From the NCBI RefSeq assembly GCF_014196835.1, contig NZ_JACIEK010000001.1, positions 124,001 to 188,000 of the forward strand: a stretch of DNA of 64,000 nucleotides. The letters are read 5' to 3'. How positions within the stretch are numbered: the stretch's first letter is position 1; every line of letters starts with the position of its first letter. This DNA comes from Aureimonas pseudogalii (GTDB taxonomy: Bacteria > Pseudomonadota > Alphaproteobacteria > Rhizobiales > Rhizobiaceae). The notes beneath the pieces were generated by a model. That model made no database searches, was not told the DNA's origin, and saw nothing but the letters and a program-made list of their open reading frames with translations. A program made the position numbers and the translations under genes. Of this stretch, positions 1 through 64,000 are shown in pieces.

Positions 1-1635
1 CACGCCGACCGCCAGCACCACGATGGCCTTGAGGATCGAGCCCGGCACGATCGTGAACCCGCCGATGCGGATCTCGGCGGAATCGCCCAGCTGATAGAAG
101 AGCGAGCTGGCGCCCGGCCCGAGCGGACCCGACAGAAGCAGTGCCGCGAGCACGAGAATGGCGATGCGCAGCACCGCCGAAAGCACGACGCCAAGCTGGC
201 CGACCTGCGTCTTGCGAAGGCCGAGCCCGACATGGAGCGAGCGCCCGAGGCGGCTCTCGCCGGAGAGAAGCGTCGTGCAGAGATCGTCGGCGACGACGAG
301 CAGCAGATAGGTGGACGCGCCCACCACCGCCGTCCAGATGGTCTGCCGGCTGAGGAAGAGCGCGAAGTTGACGTAGCCCTGCAGTGCCGCGATCAGCGAG
401 ACGACGACGCAGACCCAGGCGGCGATCGTCGCGAGCGTGACGAGCGTCGTCTGCGCGCTCGGCTCGCGGTTCGCCACCTCCGGGTTCGAGCGCCGGATGC
501 GGCCGAAGCTGACGAGCACTGCGACGATGAGGGCGCAGTAGCCGAAGGCCACGACATAGTTCGACAGGATGGCGGCCGACTGGCTGACGCCGACCGCGCG
601 CCCACCTTCGATGATGAGCACGCCAAGGAACGTCGCGGTGGCTGCCAGCGGGGGATAGGACCGCAAACGCTGCGCCGTGTCGTCGCCGAGCGGTAGCAGA
701 CGCCACGAGGGCTTGCCGACGAGCAGAAGACCGGCGCCGAGCGAAACCATGAAGGCGCCCAGCGAAGCGATCGTCGTCAGCGCGAAGGCGAGCGGCTGCG
801 TGCCGCGCGTCAGCATGTCGGCCCAGTCGAGCGCGCCGTAGAGTGCGAAGAAGCCAAGCGCCGGCGCCAGCGTGCCGACAACCACGAACCAGAGCGTCAG
901 CGCCGAGCGCCGCGCCCGCGTCGCCGGCACCTGGTTCAGGGCGAAGTCGCGCCCGGCCTGCCGCAGCCGCCGCCGCACCCTGGTCGCCAGAAGCAGTGCC
1001 AGACCGAGGCCCGCGGCCACGATGGCGAGGCGCGAGGCCATGTCGCGCTCGGGAATGCCGGCGATCGAGACGCGCGCATAGTCTCGCAGCCGCGCGCTGT
1101 CGTCGGGCAGGCTGCGGGCGACGCCGTTCCAGAGCGCGGGCGAGAGCGGCGACGGCACGAGCTTGAACGTGTCGCGGCTGAACGCCTCGTTGATCTCGAG
1201 GATCATCCGGTCGATCACCGCCTTGGCGTCGGCCGCGAGCAGCCGCCCGCGCTTGATCGCCGAGTCGAGGTCGCCGCGCTCGGTGTCGAGCTTGGCCCGC
1301 TGCTCCTTGATGTCCGGCGCCTCGGCATCGTTGGGCTCGCCGAGTTCGGCGATGCGCGCGTCGATGGCGACGAGTTGCGGCTCCAGCAGCGCGACCGCCG
1401 CGTTGGCGGCGCTGCCGACCGCCATGCCGCGATCGCGCAGATCCGCCTTCTGGCCGGCATCCGTCGAGGCGTCGGCCGCCTGCGTGATCGCGCCGAGTTC
1501 GGCGGTGAGCGTATCGAGTTGCGCCACCGGATCGGGCGCGGCGGCGTCCTGCGCGCTCGCCGGCAGGGCGAAGCAAGCCCAAAGCGAGAAGAGCGCCGCC
1601 GCCCAGAGGCGGACCCAGCGTGTCGTCGTCGTCAT
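1..1635 (-). CDS. DUF3772-type mechanosensitive ion channel protein (partial, C-terminus outside window)
   Basis: The 5' 545 codons of a gene that runs off the left edge. It starts at an ATG at 1635 with a signal peptide ending ASAQDAAAP. A helical periplasmic region follows (about residues 35-160, with repeated QLDTLTAEL and IDARIAEL type segments, as in DUF3772), then a series of hydrophobic segments. DUF3772 proteins are large MscS-family channels of the inner membrane that release solutes on hypo-osmotic shock. The MscS pore and beta domain would lie in the missing part, so the MscS assignment rests on the N-terminal layout and the membrane segments. Downstream neighbours are out of view. 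The gene lies 162 bp beyond the end of the ABC permease gene on the same strand. Confidence 0.75.
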   Translation of the reverse strand, partial: MTTTTRWVRLWAAALFSLWACFALPASAQDAAAPDPVAQLDTLTAELGAITQAADASTDAGQKADLRDRGMAVGSAANAAVALLEPQLVAIDARIAELGEPNDAEAPDIKEQRAKLDTERGDLDSAIKRGRLLAADAKAVIDRMILEINEAFSRDTFKLVPSPLSPALWNGVARSLPDDSARLRDYARVSIAGIPERDMASRLAIVAAGLGLALLLATRVRRRLRQAGRDFALNQVPATRARRSALTLWFVVVGTLAPALGFFALYGALDWADMLTRGTQPLAFALTTIASLGAFMVSLGAGLLLVGKPSWRLLPLGDDTAQRLRSYPPLAATATFLGVLIIEGGRAVGVSQSAAILSNYVVAFGYCALIVAVLVSFGRIRRSNPEVANREPSAQTTLVTLATIAAWVCVVVSLIAALQGYVNFALFLSRQTIWTAVVGASTYLLLVVADDLCTTLLSGESRLGRSLHVGLGLRKTQVGQLGVVLSAVLRIAILVLAALLLSGPLGPGASSLFYQLGDSAEIRIGGFTIVPGSILKAIVVLAVGV

Positions 1636-1797
1636 GAGATCCCGTCCGACGACGCGTCGCCGCGCCGTCCCCTCGTCGTCGCGCCCCGCGGACCGGCCGG
1701 GCGCGCTCCTCGTCGTATCGCGGCACCAACGGCCCCACCCCTCGACCCGGCAACAGCCGTGGCAGTGCGGCGATTTGGTGTCGCCGCGGGCAGCGCG

Positions 1798-2559
1798 TCA
1801 GTTGCGGATGCGCCAGCCCGAGCGGAAGATCCAGGCGATCACTAGGATACAAGCGACGAGGATCGCCAGCGTCATCGCCAGACTCACGACCACGCCGACG
1901 TCGGACTGTCCGAAGAAGCTCCAGCGGAAGCCGCTGACGAGATAGACCACCGGGTTGAACAGCGTCACCTTCTGCCAGAAGGGCGGCAGCATGGAGATCG
2001 AGTAGAAGGAGCCGCCGAGAAAGGTCAGCGGCGTCACCACGAGAAGCGGCACGATCTGCAGTTTCTCGAAGCCTTCCGCCCAGATGCCGATGATGAAGCC
2101 GAAGAGGCTGAACGTCACCGAGGTGAGCACCAGAAAGAGCATCATCACGAGCGGATGCTCGATGCGCAGCGGCACGAAGAGCGTCGCCGTCGCCAAGATG
2201 ATGAGTCCGAGCAGCACCGACTTGGTGGCGGCCGCGCCGACATAGCCGATGACGATCTCCACCGCCGAGATCGGCGCCGAAAGGAGCTCGTAGATCGTGC
2301 CGGTGAACTTCGGGAAGTAGATGCCGAAGGCGGCGTTGGAGATGCTCTGCGTGAGCAGCGAGAGCATCACCAGGCCCGGCACGATGAAGGCGCCGTAGGC
2401 GACGCCGTCGACCTCCGTCATGCGCGAGCCGATGGCCGAACCGAAGACGATGAAGTAGAGCGCGGTCGAGATCACCGGCGCGACGATGCTCTGCAGGAGG
2501 GTGCGCCAGGTGCGCGCCATCTCGAACCCGTAGATAGCCCGAATGGCGTGGACGTTCAT
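1798..2559 (-). CDS. ABC-2 type transporter permease
   Basis: A 253-residue integral membrane protein of the ABC-2 (YadH-like) family, the membrane half of an ABC exporter. About six hydrophobic segments are visible, beginning near residue 20 ([15 protein letters not shown]), with a [12 protein letters not shown] cytoplasmic loop and the late segment [18 protein letters not shown], a stretch typical of ABC-2 permeases. The start ATG at 2559 overlaps the stop of the ATPase gene by four bases (ATGA), so the two are translationally coupled and very likely form one transporter. The substrate cannot be told from sequence; relatives are annotated as drug or polysaccharide exporters. Confidence 0.9.
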
Positions 2560-3482
2560 GCCCGTTCTCCCACGAGTTGGACGAAGATCTCCTCCAGCGA
2601 GCTTTGCCGCGTGGTGAGGTCGCGAAGGCGCAGTCCCGCCGCCGAGAGATCCTCCAGCAGGCGCGTGATGCCCGGCCGGTCGGCCTTGGTGTCGAAGGCG
2701 TAGGTGAGTTCCGAGCCGTCCGGCGAGAGCGCGAGGTCGTAGCCGGCAAGGCCGGGCGGCAGCGCTGGGATCGGCTCCTGCAGCGTCAGCGTCAGTTCCT
2801 TGCGGCCGAGCTTGCGCATGAGTGCGGCCTTCTCCTCCACCAGCACCAGCTTGCCGCCGCGGATGACGCCGACGCGGTCCGCCATCTCCTCGGCCTCCTC
2901 GATGTAGTGGGTGGTGAGGATCACCGTGACGCCGCTGTCGCGAAGGCCGCGCACCACCTGCCACATCTCCTGGCGTAGCTGCACGTCGACGCCGGCGGTG
3001 GGCTCGTCGAGGAAGAGGACGCGCGGCTCGTGCGACAACGCCTTGGCGATGAGGACGCGGCGCTTCATCCCGCCCGAAAGCGTCATGATCTTGGCGTCCC
3101 GCTTCTCCCAGAGCGAGAGCTCGCGCAGCACCTTCTCGATATGGGCGGGGTTCGCCGGCTTGCCGAAGAGGCCGCGGCTGAACGAGACCGTCGCCCACAC
3201 GGTCTCGAAGGCATCCGTCGTGAGTTCCTGCGGCACGAGGCCGATGAGCGCGCGCGCCGCGCGGTAGTCGCGGACGATGTCGTGTCCGCCGACGAGGACG
3301 CGTCCCCCGCCCGGATTGACGATGCCGCAGACGATCGAGATCAGCGTCGTCTTGCCGGCGCCGTTCGGCCCGAGCAGCGCGAAGATCTCGCCCTCCGTGA
3401 TCTCGAGGTTCACGTCGTCGAGGACTTTCGCCCCCGAGCGATAGGCCTTCGTCAGGCCCTGGATCGACAGAATGGCGCTCAT
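2556..3482 (-). CDS. ABC transporter ATP-binding protein
   Basis: A 308-residue ATPase partner of the permease encoded just downstream. Visible motifs are Walker A GPNGAGKT (about residues 38-45), the Q-loop in LVPQE, the signature LSGGMKRR, Walker B VLFLDEP and the H-loop in TTHY. A C-terminal extension of about 80 residues after the H-loop is typical of YadG/CcmA-like ATPases of two-gene ABC-2 exporters. The ATG at 3482 has GAGG about 10 bases upstream. It is the first gene of the two-gene operon; the 120 bp between it and the next gene upstream holds no other gene. Confidence 0.92.
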
Positions 3483-3602
3483 CGGCAGGATCCTCGGAAG
3501 GCTACGGCGCGTACGCCCCAGCCCAGGCGTTCGAAACCGCGAGGCGCGGGTTCGGGCATCGGCGAAGGCTTTACACCAGTCGGGACCGCGACGGGCAGGA
3601 AA

Positions 3603-4238
3603 TCAGGCGCGGCAGGCGAAGAGGCAGGAATGCCGCGCGGGAAGCCGGGCCGTCCAGACCGAGAACGCGAGGAGATGGAGGTAGGCGGCGAGTTCTAGAA
3701 GCTCTTCCATGTCCTGCGCCAACCGGTGCTCGGCGACCTCCGCCAGAAGCAGCATCGCCAGCGAAATGCCGGCTGGCCACGCCCAGAGGAGGTTCCGCGG
3801 GTTGAAGAAGGACCACAGGCGCGGACGCTTCACCGCCAGACAGATCAGTGCGCCGACGAAGAGCAGACCGACAAAGACGGCCTTGCCTGTCGCGGGCAGA
3901 CACACCCCTTCGTCGTAGTAAGCGCTGGCGCAGTTGGGGATCTCACGCTGCATGGCCAGCCCCATCACCACGGCCATTCCGAGGCAGAAGATCGCCTTGG
4001 CGTCGCCCGAGCGGCGGAAGCCGAGGAGAAACACGAGGCCCGCCAGCCCCACGAGGCCTGCCTGCAGCGTCTCGACGGGCCCGTCCTCGGCAAAGAACGC
4101 GGCCGCCCCCGCAACGTCGGCGAGCTGGCGCGTCGCAAAATAGCAGGCGAAGGCGAGTACCAGCGCCAGCAGGATCCAGACGACGGCAACCGGGCGGGCG
4201 GTTTCAGACCACGAGGGCCGGGGCAAGCATGAAGCCAT
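3603..4238 (-). CDS. Integral membrane protein of unknown function
   Basis: A 211-residue protein with about five or six hydrophobic segments and short polar loops. An acidic FFAEDGPVET stretch follows the first transmembrane helix and an AQDMEELLE stretch precedes the last. Pairs of conserved acidic motifs like these occur in several uncharacterised bacterial membrane protein families, but I do not recognise a named one. I chose the ATG at 4238 over an upstream TTG because AAAGG lies about 12 bases before it. The gene stands alone between the ABC operon (same strand) and a small divergent HTH gene. It could be a membrane enzyme or a small transporter; no function is claimed. Confidence 0.7.
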   Translation of the reverse strand: MASCLPRPSWSETARPVAVVWILLALVLAFACYFATRQLADVAGAAAFFAEDGPVETLQAGLVGLAGLVFLLGFRRSGDAKAIFCLGMAVVMGLAMQREIPNCASAYYDEGVCLPATGKAVFVGLLFVGALICLAVKRPRLWSFFNPRNLLWAWPAGISLAMLLLAEVAEHRLAQDMEELLELAAYLHLLAFSVWTARLPARHSCLFACRA

Positions 4239-4442
4239 GGCGACGGTCGCCTTTCGCTGAAAGCGCCGACCCGGCAATCCTGCCGCGGATCACGAACGGA
4301 TCGACCATTCGTGCGCCATAGGATTCCCGACCGCGTTTGTCCACTTCAAACGGCAGGTTGCCTGAGAAGCCGGGGGCCCTTGCAAAGCATCCCCCGCCTC
4401 GTCACATCGCGGGAGATTGCCGAGAGGAAGGGAGCGAGCGGA

Positions 4443-4634
4443 TTGAGCCTCACCGACAATGTCGTGCGCCTGCGCATCGCCGACGGGCACAGCGTGGATC
4501 AGGTCGCGGCCTCCACCCGCCTGCCCGCCTCTCTCATCCAGGCGATCGAGAACGGCCGCGTGCAGGTGCCGCCGAAGGTGGTGCGGGCGCTGGCGCAGCA
4601 CTTCCGCGTCAGCGAGGCCGAGCTGCTGGGCTGA
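4443..4634 (+). CDS. Small helix-turn-helix protein
   Basis: A 63-residue protein made almost entirely of a helix-turn-helix of the XRE/Cro type. It contains HSVDQVAASTRLPASLIQAIE followed by a second helical segment ending VSEAELLG. It probably binds DNA as a dimer. The start is a TTG at 4443 with a strong GAGGAAGGGAG ribosome-binding site about 10 bases upstream; a longer reading from a GTG at 4311 has no comparable site and gives a non-protein-like N-terminus. It is divergent from the membrane protein gene and lies about 90 bp before the tRNA gene. Its targets are unknown. Confidence 0.6.
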   Translation: MSLTDNVVRLRIADGHSVDQVAASTRLPASLIQAIENGRVQVPPKVVRALAQHFRVSEAELLG

Positions 4635-4721
4635 CACCGCCCGCCTGCGCCAAGCGCTATTGAAACGGCCGCGCCGTCTTGAGACCAGCCGGCGATTGAG
4701 CTAGGGCTACGGTTCCCACGG

Positions 4722-4797
4722 GGGCCTGTAGCTCAATGGTTAGAGCCGGCGGCTCATAACCGCTTGGTTGCAGGTTCGAGTCCTGCCGGGCCTACCA
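4722..4797 (+). tRNA. tRNA with CAU anticodon, probably tRNA-Ile2 (lysidine type)
   Basis: A complete 76-base cloverleaf with encoded CCA. Acceptor 5' strand GGGCCTG pairs with CGGGCCT (two G-U pairs); D-arm GAGC/GCTC; anticodon stem GGCGG/CCGCT around loop CTCATAA, giving anticodon CAT; T-arm GCAGG-TTCGAGT-CCTGC. A CAU anticodon can be initiator Met, elongator Met or Ile2. The CTCATAACCGCTTGGTTG stretch closely resembles bacterial tRNA-Ile2, whose C34 is converted to lysidine by TilS so that it reads AUA. Elongator tRNA-Met is the alternative. Confidence 0.93.
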
Positions 4798-5105
4798 CTC
4801 CCCCGGGAAGCGACGATGTCGATCGGTGCGGCGTCGGACGCGGCGGCTCGTTCACGAAGGGTTCGACGCAAGGGCCCTCGCCGCGATGGTCGTCCGCGGG
4901 CGGGTCCGGAGCCGATGGGCTGGTGCAGTCCGCGCTTCGTCCATGACGTGGCCGTGAGCGGCATTGACGCATGGAGCGATCGTCGGATCGAGACGGCGTT
5001 CATGTAAAGCCGTGCCGCTCGGGCGCGATCCTGGGCCGCGCTTTCGAGCTTCCGCCGCATTCGCGTGCGACGAGCTAACTCGCCGAATCATTTCGAAAGT
5101 TGCTC
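4798..5105. other. Intergenic region between the tRNA and the SIMPL-domain gene
   Basis: About 308 bp with short open frames on both strands, none with a ribosome-binding site or protein-like composition. The antisense frames simply read through the tRNA. No hairpin with a T-run, no tRNA fragment that would mark an integration site, and no clear promoter were seen. It presumably carries the tRNA 3' end and the promoter of the SIMPL gene. Confidence 0.4.
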
Positions 5106-5837
5106 ATGCGTCCCCGCCTGCTCGCCCTTCTCGTCTGCGCCGCCGCCAGCGTCGCGCCTCCCGCCCTCGCACAGCAGGCGCCTGCGCCCATGCCCGCGCG
5201 CATCAGCGTGACCGGCGAGGGCCAGGCCAGCCGGGCGCCGGATCTGGCGATCACGCGGCTCACCGTGCTGCGCAGCGCCGAGACCGCAGCCGAGGCGCTC
5301 AAGTCCGCCAACGAGGCGATGAACGCCGTCACGAACGCGATGCCCGCGCTCGGCGTCGAGGCGCGCGATCTGCAGACGAGCGGTTTCCAGATCGCGCCGC
5401 AATACCGTTACGACAACCGTCCCGACGGCACGCAGGCTCCGCCGACGCTGACGGGCTACGAGGTTCGCAACACGCTGACGGTGCGCATGCGCGATCTCGC
5501 GCGCATCGGCGAAGTGCTCGACAAGGCCGTGCAGCTCGGCGTCAACGAGGGCGGCTCCATCGATTTCCAGATCGAGAACGTGGCGGCCGCCAGCGACGAG
5601 GCGCGCCGCGAGGCCGTGCGCAAGGCGCGCGACAGCGCCGCCGCGCTGGCGGAGGCCGCCGGCGTGAAGCTCGGGCGGATCGTGACGATCGAGGACGGCG
5701 GCTCGTCCGCCCTCCCCCCGCCGCCGATGCCGATGGCCGAGTTGCGCATGGCCGCGCCCATGGACAAGGTGCCGGTGTCGGTCGGCGAGAACGCCGTGAC
5801 CGCGCAGGTGCGGATTGTCTTCGAGATCACGCCGTAA
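5106..5837 (+). CDS. SIMPL-domain (DUF541) periplasmic protein
   Basis: A 243-residue exported protein. A signal peptide (RLLALLVCAAASVAPPALA, cleaved before QQAPAP) is followed by a single SIMPL/DUF541 domain: RISVTGEGQASRAPDLA near residue 35, the central LTGYEVRNTLTVRMRDL and IDFQIENV strands, and a C-terminal VTAQVRIVFEI strand. This domain is found in BP26/OMP28 of Brucella and in E. coli YggE; members form periplasmic ring or channel-like oligomers and have been linked to oxidative stress tolerance, but the biochemical role is unsettled. ATG at 5106 is preferred over a TTG two codons upstream because it begins the signal peptide. A hairpin terminator follows. Confidence 0.88.
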   Translation: MRPRLLALLVCAAASVAPPALAQQAPAPMPARISVTGEGQASRAPDLAITRLTVLRSAETAAEALKSANEAMNAVTNAMPALGVEARDLQTSGFQIAPQYRYDNRPDGTQAPPTLTGYEVRNTLTVRMRDLARIGEVLDKAVQLGVNEGGSIDFQIENVAAASDEARREAVRKARDSAAALAEAAGVKLGRIVTIEDGGSSALPPPPMPMAELRMAAPMDKVPVSVGENAVTAQVRIVFEITP

Positions 5838-5861
5838 CAACCGGGCATCGATTAAAGCAAG

Positions 5862-5891
5862 AGACCCCGGAGGCGTCCGCCTCTGGGGTCT
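5862..5891. terminator. Hairpin terminator between convergent SIMPL and secreted-protein genes
   Basis: Stem AGACCCCGGAGGC / GCCTCTGGGGTCT, 13 pairs with one G-U, tetraloop GTCC, flanked by AAGCAAG on the left and TTATCGTTT on the right. It lies 25 bp after the SIMPL stop and 25 bp after the stop of the convergent gene, so it probably serves both. Confidence 0.75.
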
Positions 5892-5915
5892 TATCGTTTC
5901 CGGGCGATGGCGGCG

Positions 5916-6296
5916 TCAGCGCACGCCGATGAAGGGGCATCCGCGCTCCTGTGCGAACCGCACGAGGATCGGATGGCCGCGTTTGAACCCGGCGACCACC
6001 ACCGCGCGTCGGCCGTCGCGCACGATGTCGCCGCCGCGCACGCCGATGCGTGCCGCCTTGCGTAGGGCGTGACGAGGCGAACAGAGGTCACGGCCCACGA
6101 AGCCGTGGCGACGGTCTCCTCGGTCCCAGCGGCCCTCGCCACGCCCGCCCCAACGATCGCCGTGGTCGCGGTCACGATGGTGATCGACGAAGACGATGTC
6201 CGGGCCGGTCCTCGGACCCGCGGCCTCGGCGATGCCGACGCCTCCGGCAGCGAGCGATGCGGCGACGAGCAGGGTTCGAACGAAGGTGGTGAGCAT
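5916..6296 (-). CDS. Small secreted Arg/His/Asp-rich protein of unknown function
   Basis: 126 residues: a signal peptide ([19 protein letters not shown] to about residue 25, cleaved after AEA), then a low-complexity polar stretch rich in His, Asp, Arg and Gly ([18 protein letters not shown]). A short folded part at the C-terminus follows ([17 protein letters not shown] through [13 protein letters not shown]). The ATG at 6296 has GAGGAG eight bases upstream. Similar small periplasmic proteins are common in Hyphomicrobiales, without known function. It lies downstream of the rpoD terminator on the same strand, so it needs its own promoter; an element resembling one upstream of the 42395-42694 gene lies at 6371-6384. 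Confidence 0.7.
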
Positions 6297-6370
6297 GGCA
6301 GATCTCCTCGCGACGAGATGTCGATGGAGAGAGTTCTGCCTCCCGGCAGATGAACGGTGCCGGACCAATC

Positions 6371-6384
6371 CGTTCAGGAAACCG
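6371..6384. promoter_or_regulatory. CGTTCAGGAAACCG element upstream of a secreted-protein gene
   Basis: An imperfect GGTTTCCTGAAC-type dyad about 75 bp before the start at 6296. A related perfect palindrome (TGGTTC-CT-GAACCA) sits before the Arg-rich secreted gene that starts at 42694. The similarity is direct; a shared regulator is only an inference. Confidence 0.25.
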
Positions 6385-6401
6385 TCAGACGGCGGACAAC
6401 G

Positions 6402-6432
6402 CGAAAGGGCGGCCCGATGGACCGCCCTTTCG
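6402..6432 (-). terminator. rpoD transcription terminator
   Basis: Perfect 11-bp stem CGAAAGGGCGG / CCGCCCTTTCG with a nine-base loop, 51 bp beyond the rpoD stop. The 3' arm read in the rpoD direction ends in CCCTTTCG, without a long U-tract, as is common in GC-rich genomes. Confidence 0.75.
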
Positions 6433-6482
6433 TATGATCGTCGAACTCGGCCGCATCGACGCGACCGTGCGCTCCGTCGTCC

Positions 6483-8474
<1,992 letters not shown>

Positions 8475-8782
8475 GCGCATTCGTCTCCAGTTCGCGCGGT
8501 CCGAGAACGGACAGGACCCGAATCGTCAGGCCGCACGCTCCGTCAATAGACCTCAGCCGTGAATGATCGCTTAACCATGAATCGAAAGGTCGAGCGCCGC
8601 TCCCGGCCTGATTTGATTTACACCCTCGACGCGGGCAACGGTTTCTGTACTTCCGACGCCGGACCACCTGAGGTCCGTGTTTCTCATTTCACGTCGGCAA
8701 GTCAAGGGTTTAAGCCCTCTTCTCGCCGCAATAGGCCTGCGAGGCGCACGTCGAAGTTGCGACCGGCAACTTTTGGCTGCCG
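8475..8782 (-). promoter_or_regulatory. dnaG-rpoD intergenic region with a possible rpoD promoter
   Basis: 308 bp without a convincing gene. On the minus strand, CTTGAC at 8702-8707 matches the rhizobial -35 consensus, but the hexamer 17 bases on (GAAACA) is a poor -10 match. The separation from dnaG suggests rpoD has its own promoter here; the exact site is uncertain. No attenuator-like hairpin was seen. Confidence 0.3.
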
Positions 8783-10798
8783 TCAGATGCCCTTCGCCGG
8801 CCTGCCCGACAGGATGCCGAACCCGTCGATCAGGGCCTCGGTTCCCGCAATGTTTTCGATTTCGCGTTTGATCTCCAGCACCTGGAGATAAGCCAGTTCG
8901 TCGGCTTCCGTTCCCAAAGCCTCTTCGGCCATTCGGAGTTCTCTATGTAGGGAGCGCGCACGATGCTGCAAGTGCAGCGCTTGGCGCACCGCTTCGCGCG
9001 CGTCTTCGAGCGCGGCATCCGGCAGAACGGTCCATTGCCGCACGAGACGAAGCTGGGTCTCGAAGCCCTCGAAGGAAGCCAGCAGACCCCGACGGTCGAG
9101 CGCGCCGAGGATCTCGTCGCGGGTGTGGGGAAGCTGGTCGGCATAGACGTCCATCACCGTCGAGCGAAGCCGTTCCAGCTCGACGCTCTCCAGTTCGAGA
9201 TCGGCGAGATAGTCGAAGGCTTCGCGCAGCAGCAGCGGGTGGTTGACGAAGCCGACGACGATCGTGACCTCGCGCAGCGGCGCCGCGCTCGAACCCGCCG
9301 CGCGCATCATCGAGGAGCGGACCAGCCGGTCGGAGACCGCCGAGCGACGGGCGCCGGCCTGCGCGCCGCGGCCTGCCTGCGGTCCGCGGCTCCCCGGCTC
9401 GAAGCGCCGGCCGCCCTCGCCGCCGCCGGGCCGCGAATAGCCATCGCCGCGCCCCGCCCCGCCACCGCCGCCCCCGCCATAGCCGCCTCGTCCGCGCGCG
9501 GAGGGGCCGGGGCCGGGGCCGAAGAAGGCCCGCAGGCGCTCGTCGACGTCCTGCTGGTAGTGGCGCCGAACGCTCTCGTCGCCGATGCCGCGCACCAGCG
9601 TCTTCAGCCGCTGCTCCAGTTCCGCGCGTCGCTCCGGCGTGTCGAAGCTGCCCGATGCCGTCTCGCGCATCCACAGGAGGTCGGCGAGCGGGCGAGCCTT
9701 CGACAGGACGCCGCGCATCACCTCGGCCCCTTGCGCGCGGATGAGATCGTCGGGATCGGCGCCGTCGGGCAGCAGCGCGAAGCGCAGCGAGCGGCCGGGC
9801 TTGAGCAGCGGCAGCGCGACGTCCGCCGCCCGGTTGGCGGCCTTCAGGCCGGCGGCGTCGCCGTCGAAGCAGAGGATCGGCTCGGGCACGGTGCGCCAGA
9901 GAAGCTCGAGCTGGCGGTCGGTGAGCGCGGTGCCGAGCGGCGCCACGGCATGCTCGAAGCCTGCCTGATGCAGGGCGACGACGTCCATGTAGCCTTCGGC
10001 GACCACGAGCGTGCCCGTGGCCTTCGCGGCGCGCCGGGCCGAGGCGATGTTGAAGAGGACGTTGCCCTTGTGGAAGACCTCGGTCTCCGGCGAGTTCAGA
10101 TATTTCGCCGAGACGTCGGACGAGAGCGCCCGGCCGCCGAAGGCGATGGGCTGCTCGCGCCCATCGAGGATCGGGAACATCACGCGGTCGCGGAACCGGT
10201 CGTAGGAGACGGCGATCCCCTCGCCGTGCACCACCAGCCCGGCGGCTTCGACCTCGGCCTTGCCGACGCCCTTGGCGGCCAGGAACTCCTTCAGCCGGTT
10301 GCGGCTCTCGGGCGCGTAGCCGATCGCGAACTGCTTCTGGACGGCGGAGTTGAGCCCGCGATCGCGCAGGTAGGCGCGCGCCTTCGCGCCCTCCACCTCC
10401 TGCAACGACTGGCGGAAGAAGTCGGAGGCGATGCGCAGCGCGTCGAGAATGGTAGCTCTCGCCTCATCGCGCCTCTCGGCCTCGGCGTCCCGCGCGGGCA
10501 TCGGCACGCCGGCCTCCGCCGCCATGCGCTCCACCGCCTCGGGAAAGCTCATGCCCTCGAGTTCGGTGAGGAACCGGAAATGGTCGCCCGAGACGCCGCA
10601 GCCGAAGCAGTGGTAGCGGCCCTTGGCGTCCTCGCAGTGGAAGGAGGGCGACTTTTCGCCGTGGAACGGGCAGCAGGCCCACCAGTCGCCGCGCGAGGCC
10701 TGCGTCTTGCGCCGGTCCCACGTGACGCGGCGCCCGATCACGTCGGAGATCGGGACGCGCGCGCGGATTTCGTCGAGGAAGGAGGGTGAAAACCGCAT
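8783..10798 (-). CDS. dnaG: DNA primase
   Basis: 671 residues; makes RNA primers for replication together with the DnaB helicase. The N-terminal CHC2 zinc-binding domain is intact (CCPFHGEKSPSFHC then YHCFGCGVSGD, about residues 40-70). The catalytic core has the DRVMFPI and GGRAL motifs, and the TOPRIM domain carries VVAEGYMDVVAL and the acidic DGDAAG. A glycine-rich low-complexity linker (about residues 430-480) separates it from the C-terminal helicase-binding domain, where SFEGFETQLRL and LEIKREIENIAG lie. The length is near that of other alphaproteobacterial primases (about 640-670). The ATG at 10798 begins the usual MRFSPSFLDEIR; the ribosome-binding site is weak. Confidence 0.97.
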   Translation of the reverse strand: MRFSPSFLDEIRARVPISDVIGRRVTWDRRKTQASRGDWWACCPFHGEKSPSFHCEDAKGRYHCFGCGVSGDHFRFLTELEGMSFPEAVERMAAEAGVPMPARDAEAERRDEARATILDALRIASDFFRQSLQEVEGAKARAYLRDRGLNSAVQKQFAIGYAPESRNRLKEFLAAKGVGKAEVEAAGLVVHGEGIAVSYDRFRDRVMFPILDGREQPIAFGGRALSSDVSAKYLNSPETEVFHKGNVLFNIASARRAAKATGTLVVAEGYMDVVALHQAGFEHAVAPLGTALTDRQLELLWRTVPEPILCFDGDAAGLKAANRAADVALPLLKPGRSLRFALLPDGADPDDLIRAQGAEVMRGVLSKARPLADLLWMRETASGSFDTPERRAELEQRLKTLVRGIGDESVRRHYQQDVDERLRAFFGPGPGPSARGRGGYGGGGGGGAGRGDGYSRPGGGEGGRRFEPGSRGPQAGRGAQAGARRSAVSDRLVRSSMMRAAGSSAAPLREVTIVVGFVNHPLLLREAFDYLADLELESVELERLRSTVMDVYADQLPHTRDEILGALDRRGLLASFEGFETQLRLVRQWTVLPDAALEDAREAVRQALHLQHRARSLHRELRMAEEALGTEADELAYLQVLEIKREIENIAGTEALIDGFGILSGRPAKGI

Positions 10799-10930
10799 GA
10801 AACGGATATCGTCGCGCGGACGGGCGAATGCCAACCCTATTTGCGCGAGAGGCACCTGCGGGTGTCTTATCCACTCCTATCCACAGGCCCGCCATCACGC
10901 GTGCAGGGCGACACCGGAAGGGCCAGCGCC

Positions 10931-11416
10931 GTGATCCCCATCGTCCATCCAGCCGACCTGCCGCTCGAAGAGATGCAGCAGGGAACGCTGTACCGATCCC
11001 GGGACGTTTCCATCACCTCACGCCTCGGCATCACCAAGCTCGGCGTGTCCTACAGCGAGGTCCCGCCGGGCAAGAGCGGCTGCCCCTTTCACAACCACCT
11101 CGCCGAAGACGAGGTCTTCGTGATTCTGGAGGGCACGGGGATCTACAGGTTCGGCGCGAGCGAACATCCGATCAAAGCCGGCGACGTGCTGGGGGCGCCG
11201 GCCGGCGGGACGGAGACGGCGCACCAGATCCGCAACACCGGCGAGACGCCGCTGCGCTATCTCAGCCTGTCGAACAGCGCGGCCGCCGACATCGTCCAGT
11301 ATCCCGACAGCGGCAAGTTCCAGGCCCATGCCCGGGATTCGACAGGGCGCAGCTTTCGTTTCGTCGGACGCCCGGCGAGCGAACTGGACTATTGGGACGG
11401 CGAACCCGGTGCCTGA
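10931..11416 (+). CDS. Cupin-domain protein
   Basis: 161 residues with one cupin barrel in the middle. The first motif is visible around PFHNHLAEDEVFVILEGTG (about residues 53-72), giving His-x-His and Glu metal ligands, and the second around GAPAGGTETAHQIRN. A GTG start at 10931 is preferred, with GGAAGGG about 11 bases upstream; the frame extends further 5' but without a site. The protein is cytoplasmic. Cupins of this size include isomerases, dioxygenases and sugar-binding proteins; the C-terminal FRFVGRPASELDYWDGE segment occurs in a family of uncharacterised proteins. It is divergent from dnaG and followed 76 bp later by the chorismate mutase gene, probably in one transcript. Confidence 0.8.
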   Translation: MIPIVHPADLPLEEMQQGTLYRSRDVSITSRLGITKLGVSYSEVPPGKSGCPFHNHLAEDEVFVILEGTGIYRFGASEHPIKAGDVLGAPAGGTETAHQIRNTGETPLRYLSLSNSAAADIVQYPDSGKFQAHARDSTGRSFRFVGRPASELDYWDGEPGA

Positions 11417-11492
11417 GGCGCCATGCGGCTTTGACCCGCCGGGCGCGAACGCTTATCGAGACGTCATCCGAAGCAGCCTTCGAAGTCGCCCC

Positions 11493-11807
11493 ATGGATCA
11501 GAGCCCCCCCGTCCTGCCCGAGTTGAAGAACCTTCGCGACTCGATCGACAATATCGACGCGGCGATCATCCACATGCTGGCGGAGCGCTTCCGTTGCACG
11601 CAGCGCGTCGGCGTGCTGAAGGCCGAGCACAAGCTGCCGCCGGCCGACCCCGCCCGCGAGACGCGGCAGGTGGCGCGCCTGCGCGAACTCGCCTCGACGG
11701 CGCAGCTCGACCCGGATTTCGCGGAGAAGTACCTGGCCTTCGTGGTGCGCGAGGTCATCCGCTATCACGAGGCGGCGGCGCGCGAGCTTTCCGAAAAGGC
11801 GGGCTGA
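11493..11807 (+). CDS. Chorismate mutase, AroQ type (monofunctional)
   Basis: 104 residues, all alpha-helical, matching the AroQ fold. The N-terminal helix is LRDSIDNIDAAIIHMLAERF, the active-site segment R-x-x-x-V-x-x-x-K appears in CTQRVGVLKAEHK, followed by PPADPARETRQVARL and the last helix FVVREVIRYHE. It converts chorismate to prephenate in phenylalanine and tyrosine synthesis. PchB-type isochorismate-pyruvate lyase has the same fold and is the alternative, but no salicylate or siderophore genes are near. There is no signal peptide, so it acts in the cytoplasm. Confidence 0.88.
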   Translation: MDQSPPVLPELKNLRDSIDNIDAAIIHMLAERFRCTQRVGVLKAEHKLPPADPARETRQVARLRELASTAQLDPDFAEKYLAFVVREVIRYHEAAARELSEKAG

Positions 11808-11835
11808 CCGGCCTCGACCGGCAGCGCTTTCGGCC

Positions 11836-12285
11836 CTAGCGGAGCAGGCCGCGCACGAGGCTGGAAGCCTGCGTCAGGTTGATCTGGTCGTGATAGCGCG
11901 CCTTCAGCGCGTTCATGCAGCGGCCGACGTCGCGCAGCCCCTTCGAGCCCGTCTCCGTCACGGCCTCGCGGCACACGCGCTCGAGTTCGCCGGGCGAGAC
12001 CGACCGCGGCAGGAACTCGGCGATGACGGCGATCTCGGCTTTCTCGCCGTCCGCTTCCGCAAGGTCTCCCGCGGCCGCCAGACGCTGCGCCGCGCATTCG
12101 CGCTGCGCGATCATCCGAGCGAGCATGTCGGCGATCTCGGGGTCGCCGAGGCACGGCCGGCCGCTCGCACGCTGCGCCTCGTCGCGGTCGCGCAGCGTCG
12201 CCGTGATGAGCCGCAGGGTGCCGATGCGGCGCTTGTCGTCGCCCGCCTTGGCGGCCTGCAGAGCCGCTGCGATCTCGTCGCGCAT
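11836..12285 (-). CDS. GatB/YqeY domain protein
   Basis: 149 residues of the YqeY family: N-terminal MRDEIAAALQAAKAGDDKRR, TLRLITATLRDRDEAQR, LARMIAQRE, and the C-terminal tRNA-binding-like module FLPRSVSPGELERVC to KGLRDVGRCMNALKARY. The domain is related to the tail of GatB, the amidotransferase that corrects misacylated tRNA. The role of the free-standing protein is not established. The start at 12285 is favoured by family alignment; a start 18 codons upstream (12339) is also possible. In many alphaproteobacteria yqeY neighbours carA and dnaG, as here; it is divergent from carA. Confidence 0.88.
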   Translation of the reverse strand: MRDEIAAALQAAKAGDDKRRIGTLRLITATLRDRDEAQRASGRPCLGDPEIADMLARMIAQRECAAQRLAAAGDLAEADGEKAEIAVIAEFLPRSVSPGELERVCREAVTETGSKGLRDVGRCMNALKARYHDQINLTQASSLVRGLLR

Positions 12286-12727
12286 GAGATGGGGTCCTGT
12301 TGGGTTTTCCCCCGCGCCTTCGGCTGCGAGGGTCGACATCGCGCTTCGCTGCCCTTGACGGGCATCGAAGAGCCTAGCCGACGAAACTTATGGGGAAGTG
12401 GATGGCCGGAACGCGGGAGGTCGCCGCCTCGCCCGTGCTCCCTCGACGCATGTCGCTGTTCGATCCTGTCCGAAACGCCGGAAAGCCTGAGGGTCTGGAT
12501 CTTGGCAGGGTCACCCGCCGTCCCGGCCCAGGCGGCCGAATGTGACGAATTGATTAAGGATCCGGAAACCACATTGCAAGATCGCAGCCCAACGCGCCTG
12601 TGCATGGCTGTCATCGGCGAGGAGGGGTTGCGCGTCGGTTCGGTTGGGGCGATAGGAACGCTCCGGTAGGGCTCGGCCGCCTCATGGCCCGTGCGCGCCC
12701 CGATGGATCCCGAACGGAGTGACGAAC
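12286..12727. promoter_or_regulatory. Divergent promoter region between the YqeY-like gene and carA
   Basis: 442 bp with no gene I can support. It must carry the promoters for both flanking operons, but no -35/-10 pair stands out, nor any arginine or pyrimidine attenuator-like hairpin upstream of carA. The first 50 bp could be coding if the YqeY-like gene starts at 12339. Confidence 0.4.
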
Positions 12728-13912
12728 ATGAGCGAGAGCTGGACGCAGCGCAAACCGACTGCCCTCCTGGTGCTCGCGGACGGAACGGTGATCGAGGGCG
12801 ACGGCATCGGCGCCGTGGGCGAGGCGCTCGGCGAGGTCTGCTTCAACACCTCGCTCACCGGCTACCAGGAAATCCTGACGGATCCCTCCTACGCTCGGCA
12901 GATCGTCACCTTCACCTTTCCCCATATCGGCAATGTCGGCGCCAACGACGAGGACATCGAAGACCTCGTTCCCGCCAACAGCATCGGCGCGGTCGGCGCG
13001 ATCTTCCGGGCCGAAGTCTCGGCGCCTTCGAACTACCGCTCGGCCGGCGGCCTCGACGCCTGGCTGAAGGCGCGCGGCGTGGTGGCGCTCTCGGGGATCG
13101 ACACGCGGGCCCTCACCGTCCTCATCCGCGAGAAGGGCATGCCGAACGCCGTGATCGCCCATGCGCCCGACGGCGTCTTCGACGTCGAGGCCCTGAAGGC
13201 GAAGGCGCGCGGCTGGTCGGGCCTCGAAGGCATGGATCTCGCCAAGGACGCGGTGTCCTCGCGCACCGAGGTCTGGACGGAAGGTCCGTGGGCCTGGAAC
13301 GAAGGCTATGCCGCCGGCGCCGCGCCGCGCTATCGCATCGTCGCCATCGACTACGGCTCCAAGCGCAACATCCTGCGGCTGATGTCCGGCCAGGGCGCCG
13401 AGGTCGTGGTGGTGCCCGCGACGGCCGGGGCCGACGAGATCCTCAAGCATTCGCCCGACGGCATCTTCCTGTCGAACGGCCCCGGCGACCCGGCGGCGAC
13501 CGGGCAATACGCGGTGCCGGTGATCCGAGAGCTGTCGAAGACGGGCATTCCGATGTTCGGCATCTGCCTCGGCCATCAGCTTCTGGCGCTGGCGCTGGGC
13601 GGCAAGACCGAGAAGATGCATCAGGGTCATCACGGCGCGAACCATCCGGTGAAGGACTTCACCACCGGCAAGGTCGAGATCGTCTCGATGAACCACGGCT
13701 TCGCGGTGGATGCGGCCTCGCTGCCCGAGACGGTGGAGCAGACCCACGTCTCGCTCTTCGACGGCACCAATTGCGGCCTTCGTCTGAAGAACCAGCCGGT
13801 CTTCTCGGTGCAGCACCACCCGGAGGCCTCGCCCGGCCCGCAGGACTCGCACTACCTCTTCGAGCGCTTCTTCCGCATGATCGACGATCACCGGACGCAG
13901 ACCGCCGCCTGA
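12728..13912 (+). CDS. carA: Carbamoyl-phosphate synthase small (glutaminase) subunit
   Basis: 394 residues. It hydrolyses glutamine and passes ammonia to CarB for carbamoyl phosphate, the precursor of arginine and pyrimidines. The N-terminal CPSase domain has GEVCFNTSLTGYQEILTDPSY. The C-terminal class I amidotransferase domain has the nucleophile Cys in FGICLGHQLLALALGG and the His and Glu of VQHHPEASPGP. GGAGTGACGAAC lies before the ATG at 12728, which is preferred over a GTG three codons earlier. carB is not adjacent: about 0.9 kb with a terminator, a small ORF and an XRE regulator lies between, so the two subunits are made from separate transcripts. Confidence 0.97.
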   Translation: MSESWTQRKPTALLVLADGTVIEGDGIGAVGEALGEVCFNTSLTGYQEILTDPSYARQIVTFTFPHIGNVGANDEDIEDLVPANSIGAVGAIFRAEVSAPSNYRSAGGLDAWLKARGVVALSGIDTRALTVLIREKGMPNAVIAHAPDGVFDVEALKAKARGWSGLEGMDLAKDAVSSRTEVWTEGPWAWNEGYAAGAAPRYRIVAIDYGSKRNILRLMSGQGAEVVVVPATAGADEILKHSPDGIFLSNGPGDPAATGQYAVPVIRELSKTGIPMFGICLGHQLLALALGGKTEKMHQGHHGANHPVKDFTTGKVEIVSMNHGFAVDAASLPETVEQTHVSLFDGTNCGLRLKNQPVFSVQHHPEASPGPQDSHYLFERFFRMIDDHRTQTAA

Positions 13913-13935
13913 GCCGGTCGATTTCGAAGGCTTGA

Positions 13936-13976
13936 AACGAATGAAGGCGCCGGGTGATCCGGCGCCTTCATTCGTT
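13936..13976 (+). terminator. carA terminator
   Basis: A perfect 18-bp stem (AACGAATGAAGGCGCCGG and its complement) with a five-base loop GTGAT, starting 23 bp after the carA stop. The strongest hairpin in the window. It faces the end of the small convergent ORF at 14012-14149 and may end both transcripts. Confidence 0.85.
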
Positions 13977-14011
13977 CGGGAACGGTACGTCCGCCCCGCC
14001 TGTTCGGGCTG

Positions 14012-14149
14012 TCATGCGAGACGCAGCATCCGGAACAGTCGGCGCATGCGATTGCGCAATCCGCAGCTGAAGGTGGCATGACGATGAAGGTCGTCCCGCC
14101 CGCGGTCGCCGCCATAGTTGGAGCGGGCGATGATGATGTCGGCCAGCAT
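14012..14149 (-). CDS. Putative 45-residue basic protein
   Basis: A small ORF, MLADIIIARSNYGG to the C-terminus RNRMRRLFRMLRLA. The ATG at 14149 is preceded at ideal distance by CAGGAGAG, the main argument that it is real. The C-terminal third is a basic amphipathic helix. It is divergent from the XRE regulator gene, and the tandem palindromes at 14245-14291 lie between the two starts, so both could be under the same control. No family is recognised. It might be a small regulator or a membrane-active peptide; translation has to be shown. Confidence 0.42.
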   Translation of the reverse strand: MLADIIIARSNYGGDRGRDDLHRHATFSCGLRNRMRRLFRMLRLA

Positions 14150-14244
14150 GTCGAAACTCTCCTGCTTGAATATGATCCCGGCCCGGATGACGATGGATCC
14201 CGCCGGGCGGAAGCCGATCGACGGCCGCTCATGAACTATGAAAT

Positions 14245-14291
14245 GCGCACTTTGTGCACGTCTTCAAGGTCTCGAAGGCGCACTTCGTGCA
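14245..14291. promoter_or_regulatory. Tandem palindromic operator-like sites
   Basis: Two 14-mers, GCGCACTTTGTGCA (14245-14258) and GCGCACTTCGTGCA (14278-14291), identical at 13 of 14 positions and 33 bp apart centre to centre, about three helical turns. Each contains a perfect GCAC-N3-GTGC inverted repeat. They lie 107 bp before the XRE regulator gene and about 96 bp before the divergent small ORF. Binding by the adjacent XRE protein is an inference from position and symmetry. Confidence 0.55.
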
Positions 14292-14397
14292 TTTATCGAT
14301 TGCCTGCGACCCGACCGACGCTTACGAGCAACTCGTCGTCGCGCCTAGACGAGCGTGCGTGCGAAGGGTTTCGCGAAGCTGAAGAAAGGGCCTTCGG

Positions 14398-14679
14398 ATG
14401 CGGGTCGAACTGCCGGGAATGGATTCGGAGCGCTTTCGCCAGTGGCGGCGGGCACTTGGCCTCAAGCAGAAGGACGCCGCCGACCGGCTGGGTCTGAAGA
14501 AGCGCGTCATCCAGTATTACGAGAAGGGGGACCGCGACGGAAAGCGCGTCGAGATCCCGAAGAGCGTCGAGCTCGCCTGCCTCGCGCTGTCGCTCGGCGT
14601 CGAGCACTATGACGGCCGCCCCCTGCCCCGCAGCTTCGCCGAGATCGACGCGCCACGCGCGCCGGGCGACGCCGATTAA
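14398..14679 (+). CDS. XRE-family helix-turn-helix transcriptional regulator
   Basis: 93 residues, mostly one HTH_3 domain: FRQWRRALGLKQKDAADRLGLKKRVIQYYEKGDRDGKRVEIPKSVELACLALSLGV, shown here only as landmarks RALGLKQKDAADRLG (helices 1-2) and KKRVIQYYEKG (recognition helix). It probably binds DNA as a dimer. The ATG at 14398 follows a GAAAGGG site; an internal ATG at 14419 is possible. Two near-identical palindromes lie just upstream, suggesting autoregulation. It precedes carB by 150 bp on the same strand, so an effect on carB expression is conceivable but unsupported. Confidence 0.82.
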   Translation: MRVELPGMDSERFRQWRRALGLKQKDAADRLGLKKRVIQYYEKGDRDGKRVEIPKSVELACLALSLGVEHYDGRPLPRSFAEIDAPRAPGDAD

Positions 14680-14829
14680 TTGGCCTCGGGCGGGCCGCGC
14701 CCATCGCTTCACCCTTTCGCTGCGGGCTGGCTTTGCCTATAAGCCGGCCTTAGCCTGAGATTTGCCTGACCGAACTCCGACCGCCCGCGCGGCCGGGGTG
14801 CCTGCGCGCACGAACGAACGGATGCCCCG

Positions 14830-18261
<3,432 letters not shown>

Positions 18262-18412
18262 GTCCGTCCCGGCTTGTCCGGGGTCGCGGTCTCTCTCGAA
18301 TTGATCGGCCGGTTCCCCTCGGTGCGGAACCGGCCGCTTATGCGTCCGGCGGGGCCGGTCCGAAAAATCCGTGCCCGGCATCGGTCGGGCGCCAGCAGCA
18401 GGGGTTGTGGAC

Positions 18413-18886
18413 ATGGAAAAGGTCCCGATGACGGTCGGCGGGTTCGAAACCTTGAAGGAGGAGCTTCGTCGCCGCCAGCAGGAGGAGCGCCCCCGGATCA
18501 TCACGGCGATCTCCGAAGCGCGCGCCCATGGCGACCTTTCGGAGAACGCCGAGTATCATTCGGCAAAGGAAGCTCAGAGCCTCAACGAGGGTCGCATCGG
18601 CGAGCTTGAGGATCTGACGGCGCGCGCCGAGGTGATCGACGTCTCCAAGCTGTCGGGCGAGAAGGTGAAGTTCGGGGCCACCGTCAAGCTGGTGGACGAG
18701 GACACCGAGGAAGAGCGGGTCTACCAGATCGTCGGCGACCAGGAAGCCGACCCCAAGAAGGGCCGCATCTCGATCTCCTCGCCCATCGCCCGCGCCCTCA
18801 TCGGAAAAGGCGAGGGCGACACGGTGGAAGTGGCCGCCCCCGGCGGCGCGCGCTCCTACGAGATCCTGGAACTGCGCTGGATCTGA
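18413..18886 (+). CDS. greA: Transcription elongation factor GreA
   Basis: 157 residues, the usual length. It rescues backtracked RNA polymerase by stimulating transcript cleavage. The N-terminal coiled coil carries the acidic tip ([21 protein letters not shown], with the catalytic D and E). The C-terminal FKBP-like domain includes [16 protein letters not shown] and the [16 protein letters not shown] segment found in nearly all GreA proteins. The ATG at 18413 gives the standard [10 protein letters not shown] start. The Uma2 gene begins 10 bp after its stop. Confidence 0.97.
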
Positions 18887-18896
18887 AAGGACGGCG

Positions 18897-19481
18897 ATGA
18901 GCGAGGCACGCGCCGAGATCTGGAGCCTGCCCGACTTCCTGGCCTGGGAGAGCCATCAGGAGCGACGCTGGGAACTGGTTGAAGGGCGCGCGACGATGAT
19001 GGCCGGCGGCACGCAGGCCCACGCGCTCATCGCCGCGAATCTGATCGTCGCACTGCGTCCTCTGTTGAGAGCGTCCTCATGTCGTCCTGTCGGCTCCGAC
19101 CTTCGGATCCCCATTCCAGCGACTGGCAATGTCCGCTACCCCGACGTCACCATCGACTGCGGGCGCTTCGATCCTTCCGCCCACGATGCGAGTGAGCCTC
19201 GGATCGTGTTCGAAGTGCTATCCCAGTCGACAGGCTGGTACGATCAGACACGCAAGCTGCGGGATTACGAAGGCGTGCCGACCATCCGTCAATATGTGTG
19301 CATTTCTCAGTCCGAGCCGCGCGTCAGCGTCTGGCTGCGAAGCGAGGACGGTCGGTTCGCTCAACAGGATGACATACTCGCCGGCGAACTGTCTTTGAAC
19401 ATCGAGGGCGGCCCGATCTCGCTGGCCCTGACCGACGTCTATGAGGGAACGGATCTCCTTCCGGCCTCGCGGACGGCGTGA
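18897..19481 (+). CDS. Uma2-family putative endonuclease (DUF820)
   Basis: 194 residues of the Uma2/DUF820 family, which has a PD-(D/E)xK nuclease fold. N-terminal LPDFLAWESHQERRWELVEG is the usual lead-in; the catalytic core shows YPDVTIDCG (the PD) and RIVFEVLSQST with a following TRKLRDYEGV (the E-x-x and K). AAAGGACGG precedes the ATG at 18897. The family is abundant in cyanobacteria and patchy elsewhere and has no proven function. It overlaps lpsB by four bases (GTGA), so the two are translationally coupled. Codon use in the middle part (about 19050-19400) is somewhat less GC-biased than in its neighbours, hinting at later acquisition. Confidence 0.85.
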   Translation: MSEARAEIWSLPDFLAWESHQERRWELVEGRATMMAGGTQAHALIAANLIVALRPLLRASSCRPVGSDLRIPIPATGNVRYPDVTIDCGRFDPSAHDASEPRIVFEVLSQSTGWYDQTRKLRDYEGVPTIRQYVCISQSEPRVSVWLRSEDGRFAQQDDILAGELSLNIEGGPISLALTDVYEGTDLLPASRTA

Positions 19482-20548
19482 CGGTTTCATTGTCCGAAAA
19501 ACACCCTCTCCGCGACATCCTCGTCATCGCGCCGAACTTCAAGCGGCGCCTGTCCGGCGTCACCTCGACGATCGTGCAGCTCGTGCCCGAACAGGCCAAG
19601 TCGCTCGGCATCCTTGCCGCCGGCCCCGGCCTGCCCGCGCATCTGCCGAAGCTTCGGCTGCGCGACGTCCCGAAGCTGTGGCAAAGGCCGGCGAACAAGC
19701 CCTTCCGCATCTGGCACGCGCGCCGCAACGTCGAGATGCTGCCCGGCATCGTCCTGCGAGACGTGTTGCGCATGCCGCTGCGACTGGTCTTCACCTCCGC
19801 CTCGCAGCGGCGCCATACCGCGTACACGCGTTGGCTGATCGGGCGGATGGACGCGGTGATCGCCACGAGCACGCGGGGCGGCGCCTATCTCGACGTGCCG
19901 CACACGGTCGTCACCCACGGCATCGACCTCGGGCGGTTTCACCCCTCCGCCGACCGGGCGGCATCCCGACAGGCGCTCGATCTCGATCCCAACATGCGGG
20001 CGGTCGGCTGCTTCGGCCGCGTCCGGCATCAGAAGGGCACCGATCTCTTCGTCGATGCGATGATCGCGCTCCTCCCCCGCCACCCCGGCTGGCAGGCGCT
20101 GATCGCCGGCCGCGCCACGGCCGAGCATGCCGGGTTCGAGCGCGAGCTGCGCGGACGCATAACAGCGGCCGGCCTCGAGGATCGCATCCGGTTCGTCGGC
20201 GAGCACCGCGACATCGAGCGCTGGTACCGGGCTCTCGACCTCTTCGTCGCCCCGCAGCGCTGGGAGGGTTTCGGCCTCACCCCACTCGAAGCCATGGCGT
20301 CGGGCGTTCCGGCGGTGGCAGCCGATGTCGGCGTCTTCCCGGACGTGGTGACGGCGGAAACGGGAACGCTCGTTCCCCGCGGCGATCTCGACGCCCTCAA
20401 AGCCGCGATCGAGCCCTATCTCGGCGACGACGATCGGCGCGCCGCCATGGCTACCGCCGCCGCTCAAAAGGCGCGGCAGGACTTTCCGCTGGCGCGAGAA
20501 GCAGCCGAGATCAACGCGGTCTACGCGCGCCTGTGGGCGCGGGGATAA
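19478..20548 (+). CDS. lpsB: Lipopolysaccharide core mannosyltransferase (LpsB/LpcC type, GT4)
   Basis: 356 residues, GT-B fold. The N-terminus ILVIAPNFKRRLSGVTSTIVQL and the segment IWHARRNVEMLPGIVLRD are as remembered from rhizobial LpsB/LpcC, which adds mannose to the inner core of LPS on the cytoplasmic face of the inner membrane. The C-terminal donor-binding domain has GCFGRVRHQKGTDLFVDA and the EGFGLTPLEAMASG motif with E-x7-E. The GTG start at 19478 overlaps the Uma2 stop. In Sinorhizobium lpsB lies close to greA, so the Uma2 gene looks inserted. It ends seven bases before a convergent GT25 gene. Confidence 0.88.
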   Translation: MTVSLSEKHPLRDILVIAPNFKRRLSGVTSTIVQLVPEQAKSLGILAAGPGLPAHLPKLRLRDVPKLWQRPANKPFRIWHARRNVEMLPGIVLRDVLRMPLRLVFTSASQRRHTAYTRWLIGRMDAVIATSTRGGAYLDVPHTVVTHGIDLGRFHPSADRAASRQALDLDPNMRAVGCFGRVRHQKGTDLFVDAMIALLPRHPGWQALIAGRATAEHAGFERELRGRITAAGLEDRIRFVGEHRDIERWYRALDLFVAPQRWEGFGLTPLEAMASGVPAVAADVGVFPDVVTAETGTLVPRGDLDALKAAIEPYLGDDDRRAAMATAAAQKARQDFPLAREAAEINAVYARLWARG

Positions 20549-20554
20549 CCAACG

Positions 20555-21337
20555 TCAGGGGAAGTCGCGCTCGTCGAGTTCGGTGCGCCGATAGACGGCC
20601 GGCCCGAGGCGGCGCAGGTGATGCCCGGCGAGCCTCAGCTGCGTCGCGATCCGGCGCCTATGAAAGTGCGCGTTCTCCGGCGTCAGCGGCAGGCGCTCGC
20701 GCGGCGCCTGGATCGACGTGCCCGGATCGATCGCGGTGCCATGACCCCGCCGTGCCCAGAGATGCGCCTGGATCGCCAGCGCCGGCTCCGCCTGCCACGC
20801 GTTCAGGCCGGCAAGCCCGTGCAGGAAGGCGTCCACCGGCGCCGCGCCGCGCTCGGCCCGGCGGAGCAGTTTGCGGGCGCCGGCCGGCCAGAGGAGGTAG
20901 GCGGCCGAGCCCGACTTATCGCGGAACACACGGCGCACCGAGAGGCCTTCGCCGAGCGGCCGCGCGGTGCGGGCGACGAAGCGGCGACGGTCGAAGCTTT
21001 CGAGGTTCAGGAACTCGGCTTCGGTGAAGGCGGCGAGCATCGGCAACGCCTCTGCGAGGCGCCGCGACAGCACGGCGTCGTCTTCGAGCACGCAGACCGG
21101 CGCGGTGCCCACCGCGATCTCGCGCCAGAGGCCGTGATGCGAGAGGAAGCAGCCGAGTTCAGCCGGCGAGAGCGACCGCTCCCAGCGCCCGTTCAGCCGT
21201 CGCGCGGTGGCCTCGGCGATCTCGCCGGCCTGGACGGCCCGCACCCGCTCGAAGGCGAGGCCGAGGCGCGCGCCTTGATCTGCCATGAAGGTCCAGCGCT
21301 CCGCGGCGCGGTCGAGATTGATCACCCCGATGCGCAT
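20555..21337 (-). CDS. Glycosyltransferase family 25 (LPS biosynthesis type)
   Basis: 260 residues. MRIGVINLDRAAERW is the usual opening; LSPAELGCFLSHHGLWREI and CVLEDDAVLS (the E-D-D metal-binding motif, about residues 93-97) identify GT25, a family of LPS galactosyl- and glucosyl-transferases. There is no membrane segment, so it is probably peripheral on the cytoplasmic face. Its ATG shares one base with the trkH stop (TGATG), implying coupled translation with a potassium transporter, an unexpected partner. Acceptor and sugar are unknown; LPS core modification next to lpsB is plausible. Confidence 0.88.
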   Translation of the reverse strand: MRIGVINLDRAAERWTFMADQGARLGLAFERVRAVQAGEIAEATARRLNGRWERSLSPAELGCFLSHHGLWREIAVGTAPVCVLEDDAVLSRRLAEALPMLAAFTEAEFLNLESFDRRRFVARTARPLGEGLSVRRVFRDKSGSAAYLLWPAGARKLLRRAERGAAPVDAFLHGLAGLNAWQAEPALAIQAHLWARRGHGTAIDPGTSIQAPRERLPLTPENAHFHRRRIATQLRLAGHHLRRLGPAVYRRTELDERDFP

Positions 21338-22866
21338 CAGTCCCTCCAGAAGCCGGGCGAGAAGAGGACGAGCACGGTCACGATCTCGAGCCGCCCCATC
21401 AGCATGAGGAAGGACAGGATGGCGAGCGCCGGTGCCGGCAGGCTCGAGAAGTTTCCGGCGGGGCCGACCACCGGCCCGAAGCCCGGCCCGACATTGCCGA
21501 TCGCGGTGAGCGAGGCGGAAAAGGCGGTGAGAAGATCGACGCCGCAGATCGAAAGGGCGGTGGTGCCGAGAAGCAGCGAGAGGAAGAACAGGAAGATGAA
21601 GATGGTGACGCCCTGCAGCACCTCCTGCGAAATGTACTCGTGGCCGTATTTCAGCCGTCGCACCGAGTGCGGGCGGATGACCCGTTCGAAATCGGCCCGC
21701 ACGAGCTGGTAGAGGATGAGGATGCGGTTGACCTTCACGCCGCCCGACGTCGATCCCGCGCAGCCGCCGATGAACATGGCGAGGAAGAAGACCCCGATCG
21801 CGGCATTCGACCAGAGCGTATAGTCGCCCGCGGCAAAGCCCGTGGTGGTGATCACCGAGACGAGATTGAAGGTCGAGGACAGCAACGCCTCGCCCGCCGG
21901 CACGCCGTTCAGCCCCATGCGCAGCGCCGCCAGCACGAGGATGAGGACGGAGGTGATACCGAGAAACAGGGGTACCTGCGGATCGCGCCAGCGCTGGAAC
22001 CGGCGCGGCAGGAAAAGCCGGACGTAGAGCACGAAGGGCAGCGCACCCAGGAGCATGAAGATGGTCGCGACCATGAGGATCGGTCCGCTGCGAAAGAAGC
22101 CGAGACTCGCGTCATGAGTGGAGAAGCCGCCGGTCGCCAGCGTCGACATCGCGTGGTTCACCGCGTCGAAGAGCGACATGCCGAGCGCGTAGTAGAGGAT
22201 GGCGCAGACGAAGGTCATGCCGGCATAGATGGCGGTGATCCCGGCGGCGAGCTGGTTGACGCGGGGCAGAAGCTTGCCGGAGCGGTCGGAGCTTTCGAGC
22301 TGGAACAACGCGAGACCACCGACGCGCAGCGAGGGCAGGATGAGGAGCGCCATGCCGACGATGCCGATGCCGCCGAGAAAGCTGAGGAGCGAGCGCCACA
22401 TCAGTAGCCCGCGCGGCAGGGCGTCCAGCCCGGTGATGACGGTGGCGCCGGTGGTGGTCAGCCCCGACATCGATTCGAACCACGCGGCGGCGAAGCCGAG
22501 GTCGATCGAGGCGAAGTAGAAGGGCAAGGCGCCGATGAACGAGGCGCTCGTCCAGATGCTGGTGACGAGCAGGAAGCCGAGACGCGGCGTCGGCCGAAAC
22601 CGCTCGCCGCTCGTGGCCGCCGCGATGAGCGAGCAGATCGCGGCCGTCACCGTGCCCGATCCCACGAAGACCACCCAGTCGCGGTTGGCGTCGGCGATGT
22701 CCACAAGCGCGGGCACGAGCATCGCGCCGGAGAGGATCAGGCCGAAGATCGCGGTGATATGGGCAATGATTCGGAAGATGGCGTGCCCCCGCGGCTCGGG
22801 TTGTCGTGCGGCGCCCTCTCCCGCGAGGCGCCGGAGCGGGCGAGCCGCCCTCCTCGGCGCCCGCAT
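21337..22866 (-). CDS. trkH: TrkH-family potassium uptake membrane subunit
   Basis: 509 residues with about ten hydrophobic segments and the four pore loops of the Trk/Ktr family: MSGLTTTGATV, STLATGGFSTHD, TTTGFAAGDY and AIGNVGPGFG, each with the selectivity glycine. It moves K+ into the cell; normally it works with the peripheral NAD-binding subunit TrkA, which is not in this window. The start at 22866 is the only ATG that keeps the first membrane helix whole and gives a basic N-terminus of about 28 residues; no good ribosome-binding site is seen. It lies 56 bp beyond the ABC exporter gene, with a hairpin between. Confidence 0.93.
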   Translation of the reverse strand: MRAPRRAARPLRRLAGEGAARQPEPRGHAIFRIIAHITAIFGLILSGAMLVPALVDIADANRDWVVFVGSGTVTAAICSLIAAATSGERFRPTPRLGFLLVTSIWTSASFIGALPFYFASIDLGFAAAWFESMSGLTTTGATVITGLDALPRGLLMWRSLLSFLGGIGIVGMALLILPSLRVGGLALFQLESSDRSGKLLPRVNQLAAGITAIYAGMTFVCAILYYALGMSLFDAVNHAMSTLATGGFSTHDASLGFFRSGPILMVATIFMLLGALPFVLYVRLFLPRRFQRWRDPQVPLFLGITSVLILVLAALRMGLNGVPAGEALLSSTFNLVSVITTTGFAAGDYTLWSNAAIGVFFLAMFIGGCAGSTSGGVKVNRILILYQLVRADFERVIRPHSVRRLKYGHEYISQEVLQGVTIFIFLFFLSLLLGTTALSICGVDLLTAFSASLTAIGNVGPGFGPVVGPAGNFSSLPAPALAILSFLMLMGRLEIVTVLVLFSPGFWRD

Positions 22867-22889
22867 CGCCCCGTGCTTCTAGAAGATTT

Positions 22890-22921
22890 CCCCGCCGTCG
22901 CAAACCGGCGCAACGGCGGGG
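22890..22921 (-). terminator. Hairpin between the ABC exporter gene and trkH
   Basis: Nine-base arms CCCCGCCGT / ACGGCGGGG around a 14-base loop, directly after the exporter stop and followed (in the direction of transcription) by AAATCTTCT. It may be a weak terminator or an attenuator that sets trkH expression; there is no U-tract. Confidence 0.5.
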
Positions 22922-22922
22922 G

Positions 22923-24740
22923 TCAGTGCGTACCGGCTTGCGACCCGTCGGCGAGAAGCGCGGTGCCGCCCTGCTCCTCCGTCATCCCCCGGTAGAGCCC
23001 GCCCCACCGACGCATCAGCGCGTCCGGCGCGCCGTCTTCGGCGATGCGGCCGCGGTCGAAGACGAGGATGCGGTCGAGCGCGCGCACCGTGGACAGTCGA
23101 TGCGCAATCACCAGCGCCGTGCGGCCCTGCATCAGCGTCTCCATCGCGGCCTGGATCAGGCGTTCGGAATGTGAATCGAGCGCCGAGGTCGCCTCGTCCA
23201 GCACCAGAATCGGCGCGTCGGCAAGGAAGGCCCGCGCCAGGGCGATGCGCTGCCGCTCGCCGCCCGACAGCTTCACGCCGCGCTCGCCGACCGTGGTCTC
23301 GTAGCCCATCGGCAGGCGCTCGATGAACTCCGCGGCGCTGGCGAGTTCCGCCGCCCGTTCGATCTCCGCCCGGCTGGCCTCGGGCCGCGCATAGGCGATG
23401 TTGTCGCGCAGCGAGCGGTGGAAGAGGATCGATTCCTGCGGCACGATGGCGATCGAGCGCCGCAGCGAGCGTTGCGTCACCGCGTCGATCCGCTGGCCGT
23501 CGATGCGGATCGCGCCGTCGGTGACGTCGTGGAGCCGCTGGATCAGCTTCACGAAGGTGGTCTTGCCCGAGCCGGAATGCCCCACCAGACCGACGCGCTG
23601 GCCGGCGGGAACGTGCACGTCGAGCCCGTCGTAGAGCGGACGCTCGTGGCCGGCATAGTGGAAGCGCACCGCCTCGAACCGGATTTCGCCGCGGTCCACC
23701 TGCAAGGCGGGGGCGTTTGGCACATCGACGATGTCCGGCCGCTCGTCGTGGAGATCGACGAGTTCCTCCATCTCGTTCACCGAGCGCTGGAAGTTGTTCA
23801 CGTGCATGCCGATGTCGCGCAGATACCCGTGCACCACGAAATAGGTGGTGAGGAGATAGGCGACGTCGCCTGGGCTCGCCTGACCGCGATGCCAGAGCCA
23901 GAGCGCGGCGATCGCCATCGAGATGCGCATGAACCAGAGGATCGCAGTCTGGATCGTGCCGGCATAGGTGTGGCGCATCCAGGTGCGGCGCGTCTCGCCG
24001 CTCCATTCGGCCAGCGCCTCGCCGAGCCGCGCCTCCTCGCGGGCCTCGGCACCGAAGGCCTTGACGACGCCGTTGCAGGCCAGCGCATCGGCCAGCACGC
24101 CGCCGACGCGCGTGTCCATCTGGTTCGAGACGCGCGAGGCCGGCGCCACGTAGGCGACCGAGAGCCAGACGGTCGCGGCGACATAGAGCGCCGCGCCCAC
24201 CGCCATCACCAGACCCATGAGCGGCCATTGCACGGCGAGCAGCAACACCGTGCCGACGAGCACAACGGCGGAGGGCCAGAGCGCCAGCAGCAGGATGTCG
24301 TGCAGGAGATCGAGCGACCACATGCCCCGCGTGATCTGACGCACCACAGAGCCGGAGAAGCTGTTGGCGTGCCAGTCGGCGGAGAAATGCTGGACGCGCG
24401 CGAAGCCCCCGGCCGCCGTGCGCTGCATGATGCGCAGCGTCATCGGCACCACCGAGGCCCACGCCCAGTGGCGAAAGCCAAGAAAGGCGAGGCCGAGCGC
24501 GCCCATGGCAAGGAGCGCCGTGAGCGCCGCCCGCAGCGCGCCGGGCTCGCCGGTGCCGGCAGTCACCGCGTCCACCAGTCGTCCCGCGAAGAAGGGAATG
24601 AAGATGTCGGCGAGCGTCGCCAGGGTGATCGCGCCGGCGACGGTGGCGACGAGGCGCTTCTCCGAGCGCCAGTTGCGAACGGTGAAACGCAGGACGTTCC
24701 GAATCGCCTGTCCGCGATCGGTTTCAAGGGAAGCACTCAT
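22923..24740 (-). CDS. ABC exporter, fused membrane and ATP-binding domains
   Basis: 605 residues: an N-terminal six-helix exporter domain (about residues 30-330) and a C-terminal ATPase. Motifs are intact: Walker A GLVGHSGSGKTT, Q-loop VPQES, signature KLSGGERQR, Walker B ILVLDEATSALD and H-loop AHRLST. It is a half-transporter that should act as a homodimer in the inner membrane, like MsbA and multidrug exporters; the substrate is unknown. Its neighbours (trkH, GT25, lpsB) allow a role in envelope lipid or polysaccharide export, but that is a guess from position. Divergent from trxB. Confidence 0.93.
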   Translation of the reverse strand: MSASLETDRGQAIRNVLRFTVRNWRSEKRLVATVAGAITLATLADIFIPFFAGRLVDAVTAGTGEPGALRAALTALLAMGALGLAFLGFRHWAWASVVPMTLRIMQRTAAGGFARVQHFSADWHANSFSGSVVRQITRGMWSLDLLHDILLLALWPSAVVLVGTVLLLAVQWPLMGLVMAVGAALYVAATVWLSVAYVAPASRVSNQMDTRVGGVLADALACNGVVKAFGAEAREEARLGEALAEWSGETRRTWMRHTYAGTIQTAILWFMRISMAIAALWLWHRGQASPGDVAYLLTTYFVVHGYLRDIGMHVNNFQRSVNEMEELVDLHDERPDIVDVPNAPALQVDRGEIRFEAVRFHYAGHERPLYDGLDVHVPAGQRVGLVGHSGSGKTTFVKLIQRLHDVTDGAIRIDGQRIDAVTQRSLRRSIAIVPQESILFHRSLRDNIAYARPEASRAEIERAAELASAAEFIERLPMGYETTVGERGVKLSGGERQRIALARAFLADAPILVLDEATSALDSHSERLIQAAMETLMQGRTALVIAHRLSTVRALDRILVFDRGRIAEDGAPDALMRRWGGLYRGMTEEQGGTALLADGSQAGTH

Positions 24741-25196
24741 GGGGGTCGCGACGACGGCCTTCGGGCGCGTCGTCTCCTCTCCTGTCGGCTCAGCGAGCCG
24801 GATGTATCGCGGGAGAGAACCGGATCATCGATGCCGGATTCTCGGGACGTGCGCGGCCGTCGGTGGTCAGATCAGGGCTGACGCCGAAACGGTAATGGCC
24901 TTTGCCATGCAGACTGCGGGACGCAGCATCGAGGCGTGACGACGGGCGCCGGCGGGGGAGTTCAGTGCGGATCTGTGCATGCGCCTCCCCTTTCTCGTCC
25001 GAGAGTTCGATGGAGGCGAACCTAGACGGGCGGTCGGTGGCGCGTCCACCCCGGCGCTCCGGTCGCGGCATCGAAAACCCGTGCATGTGTTGCCGATCGG
25101 CAACGGACGCGGTTGTCAGGGCGCCACCGCCTCCTCTATTGAAGAAAGAGGCGATCGGCGCCATCTGCGGAGCCGATCCAGCAGCGAGTCCGATCC
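24741..25196. promoter_or_regulatory. Divergent intergenic region upstream of the ABC exporter and trxB
   Basis: 456 bp. Short frames on the minus strand have no ribosome-binding site and an artefact-like composition. It must hold the promoters of both divergent genes, but no clear -35/-10 pair was found. No RNA gene or strong hairpin was seen. LsrB in related bacteria is redox-responsive, so an operator here is possible but not visible. Confidence 0.35.
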
Positions 25197-26174
25197 ATGA
25201 CCCAGCGCCACGCGGAAATCCTCGTCATCGGCTCCGGCCCGGCCGGTTACACGGCTGCGATCTATGCCGCGCGCGCCATGATGAAGCCGTTGCTCGTCGC
25301 CGGCCTGCAGGAGGGCGGCCAGCTCACCATCACCTCCGACGTCGAGAACTATCCGGGCTACCGCGATCCGATCGGCGGGCCGTTCCTGATGGAAGAGATG
25401 AAGCAGCAGGCGCTGAACGTCGGCGCCGAGATGGCGTCCGACCTGATCGTCGAGGCCGACCTGTCGCGCCGTCCCTTCCGCTTCGTGGGCGACAGCGGCA
25501 CGGTCTATACGGCGGACGCCGTGATCGTCGCCACAGGCGCGCAGGCGCGCTGGCTCGGGCTCGAGTCGGAGGCGGCGTTCCAGGGCTTCGGCGTCTCGGC
25601 CTGCGCCACCTGCGACGGCTTCTTCTACCGCGGAAAGGACGTGGTCGTGGTCGGCGGCGGCAACACGGCGGTGGAGGAGGCGCTCTACCTTTCCAACATC
25701 GCCAAATCGGTGACGGTGGTTCACCGCCGATCCGAGTTCCGCGCCGAGCGCATCATGCAGAACCGCCTCTTCGCGCGCCACAACGTCCGCGTGATCTGGA
25801 ACGCCGAGGTCGCGGAGATCACTGGCACGACGAAGCCGATGAAGTCGGTCACGGGCGTGCGCCTGCGCGACCGCACCAGCGGCGAGATCACCGAGCACGC
25901 CACGCATGGCGTGTTCGTCGCCATCGGCCATGCGCCGGCGACTGAGGTCTTCGGCGACCAGCTGCGCCAGAAGGACGGCGGCTATCTCTGGGTCGAGCCG
26001 GGCACCACGAAGACCTCGGTCGAGGGCGTGTTCGCGGCCGGCGACGTCGCCGACGACGTCTACCGTCAGGCGGTGACGGCGGCGGGGCTGGGTTGCATGG
26101 CGGCGCTGGAGGCCGAGCGCTGGCTCACCGCGATGGCCGTGCAGACCGATCAGCAGCAGCAGGCGGCGGAATAA
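25197..26174 (+). CDS. trxB: Thioredoxin reductase
   Basis: 325 residues, the usual length. It uses NADPH to reduce thioredoxin through FAD and a redox-active disulfide. FAD-binding GSGPAGYTAAIYAARA is at residues 12-27, the catalytic Cys136-Ala-Thr-Cys139-Asp is intact, the NADPH-binding VVVGGGNTAVEEALYL follows, and the C-terminal FAD segment GVFAAGDVADDVYRQAVTAAG is present. It lies directly before lsrB (43 bp), an arrangement also known in Sinorhizobium, which links the reductase to a thiol- and oxidative-stress regulator. Confidence 0.97.
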   Translation: MTQRHAEILVIGSGPAGYTAAIYAARAMMKPLLVAGLQEGGQLTITSDVENYPGYRDPIGGPFLMEEMKQQALNVGAEMASDLIVEADLSRRPFRFVGDSGTVYTADAVIVATGAQARWLGLESEAAFQGFGVSACATCDGFFYRGKDVVVVGGGNTAVEEALYLSNIAKSVTVVHRRSEFRAERIMQNRLFARHNVRVIWNAEVAEITGTTKPMKSVTGVRLRDRTSGEITEHATHGVFVAIGHAPATEVFGDQLRQKDGGYLWVEPGTTKTSVEGVFAAGDVADDVYRQAVTAAGLGCMAALEAERWLTAMAVQTDQQQQAAE

Positions 26175-26217
26175 GCGTCGGCTCAAGACGCATCGAGGGG
26201 GAGGCATAGCGAAACTG

Positions 26218-27114
26218 ATGGCGCTCGACTGGGACAAGCTGCGAATTTTCCACGCAGCCGCCGAAGCCGGGTCCTTCACCCACGCGGCCAACGCCCTGAA
26301 CCTCAGCCAGTCCGCAATCTCGCGGCAGGTGGCCGCGCTGGAACAGGAGATCGGCGCGCCGCTCTTCCACCGGCATGCGCGCGGCCTTGTTCTGTCGGAG
26401 CCCGGCGAGCTTCTCTATCAAACCGCGTCGGACGTTCTGAAGCGCCTCGAAAACGTGCGCATGCAGCTGACGGAGACGCGCGAGAAGCCGACCGGCAAGC
26501 TGCGCGTCACCACCACGGTCGGCCTCGGCTCGGGCTGGCTGACGCAGCGCGCGCAGGAGTTTCTCGAGCTCTATCCCGAGCTGGAGCTGCAGCTCGTCTT
26601 CGACAACGAGGAGATCGACCTCACCATGCGCAAGGCGGACGCGGCCATCCGCCTGCGCCAGCCCCAGCAGCCCGATCTCATCCAGCGCCGCCTCTTCACG
26701 GTCCATCTCCACGTCTACGCCGCGCCCGCCTATCTCGCGCGCTACGGCACGCCCGAGACGACCGACGACCTGGAGCGCCACCGCATCATCACCTTCGGCG
26801 AGCCCGCGCCGAACTATCTGAAGAACCTCAACGCGCTGGAGACCGCCGGCCTGCCCGACGGCCAGAGCCGGCCGTCGATCCTGCAGATCAACAACCTGAT
26901 GGCGATGAAGTCGGCCATCGAGCGCGGCATCGGGTTGGCGCTGCTGCCGGACTACATGATCGACAAGGACACCAAGCTCGTCCAGGTGCTGCCCGACCTC
27001 GATCTCGCGTCCTTCGACACGTATCTCTGCTATCCCGAGCAGCTGCGAGACGCCGCCAAGCTCAAGGTGTTCCGCGACTTCCTCATCGGCAAGGCGCGCA
27101 CCTGGTCTTATTGA
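26218..27114 (+). CDS. lsrB: LysR-family regulator LsrB/VtlR
   Basis: 298 residues. The N-terminal winged helix-turn-helix (LRIFHAAAEAGSFTHAANAL to SAISRQVAALE) and the C-terminal effector domain are those of LysR regulators. The overall sequence and the position after trxB match LsrB of Sinorhizobium and VtlR of Brucella, which control oxidative-stress and LPS genes or AbcR small RNAs and are needed for host interaction. A Cys in the effector part (TYLCYPEQ) fits a redox-sensing role reported for LsrB, though whether it is the same residue was not checked. The start ATG at 26218 is the one closest to the family N-terminus. Convergent with chrA, 9 bp apart. Confidence 0.88.
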   Translation: MALDWDKLRIFHAAAEAGSFTHAANALNLSQSAISRQVAALEQEIGAPLFHRHARGLVLSEPGELLYQTASDVLKRLENVRMQLTETREKPTGKLRVTTTVGLGSGWLTQRAQEFLELYPELELQLVFDNEEIDLTMRKADAAIRLRQPQQPDLIQRRLFTVHLHVYAAPAYLARYGTPETTDDLERHRIITFGEPAPNYLKNLNALETAGLPDGQSRPSILQINNLMAMKSAIERGIGLALLPDYMIDKDTKLVQVLPDLDLASFDTYLCYPEQLRDAAKLKVFRDFLIGKARTWSY

Positions 27115-27123
27115 GGCCAGCGC

Positions 27124-28503
27124 TCAAACGAGCGTCCACGCCGCGCCCGCCGCGCCCGCGAGCGCGATCAGCAGGGGCACGCCGACCCGGCCGACGAAGA
27201 GCAGCAGCACGGCGAGAACCGTCAGCCCCGCGGCTGCCGGATCGAAGCTCGCGAGCACCGGCATGTCGAAGCGCACCCATCCCACGTCGACGGGCGCCGT
27301 CTGCCGGAAGAGCGCATGGAGCGCGAACCAGAGGCCGAGATTGGCGATGACGCCGACCACGGCCGCGGAGATCGCCGCCAGGGCGAAGCCGAGCGAGCGG
27401 TTGCCGCGCAGCCGCTCCACGAAGGGCGCACCGGCGAAGATCCAGAGGAAGCAGGGCGCGAAGGTGACGAACGTGGTCAGCACCGCGCCGAGCGTGCCCG
27501 CGAGATAGGGGTCGAGCCCTCCCGGCTGGCGGAAGGCGCCGAGAAAGCCGACGAACTGCGTGACCATGATCAGCGGCCCCGGCGTCGTCTCGGCCAGACC
27601 CAGCCCGTCCAGCATCTCGCCCGGGCGAAGCCAACCATGCACTTCCACAGCCTGCTGGGCGACATAGGCGAGCACCGCGTAGGCGCCGCCGAAGGTGACC
27701 ACGGCCATCTGTGAGAAGAACAGCGCGATCTCGGCGAAGACGTCGGCGCGCCCGAGCCAGAGCACGAGGAGCACGACGGGCACGAGCCAGATCGCGGCCA
27801 CGGCGGCGCAGACCCGCAGGGTCGCACGCCGCTCAGTCGGACCGGCCCGGTGCAATCCGGCGCCGAGGGCGGAAGCGGCGTCGCCGAAGCCATCGGCACC
27901 GGCAGGACCGGGCGGCACTGCGAAGAGAGACCACCCCATGCGCGAGGCGAGGAAGCCGAGGAGGCCGGCCCCCAGCACGATCGCCGGAAACGGGACGGCG
28001 AGAACGAAGATGGCGAGGAACGCCGCGGTGGCGACGGCCCGGGCCGCGGGCGTGCGCAGGGCGCGGCGCCCGACGCGCAGCACCGCCTGCAGCACGATGG
28101 CGATCACCGCCGCCTTCAGGCCAAACAGCAATCCGGTGACGAGCGGCACGTGGCCGAAGGCGACGTAGACGAAGCTGAGGCCGAGCATGGCCAGAAAGCC
28201 GGGCAGCACGAACAGCCCGCCCGCGATCAGCCCGCCGCGCGTGCCGTGCAGCAGCCAGCCGACATAGGTCGCCAACTGCTGCGCCTCGGGGCCGGGCAGC
28301 AGCATGCAGAAATTCAGCGCATGGAGAAACCGGCCCTCCCCGATCCAGCGCTTCTCCTCCACGAGGATGCGGTGCATCACCGCGATCTGCCCGGCCGGAC
28401 CGCCGAAGGACAGCGCAGCGATACGCGCGAAGACACGCGTCGCCTCGCGCTGCGAGATGCCGTGCTCGTGACGTGAGAGGTCTGAAACCGGCGAGAGCGT
28501 CAC
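27124..28503 (-). CDS. chrA: Chromate transporter ChrA family
   Basis: 459 residues, the long two-domain form of the CHR family. Each half begins with the family's conserved loop: RIAALSFGGPAGQIAVMHR near residue 22 and FSQMAVVTFGGAYAVLAY in the second half, with LPGPEAQQLATYVGWL and AETTPGPLIMVTQFVGFLGAF as the matching motifs. About ten hydrophobic segments are seen. Members expel chromate in sulfate/chromate exchange. A GTG start at 28503 is preferred; an ATG at 28638 would overlap the divergent DUF3095 gene and add a non-protein-like leader. The ribosome-binding site is weak. Confidence 0.9.
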   Translation of the reverse strand: MTLSPVSDLSRHEHGISQREATRVFARIAALSFGGPAGQIAVMHRILVEEKRWIGEGRFLHALNFCMLLPGPEAQQLATYVGWLLHGTRGGLIAGGLFVLPGFLAMLGLSFVYVAFGHVPLVTGLLFGLKAAVIAIVLQAVLRVGRRALRTPAARAVATAAFLAIFVLAVPFPAIVLGAGLLGFLASRMGWSLFAVPPGPAGADGFGDAASALGAGLHRAGPTERRATLRVCAAVAAIWLVPVVLLVLWLGRADVFAEIALFFSQMAVVTFGGAYAVLAYVAQQAVEVHGWLRPGEMLDGLGLAETTPGPLIMVTQFVGFLGAFRQPGGLDPYLAGTLGAVLTTFVTFAPCFLWIFAGAPFVERLRGNRSLGFALAAISAAVVGVIANLGLWFALHALFRQTAPVDVGWVRFDMPVLASFDPAAAGLTVLAVLLLFVGRVGVPLLIALAGAAGAAWTLV

Positions 28504-28636
28504 GGCGTACCTGCGGATGGTGGCCGTGTCGGCGGCGAGAGGATGACAGCGACTACCAAACCGATATGACAAGAGGGTCACACCGCGCGGGCGACGGCTC
28601 GAACGAGCCGAGCATCGAAAAGATCGGAGGGACGGC

Positions 28637-29839
28637 ATGCCGGACGAGACCCACGACGCCCTAGACTTCTATATGAATCTGCCGACCGAGCACACCATCG
28701 CGCGCCTGGCGGGAGACGCAGCGTATGCCCCGCTCCCCGAGGGCTGGTTCGTCGGCACCACGGATCTCGTGGATTCCACCGGCGAGATCGCGCGCGGACG
28801 TTACAAGATCGTCAACACGGCAGCCGCCTCGGTCATCGCGGCCCTCTCCAACGCCCTGAAGGGCCGCGAGTTTCCGTTCGTCTTCGCCGGCGACGGCGCG
28901 AGCTTCGTGCTCCCCGGAGCGCTCGCGCCCCTCGCGGCCCGCGTCCTCGGCTCGCTCGTGCGCTTCGTGGCCGACAGCTTCGACATGCGCCTTCGCACCG
29001 CGCTGGTGCCGGTCGAGACGATCCGCGCGGCGGGACACGAGGTCCGCGTGGCGCGATACGGTCCCTCGCCCGACGTCGCCTACGCGATGTTCACGGGAGG
29101 CGGACTGGCGTTCGCGGAAGCGCGGATGAAGGCCGGCGAGTTCGCGCTTCCGCCCGGCGAGGCGGGCGAGCGACCGGACCTCTCCGGCCTCACCTGCCGC
29201 TTCGACGAGATCCCGGCGACGCGCGGCGTCGTCCTCTCGCTCATCGTGCTGCCGGAGGGTCCGGCCGATTCCGCCTTCGCAGGGCTGACGCAGGAGATCC
29301 TCGCGCTCGCCGACGAGAACCCGGCCGGCGGCAACCCGCTGCCGAAGGGCGGGCCGCCAAGTCCGTGGCGCAGCGCATCCAGCGAGATCGAACGGCGTCT
29401 GCGATCCGCCGCCAGGCCCAACTCCATGCTGGACGGCCGGGTCGCCACGACGGCGCGCACATTCGCCAGCACGGCGATGCTGCGAAGCGGCCGGCGGTTC
29501 GGCCGCTTCGACGCGGCGCGCTACCGACGCGAGCTCGTGGCCAATTCCGACTTCCGCAAGTTCGACGACGGCCTGCGCATGACGATCGACTGCACGCCCG
29601 CCCTCGCCGATCGCATCGAGGCGCGGCTGGTACGGGCGGAGGCCGACGGCATCGCGCGCTCCGGCGCCTTCCGGCAGGGCGCCTCGCTGATGACCTGCTT
29701 CGTGCCCTCGCCGACGCGCAGCGACCACGTCCATTTTCTCGACGGCGCCGGCGGTGGCTATGCGCGCGCGGCCGGCGTGCTCAAGGCCCGCGACGCCGCG
29801 CGAAACGGGGCGCCGGATCGCTCCGACGCCCAGCACTGA
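28637..29839 (+). CDS. DUF3095 family protein (cyclase-like)
   Basis: 400 residues. The N-terminal half has FVGTTDLVDSTGEIARG and FPFVFAGDGASFVLP, with the spacing of the two metal-binding aspartates (D-x-x-x-S/T and G-D-G) of class III nucleotide cyclases. The C-terminal half contains a second conserved region (FRKFDDGLRMTIDCTPA). GGAGGGACGG precedes the ATG at 28637. DUF3095 proteins have no proven activity. They resemble a degenerate or divergent cyclase and are cytoplasmic by lack of membrane segments. The gene is divergent from chrA and convergent with the aminotransferase gene (10 bp apart). Confidence 0.85.
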   Translation: MPDETHDALDFYMNLPTEHTIARLAGDAAYAPLPEGWFVGTTDLVDSTGEIARGRYKIVNTAAASVIAALSNALKGREFPFVFAGDGASFVLPGALAPLAARVLGSLVRFVADSFDMRLRTALVPVETIRAAGHEVRVARYGPSPDVAYAMFTGGGLAFAEARMKAGEFALPPGEAGERPDLSGLTCRFDEIPATRGVVLSLIVLPEGPADSAFAGLTQEILALADENPAGGNPLPKGGPPSPWRSASSEIERRLRSAARPNSMLDGRVATTARTFASTAMLRSGRRFGRFDAARYRRELVANSDFRKFDDGLRMTIDCTPALADRIEARLVRAEADGIARSGAFRQGASLMTCFVPSPTRSDHVHFLDGAGGGYARAAGVLKARDAARNGAPDRSDAQH

Positions 29840-29849
29840 TCGCCCGGTC

Positions 29850-31133
<1,284 letters not shown>

Positions 31134-31277
31134 CTAGTCTCGCCGTCGCTGCGGTGCAAGACGAAAGCACGACGGGCTCATGACGATGGCTGATGGACGC
31201 CATCACGCATCGGAATTGGCCGTCTGGCGCGCGTTGCGGCATGGAACGTCTGCCATCGCAACGAGGAGACGCTCGCC

Positions 31278-31901
31278 ATGATTCCGACCATCCACGGAAT
31301 GCTCGACAGCGGCAACTGCTACAAGCCGCGCCTTCTGATGGCGCTGACCGGTCGCGCGTTCCGGCACAGCGAGGTTTCCACCCGCGACGGCTCCACCCGG
31401 ACGGCCGCGTTCCTCGCGCGCAACCCCGCGGGACAGTGCCCCCTCCTTGAACTCGAGGACGGCCGCATGCTCGCCGAGTCCGATGCCATTCTGGTCTATC
31501 TCGGCGAAGGCACCGCCTTCGCACGCGACGAGCCGTTCGAGCGGGCGCAGATGCTGCGCTGGATGTTCTTCGAGCAGAACGCACACGAGGGCACCGTGGC
31601 CGTGCGCCGTTCGCTCACCGTCTATCCCGAGCGTGCGGCAGCCGCGACGCCCGAGCGCATGGCGCAGACGCTGGCGGGCGGAACCGCGGCGCTCGCCGTC
31701 ATGGAGCGGCATCTGGCGCAGGCCGAGTATTTCGGCGGCGACCGGCCGAGCCTCGCCGACATCGCGCTCTATCCCTACACGGCGTCGGCGCCGGAAGGCG
31801 GCTTCGACCTCGGGCCCCTTCCCGCCGTGCGCCGCTGGCTGGCCCGGATCGAAGCCCTGCCCGGCTACCGACCGCGAGAATGGACGCCGGAGGCGGCCTG
31901 A
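31278..31901 (+). CDS. Glutathione S-transferase family protein
   Basis: 207 residues. The N-terminal thioredoxin-like domain has the cis-proline segment GQCPLLELEDGR and the glutathione-binding ESDAILVYLGEGT. The C-terminal helical domain carries the folding motif around RPSLADIALYPY. The catalytic position near the N-terminus lies in GMLDSGNCYKPR, where Ser or Cys could serve. Substrate unknown; GSTs of this kind detoxify electrophiles or reduce disulfides. GAGGAGACGCTCGCC precedes the ATG at 31278. A hairpin terminator follows. Confidence 0.92.
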   Translation: MIPTIHGMLDSGNCYKPRLLMALTGRAFRHSEVSTRDGSTRTAAFLARNPAGQCPLLELEDGRMLAESDAILVYLGEGTAFARDEPFERAQMLRWMFFEQNAHEGTVAVRRSLTVYPERAAAATPERMAQTLAGGTAALAVMERHLAQAEYFGGDRPSLADIALYPYTASAPEGGFDLGPLPAVRRWLARIEALPGYRPREWTPEAA

Positions 31902-31916
31902 ACCGCCCAACGAAAA

Positions 31917-31940
31917 AGGCCCGCGATCTCTCGCGGGCCT
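31917..31940. terminator. Terminator between GST and PRC-barrel genes
   Basis: Perfect 10-bp stem AGGCCCGCGA / TCGCGGGCCT with loop TCTC. It is preceded by AAAAA (a U-tract for the minus-strand gene) and followed by CCTTC. It lies between the convergent stops at 31901 and 31972 and can serve both. Confidence 0.85.
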
Positions 31941-31971
31941 CCTTCAGAATGGTCTCGCGGGACCAGATGGA

Positions 31972-32427
31972 TCAATCGTGGTCGGGGAACAGCGTGTCGA
32001 GATCGACGTCCTGTGCCGAGGTCAGCGAGTCCTTGGTCAGCTCCGGCACGGTGATGCGCATCCGGTTGCCGTCCATCGTCATCTGCAGTGCGTTGAAGCC
32101 GATGAGCACGTCCTTCTCGCCGACGCCGAGGAAGCCGCCGACTTCCACCACGGCCGCGGCGACCGTGCCGTCCGAGTTCACGACGAGATCCTCGATCTCA
32201 CCGATCTTCTCGTTGTTGGCGCCATAGACGTCCTTGTCGTCGAGATCGCTCGCGAGATGGCTCATGGGCATCGAGCCCGCGGCGCCGGCGGCCGGCATCG
32301 TGTAGAACGCGCCGCCCGTGTTGGCGGTGACGGCGGACGGCGTGGTCGTCGTGGTCGTGGCGGTCTGGGCGATGGCGGCTCCGCCGAGGAGCGTCGCGAA
32401 ACCAGCAGCGAGAACGAGTGACTTCAT
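31972..32427 (-). CDS. Exported PRC-barrel domain protein
   Basis: 151 residues. A signal peptide (MKSLVLAAGFATLLGGAAIAQ) is followed by a Thr-rich linker (TATTTTTTPSAVTA) and a PRC-barrel domain from about residue 58: ASDLDDKDVYGANNEKIGEIEDLVVNSDG, cited as landmarks DVYGANNEKIGEIEDL and EVGGFLGVGEKDVLIGF. PRC barrels occur in RimM and photosynthetic reaction-centre H subunits; secreted single-domain versions are common in Hyphomicrobiales, without known role. It probably sits in the periplasm. Same strand as sodC, 126 bp apart. Confidence 0.88.
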   Translation of the reverse strand: MKSLVLAAGFATLLGGAAIAQTATTTTTTPSAVTANTGGAFYTMPAAGAAGSMPMSHLASDLDDKDVYGANNEKIGEIEDLVVNSDGTVAAAVVEVGGFLGVGEKDVLIGFNALQMTMDGNRMRITVPELTKDSLTSAQDVDLDTLFPDHD

Positions 32428-32553
32428 GATGGGGTAGGCCTTTCAGTAGGGATGCCGCTCTGGTGCGGCACCATGTCCTTCGGGGGACGAGACGCGTTGG
32501 CCGGGGGTCCGGTTCCGCGCCTCACGCGAAGAAAAATTCGGGAACCTTTCCGT

Positions 32554-33069
32554 TCAGGACGCCGGAAAGACGACGCCGCACGCCATCCGGCTGCCGGCAT
32601 TGCCGCTCGGCTGCGAGGCATAGTCGTCCATGCCGCCGTGAACCATCAGCGCGGTGCCGTCGGCATCGGCGAGCGGCGCGTCGCCGCCCTCGAAGCGAAC
32701 CATCGGGTTGAACTGCTGAAAGCGCGCCTTGCCTCCGACGACGTAGACATTGGCCATGTCGCCGGGGTGGGGACCGTTGGCGGCCTCGAAGCCGTGCTCC
32801 TTGGCCGTAGGGTTGTGATGGCCTTTGGCGCTGTCGAAATTGCCGTCGCAGAGGCCGGCCTCGTGGAAGTGGAAGCCGTATTCGCCGTCCGCCATGCCGG
32901 TGAGATCGCCGTCGAGGAGCACGCCGTTCGGCGTCTGGGTCAACGTGACCGTGCCGTGGGCGGCACCGTCGGCGCTCTTCAATTCGACCCGGCGCGGCTC
33001 CGGCGTGGACTGCGCCATCGCCGGTGCGGCGAAGGCGACGAGGGCGGCGACGGCGAGCAGACGTGTCAT
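32554..33069 (-). CDS. sodC: Superoxide dismutase [Cu-Zn], periplasmic
   Basis: 171 residues. A signal peptide (MTRLLAVAALVAFAAPAMA) precedes a Cu-Zn SOD domain. Metal-binding motifs are recognisable: GFHFHEAGLC (two Cu-ligand His and the disulfide Cys), KGHHNPTAKEHG (bridging and Zn-ligand His), HPGDMANVYV (Zn-ligand His and Asp), MVHGGMDDY (last Cu-ligand His), and the terminal SRMACGVV with the guiding Arg and second Cys. It converts superoxide to peroxide in the periplasm. It could share a transcript with the PRC-barrel gene, though the gap allows a separate promoter. Confidence 0.95.
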   Translation of the reverse strand: MTRLLAVAALVAFAAPAMAQSTPEPRRVELKSADGAAHGTVTLTQTPNGVLLDGDLTGMADGEYGFHFHEAGLCDGNFDSAKGHHNPTAKEHGFEAANGPHPGDMANVYVVGGKARFQQFNPMVRFEGGDAPLADADGTALMVHGGMDDYASQPSGNAGSRMACGVVFPAS

Positions 33070-33232
33070 GGTGGTTCTCCAGGATGGCGGTCCCGTCGGA
33101 CCGGATCTGGACCGAACGCCCCGCCGCCCACCCCGTTCCGGCCGGCTGCCTGACGAGGGCGTGAGCTCTCACCGGAGCGGCACGATCTGCTTTATGCTCG
33201 GGCGACGATCTACCGAAACGGAGCCCAAGCCC

Positions 33233-33634
33233 ATGCAGGACGACGACACCCAGCCCCAGGGCGAACTGACGGTGCGCATTCTCGCCATGCCCGCCGACGC
33301 GAATGCGGCGGGCGACATCTTCGGCGGCTGGGTCATGTCGCAGATGGACCTCGCCGCCGGCATTCGCGGCGCGGAGCGGGCGCGCGGGCGGGTGGCCACC
33401 GTGGCGGTGAACGCCCTCGCCTTCCGCCGGCCGGTGCATGTCGGCGACACGCTCTGCGTCTACACGCGGCTGGAACGCGTCGGCCGAACCTCGATCACAC
33501 TCGCGATCGAAGCCTGGGCGCGGCGCTATCTGGCTTCGACGCGGGAGAAGGTGACCGAGGGTGTCTTCGTCATGGTGGCGCTCGATGAAGCGGGCCAGCC
33601 GACGCCCGTTCCCGTCGACCCGCTTGCCGGATAG
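33233..33634 (+). CDS. Acyl-CoA thioesterase (YciA-like, HotDog fold)
   Basis: 133 residues. The HotDog domain carries the family's N-terminal signature PADANAAGDIFGGWVMSQMD (catalytic Asp in the ANAAGDIFGG loop), then VATVAVNALAFRRPVHVGD and the C-terminal EGVFVMVALDE strand. It hydrolyses acyl-CoA esters in the cytoplasm. ATG at 33233 has ACGGAG about 10 bases upstream; an ATG 13 codons earlier (33194) is the alternative. Divergent from sodC, followed by a terminator shared with the convergent gene. Confidence 0.92.
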   Translation: MQDDDTQPQGELTVRILAMPADANAAGDIFGGWVMSQMDLAAGIRGAERARGRVATVAVNALAFRRPVHVGDTLCVYTRLERVGRTSITLAIEAWARRYLASTREKVTEGVFVMVALDEAGQPTPVPVDPLAG

Positions 33635-33704
33635 GCCAGCCGGACGACGGGGTCGGACACGAGCCATGCCGCCAGAACCGAAGTGCGGCGCCGTCTCAAT
33701 ACGA

Positions 33705-33734
33705 CGAAGGCCCCGCCGGATGACGGGGCCTTCG
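33705..33734. terminator. Bidirectional terminator after the thioesterase gene
   Basis: Perfect 11-bp stem CGAAGGCCCCG / CGGGGCCTTCG with an eight-base loop, lying between the convergent stops at 33634 and 33751. Confidence 0.8.
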
Positions 33735-33750
33735 CTTCAGGGTGTGGAGA

Positions 33751-34341
33751 TCAGTTGGCGGGCGCCGGCGTCACCGGAGGGGTCGGCGGCGTGGTGCCAC
33801 CTGCGGGCGGCGTGGTCTCACCGGCCGGCGGCGGGGGCGGGGTGTCGCCGTCCACGAGCGAACGCGGCGGCGGGGGCACGCGGTCGCCCGGCTCCATTCC
33901 CGGCAGCTTGGCCATCGCGTCGAGCACCGGCTGGGCGGCATCCACGCAGTCGGCGATGCGCTCGTCGCCGCAATCGACCCGGATCGCCCGGCCCTCGCCG
34001 AGGCGGATCTCGAAGCCGGCCTTCGGCGGCGGCGGCGGCGGTCCGCGACGGCCGTCCGGTCCATGCGGCCCGGGCCGGTCGCCGCGATCCATGTCGGGAC
34101 GGCGCGGTCCGTCGCGGTCCTCGTCGGAATTGCGCGCCCAGCGGTCGCCGTGGCGCATGTCGCGCATGCGGTTGTCGTCGTCGCGGTCGGCGCGACGCTC
34201 GGGACGCGGCGGCGGGCCGTCTTCGCGGTCGGCGGGACGCTCGTATCGATCGGTGTCGTAGTCGCCGGAATCCTGCGCGTGAGCCGCCATCGGTGCCGCC
34301 GATGCCAGCAGAATGGCCGCGAGGGAAAGGTGCTTCAGCAT
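33751..34341 (-). CDS. Secreted Pro/Arg/Asp-rich protein of unknown function
   Basis: 196 residues. A signal peptide (MLKHLSLAAILLASAAPMAAHA) leads to a charged, disordered stretch of Arg, Asp and Pro (about residues 25-105). A short ordered core follows (FEIRLGEGRAIRVDCGDERIADCVDAAQPVLDAM, landmarks GEGRAIRVDCGD and ADCVDAAQPVLD; two Cys could form a disulfide), then a Pro/Thr-rich tail. I do not recognise the family; the core resembles a small conserved domain seen in rhizobial periplasmic proteins. The ATG at 34341 begins the signal peptide. It follows the extensin-family gene by 114 bp on the same strand, so both may concern the cell envelope. Confidence 0.72.
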   Translation of the reverse strand: MLKHLSLAAILLASAAPMAAHAQDSGDYDTDRYERPADREDGPPPRPERRADRDDDNRMRDMRHGDRWARNSDEDRDGPRRPDMDRGDRPGPHGPDGRRGPPPPPPKAGFEIRLGEGRAIRVDCGDERIADCVDAAQPVLDAMAKLPGMEPGDRVPPPPRSLVDGDTPPPPPAGETTPPAGGTTPPTPPVTPAPAN

Positions 34342-34455
34342 ACCCGTTTCCTGTCGTTGAGGTCGGATCCATGTCCGTGGCTCACCAACGCGCGATCCCG
34401 GCAAGTGTTGCCATGTCCATCATGTGAACTTCTCGTAACGGTCCGCCGACGATCC

Positions 34456-35868
34456 TCACTTGCAGACGGGGCGCAGCCGCGTCTTCACGTCGAGATGCAG
34501 ATGGTCGGCATGGGCCCGATTGTAGCCGGGACCGAGCACCGTGCCGAAGTGTCGGCAGCTCGCAGTGCGGATGGCCGTCTGGAAGGCGCGCTCGCGAAAC
34601 GAGAAGGCGCCCTTCGGCTCCACCCGCACCGTCGAGCCGTCGGCAAAGCGGAAGCCGCCGACATCGAGCGCGTTGCCGCCGGCGTGCTCGGAAATGGTGC
34701 GCGATCCCGCGATGCGCGAGCATCGGTAGGACGAGGCGTTGATCAGTGCCGTCGGGCGCTTCCAGAGCTTCCAGCGCGCCGCCGGCTTCACGTCGTCGCG
34801 CAGCCAGCGGGCCACGCGCAGCGCGGCCGCGCAGTTCATCGTCGCGGGGGGCGACATGGCGATGCCCGCGACGGCCTGCGAGACGCGCACGGGATGGTCG
34901 ATCCCGCAGGCGCCGCCCGTGGCGACGCGCGACACGTCGCGGTAGACGACGCCCAGCCGCTTCAGCTCGCGACGACACATCGCCTCCGACGCCGCCAGCG
35001 GCCGGTAGCCCTCGGGCACCTCGCGCTCGAAGACGCCGAGCCCCGGCCGGTCCATGCCGCCCGTGCGCGGCGAACCGGACGGCGCATAGGCCGGCAGCGA
35101 TGCGAGCACGCGCGCATCGTTTGCCGGCTCGGCGTCGGTCAGGCCCTCCCAGGGATCGAAGCGCGCGTCGGGTTCGGCACCGTGGCCGGCCCCGCCGTCG
35201 TCCACGATTTCGGGCGGGCGTGACGGCGCGAGCGAGGCCTCCCGGACGGGCGGCTCGTCCACCGGCTCGGCGTCGGACCGGCGCTGCGGGCTGAGATCGC
35301 GCACGGGATAGGTACGGCCGTAATTGCCGGGGCCGGGATCCTCGCGCGTTCCAGGCGCGGCCTCCTGTTCCGGTGCAGCATCCACCGGCTCGGCTCTCTC
35401 CGGCGGCTCGGCCCACTCGGGCGGCGGGGCGGCGGGACGGCGTGCGGCCTTGCGAGGGGCAGCGCGACGGGCCGGTGCAACGTCCTCGTCCGCGCCCGGC
35501 TGCTCGTAGGCGGGGCTCGGCACATAGCCGGAATCTGCCTCCGGCAACGCCCCGCCCCAGACGAGGCGGCCGGCCGCACGGCTTTCCACGGGGGGGCTGG
35601 ACCAGGTTTGCGCAGGCGGCAACGGCTCGGCCTCCACCGGCGCGTCCATGGGTTCGAACTCGGCGGGCGCCGGGCTGCGCACGGGCGCCGAGCGTCGCGC
35701 AGGCTTGCGTCGTTCGCTCGAGGGCGCGGCGGAAACGTTGGGAATGTCCGCCGGCGGGATCGGCGGGGCGCGGTCCATCGCCCGCGTCGAGGGCCCGTCG
35801 GCGCTCGCCGCCGCGTACAGAGCGGCGGCGAGCGTGACGATGCGCCAGCCCGTCTTACGAGATACCAT
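34456..35868 (-). CDS. Extensin-family protein (extensin-like C-terminal domain)
   Basis: 470 residues. An N-terminal membrane or signal segment (TLAAALYAAASA) and a long Pro/Ala/Glu-rich disordered region (about residues 25-280) precede the extensin-like C-terminal domain (about 290-470). That domain shows ISEHAGGNALDVGGFRFADG and AHADHLHLDVKTR, the H-x-x-x-x-x-D and H-x-H pattern shared with zinc D,D-peptidases of the M15 type, so a peptidoglycan-related role is likely but unproven. Cys pairs (AMCRREL, GGACGID, MNCAAAL, SYRCSR) could form disulfides in the periplasm. The domain occurs widely in Hyphomicrobiales. Start at 35868 ATG. Confidence 0.88.
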   Translation of the reverse strand: MVSRKTGWRIVTLAAALYAAASADGPSTRAMDRAPPIPPADIPNVSAAPSSERRKPARRSAPVRSPAPAEFEPMDAPVEAEPLPPAQTWSSPPVESRAAGRLVWGGALPEADSGYVPSPAYEQPGADEDVAPARRAAPRKAARRPAAPPPEWAEPPERAEPVDAAPEQEAAPGTREDPGPGNYGRTYPVRDLSPQRRSDAEPVDEPPVREASLAPSRPPEIVDDGGAGHGAEPDARFDPWEGLTDAEPANDARVLASLPAYAPSGSPRTGGMDRPGLGVFEREVPEGYRPLAASEAMCRRELKRLGVVYRDVSRVATGGACGIDHPVRVSQAVAGIAMSPPATMNCAAALRVARWLRDDVKPAARWKLWKRPTALINASSYRCSRIAGSRTISEHAGGNALDVGGFRFADGSTVRVEPKGAFSFRERAFQTAIRTASCRHFGTVLGPGYNRAHADHLHLDVKTRLRPVCK

Positions 35869-35981
35869 CGGGGCGGCCTCTCATCCTCCGCGATACTCGA
35901 GCGGATCACGGTGACGATAGCGCTCGTTCGGTCAACGAAGGATGAACGGATCGGCTCGAATGCGATGCCGTTCGCGTGAGA

Positions 35982-36383
35982 TCAGATCCCGTCGAGCGCG
36001 GCGCGCGGATCGACCCGCGGGTCCGGCCCGTAGCGGTTGGGTCCGTCGGTGCCGGGAAGAAAGCCGATCTCGCCGAGAGCCCACCCGACACCGACGACGG
36101 GAACGAACAGCAGGAGGATCCACCATCCAGACTTGCCGCGGTCGTGCCAACGCTTGGTCTGCACCGACAGGCACGCGACGCAGACGAGAACGGGAAACAG
36201 AATCTGGGAGACGACGAAGAGCCCGGCGAGCACGCCCGCGAGCATTCCAGAGGCGAACTTGACCAAGAGGACCGTCGCCAACCCCCAACCGGCCGTCGTT
36301 CCCGAAAGGATCATCGTCGCGATCCAGAACCACTTGCGGCTGATGCGCCCATGAAAGTCGAACAGGAGCAACTGGTAGCTCAT
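35982..36383 (-). CDS. DUF805 membrane protein
   Basis: 133 residues with three or four hydrophobic segments. The family marks are clear: N-terminal [13 protein letters not shown], central [16 protein letters not shown] and C-terminal [16 protein letters not shown]805 proteins are inner-membrane proteins of unknown function. The gene stands alone, about 110 bp upstream of the extensin-family gene on the same strand and divergent from uvrB. Confidence 0.9.
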
Positions 36384-36556
36384 CGGCAGTTGTCCTCGGT
36401 CGCAGATGCTCGGTCGCGCATCGCGATCGGCCGTCAGGCACCGTCCGCCCTACACGCCGGGCGCGTGGAAGGCAGCAGACGCCCCGCCACACATGCGACG
36501 AAACCCGCCGCCCGTTCCCCCTTTATTCCGCCGCCCCTGCGGCCCATATTGCCGCC

Positions 36557-39500
36557 ATGTCCGAGCCCAAGACGCCCAAGCCCCGCCGTTCGCCGATCCT
36601 CGATTTTGCCGACGCCTCAGAGCGCTTGACGCCCGGTTTCGCCGAGGCGCCGCAGGCCTCGTTCGAGGGCGCGCCCCTCACCGGCCCGCTGTCAGGTTGG
36701 GCCGACGAGATCGCCCAGTCGCTGGAGGTGGAGGCCGAGCGCGCCGCCGATGCGCCGAAGGCCGCGAAGAAGGCGCCCACTGCGAAGAAGCCCGCCAAGG
36801 GCGAGGCCGCGCCGGCCGCCAAGACCGGCAAGACCGCGCGCGGCACCTCGATGGGCATCGCCGCCACGCCCACCGAGCGCGCGCGCGCCGGGCTCAATCC
36901 CGTGTCGGGCATGGACGTCTCGCTGGAGGATGCCGGGATGCTGCCCGAGGGCGGCGTCACCGCCACGGTGGAGGCGCTGACGCGGCTGATCTCCGAGGGC
37001 AACCCGCTTCTGAAGAACGGCGAGATCTGGGTGCCGCACCGCCCGGCGCGGCCCTCGAAGTCGGAAGGCGGCCACCGCTTCCGCCTCTCGTCCGACTACG
37101 AGCCGAAGGGCGACCAGCCCACCGCCATCCGCGATCTCGTGGCCGGCATCAGCGAGGACCAGGACCAGACGCAGGTGCTGCTCGGCGTCACCGGCTCCGG
37201 CAAGACCTTCACGGTGGCCAACGTCATCGAGCGCACGCAGCGCCCGGCGCTGGTGCTGGCGCCCAACAAGACGCTGGCAGCGCAGCTCTACGGCGAGTTC
37301 AAGAACTTCTTCCCCGACAACGCGGTGGAGTATTTCGTCTCCTACTACGACTACTATCAGCCCGAGGCCTACGTGCCGCGCTCCGACACGTTCATCGAGA
37401 AGGAATCCTCGATCAACGAGCAGATCGACCGGATGCGCCACGCCGCCACGCGCGCGCTGCTCGAGCGCGACGACGTCATCATCGTCGCCTCCGTATCCTG
37501 CATCTACGGCATCGGCTCGGTCGAGACCTACACGGCGATGACCTTCCAGATGGCGGTGGGCGACCGGCTCGATCAGCGCCAGTTGCTCGCCGATCTCGTG
37601 GCCCAGCAATACAAACGCCGCGACATGGACTTCACCCGCGGCTCGTTCCGCGTGCGCGGCGACACGATCGAGATCTTCCCGGCCCACCTCGAAGATCGCG
37701 CCTGGCGCATTTCGCTCTTCGGCGACGAGATCGAGGCGATCCACGAGTTCGACCCGCTCACCGGCAGCAAGTCCGACGACCTCAAGTCGGTGAAGATCTA
37801 CGCCAACTCGCACTACGTGACGCCGCGCCCGACGCTGCAGCAGGCGGTGAAGTCGATCAAGGAGGAGCTGCGGCTGCGGCTCGTCGAGCTGACCAAGGCG
37901 GGGCGCCTTCTCGAAGCGCAGCGGCTGGAGCAGCGCGTCGGCTTCGACATCGAGATGATCGAGGCCACCGGCTCCTGCCAGGGCATCGAGAACTATTCGC
38001 GCTACCTCACCGGGCGCCAGCCCGGCCACCCGCCGCCGACGCTCTTCGAATACCTGCCCGACAACGCCCTCGTCTTCATCGACGAGAGCCACGTCACCAT
38101 TCCGCAGATCGGCGCGATGTACCGGGGCGACTTCCGCCGCAAGGCGACGCTGGCCGAATACGGCTTCCGCCTGCCCTCCTGCATGGACAACCGGCCACTG
38201 CGCTTCGAGGAGTGGAACGCCATGCGCCCACCCACCGTCGCGGTGTCGGCGACGCCGGGCTCGTGGGAGCTGGAGGAGGCCGGCGGCGTCTTCGCCGAGC
38301 AGGTGATCCGCCCCACCGGGCTCACCGATCCGCCGATCGACATCCGCCCCGCCAAAAGCCAGGTCGACGACCTCCTCGGCGAGATCCGCGAGAAGGCGGC
38401 CGTCGGCTACCGCTCGCTCGTCACCGTGCTGACCAAGCGCATGGCGGAGGATCTCACCGAATACCTGCACGAGCAGGGCATCCGCGTGCGCTACATGCAC
38501 TCCGACATCGACACGCTGGAGCGCATCGAGATCATCCGCGACCTGCGGCTCGGCACGTTCGACTGTCTCGTCGGCATCAACCTGCTGCGCGAGGGCCTCG
38601 ACATTCCCGAATGCGGCCTCGTCGCCATTCTCGATGCCGATAAGGAGGGCTTCCTGCGCTCCGAGACCTCGCTGATCCAGACGATCGGGCGCGCCGCGCG
38701 CAACGTCGACGGGCAGGTGATCCTCTATGCCGACCGCGTCACCGGCTCGATGGAGCGCGCCATCGCCGAGACCAACCGGCGCCGCGAGAAGCAGGAGGCC
38801 TACAACGCCGCCAACGGCATCACGCCGGAATCGGTGAAGGCCAAGATCGCCGACATTCTCGACAGCTACTACGAGAAGGATCACGTGCGCGTGCCCACCG
38901 GCGCGCATGCCGCCTCGGGCGCCATGGTCGGCAACAACCTGAAGAGCCATCTGGAGCATCTGGAGAAGGAGATGCGCCACGCGGCCGCCGATCTCGACTT
39001 CGAGACGGCCGCGCGCCTGCGCGACGAGATCAAGCGCCTGCAGGCGACCGAGCTCGCCATCGCCGACGATCCCCTCGCCCGCACGCCCGAAATCGACATG
39101 TTTGCCGACGGCCCCACCGCCAAGCCGCGCGCCACGCCGCGCCCGCGCGGCAAACCCACTGCCAACCGCGAGAACCCGCGCTTCGGCCCCAACGGCGAAC
39201 CCCTCGCCGCCCGCATCAAGCCTGCCGATCATTCGGGCGTGCGCGCCCTCAACCGCGCCGACGCGTCCTCCTCTCCGCGAGGGGGAGACGATGCGGACGG
39301 GGGCACGAGGGGCGACGGCGCGTCGACGTCAGGCTACTTCGCCAAACCCTCGCTCGACGACATGGGCCCGGGCACCGACACGGCGACGCCGAACCGCCCG
39401 CTCTTCCGCAAGAACTCGCTGGACGAGATGACGGTCGGCCGCACCGAAAAGCCCCTCCACGCCGGCCCCCTCCCCCCGAAGCCCGGCGACGACCTCAAGC

Positions 39501-39601
39501 CGGTGCGGCGCGAGAAGATCGGTGCGGGGAGTTACGAGGACCCGGCGGACGAGAAGCGGCGGAAGCGCCGGCCGGGGAAGACGGGACGGCCGGGGCGTTG
39601 A
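36557..39601 (+). CDS. uvrB: UvrABC system protein B, with long terminal extensions
   Basis: 1014 residues against about 670 in E. coli. It is the damage-verifying helicase-like subunit of nucleotide excision repair. The canonical part begins near residue 174 ([17 protein letters not shown]). It has Walker [14 protein letters not shown] near residue 210, the beta-hairpin segment [20 protein letters not shown], the [11 protein letters not shown] motif II, helicase motifs V and VI ([21 protein letters not shown]), and a C-terminal UVR motif ([23 protein letters not shown]) ending near 830. An Ala/Lys-rich N-terminal extension of about 170 residues and a disordered tail of about 185 are added, as in other Hyphomicrobiales. 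SOS control is expected, but no LexA box was seen. Confidence 0.96.
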
Positions 39602-39613
39602 AACGGCAGAGGA

Positions 39614-39802
39614 TTATTTTTTTACAAGACCCTTTGATCTTAGAGCGTGAGCAACAGAAGCTTTTCTTTCGAGAAATACATTAGCCACTGACTTCGAAAC
39701 ATCCCCCTCCAACTTAGAAGAGATCCTTGGATCCTTCTTTGTTGCTATTGGAAGGAGAAGAGACATTTGGAATGGTGCGGCTGGCTTCCCGTCGCGCGTC
39801 AT
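39614..39802 (-). CDS. Putative small ORF overlapping the 3' end of the deaminase gene
   Basis: 62 codons from an ATG at 39802. The first two thirds overlap the end of the deaminase gene in another frame, while the last 100 bp lie beyond its stop and read as a sensible basic peptide (SVANVFLERKASVAHALR, ending GLVKK). No ribosome-binding site is evident, so translation would depend on the upstream gene. It could be a real small downstream partner, a frame-shifted remnant of a longer C-terminus, or chance. No family recognised. Confidence 0.3.
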   Translation of the reverse strand: MTRDGKPAAPFQMSLLLPIATKKDPRISSKLEGDVSKSVANVFLERKASVAHALRSKGLVKK

Positions 39803-41309
39803 CGTTAACAACCTCCGATTCTGATATAGCGTTCGCGAGGACTATTTGTTCCCGACTGACAAGGGAATCCAGAGCCGGGGCAGCAACAGGTCGTGCTTCT
39901 TTTCGGTTTTTTGCGATAGCGCTACCGTTCGCTTTGCGGTCCCCAAACATTCCAAAAACCCGGTTAAAGCTGCCCGGAGCCACGCCTTCATACTGAAGAA
40001 ATTTTACCTTCCCACCTTCAGACTCAGACATAGTAATCGAGTCAGAGTGAAGTGTCAGTGCGAGGCTTTTTGGATATGGCTCTATATATAGAACTTTATC
40101 GATGCCGCTAGCAACTATATGCCTCGCGCAGCTGTGGCAAGGAAACGTAGTAGTGTATAATGAAGATCCAACTATTCCACCATTCCCTTGGCGAGCAACG
40201 GAGATAATAGCTTCCATTTCTGCATGTACGGCACGGGAAAATTCAATCAATGATTGAACTCCGCTTCTTTTTATATTTTCCTTTACATTTTCAGTATTTA
40301 CTGACGAACCTAACCCTTTTGATATTTGCTCTATTATACCTATCTTATGCTTGTCGTTCCAGCATATTTTGTTTTTCCATTTGAAGCATCGGTGATCGCC
40401 CGAGCTATCATCAGAGTTATACGTTCCCCCACCAAACCTAGGGACGTCATTCGCCCCTCTGCCGATGACTTCCCCCGTAGCAGATATGATGACGGCCCCG
40501 ACTTGACGTGACAAGCACGCGGACCCTAGCGCGGCACCTGCCGCCCCATGCATCGCAACTTCATCCTTGCTTGGCGTCTCAACAGATATACCGAAAATCA
40601 ACCGCAGAAATCTATCTATTGAAGTAGATAGCTTTTCTTCATTCGGCTGATCATTTCGGATGAATACATCCGCACCGGACATTGTCTTTCGAACGGACTG
40701 GCCATGCTCCAATCCCTCATCAAAGTCCGCGCTCTTAATTTTCTCTACATAGGAACTACTTCCTAATGAGCTCTCAACTCTTTCGATACGAATCTTTTCA
40801 GGAGCAAACACACCCATAAGCCAAAAAGAGTCGCCATAAACCTCCCTTAAAAGTTCGACCTCCTCTGGGTGCTTCAAGGAGTCAACAATGGTACAGAGTC
40901 TACGATCGCGAGGAGTGTCATCACCCTCGCGACTCTTGTAAATTCTATCTACAGCGATGGATGAAAGGACGTGATTTCCGAATTTCTCTCGGAGTTGATT
41001 CCCTATTGCCTGCAGCTTTTCCACCCGACCGGGATCACCAGCATCGACAGTAGCAGTCCCAGAATAGGTTTGCATAATTTTACTAAGTTTTATATAATCG
41101 ACTTCATAGCCATAATCTTCATTCAGTTTTTTACTAAGAATACTTGCAGTAGTCGTTGCACCCGACCCAACAGGTGCGACCATTCCAATTACTAGTTCTG
41201 CTGTTTTCCTCTCTGCCAGATTGAAAAATCGTTCTTCGCCCGCGTCCGAACTAGGAGCAGAACTAGGACGACGGCTGTAGAATTTTAGCTTCTCCGTAGC
41301 CGACGCCAT
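39714..41309 (-). CDS. avcD: AvcD-type anti-phage dCTP/dCMP deaminase
   Basis: 531 residues. The N-terminal half is a P-loop NTPase-like domain with GMVAPVGSGATTT (residues 42-54), and VDYIKLSKIM and CTIVDSLKHPEEV downstream. The C-terminal half is a cytidine/deoxycytidylate deaminase with the zinc site intact: His362-Ala-Glu364 (AVHAEMEAII) and Pro390-Cys391-x-x-Cys394 (TFPCHSC). This two-domain layout is that of AvcD/dCTP deaminases, which on infection deplete cellular dCTP and dCMP and stop phage replication. The ATG at 41309 has a strong AAGGAG site seven bases upstream. GC content and codon use are far lower than in both flanks, marking horizontal transfer. No integrase is near. Confidence 0.9.
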   Translation of the reverse strand: MASATEKLKFYSRRPSSAPSSDAGEERFFNLAERKTAELVIGMVAPVGSGATTTASILSKKLNEDYGYEVDYIKLSKIMQTYSGTATVDAGDPGRVEKLQAIGNQLREKFGNHVLSSIAVDRIYKSREGDDTPRDRRLCTIVDSLKHPEEVELLREVYGDSFWLMGVFAPEKIRIERVESSLGSSSYVEKIKSADFDEGLEHGQSVRKTMSGADVFIRNDQPNEEKLSTSIDRFLRLIFGISVETPSKDEVAMHGAAGAALGSACLSRQVGAVIISATGEVIGRGANDVPRFGGGTYNSDDSSGDHRCFKWKNKICWNDKHKIGIIEQISKGLGSSVNTENVKENIKRSGVQSLIEFSRAVHAEMEAIISVARQGNGGIVGSSLYTTTFPCHSCARHIVASGIDKVLYIEPYPKSLALTLHSDSITMSESEGGKVKFLQYEGVAPGSFNRVFGMFGDRKANGSAIAKNRKEARPVAAPALDSLVSREQIVLANAISESEVVNDDARREASRTIPNVSSPSNSNKEGSKDLF

Positions 41310-41593
41310 TCCGCACTCCTTAGCTGTATGTCGCGAGCTTCCTTCAATTTGAAGACGTACGCAAGTCCTCGCCACCACGTATCACAGTCGGTTCAGGATG
41401 TGATATGAATGGGCTTAGGACCACGAGGTGGCAGCCTTCGCATTCACTCAATAATAAACGTTGTGCGACGGTAGAATCTCTTCTGCTCTTACCGATCCTA
41501 TCACGCACTTTTTCGCTAAGGACCCAGGCTCTCGCGGTGGAAGGTGGAGGCGGTCGAGATATTTTACCGACATGACAGCGCTCAAGGAGACGC
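41310..41593 (-). ncRNA. Candidate AvcI-like antitoxin RNA or long leader of the deaminase gene
   Basis: About 284 bases between a TATAAT box (41600-41605) and the deaminase start. In characterised systems a small RNA, AvcI, encoded just upstream of avcD keeps the enzyme inactive until phage shut-off of transcription. Here the segment has no convincing protein: an 83-codon TTG frame (41344-41595) lacks a good site. It contains a stem TATCACA/TGTGATA (41380-41405, 12-base loop) and a CCAC-CTC-GTGG element near 41421-41431. The assignment rests on position and structure only; AvcI primary sequence is poorly conserved. Confidence 0.35.
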
Positions 41594-41599
41594 AATTTG

Positions 41600-41605
41600 A
41601 TTATA
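41600..41605 (-). promoter_or_regulatory. Perfect -10 box upstream of the deaminase locus
   Basis: TATAAT on the minus strand within CCCGGTATAATCAAATTG. The hexamer 17 bases upstream is CTTTAT, a weak -35 match. Transcription would begin near 41593 and give a leader of about 284 bases. This near-consensus AT-rich -10 is unlike the GC-rich host intergenic regions. Confidence 0.45.
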
Positions 41606-41823
41606 CCGGGCTTTCGAACTTCATAAAGCTTTGAATTTTTAATTGTTTGTATTTTTCAAGCGCTTAAGTAAGGAAATAACAGACTAAAATTCTTTATTTC
41701 TATGAATAATAAAGTATTTTATACTTAAACATCGTTGAAATATTATGACGCAGAGCCTATAGAATTTTTCCTACACGCCTTTCCTTGCCTGTGAATAGCT
41801 CTGCGTTCAAATGTAAACTAGCA
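41606..41823. other. AT-rich non-coding segment at the island boundary
   Basis: About 220 bp of very AT-rich DNA with no ORF longer than about ten codons. It holds a palindrome AAGTAT-TTT-ATACTT (41712-41726). Composition returns to the host's high GC at about 41830, within the last codons of the next gene, so this marks the right edge of the acquired island. No direct repeat or tRNA was found at either edge. Confidence 0.5.
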
Positions 41824-42144
41824 CTACCAGTTATACCCATCCCATTCCCCCCGCCGCTCTCGCCGATCCATCCGTCGATGATCTCGCTGGCGCTCCAGAC
41901 GGCGCGCTTCACGCGGCGACAGGTGGCGGCGGTCGCGGTCGCGGCGGATGTCGCGGCGTTGGAGGTCGCGTGAGTTGGTGATGCCGCGGGCGGCGTTGGC
42001 GCGGGTCTGCATCTCGATCCGGTCGTTCAGCCGCTGCTCGGCGGCGTTGCGCGGCGCGGAGGGCAGCACCAGCGTCTGCGCGGCGGCCGGGAGCGAGGTG
42101 AGGGCCAGGAGGCCCGCCAGGGCGGGGATCAGGAAGCGCTTCAT
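41824..42144 (-). CDS. Small secreted Arg-rich protein (paralogue A)
   Basis: 106 residues. A signal peptide (MKRFLIPALAGLLALTSLPAAAQ) is followed by an ordered-looking segment (PRNAAEQRLNDRIEMQTRANA) and an extremely Arg-rich helical tail (RRHLSPREARRLERQRDHRRM). The tail repeats almost word for word in the protein encoded 250 bp upstream (42395-42694), so the two are tandem paralogues. Periplasmic; function unknown. Its 3' end abuts the AT-rich island. Confidence 0.75.
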   Translation of the reverse strand: MKRFLIPALAGLLALTSLPAAAQTLVLPSAPRNAAEQRLNDRIEMQTRANAARGITNSRDLQRRDIRRDRDRRHLSPREARRLERQRDHRRMDRRERRGEWDGYNW

Positions 42145-42320
42145 CGAATGGGGTCTCCGTTCACGGGGAAGGAAGGGAAGCCGGACGGCGGTGGGGCACC
42201 GAGCGGCTGGAGCCGGGCCGCGCGGCGCGTCTGGCGGGCGCGGGTGGTTTGCCCAGCCGCTCCGGGCGTGGGCCGTGGCAGTCCCCGGCGTCTCATGGGC
42301 CGGCCGGGGCGGGGAAACGG

Positions 42321-42352
42321 CGAAGGCGCGGACGCCATCGCCCGCGCCTTCG
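42321..42352 (-). terminator. Terminator after the second Arg-rich gene
   Basis: Perfect 11-bp stem CGAAGGCGCGG / CCGCGCCTTCG with a 10-base loop, 42 bp beyond the stop of the gene at 42395-42694. It separates that gene from its paralogue, implying independent transcripts. Confidence 0.7.
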
Positions 42353-42394
42353 GTTCGCTCGAGGTGCCCGGCGGCTCGCGCCGGGCGCTCGGTC

Positions 42395-42694
42395 CTAGCG
42401 GTAGGTGCCGTAGCGCTCGCCGCGATGCTCGATCCGGCGCTCCATGCGGCGGTGGTCGCGCATGCGCTCAAGGCGGCGAGCCTCGCGCGGCGTCAGGTGG
42501 CGGCGGCCGTCGCGGCGATACTGGCGGCGCTCGCGCTCGATGCGGCGGGCCTCACGCGGCGAGATGTGGCGACGACCGTCGTCCCGGCTGATGCGCACGT
42601 CGCCGTCGCGGGTGATGCGCACGCTCTGCGCGGCGGCCGGCAGCGCGGTGGCGAGGAGCACGCCGGCAACGGCGAGGATCAGGGACTTCTTCAT
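42395..42694 (-). CDS. Small secreted Arg-rich protein (paralogue B)
   Basis: 99 residues. Signal peptide MKKSLILAVAGVLLATALPAAAQ, then SVRITRDGDVRISRDDG and two copies of the same short unit within one protein: RRHISPREARRIERERR and RRHLTPREARRLERMRD. It is thus a repeat protein as well as a paralogue of the neighbour at 41824-42144. About a third of the mature protein is Arg. AGGAGG lies close upstream of the ATG at 42694. Possible roles include binding acidic envelope polymers, but nothing is known. Confidence 0.75.
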   Translation of the reverse strand: MKKSLILAVAGVLLATALPAAAQSVRITRDGDVRISRDDGRRHISPREARRIERERRQYRRDGRRHLTPREARRLERMRDHRRMERRIEHRGERYGTYR

Positions 42695-43113
42695 GCGGGG
42701 TTCCTCCTGGAATGCAGGACCGCAGTAAGCTCTTCGTGACCTGAATGGTTCCTGAACCACACCGTTCGCGTCACTTATGGTTTCGAAGGCCCGTCGTCGG
42801 TTTCCATGAGGCGTCGGCGCCATGCCGGGCGGCGGCGCGGGAGGTCGGCATGCGCCGGCGGTCTCGGGTGGTCCCCTCGCCGCTCGCGAGCCCGTCCGGT
42901 GAACGGGTGTTGGGTCGGCGGGTCCGCTTCCCGCTCTGAAACCACGGCTGCCGCGTCGCCCGCCTCTGCCGTTGCGGCGCCGGCGATCGACGATCGCACC
43001 CGGCCGGCTCGACCCGGCCCAGCCCCGTCCGGCGGCTTGCAGCCGACGCGGTGCGCTGAGGGATAGGCCTGCGGGACGCGCCCGTCGAGAGGCCGGTGGC
43101 GCGGTGGCCAGGC
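42695..43113. other. Intergenic region with a palindrome
   Basis: 419 bp without a supportable gene; frames on the minus strand have no ribosome-binding site and artefact-like Pro/Arg composition. It carries the palindrome at 42746-42759 and presumably the promoter of the Arg-rich gene. Confidence 0.4.
42746..42759. promoter_or_regulatory. Palindrome TGGTTC-CT-GAACCA upstream of the Arg-rich gene
   Basis: Perfect six-base arms around a two-base spacer, 52 bp before the ATG at 42694, a position suited to an operator. A related imperfect element lies at 6371-6384 before another small secreted-protein gene. The binding protein is unknown. Confidence 0.35.
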
Positions 43114-43242
43114 TCAGCGCGGCGGGGTGTTGAGGTCCGAGGTCGCGCGCTCGCGCCAGGTGTCGCCGGGCGTGATCGGCTTGTTGATCTCCGCGCAGCC
43201 GGCAAGCGTCAGGAGGGTGAGGACGAGGGCGATCGGCTTCAT
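43114..43242 (-). CDS. Small lipoprotein, 42 residues
   Basis: MKPIALVLTLLTLAGC is a complete lipoprotein signal with lipobox L-T-L-A-G-C, cleaved before Cys16, leaving a mature peptide of 27 residues (CAEINKPITPGDTW to NTPPR). It would be anchored to the inner face of the outer membrane or to the inner membrane. A start four codons earlier (ATG at 43254) is possible; neither has a clear ribosome-binding site. Function unknown. It follows the DUF1428/VOC pair on the same strand after 137 bp. Confidence 0.6.
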   Translation of the reverse strand: MKPIALVLTLLTLAGCAEINKPITPGDTWRERATSDLNTPPR

Positions 43243-43379
43243 GCGGGGCGGCATCCGGGAGAGGAGGAATCGGACCGCCCGGCTGCGCCCGCTCGGCGGC
43301 GATTTGGTGGCGCCGCGCCGGCTTTCTCGCCCGCCGCCCTGCCCGCTCGACCGACCGCGCGCCCGACGCCGGCAAGGCT

Positions 43380-43730
43380 TCAGCCCTCGACGAGCACCTC
43401 GAACCCGCCGAAGACCATGCGCTTGCCGTCGAACACCATGTCCTCGCCGGGCTGCATGCGCGGGTCGGCCATGATCTTCGCCATGCCGGCGTCGCGCACC
43501 GCCTTCGAGGGCCATTCGATCCACGAGAACACCACGGTCTCGCCGGGCTGGAGCTTCACCGCCATCGGGAAGTCCGTCAGCTTGCCGTCGGGCACGTCGT
43601 CGCCCCAGCCCTCCACCATGCGCGTGGCGCCATGCTCGCGAAACAGCGGCGCCATCCGCTCGGCGAGAGCGCGGTAGTCCGCCTTTCGATCGGTGGGCAC
43701 CGGCACCAGAAATCCGTCGACATAAGCCAT
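43380..43730 (-). CDS. DUF1428 domain protein
   Basis: 116 residues, a complete DUF1428: MAYVDGFLVPVPTDRKADYRAL at the start, TRMVEGWGDDVPDGKLTDF, VVFSWIEWPSKAVRDAG and the terminal DGKRMVFGGFEVLVEG. The fold is a dimeric ferredoxin-like alpha/beta barrel. The family is often linked to toxicant-response genes, but function is unproven. It lies 24 bp after the VOC gene, certainly in the same operon, divergent from the HxlR regulator that probably controls both. Confidence 0.93.
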   Translation of the reverse strand: MAYVDGFLVPVPTDRKADYRALAERMAPLFREHGATRMVEGWGDDVPDGKLTDFPMAVKLQPGETVVFSWIEWPSKAVRDAGMAKIMADPRMQPGEDMVFDGKRMVFGGFEVLVEG

Positions 43731-43754
43731 GATCGTCTCTCCCTTCGCCGGTTC

Positions 43755-44177
43755 TCAGCTCTTCGCCCAGGCCGCCTGCGCGGCCTCGACATCCATCCAC
43801 ATCACCTCGAACACGTGGCCGTCGAGATCCTCGAAGGAGCGGCCATACATGAAGCCGTGGTCCTGCACCGGCGAGGGATCGGGCGCGCCGCCCGCCGCGA
43901 CGGCGACCTGCGTGATCGCGTCCACCGCCTCGCGGCTCTCGCGCGACAGGCAGATCAGCATGCCCGTGGCGGCCCTGGCGTCGGCGATCGGCTTCGTCGT
44001 GAACTGGCGGAACTTCGCGTGCGTCAGCAGCATCACGAAGATCGTCTCGGAGAACACCATGCAGGCGGCGGTGTCGTCGGTGAACTGCGGGTTCACGGTC
44101 GCGCCGATCGCCTCGTAGAAGCGGATGGCGCGCGGCAGATCCGTCACCGGCAGGTTGATGAAGACGAGCTGTGGCAT
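43755..44177 (-). CDS. VOC-family protein (glyoxalase/bleomycin-resistance fold)
   Basis: 140 residues: MPQLVFINLPVTDLPRAIRFYEAIG at the start and YGRSFEDLDGHVFEVMWMD near the end, the two beta-alpha-beta modules of the VOC fold. Metal-ligand positions can be suggested (the Glu of HVFEVMW), but the first His is replaced by Asn in FINLP, so catalysis is uncertain. It may bind or modify a small toxic compound. First gene of the operon with DUF1428; its start is 60 bp from that of the divergent HxlR regulator. Confidence 0.92.
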   Translation of the reverse strand: MPQLVFINLPVTDLPRAIRFYEAIGATVNPQFTDDTAACMVFSETIFVMLLTHAKFRQFTTKPIADARAATGMLICLSRESREAVDAITQVAVAAGGAPDPSPVQDHGFMYGRSFEDLDGHVFEVMWMDVEAAQAAWAKS

Positions 44178-44216
44178 AGGGTCCTCCCGATCGTTCCCGT
44201 TGGACGAGGATGCCGC

Positions 44217-44236
44217 GTTGAGTTATCTTTTGCAAC
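44217..44236. promoter_or_regulatory. Possible operator between the VOC and HxlR genes
   Basis: GTTG-N12-CAAC ends immediately before the HxlR ATG in the 60-bp divergent gap. Only the four-base ends are symmetric. HxlR regulators usually bind in such a divergent spacer; this is the only dyad seen there. Confidence 0.25.
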
Positions 44237-44237
44237 C

Positions 44238-44939
44238 ATGAGGTCAGAAAAAATAACCAAAGAGCGGCGATCCTACGACGATGCCTGCGCCGCCGCCCAT
44301 GCGCTGGATCTCGTGGGCGACCGCTGGGCGCTGCTGGTGATCCGCGAGCTGATGCTCGGCCCCCGCCGCTTCGCGGACCTGCGCGCCGGCCTGCCGGGCA
44401 TCAGCGCCAACGTGCTGACGCAGCGGCTGGAGGAGCTGGAGCGGCACGCCATCCTGCGCCGCCACCGCCTGCCCCCGCCCGCGGCCGCGCAGGTCTACGC
44501 CCTCACCGAATGGGGGCTGGAGGCCGAACCGATCTTCCAGGCGCTCGGCCGCTGGGCCGCGCGCTCGCCGACCCACGACCCGACGCTCGCCTTCTCCGCC
44601 GCCTCGCTCGTCCTTTCGCTGCGCACCATGCTCGATCCCGCGAGAGCCGGCGGGCTTGACGCCTGGATCGGCCTCGACCTCGGCTCGGAGGCGATGCGCG
44701 GCCATCTGGCGGGCGGCATGCTGCAGTTCGAGCGCGGCGATCCCCGCCGGGCGGACGCGACCTTCATCGGCGCGCCGCCCGCCGTCGCCGCCGCGATCTA
44801 CGGCGGCCAGCCGCTCGCGGCGCTGGAGGCCGCCGGCGCGCTGCGCCTCGCCGGCGACCGCGCGCTGGCGGCGCGCTTCGTCACCCTCTTCCCGCTGCCG
44901 CCCAAGGCCCCCTCGCCCCCGGAGACCGAACCCGCATGA
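44238..44939 (+). CDS. HxlR-family transcriptional regulator with C-terminal extension
   Basis: 233 residues. The N-terminal HxlR winged helix covers about residues 15-110: CAAAHALDLVGDRWALLVIRELML, RFADLRAGLPGISANVLTQRLEELE, and the wing and YALTEWG segment. About 120 residues follow with an SCP2-like character (AMRGHLAGGMLQFERGDP, ADATFIGAPPAVAAAIYGG), a sterol-carrier-like domain often fused to this HxlR type that may bind a ligand. The ATG at 44238 lacks a ribosome-binding site, so translation may be leaderless. It overlaps the M24 peptidase gene by four bases and is divergent from the VOC/DUF1428 operon. Confidence 0.9.
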   Translation: MRSEKITKERRSYDDACAAAHALDLVGDRWALLVIRELMLGPRRFADLRAGLPGISANVLTQRLEELERHAILRRHRLPPPAAAQVYALTEWGLEAEPIFQALGRWAARSPTHDPTLAFSAASLVLSLRTMLDPARAGGLDAWIGLDLGSEAMRGHLAGGMLQFERGDPRRADATFIGAPPAVAAAIYGGQPLAALEAAGALRLAGDRALAARFVTLFPLPPKAPSPPETEPA

Positions 44940-46183
44940 CCGCCGGCTTCCTCGACCGCACCCGCGCCGCCCGTCTGATGGAGGCCGCCGGGCTCGACGC
45001 CCTCTTGCTCTGCCGGCCCGACAGCCTGCGCCATGCCACCGGCGCCTTTCCCGGCGTCGCCACGCTGTTCGGGCGCGCGGGCGCCGCCTTCGCGCTGGTG
45101 CCGGCCGATCTGGCCGCGCCGATGGCCGCCGTCGTGGGCGATCTCGAGGCCGAGGGCTTTCGCACCGCGAGCGGTCTCGCCGACGTGCGGACCCATCCGA
45201 TCTGGGTGGAGACGGCGCGCGCCATGTTCGACGAGACCGGCCGCCTCGACGCGCGGCGCACCTCGCTCGGGGATCGGGCGTCCGGCTTCGCCCGGCCCGA
45301 GACCTTCGACCCCGCGCTGGCACTGGCCGCGCTCCGCGATCTTCTCACCGAACGCGGCCTGTCGGGCGGGCGGCTCGGCCTCGAACTCGGCTTCGTCTCG
45401 GCAGCGGACCTCCGGCGCTTCGAGGCCGCGCTGCCGGGCGTCACCTTCGTGGATGCGACCGAGATCGCCGCGCGGCTTCGCATGGTGAAGCATCCGACCG
45501 AAATCGCCCATCTGCGCGAGGCCGCCGAACTCACCGTCGCCGGCCTCGCACGGCTCAGGAGCGAGCTGCGCGAAGGGCTGAGCGCGCCGGAGATCGCCGC
45601 GATCTGGCGAGGCGAGGTGGTGGCCGAGGCGCGGCGGCGCGATCTCCGGGAGCCGCTGTCGAGCTGGGCCTATGTCTCGGTCGGGCCGGACGGGTTCGCG
45701 CCCGGTGGCCCGGCGCGCCTCGGCGACATCGTCAAGATCGACGTCGGCGCCGTGGTCGCCGGCTACAGCGCCGACATGGCGCGCACGGCCGTGATCGGCC
45801 CAATGAGCGCCGCGCAGGCGCAGGTGCACGAGGCACTGCTCGGCGCGTTCGAGGCCGGTCTCGCGGCCCTCCGGCCCGGGCGTCCGCTGTGTGAGGCCCA
45901 TCATGCCGCGACAAAGGCCATGCAGGCCGCCGGTTTCGAGGGCTTCTCGCGCGGCCATTTCGGTCACGGACTCGGCGCGGGCGTCTTCTCCGAGGAATGG
46001 CCGTTCATCTCCGCCGATTGCGAGGTCGAGGCGGAGCCCGGCATGATGCTGGCCTTCGAGACGCCCTATTACGTGCGCGGCCTCGGCGGCTTCATCATCG
46101 AGGATCAGTTCCTCGTGACGCCGGACGGTCTCGAATGCCTGTCGCCGTTGCCGCGCGGGCTCTGGGTGATCCCGCCCGGCTGA
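44936..46183 (+). CDS. M24-family aminopeptidase (Xaa-Pro peptidase-like)
   Basis: 415 residues: an N-terminal creatinase-like domain (to about 180) and a C-terminal pita-bread domain. The five metal ligands are all visible: the two Asp in KIDVGAVVAGYSADMART, His in GHFGHGLGAGV, Glu in LAFETPYYV and Glu in FIIEDQFLVT. Such enzymes cleave Xaa-Pro bonds or hydrolyse small substrates such as creatine; specificity is open. Its start overlaps the HxlR stop (ATGA), so the regulator and the enzyme are made together. Confidence 0.93.
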   Translation: MTAGFLDRTRAARLMEAAGLDALLLCRPDSLRHATGAFPGVATLFGRAGAAFALVPADLAAPMAAVVGDLEAEGFRTASGLADVRTHPIWVETARAMFDETGRLDARRTSLGDRASGFARPETFDPALALAALRDLLTERGLSGGRLGLELGFVSAADLRRFEAALPGVTFVDATEIAARLRMVKHPTEIAHLREAAELTVAGLARLRSELREGLSAPEIAAIWRGEVVAEARRRDLREPLSSWAYVSVGPDGFAPGGPARLGDIVKIDVGAVVAGYSADMARTAVIGPMSAAQAQVHEALLGAFEAGLAALRPGRPLCEAHHAATKAMQAAGFEGFSRGHFGHGLGAGVFSEEWPFISADCEVEAEPGMMLAFETPYYVRGLGGFIIEDQFLVTPDGLECLSPLPRGLWVIPPG

Positions 46184-46257
46184 GCGCGGCGCCCTGTCCT
46201 TCTCCCGCCGCGCCGCGCTAGTCTCGTCATCTCGGTATGAGAGAAGGAGCCGGTGCG

Positions 46258-46734
46258 ATGAGCCCTGAGCACGAGGAACCCCTCTGGAAGCACGATGGCG
46301 TGCGCGTCGTGCCCGGCGACCGGCTGGATCCCAACACGGCGCAGACGCCGGGCATGTTCCGGCAGGCGGCGATCGACCACGCCCGTGTCGGCGCCCAGAA
46401 GCTCTGGGCGGGCACGGTGCGGATCGAACCCGACGCCAAGACCGGCGTCCACCATCACGGCGCGCTCGAAAGCGTCATCTACGTGGTAAGCGGCCACGCG
46501 CGGATGCGCTGGGGCGAGCGGCTGGAATTCGTGGCGGAGGCGAGGGCCGGCGACTTCATCTTCATCCCGCCCTACGTGCCGCATCAGGAGATCAACGCCG
46601 ACCCCGACCGGCCGCTGGAATGCGTGCTCGTGCGCTCCGACAACGAGGCGGTGGTGGTCGGTATCACCGACGTCGAGCCGGTCGAGAAGCCGGAGGCCGT
46701 GCACTGGGTGGATCCGATCCATCGCCACCCCTGA
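46258..46734 (+). CDS. Cupin-domain protein
   Basis: 158 residues with one cupin barrel. The first motif has three consecutive metal-ligand-like His and a Glu (KTGVHHHGALESVIYVVSGHA), the second ends in PPYVPHQEINAD with a further His. GAAGGAG stands eight bases before the ATG at 46258. Proteins of this size and motif are close to small metal-dependent cupins; the reaction is unknown. 74 bp after the M24 gene, same strand. Confidence 0.87.
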   Translation: MSPEHEEPLWKHDGVRVVPGDRLDPNTAQTPGMFRQAAIDHARVGAQKLWAGTVRIEPDAKTGVHHHGALESVIYVVSGHARMRWGERLEFVAEARAGDFIFIPPYVPHQEINADPDRPLECVLVRSDNEAVVVGITDVEPVEKPEAVHWVDPIHRHP

Positions 46735-46852
46735 GCGCCCGGCGACGAGGGTCGTCACGGAATCGCTTGGGCGAGGCAACGCCCTGCGGCTTGCGGCGTT
46801 GGTCCGGCTTGGCATGCCCCGTCATCGAGGGGACCGTTCGAGGAGAGACACC

Positions 46853-47401
46853 ATGGCGAATGTCGGCGAGATCGCGAAGCGGCACGGATTCAGCGAGGCG
46901 GCGGGCCAGGCCCTGGCGGACGCCCTGCGCTCGGGCGGCGGGCGGCAGGCGCAGTTCAACCATCCCGAGCTCGGCGGCATGGGGCAGTGGTCGCAGGGCG
47001 GCATGCTGATGATCGGCGAGATGAACAACGACGAGCTGAAAGGGCGCGTCGCGGCGCTTGCCCGCGACCTCGCCGAAGCCGGCGCCTCCGACGGCGGGAG
47101 TGCCAGGAATGCGCCTTCGAGCTCGAAGCAGGCCGCGAACGACGATCATGCGGGGGCATCCGGCGACTGGTGGCCGGGCGATCTCGGGCGTCCGGGTTCG
47201 AGCGGCTCGCAGAACGGCGTGCGCTACGCCGTCTTCCCCGACACGCACCGCCTCGCGATCGAGCGCGACGGGAAGATCACCGTGCACGACACCGGCGACC
47301 ATCGGATCGGCGGCGTCTCGCAGCAGCAGGGCTCGTCATCGACGCTGCGCTTCACCAGCCAGTCCGGCGAAGTCGATCTCGCGGACCTTCCGAAGGTCTG
47401 A
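46853..47401 (+). CDS. Conserved protein of a SHOCT-associated family
   Basis: 182 residues. The N-terminal module EIAKRHGFSEAAGQALADAL and the very conserved AQFNHPELGGMGQWSQGGM are those of a proteobacterial family usually annotated as SHOCT-domain proteins. The C-terminal part (RYAVFPDTHRLAIERDG, VHDTGDHRIGGVSQQQG) is the associated beta-rich segment; the SHOCT motif itself, when present, lies at the far C-terminus and is not obvious here. A low-complexity Ser/Gly linker joins the parts. GAGGAGAG precedes the ATG at 46853. Cytoplasmic; function unknown. Confidence 0.75.
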   Translation: MANVGEIAKRHGFSEAAGQALADALRSGGGRQAQFNHPELGGMGQWSQGGMLMIGEMNNDELKGRVAALARDLAEAGASDGGSARNAPSSSKQAANDDHAGASGDWWPGDLGRPGSSGSQNGVRYAVFPDTHRLAIERDGKITVHDTGDHRIGGVSQQQGSSSTLRFTSQSGEVDLADLPKV

Positions 47402-47601
47402 TCTCGGCGGCGGAGCTCGATCGCGGGGGTGGCCGGTCAAGGCGTTCGATCGAGAAGGACGTCTTCGCGTCCCCTCTTGGAGCGAATCGAGAAAGCCGCC
47501 ATACTCGCGAGCCCTCGTGGGAGCGAAGGTCACGGGCCTTTGGACCGCCGGCGTCTTCGGCTGCGGCCGGGAGGCGGCGACGCGGGTTTAAGGCTTTCGG
47601 C

Positions 47602-48861
47602 ATGTTGCACCATCTAGGCGAGCGACTGGCAGATAGAGGCGGAGCCGCGGGTCCGCGCATCCTCATCTACAGCCACGACACGTTCGGGCTCGGCCATCTC
47701 CGGCGCTGCCGCGCCATCGCCAATCGTCTGGTGAAGGCGCGCAGCGACGTCTCGGTCGTCATCATCTCGGGTTCGCCGATCATCGGCTCCTTCGAGTTCG
47801 GCGACGGGGTGGACTACGTGCGCGTGCCCGGCGTGGTGAAGCTGCCGGACGGCAACTATACGACCTCCTCCCTCTCGCTCGATCTCGAGGAGACCGTGGC
47901 GATGCGCGAGGCCATCATCATGGCGACCGCGCGCACGCTGAAGCCCGACCTCCTCATCGTCGACAAGGAGCCCACGGGCTTTCGCGACGAGCTGCTGCCG
48001 GCGCTGGCGCTTCTGAAGGAGATGGGCACGCGCATCGTGCTCGGCGTGCGCGACGTCCTCGACGAGGCCGCGACGATCGTGCCGGAATGGGAGCGCAAGG
48101 GCGCGGTGGAAGCACTGAAGCGCTACTACGACCATGTCTGGGTCTACGGCCTGCCGGAGGTGCACGAGCCGCTGGCGGCCTTCCATCTGCCGGCCGAGAT
48201 CGAGGACCGCATCCTCTACACCGGGTATCTGCGCCGCGAATTGCCGCCCAAGCCCCAGTCGACGCGCTATCCACGGCTGACGCGCGAGCCCTTCGTGCTG
48301 GTGACGACGGGCGGCGGGGGCGACGGCGAGGAGCTGATCGACTGGGTGCTCTCGGCCTACGAGGCCGACCCCTCGATCCCCGTCGGAGCCCTGCTCGTCT
48401 TCGGCCCCTTCGTGCACCGCGATCGGCGCGACAATTTCGTGGAGCGGATGGCCAGGCTGCCGAAGGTCGACGCCATCACCTTCGATGCCAAGATCGAGCA
48501 CCTGATGAGCCGCTCCGAGGGCATCGTTGCGATGGGCGGCTACAACACGTTCTGCGAGATCCTCTCGCTCGACAAGCGCGCGCTCATCGTGCCCCGCCGC
48601 ACGCCGCGGCTGGAGCAGGCGATCCGGGCCGAGCGCGCGGCGACGCTCGGCCTCGTCTCGACGCTCGACGGCGCCAATCTCGAGCCCGGCGCCCGCCGCG
48701 ACCCGCAGGAGATGGCCGACGCCATCCGCAACCTGTCGCGGCGTCCGCTTCCCTCGCTCGCCTTCCCGCCGCGCCTCCTCGACGGGCTGGAAACGATCGA
48801 GACGGTGACGCGCGGCTGGTTCGAGGCGGTGCCGGTGCCGGCCGAGCGCTCGCCCGCGTGA
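47602..48861 (+). CDS. MurG-like (GT28-type) glycosyltransferase
   Basis: 419 residues, GT-B fold. The glycine-rich N-terminal loop RILIYSHDTFGLGHLRRCRAIANRL resembles that of MurG and related enzymes. The C-terminal half has LVTTGGGGDGEELIDWVL and the donor site FDAKIEHLMSRSEGIVAMGGYNT. It probably transfers a sugar in surface-polysaccharide synthesis at the membrane. The ATG at 47602 begins the family-like N-terminus. It overlaps the next GT4 gene by four bases (GTGA). The arrangement recurs in the opposite operon at 51507-54517. Confidence 0.85.
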   Translation: MLHHLGERLADRGGAAGPRILIYSHDTFGLGHLRRCRAIANRLVKARSDVSVVIISGSPIIGSFEFGDGVDYVRVPGVVKLPDGNYTTSSLSLDLEETVAMREAIIMATARTLKPDLLIVDKEPTGFRDELLPALALLKEMGTRIVLGVRDVLDEAATIVPEWERKGAVEALKRYYDHVWVYGLPEVHEPLAAFHLPAEIEDRILYTGYLRRELPPKPQSTRYPRLTREPFVLVTTGGGGDGEELIDWVLSAYEADPSIPVGALLVFGPFVHRDRRDNFVERMARLPKVDAITFDAKIEHLMSRSEGIVAMGGYNTFCEILSLDKRALIVPRRTPRLEQAIRAERAATLGLVSTLDGANLEPGARRDPQEMADAIRNLSRRPLPSLAFPPRLLDGLETIETVTRGWFEAVPVPAERSPA

Positions 48862-50147
48862 ACCCGCCCGCATCGGTCCGTTACGAAGGTCGCCAAGCCC
48901 CCGTCGCGATGGTGGTGAAGGGCTATCCACGCCTGTCGGAAACCTTCATCGCGCAGGAGATCCTGGCGCTCGAACGGGCGGGCCTGCCGATCGAGATCTG
49001 GTCGCTGCGCCGGCCAACGGACGGCGCGGTGCACGATCTGCACCGGCGCATCCGCGCCGAGATCCACTACCTGCCGGAATATCTCTATCAAGCGCCGATC
49101 CGCGTGCTGAAGGGACTGGCCTCTGCGATCCGGCAGCCCGGCTTCGCGGCGTTCCGCGCCCAGGCGTGGCGCGACCTGCGGCGAGACTTCAGCGCCAGCC
49201 GCGGCCGGCGCATCGGGCAGGCGCTGGTGCTGGCGCGCGAGCTCGATCCCGCGGTGCGGCACCTGCACGCCCATTTCCTGCACACGCCAGCCTCGGTCAC
49301 GCGCTACGCAGCGCTGCTGCGCGGCGACGCCTTCACCTTCTCGGCCCATGCCAAGGACATCTGGACGACGCCGGACTGGGAGAAGCGCGAGAAGATCGCG
49401 GCCAGTCGCTGGGGCGTCACCTGCACGCGGACCGGGCTGGGCGAGTTGCGGCGTCTCTCGCCGGAGGCCGGGCCGGCCCGCGTCGATCTCGTCTATCACG
49501 GGCTCGACCTCGCCCGCTTCCCCCCAAGCCCCGAGCGTTTGGCCGCGCGGGACGGACGCGACGCCGGCGATCCCGTGCGCCTCGTCTCGGTCGGCCGAAT
49601 GGTCGCAAAGAAGGGCTTCGACGACCTCCTCGCCGCCTTCGCCCGCCTGCCGGCCGATCTTCACTGGCACTGGACGCATGTCGGCGGCGGCGAGCTGAAG
49701 GCTGCGCTGCGCGCGCAGGCCGAGACGCTCGGCCTCATGGACCGCATCACGTGGCGGGGTGCCCTGCCGCAGGGAGAGGTGATCGAGGCACTGCGCGACG
49801 CCGACCTCTTCGTGCTGCCCTGCAAGGAGGGCGACGGCGGCGACCGCGACGGGCTGCCGAACGTCCTGATGGAGGCGGCGACGCAGGCCCTCGCCATCCT
49901 CTCGACGCGCTATGCCGGCGTGCCGGAGTTCATCGACGACGGACGCGAGGGCGTGCTCGTGCCGCCGGCCGATCCGGCGGCGCTCGCCGAAGCGCTCGCG
50001 ACACTCGCCCGCGATCCCGCGCGGCGCCTGTCGCTCGGGCGCGCAGCGGAGGCGAAGGTGCGGGCGTCCTTCTCGTTCGAGGCGGGCATCCGCGATCTCG
50101 CGGACCGCTTCGACAGGGTGGCGCGCGAGACCGTGCTCAGGCCTTGA
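48858..50147 (+). CDS. Glycosyltransferase family 4
   Basis: 429 residues. The opening MVVKGYPRLSETFIAQEILALE is a signature of colanic-acid/exopolysaccharide GT4 enzymes. HLHAHFLHTPASVTRYAALL and FTFSAHAKDIW follow, and the donor domain has LVSVGRMVAKKGFDDLLAAF and the E-x7-E region near DGLPNVLMEAATQALAI. The GTG start at 48858 overlaps the preceding stop. Acts on a lipid-linked or nascent polysaccharide on the cytoplasmic side. Its 3' end overlaps the convergent dehydrogenase gene by 11 bp. Confidence 0.9.
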   Translation: MNPPASVRYEGRQAPVAMVVKGYPRLSETFIAQEILALERAGLPIEIWSLRRPTDGAVHDLHRRIRAEIHYLPEYLYQAPIRVLKGLASAIRQPGFAAFRAQAWRDLRRDFSASRGRRIGQALVLARELDPAVRHLHAHFLHTPASVTRYAALLRGDAFTFSAHAKDIWTTPDWEKREKIAASRWGVTCTRTGLGELRRLSPEAGPARVDLVYHGLDLARFPPSPERLAARDGRDAGDPVRLVSVGRMVAKKGFDDLLAAFARLPADLHWHWTHVGGGELKAALRAQAETLGLMDRITWRGALPQGEVIEALRDADLFVLPCKEGDGGDRDGLPNVLMEAATQALAILSTRYAGVPEFIDDGREGVLVPPADPAALAEALATLARDPARRLSLGRAAEAKVRASFSFEAGIRDLADRFDRVARETVLRP

Positions 50148-51471
50148 CGACGCGGGTCATATCCGCGCCCGCCCTCGCGAAGACGTTGCGCGTGTCGATC
50201 GCCAGCCGGGCGTGCAGGGCCAGCGCGCGGTAGTCCACGGCGTCGTGATCGGTGGCGACGAGCACCGCGTCGTAGCCGGCGACGCGTTCGGGCTCCAGCG
50301 CCGCCGAGCGCCGGCCGGCCAGCGTCGGGTGCTCCCGCGTCTTCGGGATCACCGCCACGTGCGGGTCGTGGAAGTCGGCGCGCGCGCCCCGCCCCTCCAG
50401 AAGCTCGATCAGGCGGAACGAGGCGCTCTCGCGGGTGTCCTCGACGTTCTTCTTGTAGGCGATGCCGACGACGAGGATGCGCGCGCCGTTGAGCCCGCGA
50501 CGGAAGCGCAGGTCGAGCGCCTCGGCGAGCCGGTCCACCACGTGGCGCGGCATCGCCGTGTTGATCTCGCCGGCGAGCTCGATGAAGCGCGTGGCGATGT
50601 CGAACTCGCGCGCCTTCCACGTCAGGTAGAAGGGGTCGATCGGGATGCAGTGCCCGCCGAGACCGGGGCCGGGATAGAAGGGCATGAAGCCGAAGGGCTT
50701 GGTCTTGGCGGCCTCGATCACCTCCCAGACGTCGATCCCCATCGCCTCGTAGATCACCTTCAGCTCGTTCACGAGGGCGATGTTGACGGAGCGGAAGATG
50801 TTTTCGGTGAGCTTCACGGCCTCGGCCACCGAGGGGCTGGCGACGGGCACGGTGCGCGCCATCGCCGCGCCGTAGAGGGCGTCGGCCAGCGCGAGCGCCG
50901 CCTCGCCGTCGCCGCCGACGATCTTCGGGATGTCGCGCGTGCCGAAATCGGCGTTGCCGGGGTCCTCGCGCTCTGGAGAGAAGGCGAGGAAGACGTCGCG
51001 TCCTGAAAGGAGGCCGGTCGCCTCGAGGATCGGCTTCACCACCTCCAGCGTCGTGCCGGGCCAGGTCGTGGATTCCAGCACCACGAGTTGCCCGGGCCGC
51101 AGCGCCGCGGCGATGACGCGCGTGGAGGCGACGACGTAGGAAAGATCGGGCTCGCGCTGGCGGGTCAGCGGCGTCGGCACGCAGACGAGGACGGCGTCGG
51201 CCTCGCCGAGCCGCGCAAAATCGGCGGTCGCCTCGAAGCGCCCGGCCGCCAGCGCCTCGCGGATCGGCTCGGCCGGGATGTGCTCGATGCCGCTCTCGCC
51301 GCGATTGAGCAACGCGACGCGGCGCTCGTCGATGTCGAAACCGAGGACGGGGAAGCCGGCGCGGCACATGGCGAGCGCCAACGGCAGACCGACATAGCCG
51401 AGCCCGATGATGCCGACGCGGGCACGCCGCTCCCCAATGGCGGCGAGAAGGGTCTCGATCGAGGGCGGCAT
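50137..51471 (-). CDS. Nucleotide-sugar dehydrogenase (UDP-glucose/UDP-ManNAc dehydrogenase family)
   Basis: 444 residues. The NAD-binding VGIIGLGYVGLPLALAMCRAG is near residue 18, the catalytic cysteine in GPGLGGHCIPIDPFYL, the central helix YLSNSE-like region is replaced by SVAEAVKLTENIFRSVNIAL, and the C-terminal UDP-binding domain starts at ARILVVGIAYKKNVEDTRESAS. The SPER motif in FLAFSPEREDPGNA is typical of the WecC/WbpA group, oxidising a UDP-N-acetylhexosamine or UDP-hexose to the uronic acid. It is the third gene of a minus-strand polysaccharide operon, 35 bp after the fused transferase gene. Confidence 0.92.
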   Translation of the reverse strand: MPPSIETLLAAIGERRARVGIIGLGYVGLPLALAMCRAGFPVLGFDIDERRVALLNRGESGIEHIPAEPIREALAAGRFEATADFARLGEADAVLVCVPTPLTRQREPDLSYVVASTRVIAAALRPGQLVVLESTTWPGTTLEVVKPILEATGLLSGRDVFLAFSPEREDPGNADFGTRDIPKIVGGDGEAALALADALYGAAMARTVPVASPSVAEAVKLTENIFRSVNIALVNELKVIYEAMGIDVWEVIEAAKTKPFGFMPFYPGPGLGGHCIPIDPFYLTWKAREFDIATRFIELAGEINTAMPRHVVDRLAEALDLRFRRGLNGARILVVGIAYKKNVEDTRESASFRLIELLEGRGARADFHDPHVAVIPKTREHPTLAGRRSAALEPERVAGYDAVLVATDHDAVDYRALALHARLAIDTRNVFARAGADMTRVVKA

Positions 51472-51506
51472 CGGCGGATCCTTCGTCGGCAGGAAGCGGA
51501 CGAGAC

Positions 51507-53417
51507 CTAAGGCGCTTCGCCCGCCGGCGGAAGAGCGGAGGCCGGACCGAACAGGCGATCGGCGGCCGGCCGGTCCACGGCCGGGTGGGCGGCCAGCAGA
51601 CGGACCAGCCGTTCCACGAAGCGCCAGAGCCGTTCGTCATGCACGAGATGATGGGTCAGGAGACCGATCGGCTCGCCGGACCCGAGGTCGCGCGTGAGCG
51701 TCTCGACCAGCGCGGCTTCGTCGGCCAGCCCGCCGCCGCCGCGCCAGTCGATGGGATCGCAATGCGTGTTGATGATCGCCAGCCCGTCGCGGTGCGAAGC
51801 GGCGCGCGGCTTGAAGGTCGAGAGACCCCGGAATCCGATCGCCGCGAGATGCGGTTCGAGCGCGTCGTCGACGCGGTTCCACGGCGGTACGAGAACGGCC
51901 AAGGCTTGGCGACCGAAGCGGTCCTGCTGATCAAGGAGGGCCTGGGCGAGATCGCGCGTCAGCGCGTCGATGGGGCGGTGGCCGAGTTCGCACTTCTTGG
52001 CGCCGGCCGGCGCCCGGTTTTCGTGGGCGAGGCCATGGACGAGGACGTGGACGCCCGGCTCGGCGGCGAGGCGTGTCGCCAGCGCATCGGTGGCGAGCCC
52101 TGGGCTCACGGCGAGCGCGAGCGGCATGCCGCTCGTGCGCGACAGCGCGATCAGCCGGTCGAGGGCCGGGGTCGGCTCGGCGGCGTCGTCGTCGCGCCAC
52201 CAGAGCGTCGCGCGGCGTCCGGCGGCCTGGAGGTCGTCGAGGCACCGGGCCAGCGCGTCCCATGCCGCTTCCACGCGGCGACGCTCATGGGCCGCCTGCT
52301 CCACGGCCCGCACGGCGCGGGCTCCCCCGTCGAGGGAGGCCGACGCCACCGGGTGGGGCTTCGCCGCCTCGCGCGCGACGGCGTCGAGCAGCGCGGCGGG
52401 CGTGAGGTCGCGCTCGGGCAGCAGCGTCGCGCGTCGCGCCGCCGCCAGCCCTTCCGCGCGCAACCGCTGCTCCTGCTCGGCGCCCTGCTCGAAGGGCACG
52501 AGAACGGCCCGCGCGCCGGTGGCGGCGAGATCGAGCGCGGTGTTGTAGCCGGCCTGGCTGACGGAGACCTCGGCCGCCGCGAGCAGCCGGCGGAAGTCCG
52601 GCCGGGCCCGCTCGACGATGGCGTTCACTGCCCGCTCGCGAAGCATGTCGAAGGCGGACTCGGGCACGCCCTGCCCGACGAGGATGCGCCAATGGTGCGC
52701 CGACGTGTCGAGATCGGCGGCCCCCGCCGCGGCCTCGAACAAGGCCAGCCCGGCCGCGCTGCCGCCGCCGGAAACGACGATCTCGCCGCTCGATGTGGGG
52801 GCTGCGTCATCGGAGAGCGCGTCACCGCCGAGATAGCCGGTGTAGACGAGTTGGCGCTCCAGCGCCGTCCCCACGGGCCAGGACAGCGCCAGCGGCGCCG
52901 CGGCCTCGTCGCCGTGGACGAGCACGCCGTCGTAGAAGACGCGCAGGATCGCCTCGGCGTCGGCCGCCTTCTGCGGGCGCGAGGGCGGGTTCAGGATGTC
53001 GCGGATCGAGGCGAGGATCGCAGGGCGCGGCGTCCGCGCCGTGGCCGCGTCGAGGAGCGCCCGGAACTCGCCGCGCAGCGCCCGCCGGCCGAACGGATAG
53101 GTCTCGGTGATCACCACGTCCGGCGCCGCATGCTCGAAGGCCGCGAGCAGACGTCGGATGCGCTCGGCGCGCAGCGCATCGTCGATGGGCGTGCCGGCCT
53201 CGCTCAGGAGCCGGGTGAAGTCGGTGCCCTCGCAATGGACGGGGGGAAGCTGCACGAATTCGAGCCCGGCGGTGTCGACGAGGTCCGCCGGACGCCCGCC
53301 CGACACCAGCGTCACGCGGTGGCCGGCTCGCGCCAGCGCCCGGCCGAGCGCGGCGGAGCGCGTCAGGTGCCCGACGCCGAGGAGATGAGTGACGGTGATC
53401 AGGACCGACAGGCTCAT
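51507..53417 (-). CDS. Fusion of MurG-like glycosyltransferase and polysaccharide deacetylase-like domain
   Basis: 636 residues. Residues 1-375 form a GT-B transferase (VTHLLGVGHLTRSAALGRAL; SGGGSAAGLALFEAA; SQAGYNTALDLAATGARAVLVPF). Residues about 385-636 are a NodB/DUF2334-like deacetylase: WRDDD at 407-411 stands for the TFDDG metal site, HGLAHEN gives the H-x3-H pair, and VPPWNRVDDAL matches the later R/P motif. The start ATG at 53417 overlaps the upstream GT4 stop by four bases; the open frame extends further but without support. It suggests that one protein adds a sugar and deacetylates the same glycan, though the two active sites would normally lie on different sides of the membrane. 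No signal peptide is visible. Confidence 0.85.
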   Translation of the reverse strand: MSLSVLITVTHLLGVGHLTRSAALGRALARAGHRVTLVSGGRPADLVDTAGLEFVQLPPVHCEGTDFTRLLSEAGTPIDDALRAERIRRLLAAFEHAAPDVVITETYPFGRRALRGEFRALLDAATARTPRPAILASIRDILNPPSRPQKAADAEAILRVFYDGVLVHGDEAAAPLALSWPVGTALERQLVYTGYLGGDALSDDAAPTSSGEIVVSGGGSAAGLALFEAAAGAADLDTSAHHWRILVGQGVPESAFDMLRERAVNAIVERARPDFRRLLAAAEVSVSQAGYNTALDLAATGARAVLVPFEQGAEQEQRLRAEGLAAARRATLLPERDLTPAALLDAVAREAAKPHPVASASLDGGARAVRAVEQAAHERRRVEAAWDALARCLDDLQAAGRRATLWWRDDDAAEPTPALDRLIALSRTSGMPLALAVSPGLATDALATRLAAEPGVHVLVHGLAHENRAPAGAKKCELGHRPIDALTRDLAQALLDQQDRFGRQALAVLVPPWNRVDDALEPHLAAIGFRGLSTFKPRAASHRDGLAIINTHCDPIDWRGGGGLADEAALVETLTRDLGSGEPIGLLTHHLVHDERLWRFVERLVRLLAAHPAVDRPAADRLFGPASALPPAGEAP

Positions 53418-54517
53418 GCCACCCACCTCGTCAGCGCCGGCCGCAACTGCGCGGCGGCGGCCTCCACCGTATGACGCGTGAGAACCCGTCGCCGCGCACC
53501 GATCCCCAGGCGTCGTCGCAGATCGTGGTCGCGCTGGAGCCTTGCCAGCGCCGCCGCGAAGGCCCGGGCATTGCCGGGCGCGACCAGCAGACCGCCGACC
53601 CGGTCGGCCACCACTGCTGGCACCCCGCCGAAGGCGCCGGCGACCGCGGGGCAGCCTTGGAGGGCGGCTTCGAGAAACGCCATGCCGAACGCCTCGTTGA
53701 CGGCGGGCCAGGCGAGCACGTCCGCCCGCGCATAGAGATCCGCCAGGGTGCCGCGATCCTCGACGAGACCGTGGAAGCGGATGCGAGCGCCATGGGGCCG
53801 CAGCAGCGCTTCCACCTCGCCGCGAGCCGCACCGTCGCCGACCACGTCGAGCGACCAGTCGCCTTCGAGCGCCGCCAGCGCCGCGGCAAGGAGGCGATAG
53901 GAGGCCAGCTTGTCGCCCTGGCGCATCATCGCGACGGCGAGCATGCGGAACTGAGGTGTCCGCCCGTCGCGCACGTTCGGGGCCGGCCAGTCGGCGGCGT
54001 CGAGAAACGGCGCGAGAGGCAGGATGTCGGGCGCGCCCAGCTGGTCGAGCCCCGCCCGGTCCGCCGGGTTGAGGAGAACGTGCAGGTCGGCCCGCCGAAG
54101 CGCCGTCTCGCAGGCTTCGTGCCAGCGGCTCCACGGGCCGGCCGCGCGCTTGGCGGCGTGCGAACCCTCGGCCACGACATAGGGAATGCCGAGCGCCGCC
54201 GCGACGGGCGGGCCGAGGAAGTCCGGCGCCTTGTAGTAGACATGGTAGGTGAACCACAGGCGCGGCCGTTCAGCTTCGCCGCATTGCCGGAAGGTCACGA
54301 TGAGGCGCTCGATCTCGTCTCGCGCCTGCCCAGCCAGCGCTGCCTGCAGCGGCGGCACGCCCACGCGATCGAACGACGAGAAGCGCGAGGCCAGCGACGC
54401 GGCGAACCCGGCACCGGCGAGCGCGCGCATCATCAGCCGCGCCATCTCGCGATCGCCGGAGGGAACGGGATCGTCGGGCGCCTTCAGCGGCGCGTAGAAG
54501 GCGACCGGCACAGCCAT
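53414..54517 (-). CDS. Glycosyltransferase family 4 (GT4)
   Basis: 367 residues. N-terminal VAFYAPLKAPDDPVPSGDREMARLMM is an acceptor-domain opening seen in GT4 enzymes of exopolysaccharide clusters. The donor domain has LDVVGDGAARGEVEALL, RADVLAWPAVNEAFGMAFLEAALQG (the E-x7-E motif) and PAVAGAFGGVPAVV. First gene of the minus-strand operon transferase / fused transferase-deacetylase / nucleotide-sugar dehydrogenase. Its start is 205 bp from the divergent ABC-like gene. Confidence 0.88.
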   Translation of the reverse strand: MAVPVAFYAPLKAPDDPVPSGDREMARLMMRALAGAGFAASLASRFSSFDRVGVPPLQAALAGQARDEIERLIVTFRQCGEAERPRLWFTYHVYYKAPDFLGPPVAAALGIPYVVAEGSHAAKRAAGPWSRWHEACETALRRADLHVLLNPADRAGLDQLGAPDILPLAPFLDAADWPAPNVRDGRTPQFRMLAVAMMRQGDKLASYRLLAAALAALEGDWSLDVVGDGAARGEVEALLRPHGARIRFHGLVEDRGTLADLYARADVLAWPAVNEAFGMAFLEAALQGCPAVAGAFGGVPAVVADRVGGLLVAPGNARAFAAALARLQRDHDLRRRLGIGARRRVLTRHTVEAAAAQLRPALTRWVA

Positions 54518-54722
54518 CTCCAGCGTTCGACCCTCCGCTCGCCCATCCTTGCGGCATCACCCGCGCCTCGCTCCGGAAGGCCGATGGTCGCCTCCGCGCG
54601 TACGCCCTCCATGGCCCTCGCGCAAGATCAGGGTCGCGCGGGGCCGCGATGGCCCCTCGCCCGCTGTGCAGGCCGCGGCGGCGCTGGTAAGGAAGGTCGG
54701 CGAGGAGTACCCAGCCGGCATC

Positions 54723-57416
54723 ATGGCCACATCCCTCTACCGCTACGTCTGGAAACACACCCGCCGCCAGCAGATCTGGATGCTCGTGGTGGTGCTCCTG
54801 TCGATTCCGCCGCTCTTCTATTCGTTGAACATCCCGAAGCTCATCATCAACGGTCCGATCCAGGGCAGCGGCTTCGAGGCGGACGGCGCGACGCAGACCT
54901 ATCTGCGCCTCGCGGTCCCGCTTTCCGACGGCTTGTTCGGAAGGTCGGAATGGGAGCTGTTCCATGGCATCGAGTTCGAGCGAATCGAGGCGCTGTTCGT
55001 GCTCTCGACGCTGTTCCTCGTGTTCGTCGTCATCAACGGCGCCTTCAAGTACTATCTCAACATCTATAAGGGGCGCCTCGGCGAGCGCATGCTGCGGCGC
55101 ATGCGCTACGAGCTGGTGGACCGGCTCCTGCGCTTTCCCATGCGCCAGTTCCGGCGGCTGAGGCCCTCCGAGGTCGCCTCGATGGTGAAGGACGAGCTGG
55201 AGCCGATCGGCGGCTTCATCGGCGACGCCTTCGTGCAGCCGCTCTACCTGATGAGCCAGATCCTCACGGCGATGGTGTTCATCTTCGTGCAGAGCATGAC
55301 GCTCGGGCTCGTCGCCTTCGGCGCGACGATCGTCCAGGTCGTGCTGATCCCGCGCATGCGGCGGCGCCTGCTGGTGCTCGGCCGCCAGCGCCAGCTCGCG
55401 GCGCGGCGCCTCGCCGGCAGCGTCGGCGAGATCATCGAGAGCATGCCCTCGATCCGCACCAACGACGCCTCGAACTACGTGCGGGCGAAGATCTCCCACG
55501 ATCTCGGCGGCATCTTCCTCATCCGCTTCGACATCTACCAGTGGAAATTCCTGGTCAAGTTCCTCAACAACTTCTTGAGCCAGGCGACCCCGTTCATCTT
55601 CTACATGTTCGGCGGCTACTACGCGGTGACGGGCCATCTCGACATCGGAGAGCTGGTGGCGGTGATCGCGGCCTATCGTGAGCTGCCCTCGCCGCTCAAG
55701 GACCTCATCGACTGGGATCTGATGCGGCTCGACGTGAACGTGAAATACGATCAGGTCGCCGAGCAGTTCGACGTCGGCGACCTCGCCGACGAGAGCCGGC
55801 AGGCGCCGCTCGCGGCCGCCGTCCCGCCGCTCATTGGCGCCTTCGCGGCGCGGGGGCTGACGATCACCGACGAATCCGGGCTGAAGCTGGTCGACGACGT
55901 CAGCCTCGACCTGCCGCTCCGCCAAGCCGTCGCCGCGACGGGCCCGGTGGGCGACGGAGCGGAGCGCATCGCCGAGGCGCTGGCCTCGCTGCAGGTGCCG
56001 AGCTCGGGCGAGATCGCGCTGGCCGGCCATCCGCTGGCCTCCTACCCCGAGGCGGTGACGGGGCGGCGCCTCGCCTATGTGGACGCGGCGACCTTCTATC
56101 CGCAATCGACCCTGCGCGAGGCGCTGCTCTATCCGCTGATGCATCATCCGCAGGGCGGTACGACGGTGCGCGACGGCAAGAGCGAGCAGCTCGCGCGCAT
56201 GGAGACGCTGGCCTCGGGCAACATCGCGCTCGACCCGCGCGACGACTGGGTGGATGCGGCGGCCATCGGCGGCACGACCCCGGCCGACCGGACGCGGGCG
56301 ATCTCGGACGTGCTGCGGATCGTGCGCCTCGACCGCGACATCGCCCGGTTCGGCCTGCGCCAGCGCGCGCCCGCCGGGCTGACGGAGGACGTCGCCGGCC
56401 CGGTGCTCGCCGCGCGCCGCGCGTTTCGCGAGCGGCTGGTGCGCTCGGGAACGGCCGGAGACGTCGAGCCCTTCGATCCCGGGCGCTATCTCGCCAACGC
56501 CTCGATCATCGAGAACGTCGTCTTCGGAGCCTCCTATGCCGACGAGATCTCGGCGACGCGCCTGCTCGTGCGCGGCGACGCGCGGCGCGTGCTCGAACAG
56601 ACCGGGCTCGGCGACGACCTCGCCGTGATCGGCCGATCGATCGCCGAGACGCTCGTCGAACTCTTCGGCGACATGGGCGAATCCAGCCCGCTGCTGCGCC
56701 GGCTCGACATCGTGCGCCCCGACGAGATCGACGATTTTCGCCAGCTGCTGGCGCGCTCGGGCTCGCGCGACGGCGAGCAGATGCGCGAGGACCGCAGCCG
56801 GCTGATCCGCCTGGCGCTGAACTACGTCGAGCCGCGCTACCGCCTCGGCCTGATCGACGACACGCTGCGGGCGCGCATCGTGGAGGCGCGCCGCCTCTTC
56901 CACGACCAGGCCTCGCGCGACGTGACCGAGGGCATCGTCTTCTACGACATCGAGCGCTTCAACCCGGCCGCCAACATCCAGGACAACGTGATCTTCGGGC
57001 GCCTCGCCCAGACCACCGCGAGCGCGGCCGACGCCATCGAGGACCATCTGACCGCGGCGATCGAGGACGCCGGTCTCGCGGGCATCGTGCAGGACCTCGC
57101 GCTCGACTTCGACATCGGCGCCGGCGCCAAGCGGCTGACGCTCGGCCAGCAGCAGAAACTCAGTCTTGCCCGGTCCATCCTCAAGGCGCCGGACTACCTG
57201 ATCGCCAACCGCTGCCTCTCGGCGCTCGACGTGGAGACGCAGCGCGCCGTGATGGCCGCCACGCTGGAGCGGGGGCGCGATCCCTTGCGACCGTTCGGCA
57301 GTTTCTGGGTGCTCAGTTTCGAGCAGCATGCCGAACTGTTCGATCGGATCGTGCGTTTCGAACGCGGAGACGTCGCCGCGGACCATCTTGTTGCGCCGGC
57401 CGAACAACCGATATGA
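54723..57416 (+). CDS. ABC exporter-like protein with degenerate nucleotide-binding domain
   Basis: 897 residues. The N-terminal exporter membrane domain (about 15-345) shows helices such as IWMLVVVLLSIPPLFYS, LFVLSTLFLVFVVINGAF and the coupling-like RMRYELVDRLLRFPMRQFR. From about 375 an ABC-ATPase-like domain follows, but the Walker A position reads ATGPVGDGAE (405-414), with no lysine. The signature is LTLGQQQKLSLAR (about 805) and the Walker B region YLIANRCLSALD lacks the acidic pair, so ATP hydrolysis is doubtful. The domain is about 500 residues, twice normal. It heads an operon with cyclic-nucleotide binding, MBL-fold and cyclase genes. The start ATG at 54723 is chosen by the membrane domain. 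Confidence 0.85.
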   Translation: MATSLYRYVWKHTRRQQIWMLVVVLLSIPPLFYSLNIPKLIINGPIQGSGFEADGATQTYLRLAVPLSDGLFGRSEWELFHGIEFERIEALFVLSTLFLVFVVINGAFKYYLNIYKGRLGERMLRRMRYELVDRLLRFPMRQFRRLRPSEVASMVKDELEPIGGFIGDAFVQPLYLMSQILTAMVFIFVQSMTLGLVAFGATIVQVVLIPRMRRRLLVLGRQRQLAARRLAGSVGEIIESMPSIRTNDASNYVRAKISHDLGGIFLIRFDIYQWKFLVKFLNNFLSQATPFIFYMFGGYYAVTGHLDIGELVAVIAAYRELPSPLKDLIDWDLMRLDVNVKYDQVAEQFDVGDLADESRQAPLAAAVPPLIGAFAARGLTITDESGLKLVDDVSLDLPLRQAVAATGPVGDGAERIAEALASLQVPSSGEIALAGHPLASYPEAVTGRRLAYVDAATFYPQSTLREALLYPLMHHPQGGTTVRDGKSEQLARMETLASGNIALDPRDDWVDAAAIGGTTPADRTRAISDVLRIVRLDRDIARFGLRQRAPAGLTEDVAGPVLAARRAFRERLVRSGTAGDVEPFDPGRYLANASIIENVVFGASYADEISATRLLVRGDARRVLEQTGLGDDLAVIGRSIAETLVELFGDMGESSPLLRRLDIVRPDEIDDFRQLLARSGSRDGEQMREDRSRLIRLALNYVEPRYRLGLIDDTLRARIVEARRLFHDQASRDVTEGIVFYDIERFNPAANIQDNVIFGRLAQTTASAADAIEDHLTAAIEDAGLAGIVQDLALDFDIGAGAKRLTLGQQQKLSLARSILKAPDYLIANRCLSALDVETQRAVMAATLERGRDPLRPFGSFWVLSFEQHAELFDRIVRFERGDVAADHLVAPAEQPI

Positions 57417-57486
57417 TGCTGTTACGGAGATGGGCGATGACGGCGTCGATACACGGCATCGATCTTCGGGGAAGGCGGCTTCTGCC

Positions 57487-57951
57487 ATGAGTCAACTGAG
57501 CCATGAAGTGGAACTGCTTCGACGCATCCCCTTATTCCAGGGGATCGAGCCGAAGAAGCTGAAGCTCATCGCCTTCAATTCCGATCTCGCGATGTTCGCT
57601 CCCGGCGACACGATCTTCCGCCAGGGCGACGTCGGCGACAGCGCCTATCTCATTCTCGCGGGCGAGGTGGCGGTTCTGGCGTCGTCGCCCATCGGCGAGA
57701 TCGAGCTCGCGCGCCTCGGACCGAACGAGATCGTCGGCGAGATCGGCATTCTCTGCGACATGCCGCGCACCGCCACGGTGCGGTCGATGACCGCGCTGAA
57801 GACCCTTCGCATCTCGAAGGACTGCCTCGCCGAGATGCTCGACGCCTTTCCCGCCATGGCGCGCTCGATGCTGCGCGAGATGGCGCTTCGGCTCAGCCGC
57901 ACCAATGCCGAGCTCGTGCTGTCGCGCTCGGGGAGCCATTCCCCTGTCTGA
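57487..57951 (+). CDS. Cyclic nucleotide-binding domain protein
   Basis: 154 residues, a single cNMP-binding domain with no DNA-binding helix-turn-helix. IPLFQGIEPKKLKLIAF starts the fold; GDTIFRQGDVGDSAYLILAGEV is the central barrel. The phosphate-binding cassette VGEIGILCDMPRTATV (residues 83-98) keeps the Glu85 and Arg94 that contact the ribose and phosphate, so binding of cAMP or cGMP is expected. It is not a Crp-type regulator and must act on a partner, most simply the ABC-like protein encoded 70 bp upstream. The start at 57487 follows a GGGAAGG site at longish spacing. Confidence 0.9.
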   Translation: MSQLSHEVELLRRIPLFQGIEPKKLKLIAFNSDLAMFAPGDTIFRQGDVGDSAYLILAGEVAVLASSPIGEIELARLGPNEIVGEIGILCDMPRTATVRSMTALKTLRISKDCLAEMLDAFPAMARSMLREMALRLSRTNAELVLSRSGSHSPV

Positions 57952-58849
57952 CACGCCCGCCTTGCAGGACCGCGAATTGCAGCTCGTCGTGTGGGGAGCG
58001 CGCGGGTCGATCCCCAGCGCGCCGGACGATCCGTCGATCTTCGGGGCGCGCACCTCCTGCGTCGAGATCCGGGCCGGCGGGCGTCGGCTGGTCTTCGACG
58101 CGGGCTCGGGCATCGTCGAATTCGGCCTATCGCTTCTGGCCGACCCCGGCCGCGAGATCGACCTGTTTCTGTCGCATGCCCATTACGACCACATGATGGG
58201 CCTGCCCTACTTCGCGCCGCTCTACCATCCCGACTTCGCCGTGCGGCTTCATGCCGGGCACATGCTCGACGGCACCGACTGCGAATCGCTCGTCACCGCG
58301 TACATGAGCCCGCCGTTCCACCCGGTGACGCCGAAGGTCTTCCGCGCGGCGGTGGACTATCGCACCTTCACGCCGGGCGACGATCTTTCGCCCGCGCCTG
58401 GGCTCGGCGTCGCCACGCACCGGCTCAACCATCCCAACGGCGCCGTGGCCTACCGCGTCTCGTGGAACGGGCGCTCCATCGTCTACGCCACCGACACCGA
58501 GCACGAGCCGGGGGAGCCCGATCTCGCGCTGCGCCGATTCGTGGCGGGCGCCGACATTCTCGTCTACGACACGACCTTCACCGATGCGGAGATGGCGACC
58601 TTCCGCGGCTATGGGCATTCGTCGGTGGAAGAGGGCGTGCGGATCTGCCGGGATGTCGGGATCGCGCGCCTCGTGCTGTTCCACCATTCCCACAAGCGCA
58701 CCGACGCGCAGCTGCTCGCGATCGAGGCGGGCGCGCAACGCCTATTTGCCGGCGCCGTCGCCGCCCGGCCGGGCCTCAGCCTCGTGGCGGGAGCCCCGCT
58801 CCCGTCGCAATCGAGGCTCAGGGAGCCCGCGTCGGCAGCGACGGAGTAG
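57905..58849 (+). CDS. MBL-fold metallohydrolase
   Basis: 314 residues. The dinuclear zinc motif His91-x-His93-x-Asp95-His96 (LSHAHYDHMMG) is intact; later ligands are the Asp in YATDTEHE and the His in GYGHSSVEEG, with FHHSHKRTD near the end. The lead WGARGSIPSAP with FGARTSCVEIR is found in a family of MBL proteins annotated as PhnP-like or class II phosphodiesterase-like. A cyclic phosphodiester is a reasonable substrate beside a cyclase and a cNMP receptor, but this is inference. The start is uncertain: ATG at 57905 overlaps the previous gene by 47 bp; a rare CTG at 57944 with GGGGAG upstream, or a TTG at 57962, are alternatives. Confidence 0.85.
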   Translation: MPSSCCRARGAIPLSDTPALQDRELQLVVWGARGSIPSAPDDPSIFGARTSCVEIRAGGRRLVFDAGSGIVEFGLSLLADPGREIDLFLSHAHYDHMMGLPYFAPLYHPDFAVRLHAGHMLDGTDCESLVTAYMSPPFHPVTPKVFRAAVDYRTFTPGDDLSPAPGLGVATHRLNHPNGAVAYRVSWNGRSIVYATDTEHEPGEPDLALRRFVAGADILVYDTTFTDAEMATFRGYGHSSVEEGVRICRDVGIARLVLFHHSHKRTDAQLLAIEAGAQRLFAGAVAARPGLSLVAGAPLPSQSRLREPASAATE

Positions 58850-58855
58850 CAGGGT

Positions 58856-60100
58856 TTGAGCATTTCCACGGCCAAGATCCTCGAGATCGGCGACTGGCTT
58901 CTCGAAGAAGCGCTGAGCGACCAGAGCATCGAGGCGACGCTCGAGGCGCTGGTTCTGCGGCTGCGCAAGGTCGGCCTGCCCGTCGACCGGTGCCGCCTGT
59001 CCTGGCCGACGCTGCATCCGCTCTTCGAGGCCGAGACCGTTCTCTGGAACGCCGAGGACGGCATTTCCTCGATGCGCTTCGACCATCAGGATCGCGACAG
59101 CGACGACTGGCGGCAGAGCCCGGTGAAGTGGATGCTCGACCACGACACGACCTTCCTGCGGGCTCCGCTGGAGCGTCACCACGGGCCGCAGCGGTTTCCG
59201 CTGTTCGAGCAGTTGCGGGGCGAAGGCTACCGCGATCTCATCGCGCTGCGCACGCCGATGTTCTCCGACGTCTCGCTGCTGCGCCGGCCCGAGCAGGATT
59301 TCGGGCTCTACGTGACTTGGGCGACGAAGGCGCCCGGCGGATTCCACGACACGGTGGTCGACACCCTGCGCAGCCTGCAGCGCTACATGGCGCTCCTGTG
59401 CAAGCTGATGATCTATCCGCGCCTGATCTCCAACGTCGCGGAGACCTATCTCGGCCCGACCATCGCGCGCGAGGTGCTGGGTGGGCGCATCCGGCTGGGC
59501 AGCGGCAGCCACGTGCGCGCGCTCGTCTGGTATTCGGACCTGCGCGACTCGACGCGGCTCGCCGAGGAGCTGGAGGAGGAGCGCTACCTGACGCTCCTCA
59601 ACGACTATTTCGACTGCACCGGGCGCGCCGTGGTGGAGGCCGGCGGCGAGATCCTCGCCTTCATCGGCGACGCCGTGATGGCGATCTTCCCGATGGCGGC
59701 CTCGTCGGACGCGGCGGCGGAAGGCGTGGTGGCGCGCCGTGCCGTGGCCGCGGCGCGCGCGGCCATCGACTGCGGCGATGCGGTGAACCTGCGACGTTCG
59801 CTCAACGGCGATCCCGGCATCGAGTTCGGCATCGGCATGTGCGTGGGCGAGGTGCGGCTCGGCAATATCGGCATTCCCCAGCGCCTGTCCTTCTCGGTGG
59901 TCGGCCCGAGCGCCAACGAAGTGGAGCGCATCGAGCGCATGACCAAGGAGCTCGGCGTGCCCGTGCTCGCGACGCAGGAGGTCATCGCACACGCAGCCGG
60001 CGACTGGACGCGGCTCGGCTCCTATCCGCTGCGCGGCATGCGCGAGCCCGTCGCGCTCTACGGGCTGACGGGCATGGAGCGCGCCGCCACCGCTGCCTGA
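58856..60100 (+). CDS. Class III adenylate/guanylate cyclase
   Basis: 414 residues. The N-terminal part (to about 200) is a sensor-like region common to rhizobial cyclases (KILEIGDWLLEEAL; PFFD-type WPTLHPLFEAETVLW). The catalytic domain follows: metal-binding Asp228 in WYSDLRDSTRLAEEL and Asp272 in AFIGDAVMAIFP, then GIGMCVGEVRLGNIG and the transition-state Asn and Arg in GPSANEVERIERM. All residues needed for activity seem present; ATP or GTP preference is not decided here. A TTG start at 58856 lies six bases after the preceding stop, with AGCAGGG upstream. Last gene of the cassette; convergent with a peptide-transporter operon. Confidence 0.92.
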   Translation: MSISTAKILEIGDWLLEEALSDQSIEATLEALVLRLRKVGLPVDRCRLSWPTLHPLFEAETVLWNAEDGISSMRFDHQDRDSDDWRQSPVKWMLDHDTTFLRAPLERHHGPQRFPLFEQLRGEGYRDLIALRTPMFSDVSLLRRPEQDFGLYVTWATKAPGGFHDTVVDTLRSLQRYMALLCKLMIYPRLISNVAETYLGPTIAREVLGGRIRLGSGSHVRALVWYSDLRDSTRLAEELEEERYLTLLNDYFDCTGRAVVEAGGEILAFIGDAVMAIFPMAASSDAAAEGVVARRAVAAARAAIDCGDAVNLRRSLNGDPGIEFGIGMCVGEVRLGNIGIPQRLSFSVVGPSANEVERIERMTKELGVPVLATQEVIAHAAGDWTRLGSYPLRGMREPVALYGLTGMERAATAA

Positions 60101-60104
60101 CGCC

Positions 60105-61268
60105 TCAGGTGGCGGCGAGCGGATCGAGCGCGTCGCGAAGGCCGTCGCCGAGGAACGAGAAGGCGAGCACGGTGAGCATCACCGGCAGCATCGGCAGCAG
60201 CAGCCAGGGGTAGAGCGCCACGGCCTCGATGTTCTGCGCCTCCGACAGCATGACGCCCCAGCTGGTGATGGGCGCGCGCAGGCCGAGGCCGAGGAACGAG
60301 AGCGCCGTCTCGGCGAGGATCATCGTCGGGATGGCCAGCGAGGCCGAGACGATGATGTGGCTCATGAAGTTCGGCAGGAGGTGGCGCGAGATGATGCGCG
60401 CGTCGCTCGCTCCCATCATCTCGGCGGCCCGGCAGAAATCCTCCTCGCGAAGGCTGAGGAGCTTGGAGCGCACGGCGCGCGCCAGGCCCGGCCATTCGAG
60501 GAGAGCGAGGATCGCGGTGATGCAGAAATAGACGAGGATCGGGCTCATCGTCACCGGGAGCGCCGCCGAGAGCGCCAGCCAGAGCGGCAGCTGCGGCAGC
60601 GAGCGGAGCACCTCGGTCACCCGCTGCAGCCAGTAGTCGGCCCAGCCGCCGCGATAGCCGGCGATGCCGCCGAGCATGAGGCCGAGAATCAGCGAGAGCG
60701 TGACCCCGACGAGGCCGACGGTGAGCGAGATGCGGGCGCCGTGGACGAGCCGCGAGAAAATGTCCCGTCCCAGCCGGTCCGTGCCGAGGAAATAGGCCGT
60801 GCCCCCGTCCGGCGGGCAGACGAGATGGAAGTCGGCTTCCACCAGCCCCCAGAACCGATAGGGTTCGCCGCGACAGAAGAAGCGCAGCGGCATCGGCTTC
60901 GAGCGGTCGGGCTCGTAGGTCCGCTCCAGCGTATCCATGTCGAGCCGGCCGGTGAACGGATAGACGAAGGGGCCGACGAAACTGCCCTCGTGGAGGAGAT
61001 GCACGCGCTGCGGCGGCATGAAGATGTGCTGCGTGTCGCGCGTCGCGACGCCCTTCGGCGCCACGATCTCGGCGAAGACGACGCAGAGATAGGCGAGCGC
61101 CAGGAAGCCGAGCGCCACGACGGCGAGCCGATGCCGGCGGAACCTCCACCAGAAGAGGCGGCGCTGGGAAGCGTCGAGATATGCGGTGGAAACCGACGAC
61201 AGCTCGGCCGTCGTGCGGCCGGGATCGAAGGGCTTGGACGAGACCCAGTGTTCGCTCGCTCCGCTCAT
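60105..61268 (-). CDS. Oligopeptide ABC transporter permease (DppC/OppC-type)
   Basis: 387 residues. One N-terminal helix (LAVVALGFLALAYLCVVFAEI) is followed by a periplasmic insertion of about 100 residues (to FLGTDRLGRDIFSRLVHG) and five more helices. The binding-protein-dependent transport signature EAA-like loop reads EDFCRAAEMMGASDARIISRHLLPN. The periplasmic insertion between helices 1 and 2 is as in DppC/OppC, larger than average. Its start overlaps the DppB-type gene by four bases (ATGA). The ATPase subunits of this importer are not in the window. Confidence 0.93.
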   Translation of the reverse strand: MSGASEHWVSSKPFDPGRTTAELSSVSTAYLDASQRRLFWWRFRRHRLAVVALGFLALAYLCVVFAEIVAPKGVATRDTQHIFMPPQRVHLLHEGSFVGPFVYPFTGRLDMDTLERTYEPDRSKPMPLRFFCRGEPYRFWGLVEADFHLVCPPDGGTAYFLGTDRLGRDIFSRLVHGARISLTVGLVGVTLSLILGLMLGGIAGYRGGWADYWLQRVTEVLRSLPQLPLWLALSAALPVTMSPILVYFCITAILALLEWPGLARAVRSKLLSLREEDFCRAAEMMGASDARIISRHLLPNFMSHIIVSASLAIPTMILAETALSFLGLGLRAPITSWGVMLSEAQNIEAVALYPWLLLPMLPVMLTVLAFSFLGDGLRDALDPLAAT

Positions 61269-62263
61269 CGCCGCTTGCCTCCCGCCAGGCGCACGCGTGG
61301 ATCGACCAGCGCCAGGACGATGTCGGAGACGAGCATGCCGAGCACCGTGAGCACCGCCAGGAACATGAGGAACGAGCCCGCCAGATACATATCCTGGCTG
61401 CGTAGCGAGGAGAGCAGCATCGGCCCGGTGGTCGGCAGCGACATGATGACCGAAATGATGACGGAGCCCGACACGACCTGCGGCAGCAGGTCGCCGATGT
61501 CGGACACGAACGGGTTGAGCGCCGAACGCAGCGCGTATTTGCGGATGATGCGCCCCTCCGGCAGGCCGCGCGCGCGCGCCGCCACGACATAGGGCTTGCG
61601 CAATTCGTCGAGGAGATTGGCGCGCAGTCGCTGGATCATCGCCGCCGTGCCCGACAGGCCGATGACGACGACGGGCACGATCAGATGGGCGAGCAGCGAC
61701 GTCGCCTTGGCGAGAGACCAGCCCTCGCCGATATAGGCGGGGTCCATCAGCCCGCCGATCGAGACGCCGAAGACGGCGTTGGAGAGGTAGAGGAGGATCA
61801 GCGCCAGAAGGAAGTTCGGCGTCGCGAGGCCGAGATAGCCGAGCAGCGTCAGGCCATGGTCGGCCGCACTGTGCTGGCGGGCGGCGACGTAAAGTCCGAC
61901 GGGGAAGGCCACGAGGTAGATGAAGAACACCGTCGCGAAATTGAGGAGGAGCGTGAAGAACAGCCGGTCGCCGACCACCTCCGAAACGGGCCGCTGATAC
62001 TCGAACGAATAGCCGAAATCCCCTGTCGCGAACCCGGTGACCCAGTCGACATACTGGGCAGGCAGCGAGCGGTCGAGCCCGTACATCTCGCGCAGGAACG
62101 CCACCTTCTCCTCGACGTTCGTCTCGCCCTCGGCCTGAAGCTCCTCGATGTAGCTGGTGAGATAGTCGCCGGGCGGCAGCTGGATGATGGTGAAGACGAG
62201 GACGCTGATGACGGCCAGCGTCGAGAGCATGGTGAGGAGCCGGACGGCGAGGTAGCGCAGCAT
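61265..62263 (-). CDS. Oligopeptide ABC transporter permease (DppB/OppB-type)
   Basis: 332 residues with six hydrophobic segments, starting MLRYLAVRLLTMLSTLAVISVLVF, as in all DppB/OppB permeases. The cytoplasmic coupling motif is RKPYVVAARARGLPEGRIIRKY, and GDFGYSFEYQRPVSEVVGDR is the conserved loop after the first periplasmic part. Second gene of the importer operon, 5 bp after the binding-protein gene. Together with the DppC-type subunit it forms the membrane channel of a peptide or opine importer. Confidence 0.94.
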   Translation of the reverse strand: MLRYLAVRLLTMLSTLAVISVLVFTIIQLPPGDYLTSYIEELQAEGETNVEEKVAFLREMYGLDRSLPAQYVDWVTGFATGDFGYSFEYQRPVSEVVGDRLFFTLLLNFATVFFIYLVAFPVGLYVAARQHSAADHGLTLLGYLGLATPNFLLALILLYLSNAVFGVSIGGLMDPAYIGEGWSLAKATSLLAHLIVPVVVIGLSGTAAMIQRLRANLLDELRKPYVVAARARGLPEGRIIRKYALRSALNPFVSDIGDLLPQVVSGSVIISVIMSLPTTGPMLLSSLRSQDMYLAGSFLMFLAVLTVLGMLVSDIVLALVDPRVRLAGGKRR

Positions 62264-62268
62264 GTCGG

Positions 62269-64000
62269 TCAGTTCGGCTCCACGAGGGCCTGCCGGTCTT
62301 CCTCGAAGAAGAACGTGTCGGGCCGGTACATGCCGAACAGCGCGCCGGGCTCCCAGTTGTAGACGCCCTCGCGTGGCAGGTTGCGCAGGCGTCGCGAGGC
62401 GACGACGATCTGGTCGACGCCCGCCACGAGGCCGATGCGGGGCGTCTCGTCGGCGTTGATCGTGAGCATCCGCCCCCAGATCGCCGTGCGCTCGCCCTCG
62501 TCCAGCGTGGCGCGCCAGCGGCGGTTGAGGTCGAGGAGTTCTCGGGCGAAGGGCAGCGTCGGCTCGGCGCCGAGCTTGCCGCCGCTCTCCACATGCAGGC
62601 CCCAGGCCGGCCAGGAGGCCTGCGCGGAATCGGTCGGCGCCAGCTCGGCAGGGCTGTCGGCGGGGCGCGCGATGCCATTTTCGAGGCCGGGCGCCACCGA
62701 CATCAGCGTCGAGCCGGCGGCGAGGCGCGAGCCGAGCGTGTCCTTCTCCACCGTCTTCAGCACGAGGCCGATGCCGACGCGGCGCCAGTCCTCGGCGACG
62801 AGCTGCAGCACGTCCACCTGCTCGCCCTCCTCGCCGCCGACCTCCACCACGATGTTGGCGGCGCGCCCGTCCGGCAGCAGGCGGATGCCGCCGGAATCGC
62901 GCTTCTGCAGGCCGAGCCCGTCGAGCAGCGCGCCGGCGGCGGCGGGATCGTAGGTCGCCCAGCGCTGCGCGAGCTCTGGCGTCCAGAGCGGCGAGGCCGG
63001 CAGCACCGTGTCGTTGGTCGGCCGCGCGAGCCCGTAGTAGATGGCCTGGTTGATGTCCTCGCGGTTGATCGCCATCGACAGGGCGCGTCGGAAGTCGGCG
63101 GTCTGGAACAGCGCGCGCCACACCTCGTCGCGGGCGTTGAGGTCGGGATAGAGCACCACCCGGTTGCCGCGCCCGCTCTTCCAGCGCAGCACGTCGTAGT
63201 TCCAGCGGTCCGCCGCACGCTTCACGAAGGCGTAGTTGCCGAAGGTCATGTAGTTGGCCTGCAGATCGGCGGCGCCGGCACCCACCATCGCGGGAATGAG
63301 ACCGGGGCTGGCGATCGCCATCGCCACCTCGTCGATATAGGGAAGCTGGCGGCCCGCCTCATCGACCCGGTGGAAATAGGGGTTGCGGCGGAAGACGAAG
63401 CGGTCGGCCGGCGGCGCGGTCGCGAGCACCCAGGGCTGGAGCGACGGCAGCTCGACGCTCGTGTTCTTGTAGGACTGGTCCATCTTAAAGTGCAGCGCCA
63501 CCCAGTTGCGCTGCCCTTCCGCTGCGACGCGCGCTTCGAGTGCGGCGGGGTCGGCGTATTTCTGGTGGAACTGCTTGAGGTAGTGGGCGGGACGAAAGAT
63601 CTCGAGCGCCAGCGAACGGGCCATGGCCGGCAGGAAGAACGGGTTGGGCTTCGCCCATTCGTAGCGGATCGTCACCTCGTCGGGAAAGGTGACGGTCGGC
63701 CCCTCCCCGTCCACGAGAAGCTCGCGCGGCAGGCCGTTCTTGCCGAGCTTCGGATCGTTGACGACGTCTTCCCAATAGTAGCGGAAATCCTCGGCCGTGA
63801 AGGGCGCGCCGTCCGACCATTTGTGGCCGCGGCGGAGATGAATGGTGAAGATGCGGCCGTCCTCGACGTCGACGGCGCGGGCGAGATCGGGCTCGATGCG
63901 CCCGCCCGGCGTGGTGCCGACGAGCCGGGCATATCCGAACACGACCATGCGGCGGGTGTCGCGCGCCTGCGCCTCGATCACCCGCAGCGAGCCGCCGTAG
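62269..64000 (-). CDS. Extracellular solute-binding protein of a peptide ABC importer (partial, N-terminus outside window)
   Basis: 577 codons to the window edge; the signal peptide and perhaps 60 more residues are missing. The family (SBP_bac_5) marks are clear: RMVVFGYARLVGTTPGG, FTIHLRRGHKWSDGAPFTAEDFRYYWEDVV, DFRRALSMAINREDINQAIYYG and ASPLWTPELAQ. It captures peptides or similar ligands in the periplasm and delivers them to the two permeases. The C-terminal YRPDTFFFEE occurs in a subset found in Hyphomicrobiales. First of the three genes seen. Confidence 0.92.
   Translation of the reverse strand, partial: YGGSLRVIEAQARDTRRMVVFGYARLVGTTPGGRIEPDLARAVDVEDGRIFTIHLRRGHKWSDGAPFTAEDFRYYWEDVVNDPKLGKNGLPRELLVDGEGPTVTFPDEVTIRYEWAKPNPFFLPAMARSLALEIFRPAHYLKQFHQKYADPAALEARVAAEGQRNWVALHFKMDQSYKNTSVELPSLQPWVLATAPPADRFVFRRNPYFHRVDEAGRQLPYIDEVAMAIASPGLIPAMVGAGAADLQANYMTFGNYAFVKRAADRWNYDVLRWKSGRGNRVVLYPDLNARDEVWRALFQTADFRRALSMAINREDINQAIYYGLARPTNDTVLPASPLWTPELAQRWATYDPAAAGALLDGLGLQKRDSGGIRLLPDGRAANIVVEVGGEEGEQVDVLQLVAEDWRRVGIGLVLKTVEKDTLGSRLAAGSTLMSVAPGLENGIARPADSPAELAPTDSAQASWPAWGLHVESGGKLGAEPTLPFARELLDLNRRWRATLDEGERTAIWGRMLTINADETPRIGLVAGVDQIVVASRRLRNLPREGVYNWEPGALFGMYRPDTFFFEEDRQALVEPN

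Follow-up and report, generated by a model that had tools for sequence, protein, structure and literature searches.

What is the gene that forms the only AT-rich stretch of an otherwise GC-rich piece of DNA, and why does it lie directly behind uvrB? Here, we address this question for a window of 64 kb, i.e., the whole stretch of DNA that was analysed. Our answer, which we hold to be highly probable, is that the gene encodes an AvcD-family deaminase and is carried by a 2.2-kb cassette that lacks mobility genes. The cassette is one of those found at a recurrent defence hotspot, bounded by the 3' end of uvrB and its convergent neighbour, and we infer that such cassettes are exchanged through the flanks. 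The features are collected in Table 1.

Table 1. Features of the avcD locus in window coordinates.
Feature	Coordinates	Strand	Basis or remark
uvrB, left core flank	36557..39601	+	DNA similarity to relatives stops at or close to the uvrB stop codon
AT-rich cassette, 2222 bp, GC 0.454	39602..41823		lies between the stop codons of uvrB and of the right-hand gene
avcD-type gene, 531 aa: degenerate P-loop (aa 42-54) in a kinase-like N-terminal domain, plus a zinc deaminase	39714..41309	-	ORF, profile matches, alignment
286-nt leader before avcD, sole stretch where an AvcI-like RNA might lie	41310..41595	-	position; fold z -1.48
Small secreted-protein gene, right flank	41824..42144	-	matched by tblastn close to the site in 12 of the 14 genus genomes with an island, counting the window

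The first-pass annotation had described a complete AvcD-type protein that joins a P-loop NTPase domain to a deaminase with an intact zinc site. The reading frame is indeed intact; it starts with the ATG at 41309 and contains zero internal stops (an alternative, longer frame of 554 aa begins at a GTG upstream of this ATG). The zinc site consists of HAE at residues 362-364 and PCHSC at 390-394, and its residues H362, A363, E364, P390, C391 and C394 are invariant across 54 aligned rows, which comprise 53 different sequences. This comparison set comprises RefSeq-named and profile-found members; the biochemically characterised AvcD stands outside the alignment, and the shorter matches L122, L138 and L140 were left out for their length. 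The P-loop description holds in part: the motif GMVAPVGSGATTT is present at residues 42-54, but the position of the Walker-A lysine (column 51) is not a lysine in the window protein or in any of the 54 aligned rows, so that "P-loop NTPase" is to be read as "degenerate P-loop".

The assignment to the AvcD type is borne out by the NCBIfam model NF041025 (anti-phage dCTP deaminase), which scores 465.1 bits at a curated cut-off of 400 and is matched from position 1 to 437 of 437, with the kinase-like domain aligned across its N-terminus. The PADLOC dCTPase profile gives E=2e-159, and a PHROG without a name, comparable in length, matches at 1.5e-103. Within the N-terminal part, residues 93-225 show weak PDB matches to AdkA-like kinases (E 2.4e-4). 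The window protein thus has the same kinase-like degenerate-P-loop domain and HAE/PCxxC zinc deaminase as AvcD and the anti-phage dCTP deaminases of NF041025 and the PADLOC profile, and is 37.7-41.1% identical to RefSeq-named members on plasmids of E. coli, Klebsiella and Photobacterium. It is an AvcD-family anti-phage deaminase, whose placement passes the curated family threshold and whose activity is predicted from the sequence, and thus adds a divergent member to a defence family that is already known.

The contrast between AT-rich gene and GC-rich flanks noted at first pass is pronounced. 1-kb windows have a GC content of 0.454-0.488 inside the island, and the lowest value elsewhere in the 64 kb is 0.621. 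By codon position, avcD has 0.54/0.44/0.42 versus 0.67/0.48/0.93 in uvrB, which amounts to 0.417 versus 0.928 at the third position. The neighbours are those originally named, and the island borders are sharp at the uvrB stop codon. A repeat search found no repeats framing the island, and the single tRNA of the window, which is also its sole Rfam match at gathering threshold, lies at 4722-4797.

The gene is present in one copy in its own genome. Among 101 genomes (the own genome, 20 congeners and 80 others), the window AvcD was matched in four: in the own genome, in G036 (a match of 60%), in G025, and in G039, where the match comprises 49 residues at deaminase level with 25 bits. The protein is absent from all 20 same-genus genomes searched. 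Of 397 genomes sampled across the order, 25 have an NF041025 match (23 pass the cut-off), and of 385 sampled across the class, 18 have one (14 pass), the own genome included in both cases. avcD also occurs on plasmids, and phage records contain two near-full matches (>80% coverage) besides 885 partial ones which, among those listed, are dCMP deaminases or uncharacterised. A scan of viral_contigs yielded no relative.

Turning to the site itself, all 21 genus genomes, the own genome included, have a match to the 3' end of uvrB. For 18 relatives, 5-16 kb around this end were taken, which together with the window gives 19 genus sites; the other two congeners are covered by about 1.2 kb only, which looks AT-rich in G017 and less so in G014. 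An AT-rich insert starts at most 1 kb from the uvrB stop codon in 14 of the 19 sites, the window among them. For comparison, two AT-rich blocks were found in 168,734 bp farther downstream at the same genus loci. The horizontally acquired defence island proposed at first pass is upheld as to acquisition by the non-host codon composition and the absence from the congeners; as a lone event it is not, since the hotspot is recurrent.

Different cassettes occupy the uvrB site in related genomes. The islands measure approximately 1.05-2.2 kb, with one cassette per site, and DNA similarity stops at or near the uvrB stop codon in genomes that share the same C-terminal tail. An all-against-all blastn of the 14 inserts gave short matches only, within a retron pair and within an ATPase-TOPRIM pair, and G002 and G015 carry wholly different cargo with uvrB bodies that are 96.7% identical. 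On the right-hand side, the two island-bearing sites with a deviating neighbour (Table 1) are those of G020 and G009. Comparison of the borders of all 19 sites by eye revealed no common end sequence on either side. An empty site had been expected in close relatives. No exact empty allele was found among the genus sites; most hold other cargo, and in the five island-free congeners uvrB is followed by other genes. Because there is no empty allele and the occupants are various, the site is better termed replaceable than empty-or-filled.

Many occupants of the 13 other genus islands match known defence families. G001 carries a Drt2 (2.7e-122), G006 a Drt6/Drt4-like gene (Drt6 3.4e-144), and G008 and G015 a retron II-A with NDT effector. 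ATPase-TOPRIM proteins with AriA/OLD-like matches were found in G004 and G020, PDC-M31A (1.9e-75) with a weak M31B in G009, a dGTPase-like HD protein (3e-10) with a Panacea-like partner (below the Pfam cut-off) in G012, and a Schlafen/AlbA_2 protein in G018. PADLOC matches are missing for the Panacea protein and partner of G002, the GHKL-type ATPase of G010 (below the Pfam cut-off; L049:3215-5194), the DUF4238 protein of G016 (L059:11640-12500) and an unrecognised 399-aa protein of G019 (L061:11134-12333). In raw counts, PADLOC matched five of the 13 islands at E <1e-60 and four more weakly, partly at the level of generic ATPases, and left four without a match. None of the 18 cargo proteins of these islands was recognised as an integrase or transposase by Pfam. 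As a side observation, the occupants of G010, G016 and G019 are candidates for unknown defence genes.

Beyond the genus, a conserved UvrB piece was matched in 58 of 61 family genomes, the own genome included. Longer stretches were taken from 39 family genomes and from G160, which belongs to another family; one stretch is cut by a contig end, so that 38 family genomes enter the count. An AT-rich block starts at most 1 kb from uvrB in 15 of these 38 (16 of 39 with G160), where the first kilobase was known beforehand for 12 of the 38 and, among these, G043, G118 and G101 were picked partly for low GC. In the subset chosen without a prior look at the site, 11 of 21 are occupied. In 22 of the 38, an AT-rich block is absent from the first ~3 kb. 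Farther downstream, four such blocks occur in 203,777 bp, three of which start 1.1-1.6 kb from uvrB.

The family sites are likewise diverse. They hold a retron III-A (G118, G044), a retron XII RT-TIR (G033), an RT with NDT (G022), AriAB (G057, 1.4e-197), GmrSD-like cargo (G023), SIR2 with a ParA-like gene (G117), a Beta protein (G030), a RelA/SpoT-like PDC-S33 (G037) and an HD protein with Panacea (G102); the islands of G101, G040 and G107 have no PADLOC match. Over 14 of the 15 occupied sites (the small ORF of G043 was left out), PADLOC gave, again in raw counts, eight matches at E <1e-19, three weaker ones and three cases of none. The mobility scan covered a part of the family sites; outside it, L152 has an ORF that looks like an IS66-type transposase.

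Two observations at these sites deserve mention in their own right. A pair of an HD-domain gene and a Panacea-like gene is common to L056 (G012) and L168 (G102), and hence occurs at uvrB in two genera. In G113, a P-loop kinase domain (AAA_17) is fused to an adenylosuccinate synthetase (3.4e-57) at L169:3411-5015. Its kinase domain weakly matches the dCTPase profile (8.3e-6). The fusion, which adjoins a gene of 218 aa (L169:2762-3418), is a candidate nucleotide-pool defence gene.

How often does avcD itself adjoin uvrB? Besides the window, 54 avcD loci were compared (13 plus 41, the latter with flanks of 1.5 kb), and most of these genes are located elsewhere. uvrB is the neighbour in four of them (L035, L036, L043, L116), namely in Neorhizobium vignae, Brucella daejeonensis, the MAG CAULO1 and G160, in convergent orientation throughout. 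The gap from stop to stop is 112 nt in the window, 349 nt in N. vignae, 207 nt in B. daejeonensis and 658 nt in CAULO1. In the tree built from the AvcD alignment, the window protein forms a clade with those of Neorhizobium and Brucella (support 100/98); the AvcD of G160 sits on a distant branch, and that of CAULO1 stands beside a Bradyrhizobium protein which is not at uvrB. The label "adjacent to uvrB", carried by five rows, requires three changes on this tree, compared to a mean of 4.9 after shuffling, and one of 500 shuffles was as low. The Neorhizobium and Brucella proteins are 78% identical in AvcD and 72% in UvrB. As AvcD is thus more alike than UvrB, the data fit a movement of avcD between genera in which the address was kept, as recombination in uvrB would give.

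Alternative readings concern either the enzyme or the site. The enzyme could be a housekeeping dCMP deaminase of the ComEB/DCTD type that serves thymidylate supply. Its C-terminal domain is after all a dCMP/cytidine deaminase (PF00383, 4.3e-17), and among solved structures those closest in sequence are dCMP deaminases of a single domain, with the T4 enzyme as the best PDB match. The housekeeping-type model ComEB, however, reaches 42.6 bits, far below its cut-off of 219, against the score of NF041025 over its full length, and the window protein has an extra N-terminal domain. Being absent from 20 of 20 congeners, avcD is not an essential housekeeping gene, and we regard this reading as very improbable. 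Equally improbable is a functional reason for the vicinity of avcD and uvrB, by which uracil-containing DNA and its repair would be linked. The independent captures of avcD at uvrB, as counted on the tree, speak in its favour, but UvrB acts in nucleotide excision and not in uracil-base excision. Moreover, many unrelated systems occupy the same place, so that the association is due to the site rather than to the deaminase.

As for the site, it might be no defence site at all but a neutral space between two convergent genes, in which foreign DNA of any kind accumulates. Convergent gene ends tolerate insertion, and the cargo of G002, G010, G016, G019, G040, G101 and G107 lacks a defence match. 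Known defence families in 5 of 13 other genus islands and 8 of 14 scanned family islands, as raw counts at the respective PADLOC thresholds, argue the other way; neutral integration and selection for defence are in any case compatible with each other. On balance, we find a purely neutral gap unlikely. The cassette might also be what is left of an element (prophage, satellite or integrative) that inserted at uvrB by means of its own integrase and has since lost it. This would agree with the sharp borders at the uvrB stop codon, and with avcD on plasmids and, twice at the coverage given above, in phage records. It is quite improbable in view of the genus islands, whose 18 scanned cargo proteins include no integrase or transposase, of the lack of framing repeats and, by eye, of a shared border end sequence, and of the viral_contigs scan, which found no relative. 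We therefore keep to a hotspot of defence cassettes, whose exchange would proceed through homologous recombination in the flanks that are conserved, chiefly in uvrB.

How the window enzyme would act can be proposed after the characterised AvcID system. There, according to PMC10511110, AvcD deaminates dCTP and dCMP and is inhibited by the AvcI RNA, and phage shut-off of transcription allows AvcI to decay. By analogy, the window enzyme would be made but kept inactive, probably by an RNA antitoxin; a phage that halts host transcription would let this antitoxin decay, and the freed AvcD would convert dCTP/dCMP to dUTP/dUMP and starve phage DNA synthesis. The parts needed for the deaminase half are seen in the window protein, and the RNA half is what we infer from AvcID.

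A candidate RNA was sought in the leader of avcD. Its predicted fold is equalled by 14 of 200 shuffles, Rfam gave no match for it up to E 1, and a TATAAT is seen by eye at 41605-41600 on the minus strand upstream of it. A promoter scan returned eight promoter-like sites, compared to 3.0 in shuffles, none of which was chosen as avcD promoter, and zero terminators. Nothing conserved with the window emerged when the upstream stretches of 13 avcD loci, and then gammaproteobacterial ones, were compared by blastn, nor did searches by repeats, sliding fold z-scores and small upstream ORFs find anything conserved between the window and its relatives. Hence we make no AvcI claim here.

Other avcD loci show features of their own in this region. 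In Nitrosovibrio tenuis (L040:5283-5787), avcD is preceded by 180-nt tandem repeats that contain an apparent tRNA 5' part, followed by a full-looking tRNA-Phe (identity by eye). The plasmid-borne avcD genes of E. coli, Photobacterium and Klebsiella (L141, L142, L143) are preceded by a small annotated ORF of approximately 56-60 codons, whose predicted products end in KW or RW; the same stretch would hold AvcI.

Two such kinds of hotspot are already on record (PMC10250203, PMC5635113): those in which short cassettes replace one another, and those that lack an integrase and have core flanks that recombine. The uvrB site resembles the replacement-type, core defence hotspots of PMC10250203 in its core-gene flank, its short, non-homologous cassettes that replace each other, and its low GC; cDHS2 of that study also holds a dCTP deaminase and retrons, as does the uvrB site across the family. 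It differs from those accounts in the uvrB flank, in that each genus site holds a single cassette of some 1.05-2.2 kb, in the comparison between species and genera, and in that no mobility gene was found in the genus islands. With the integrase-free hotspots it shares the lack of an integrase and the diverse content; here, the comparison is between species, and recombination in the flanks would be the presumed route. A defence hotspot downstream of uvrB was not found described in the literature searched, which covers few subscription journals.

From a biological point of view, the site matters more than the deaminase, whose enzyme family is already known. We give an even chance to a wider reading, in which single anti-phage cassettes are exchanged without an integrase at the 3' end of uvrB throughout the family, and perhaps throughout the class Alphaproteobacteria; the unknown genes found there would then be new defence genes, including the G113 fusion, whose target would be the purine nucleotide pool, in the way that AvcD targets the dC pool. 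This raises the testable question whether homologous recombination in a conserved flank can move defence genes from one species to another with no integrase involved. If the end of uvrB marks defence cassettes, candidate anti-phage genes of the family could be listed simply by reading past uvrB, and genes at this site without a known defence match, i.e., the GHKL ATPase, the DUF4238 protein, the 399-aa protein and the kinase-adenylosuccinate synthetase fusion, would be among them.
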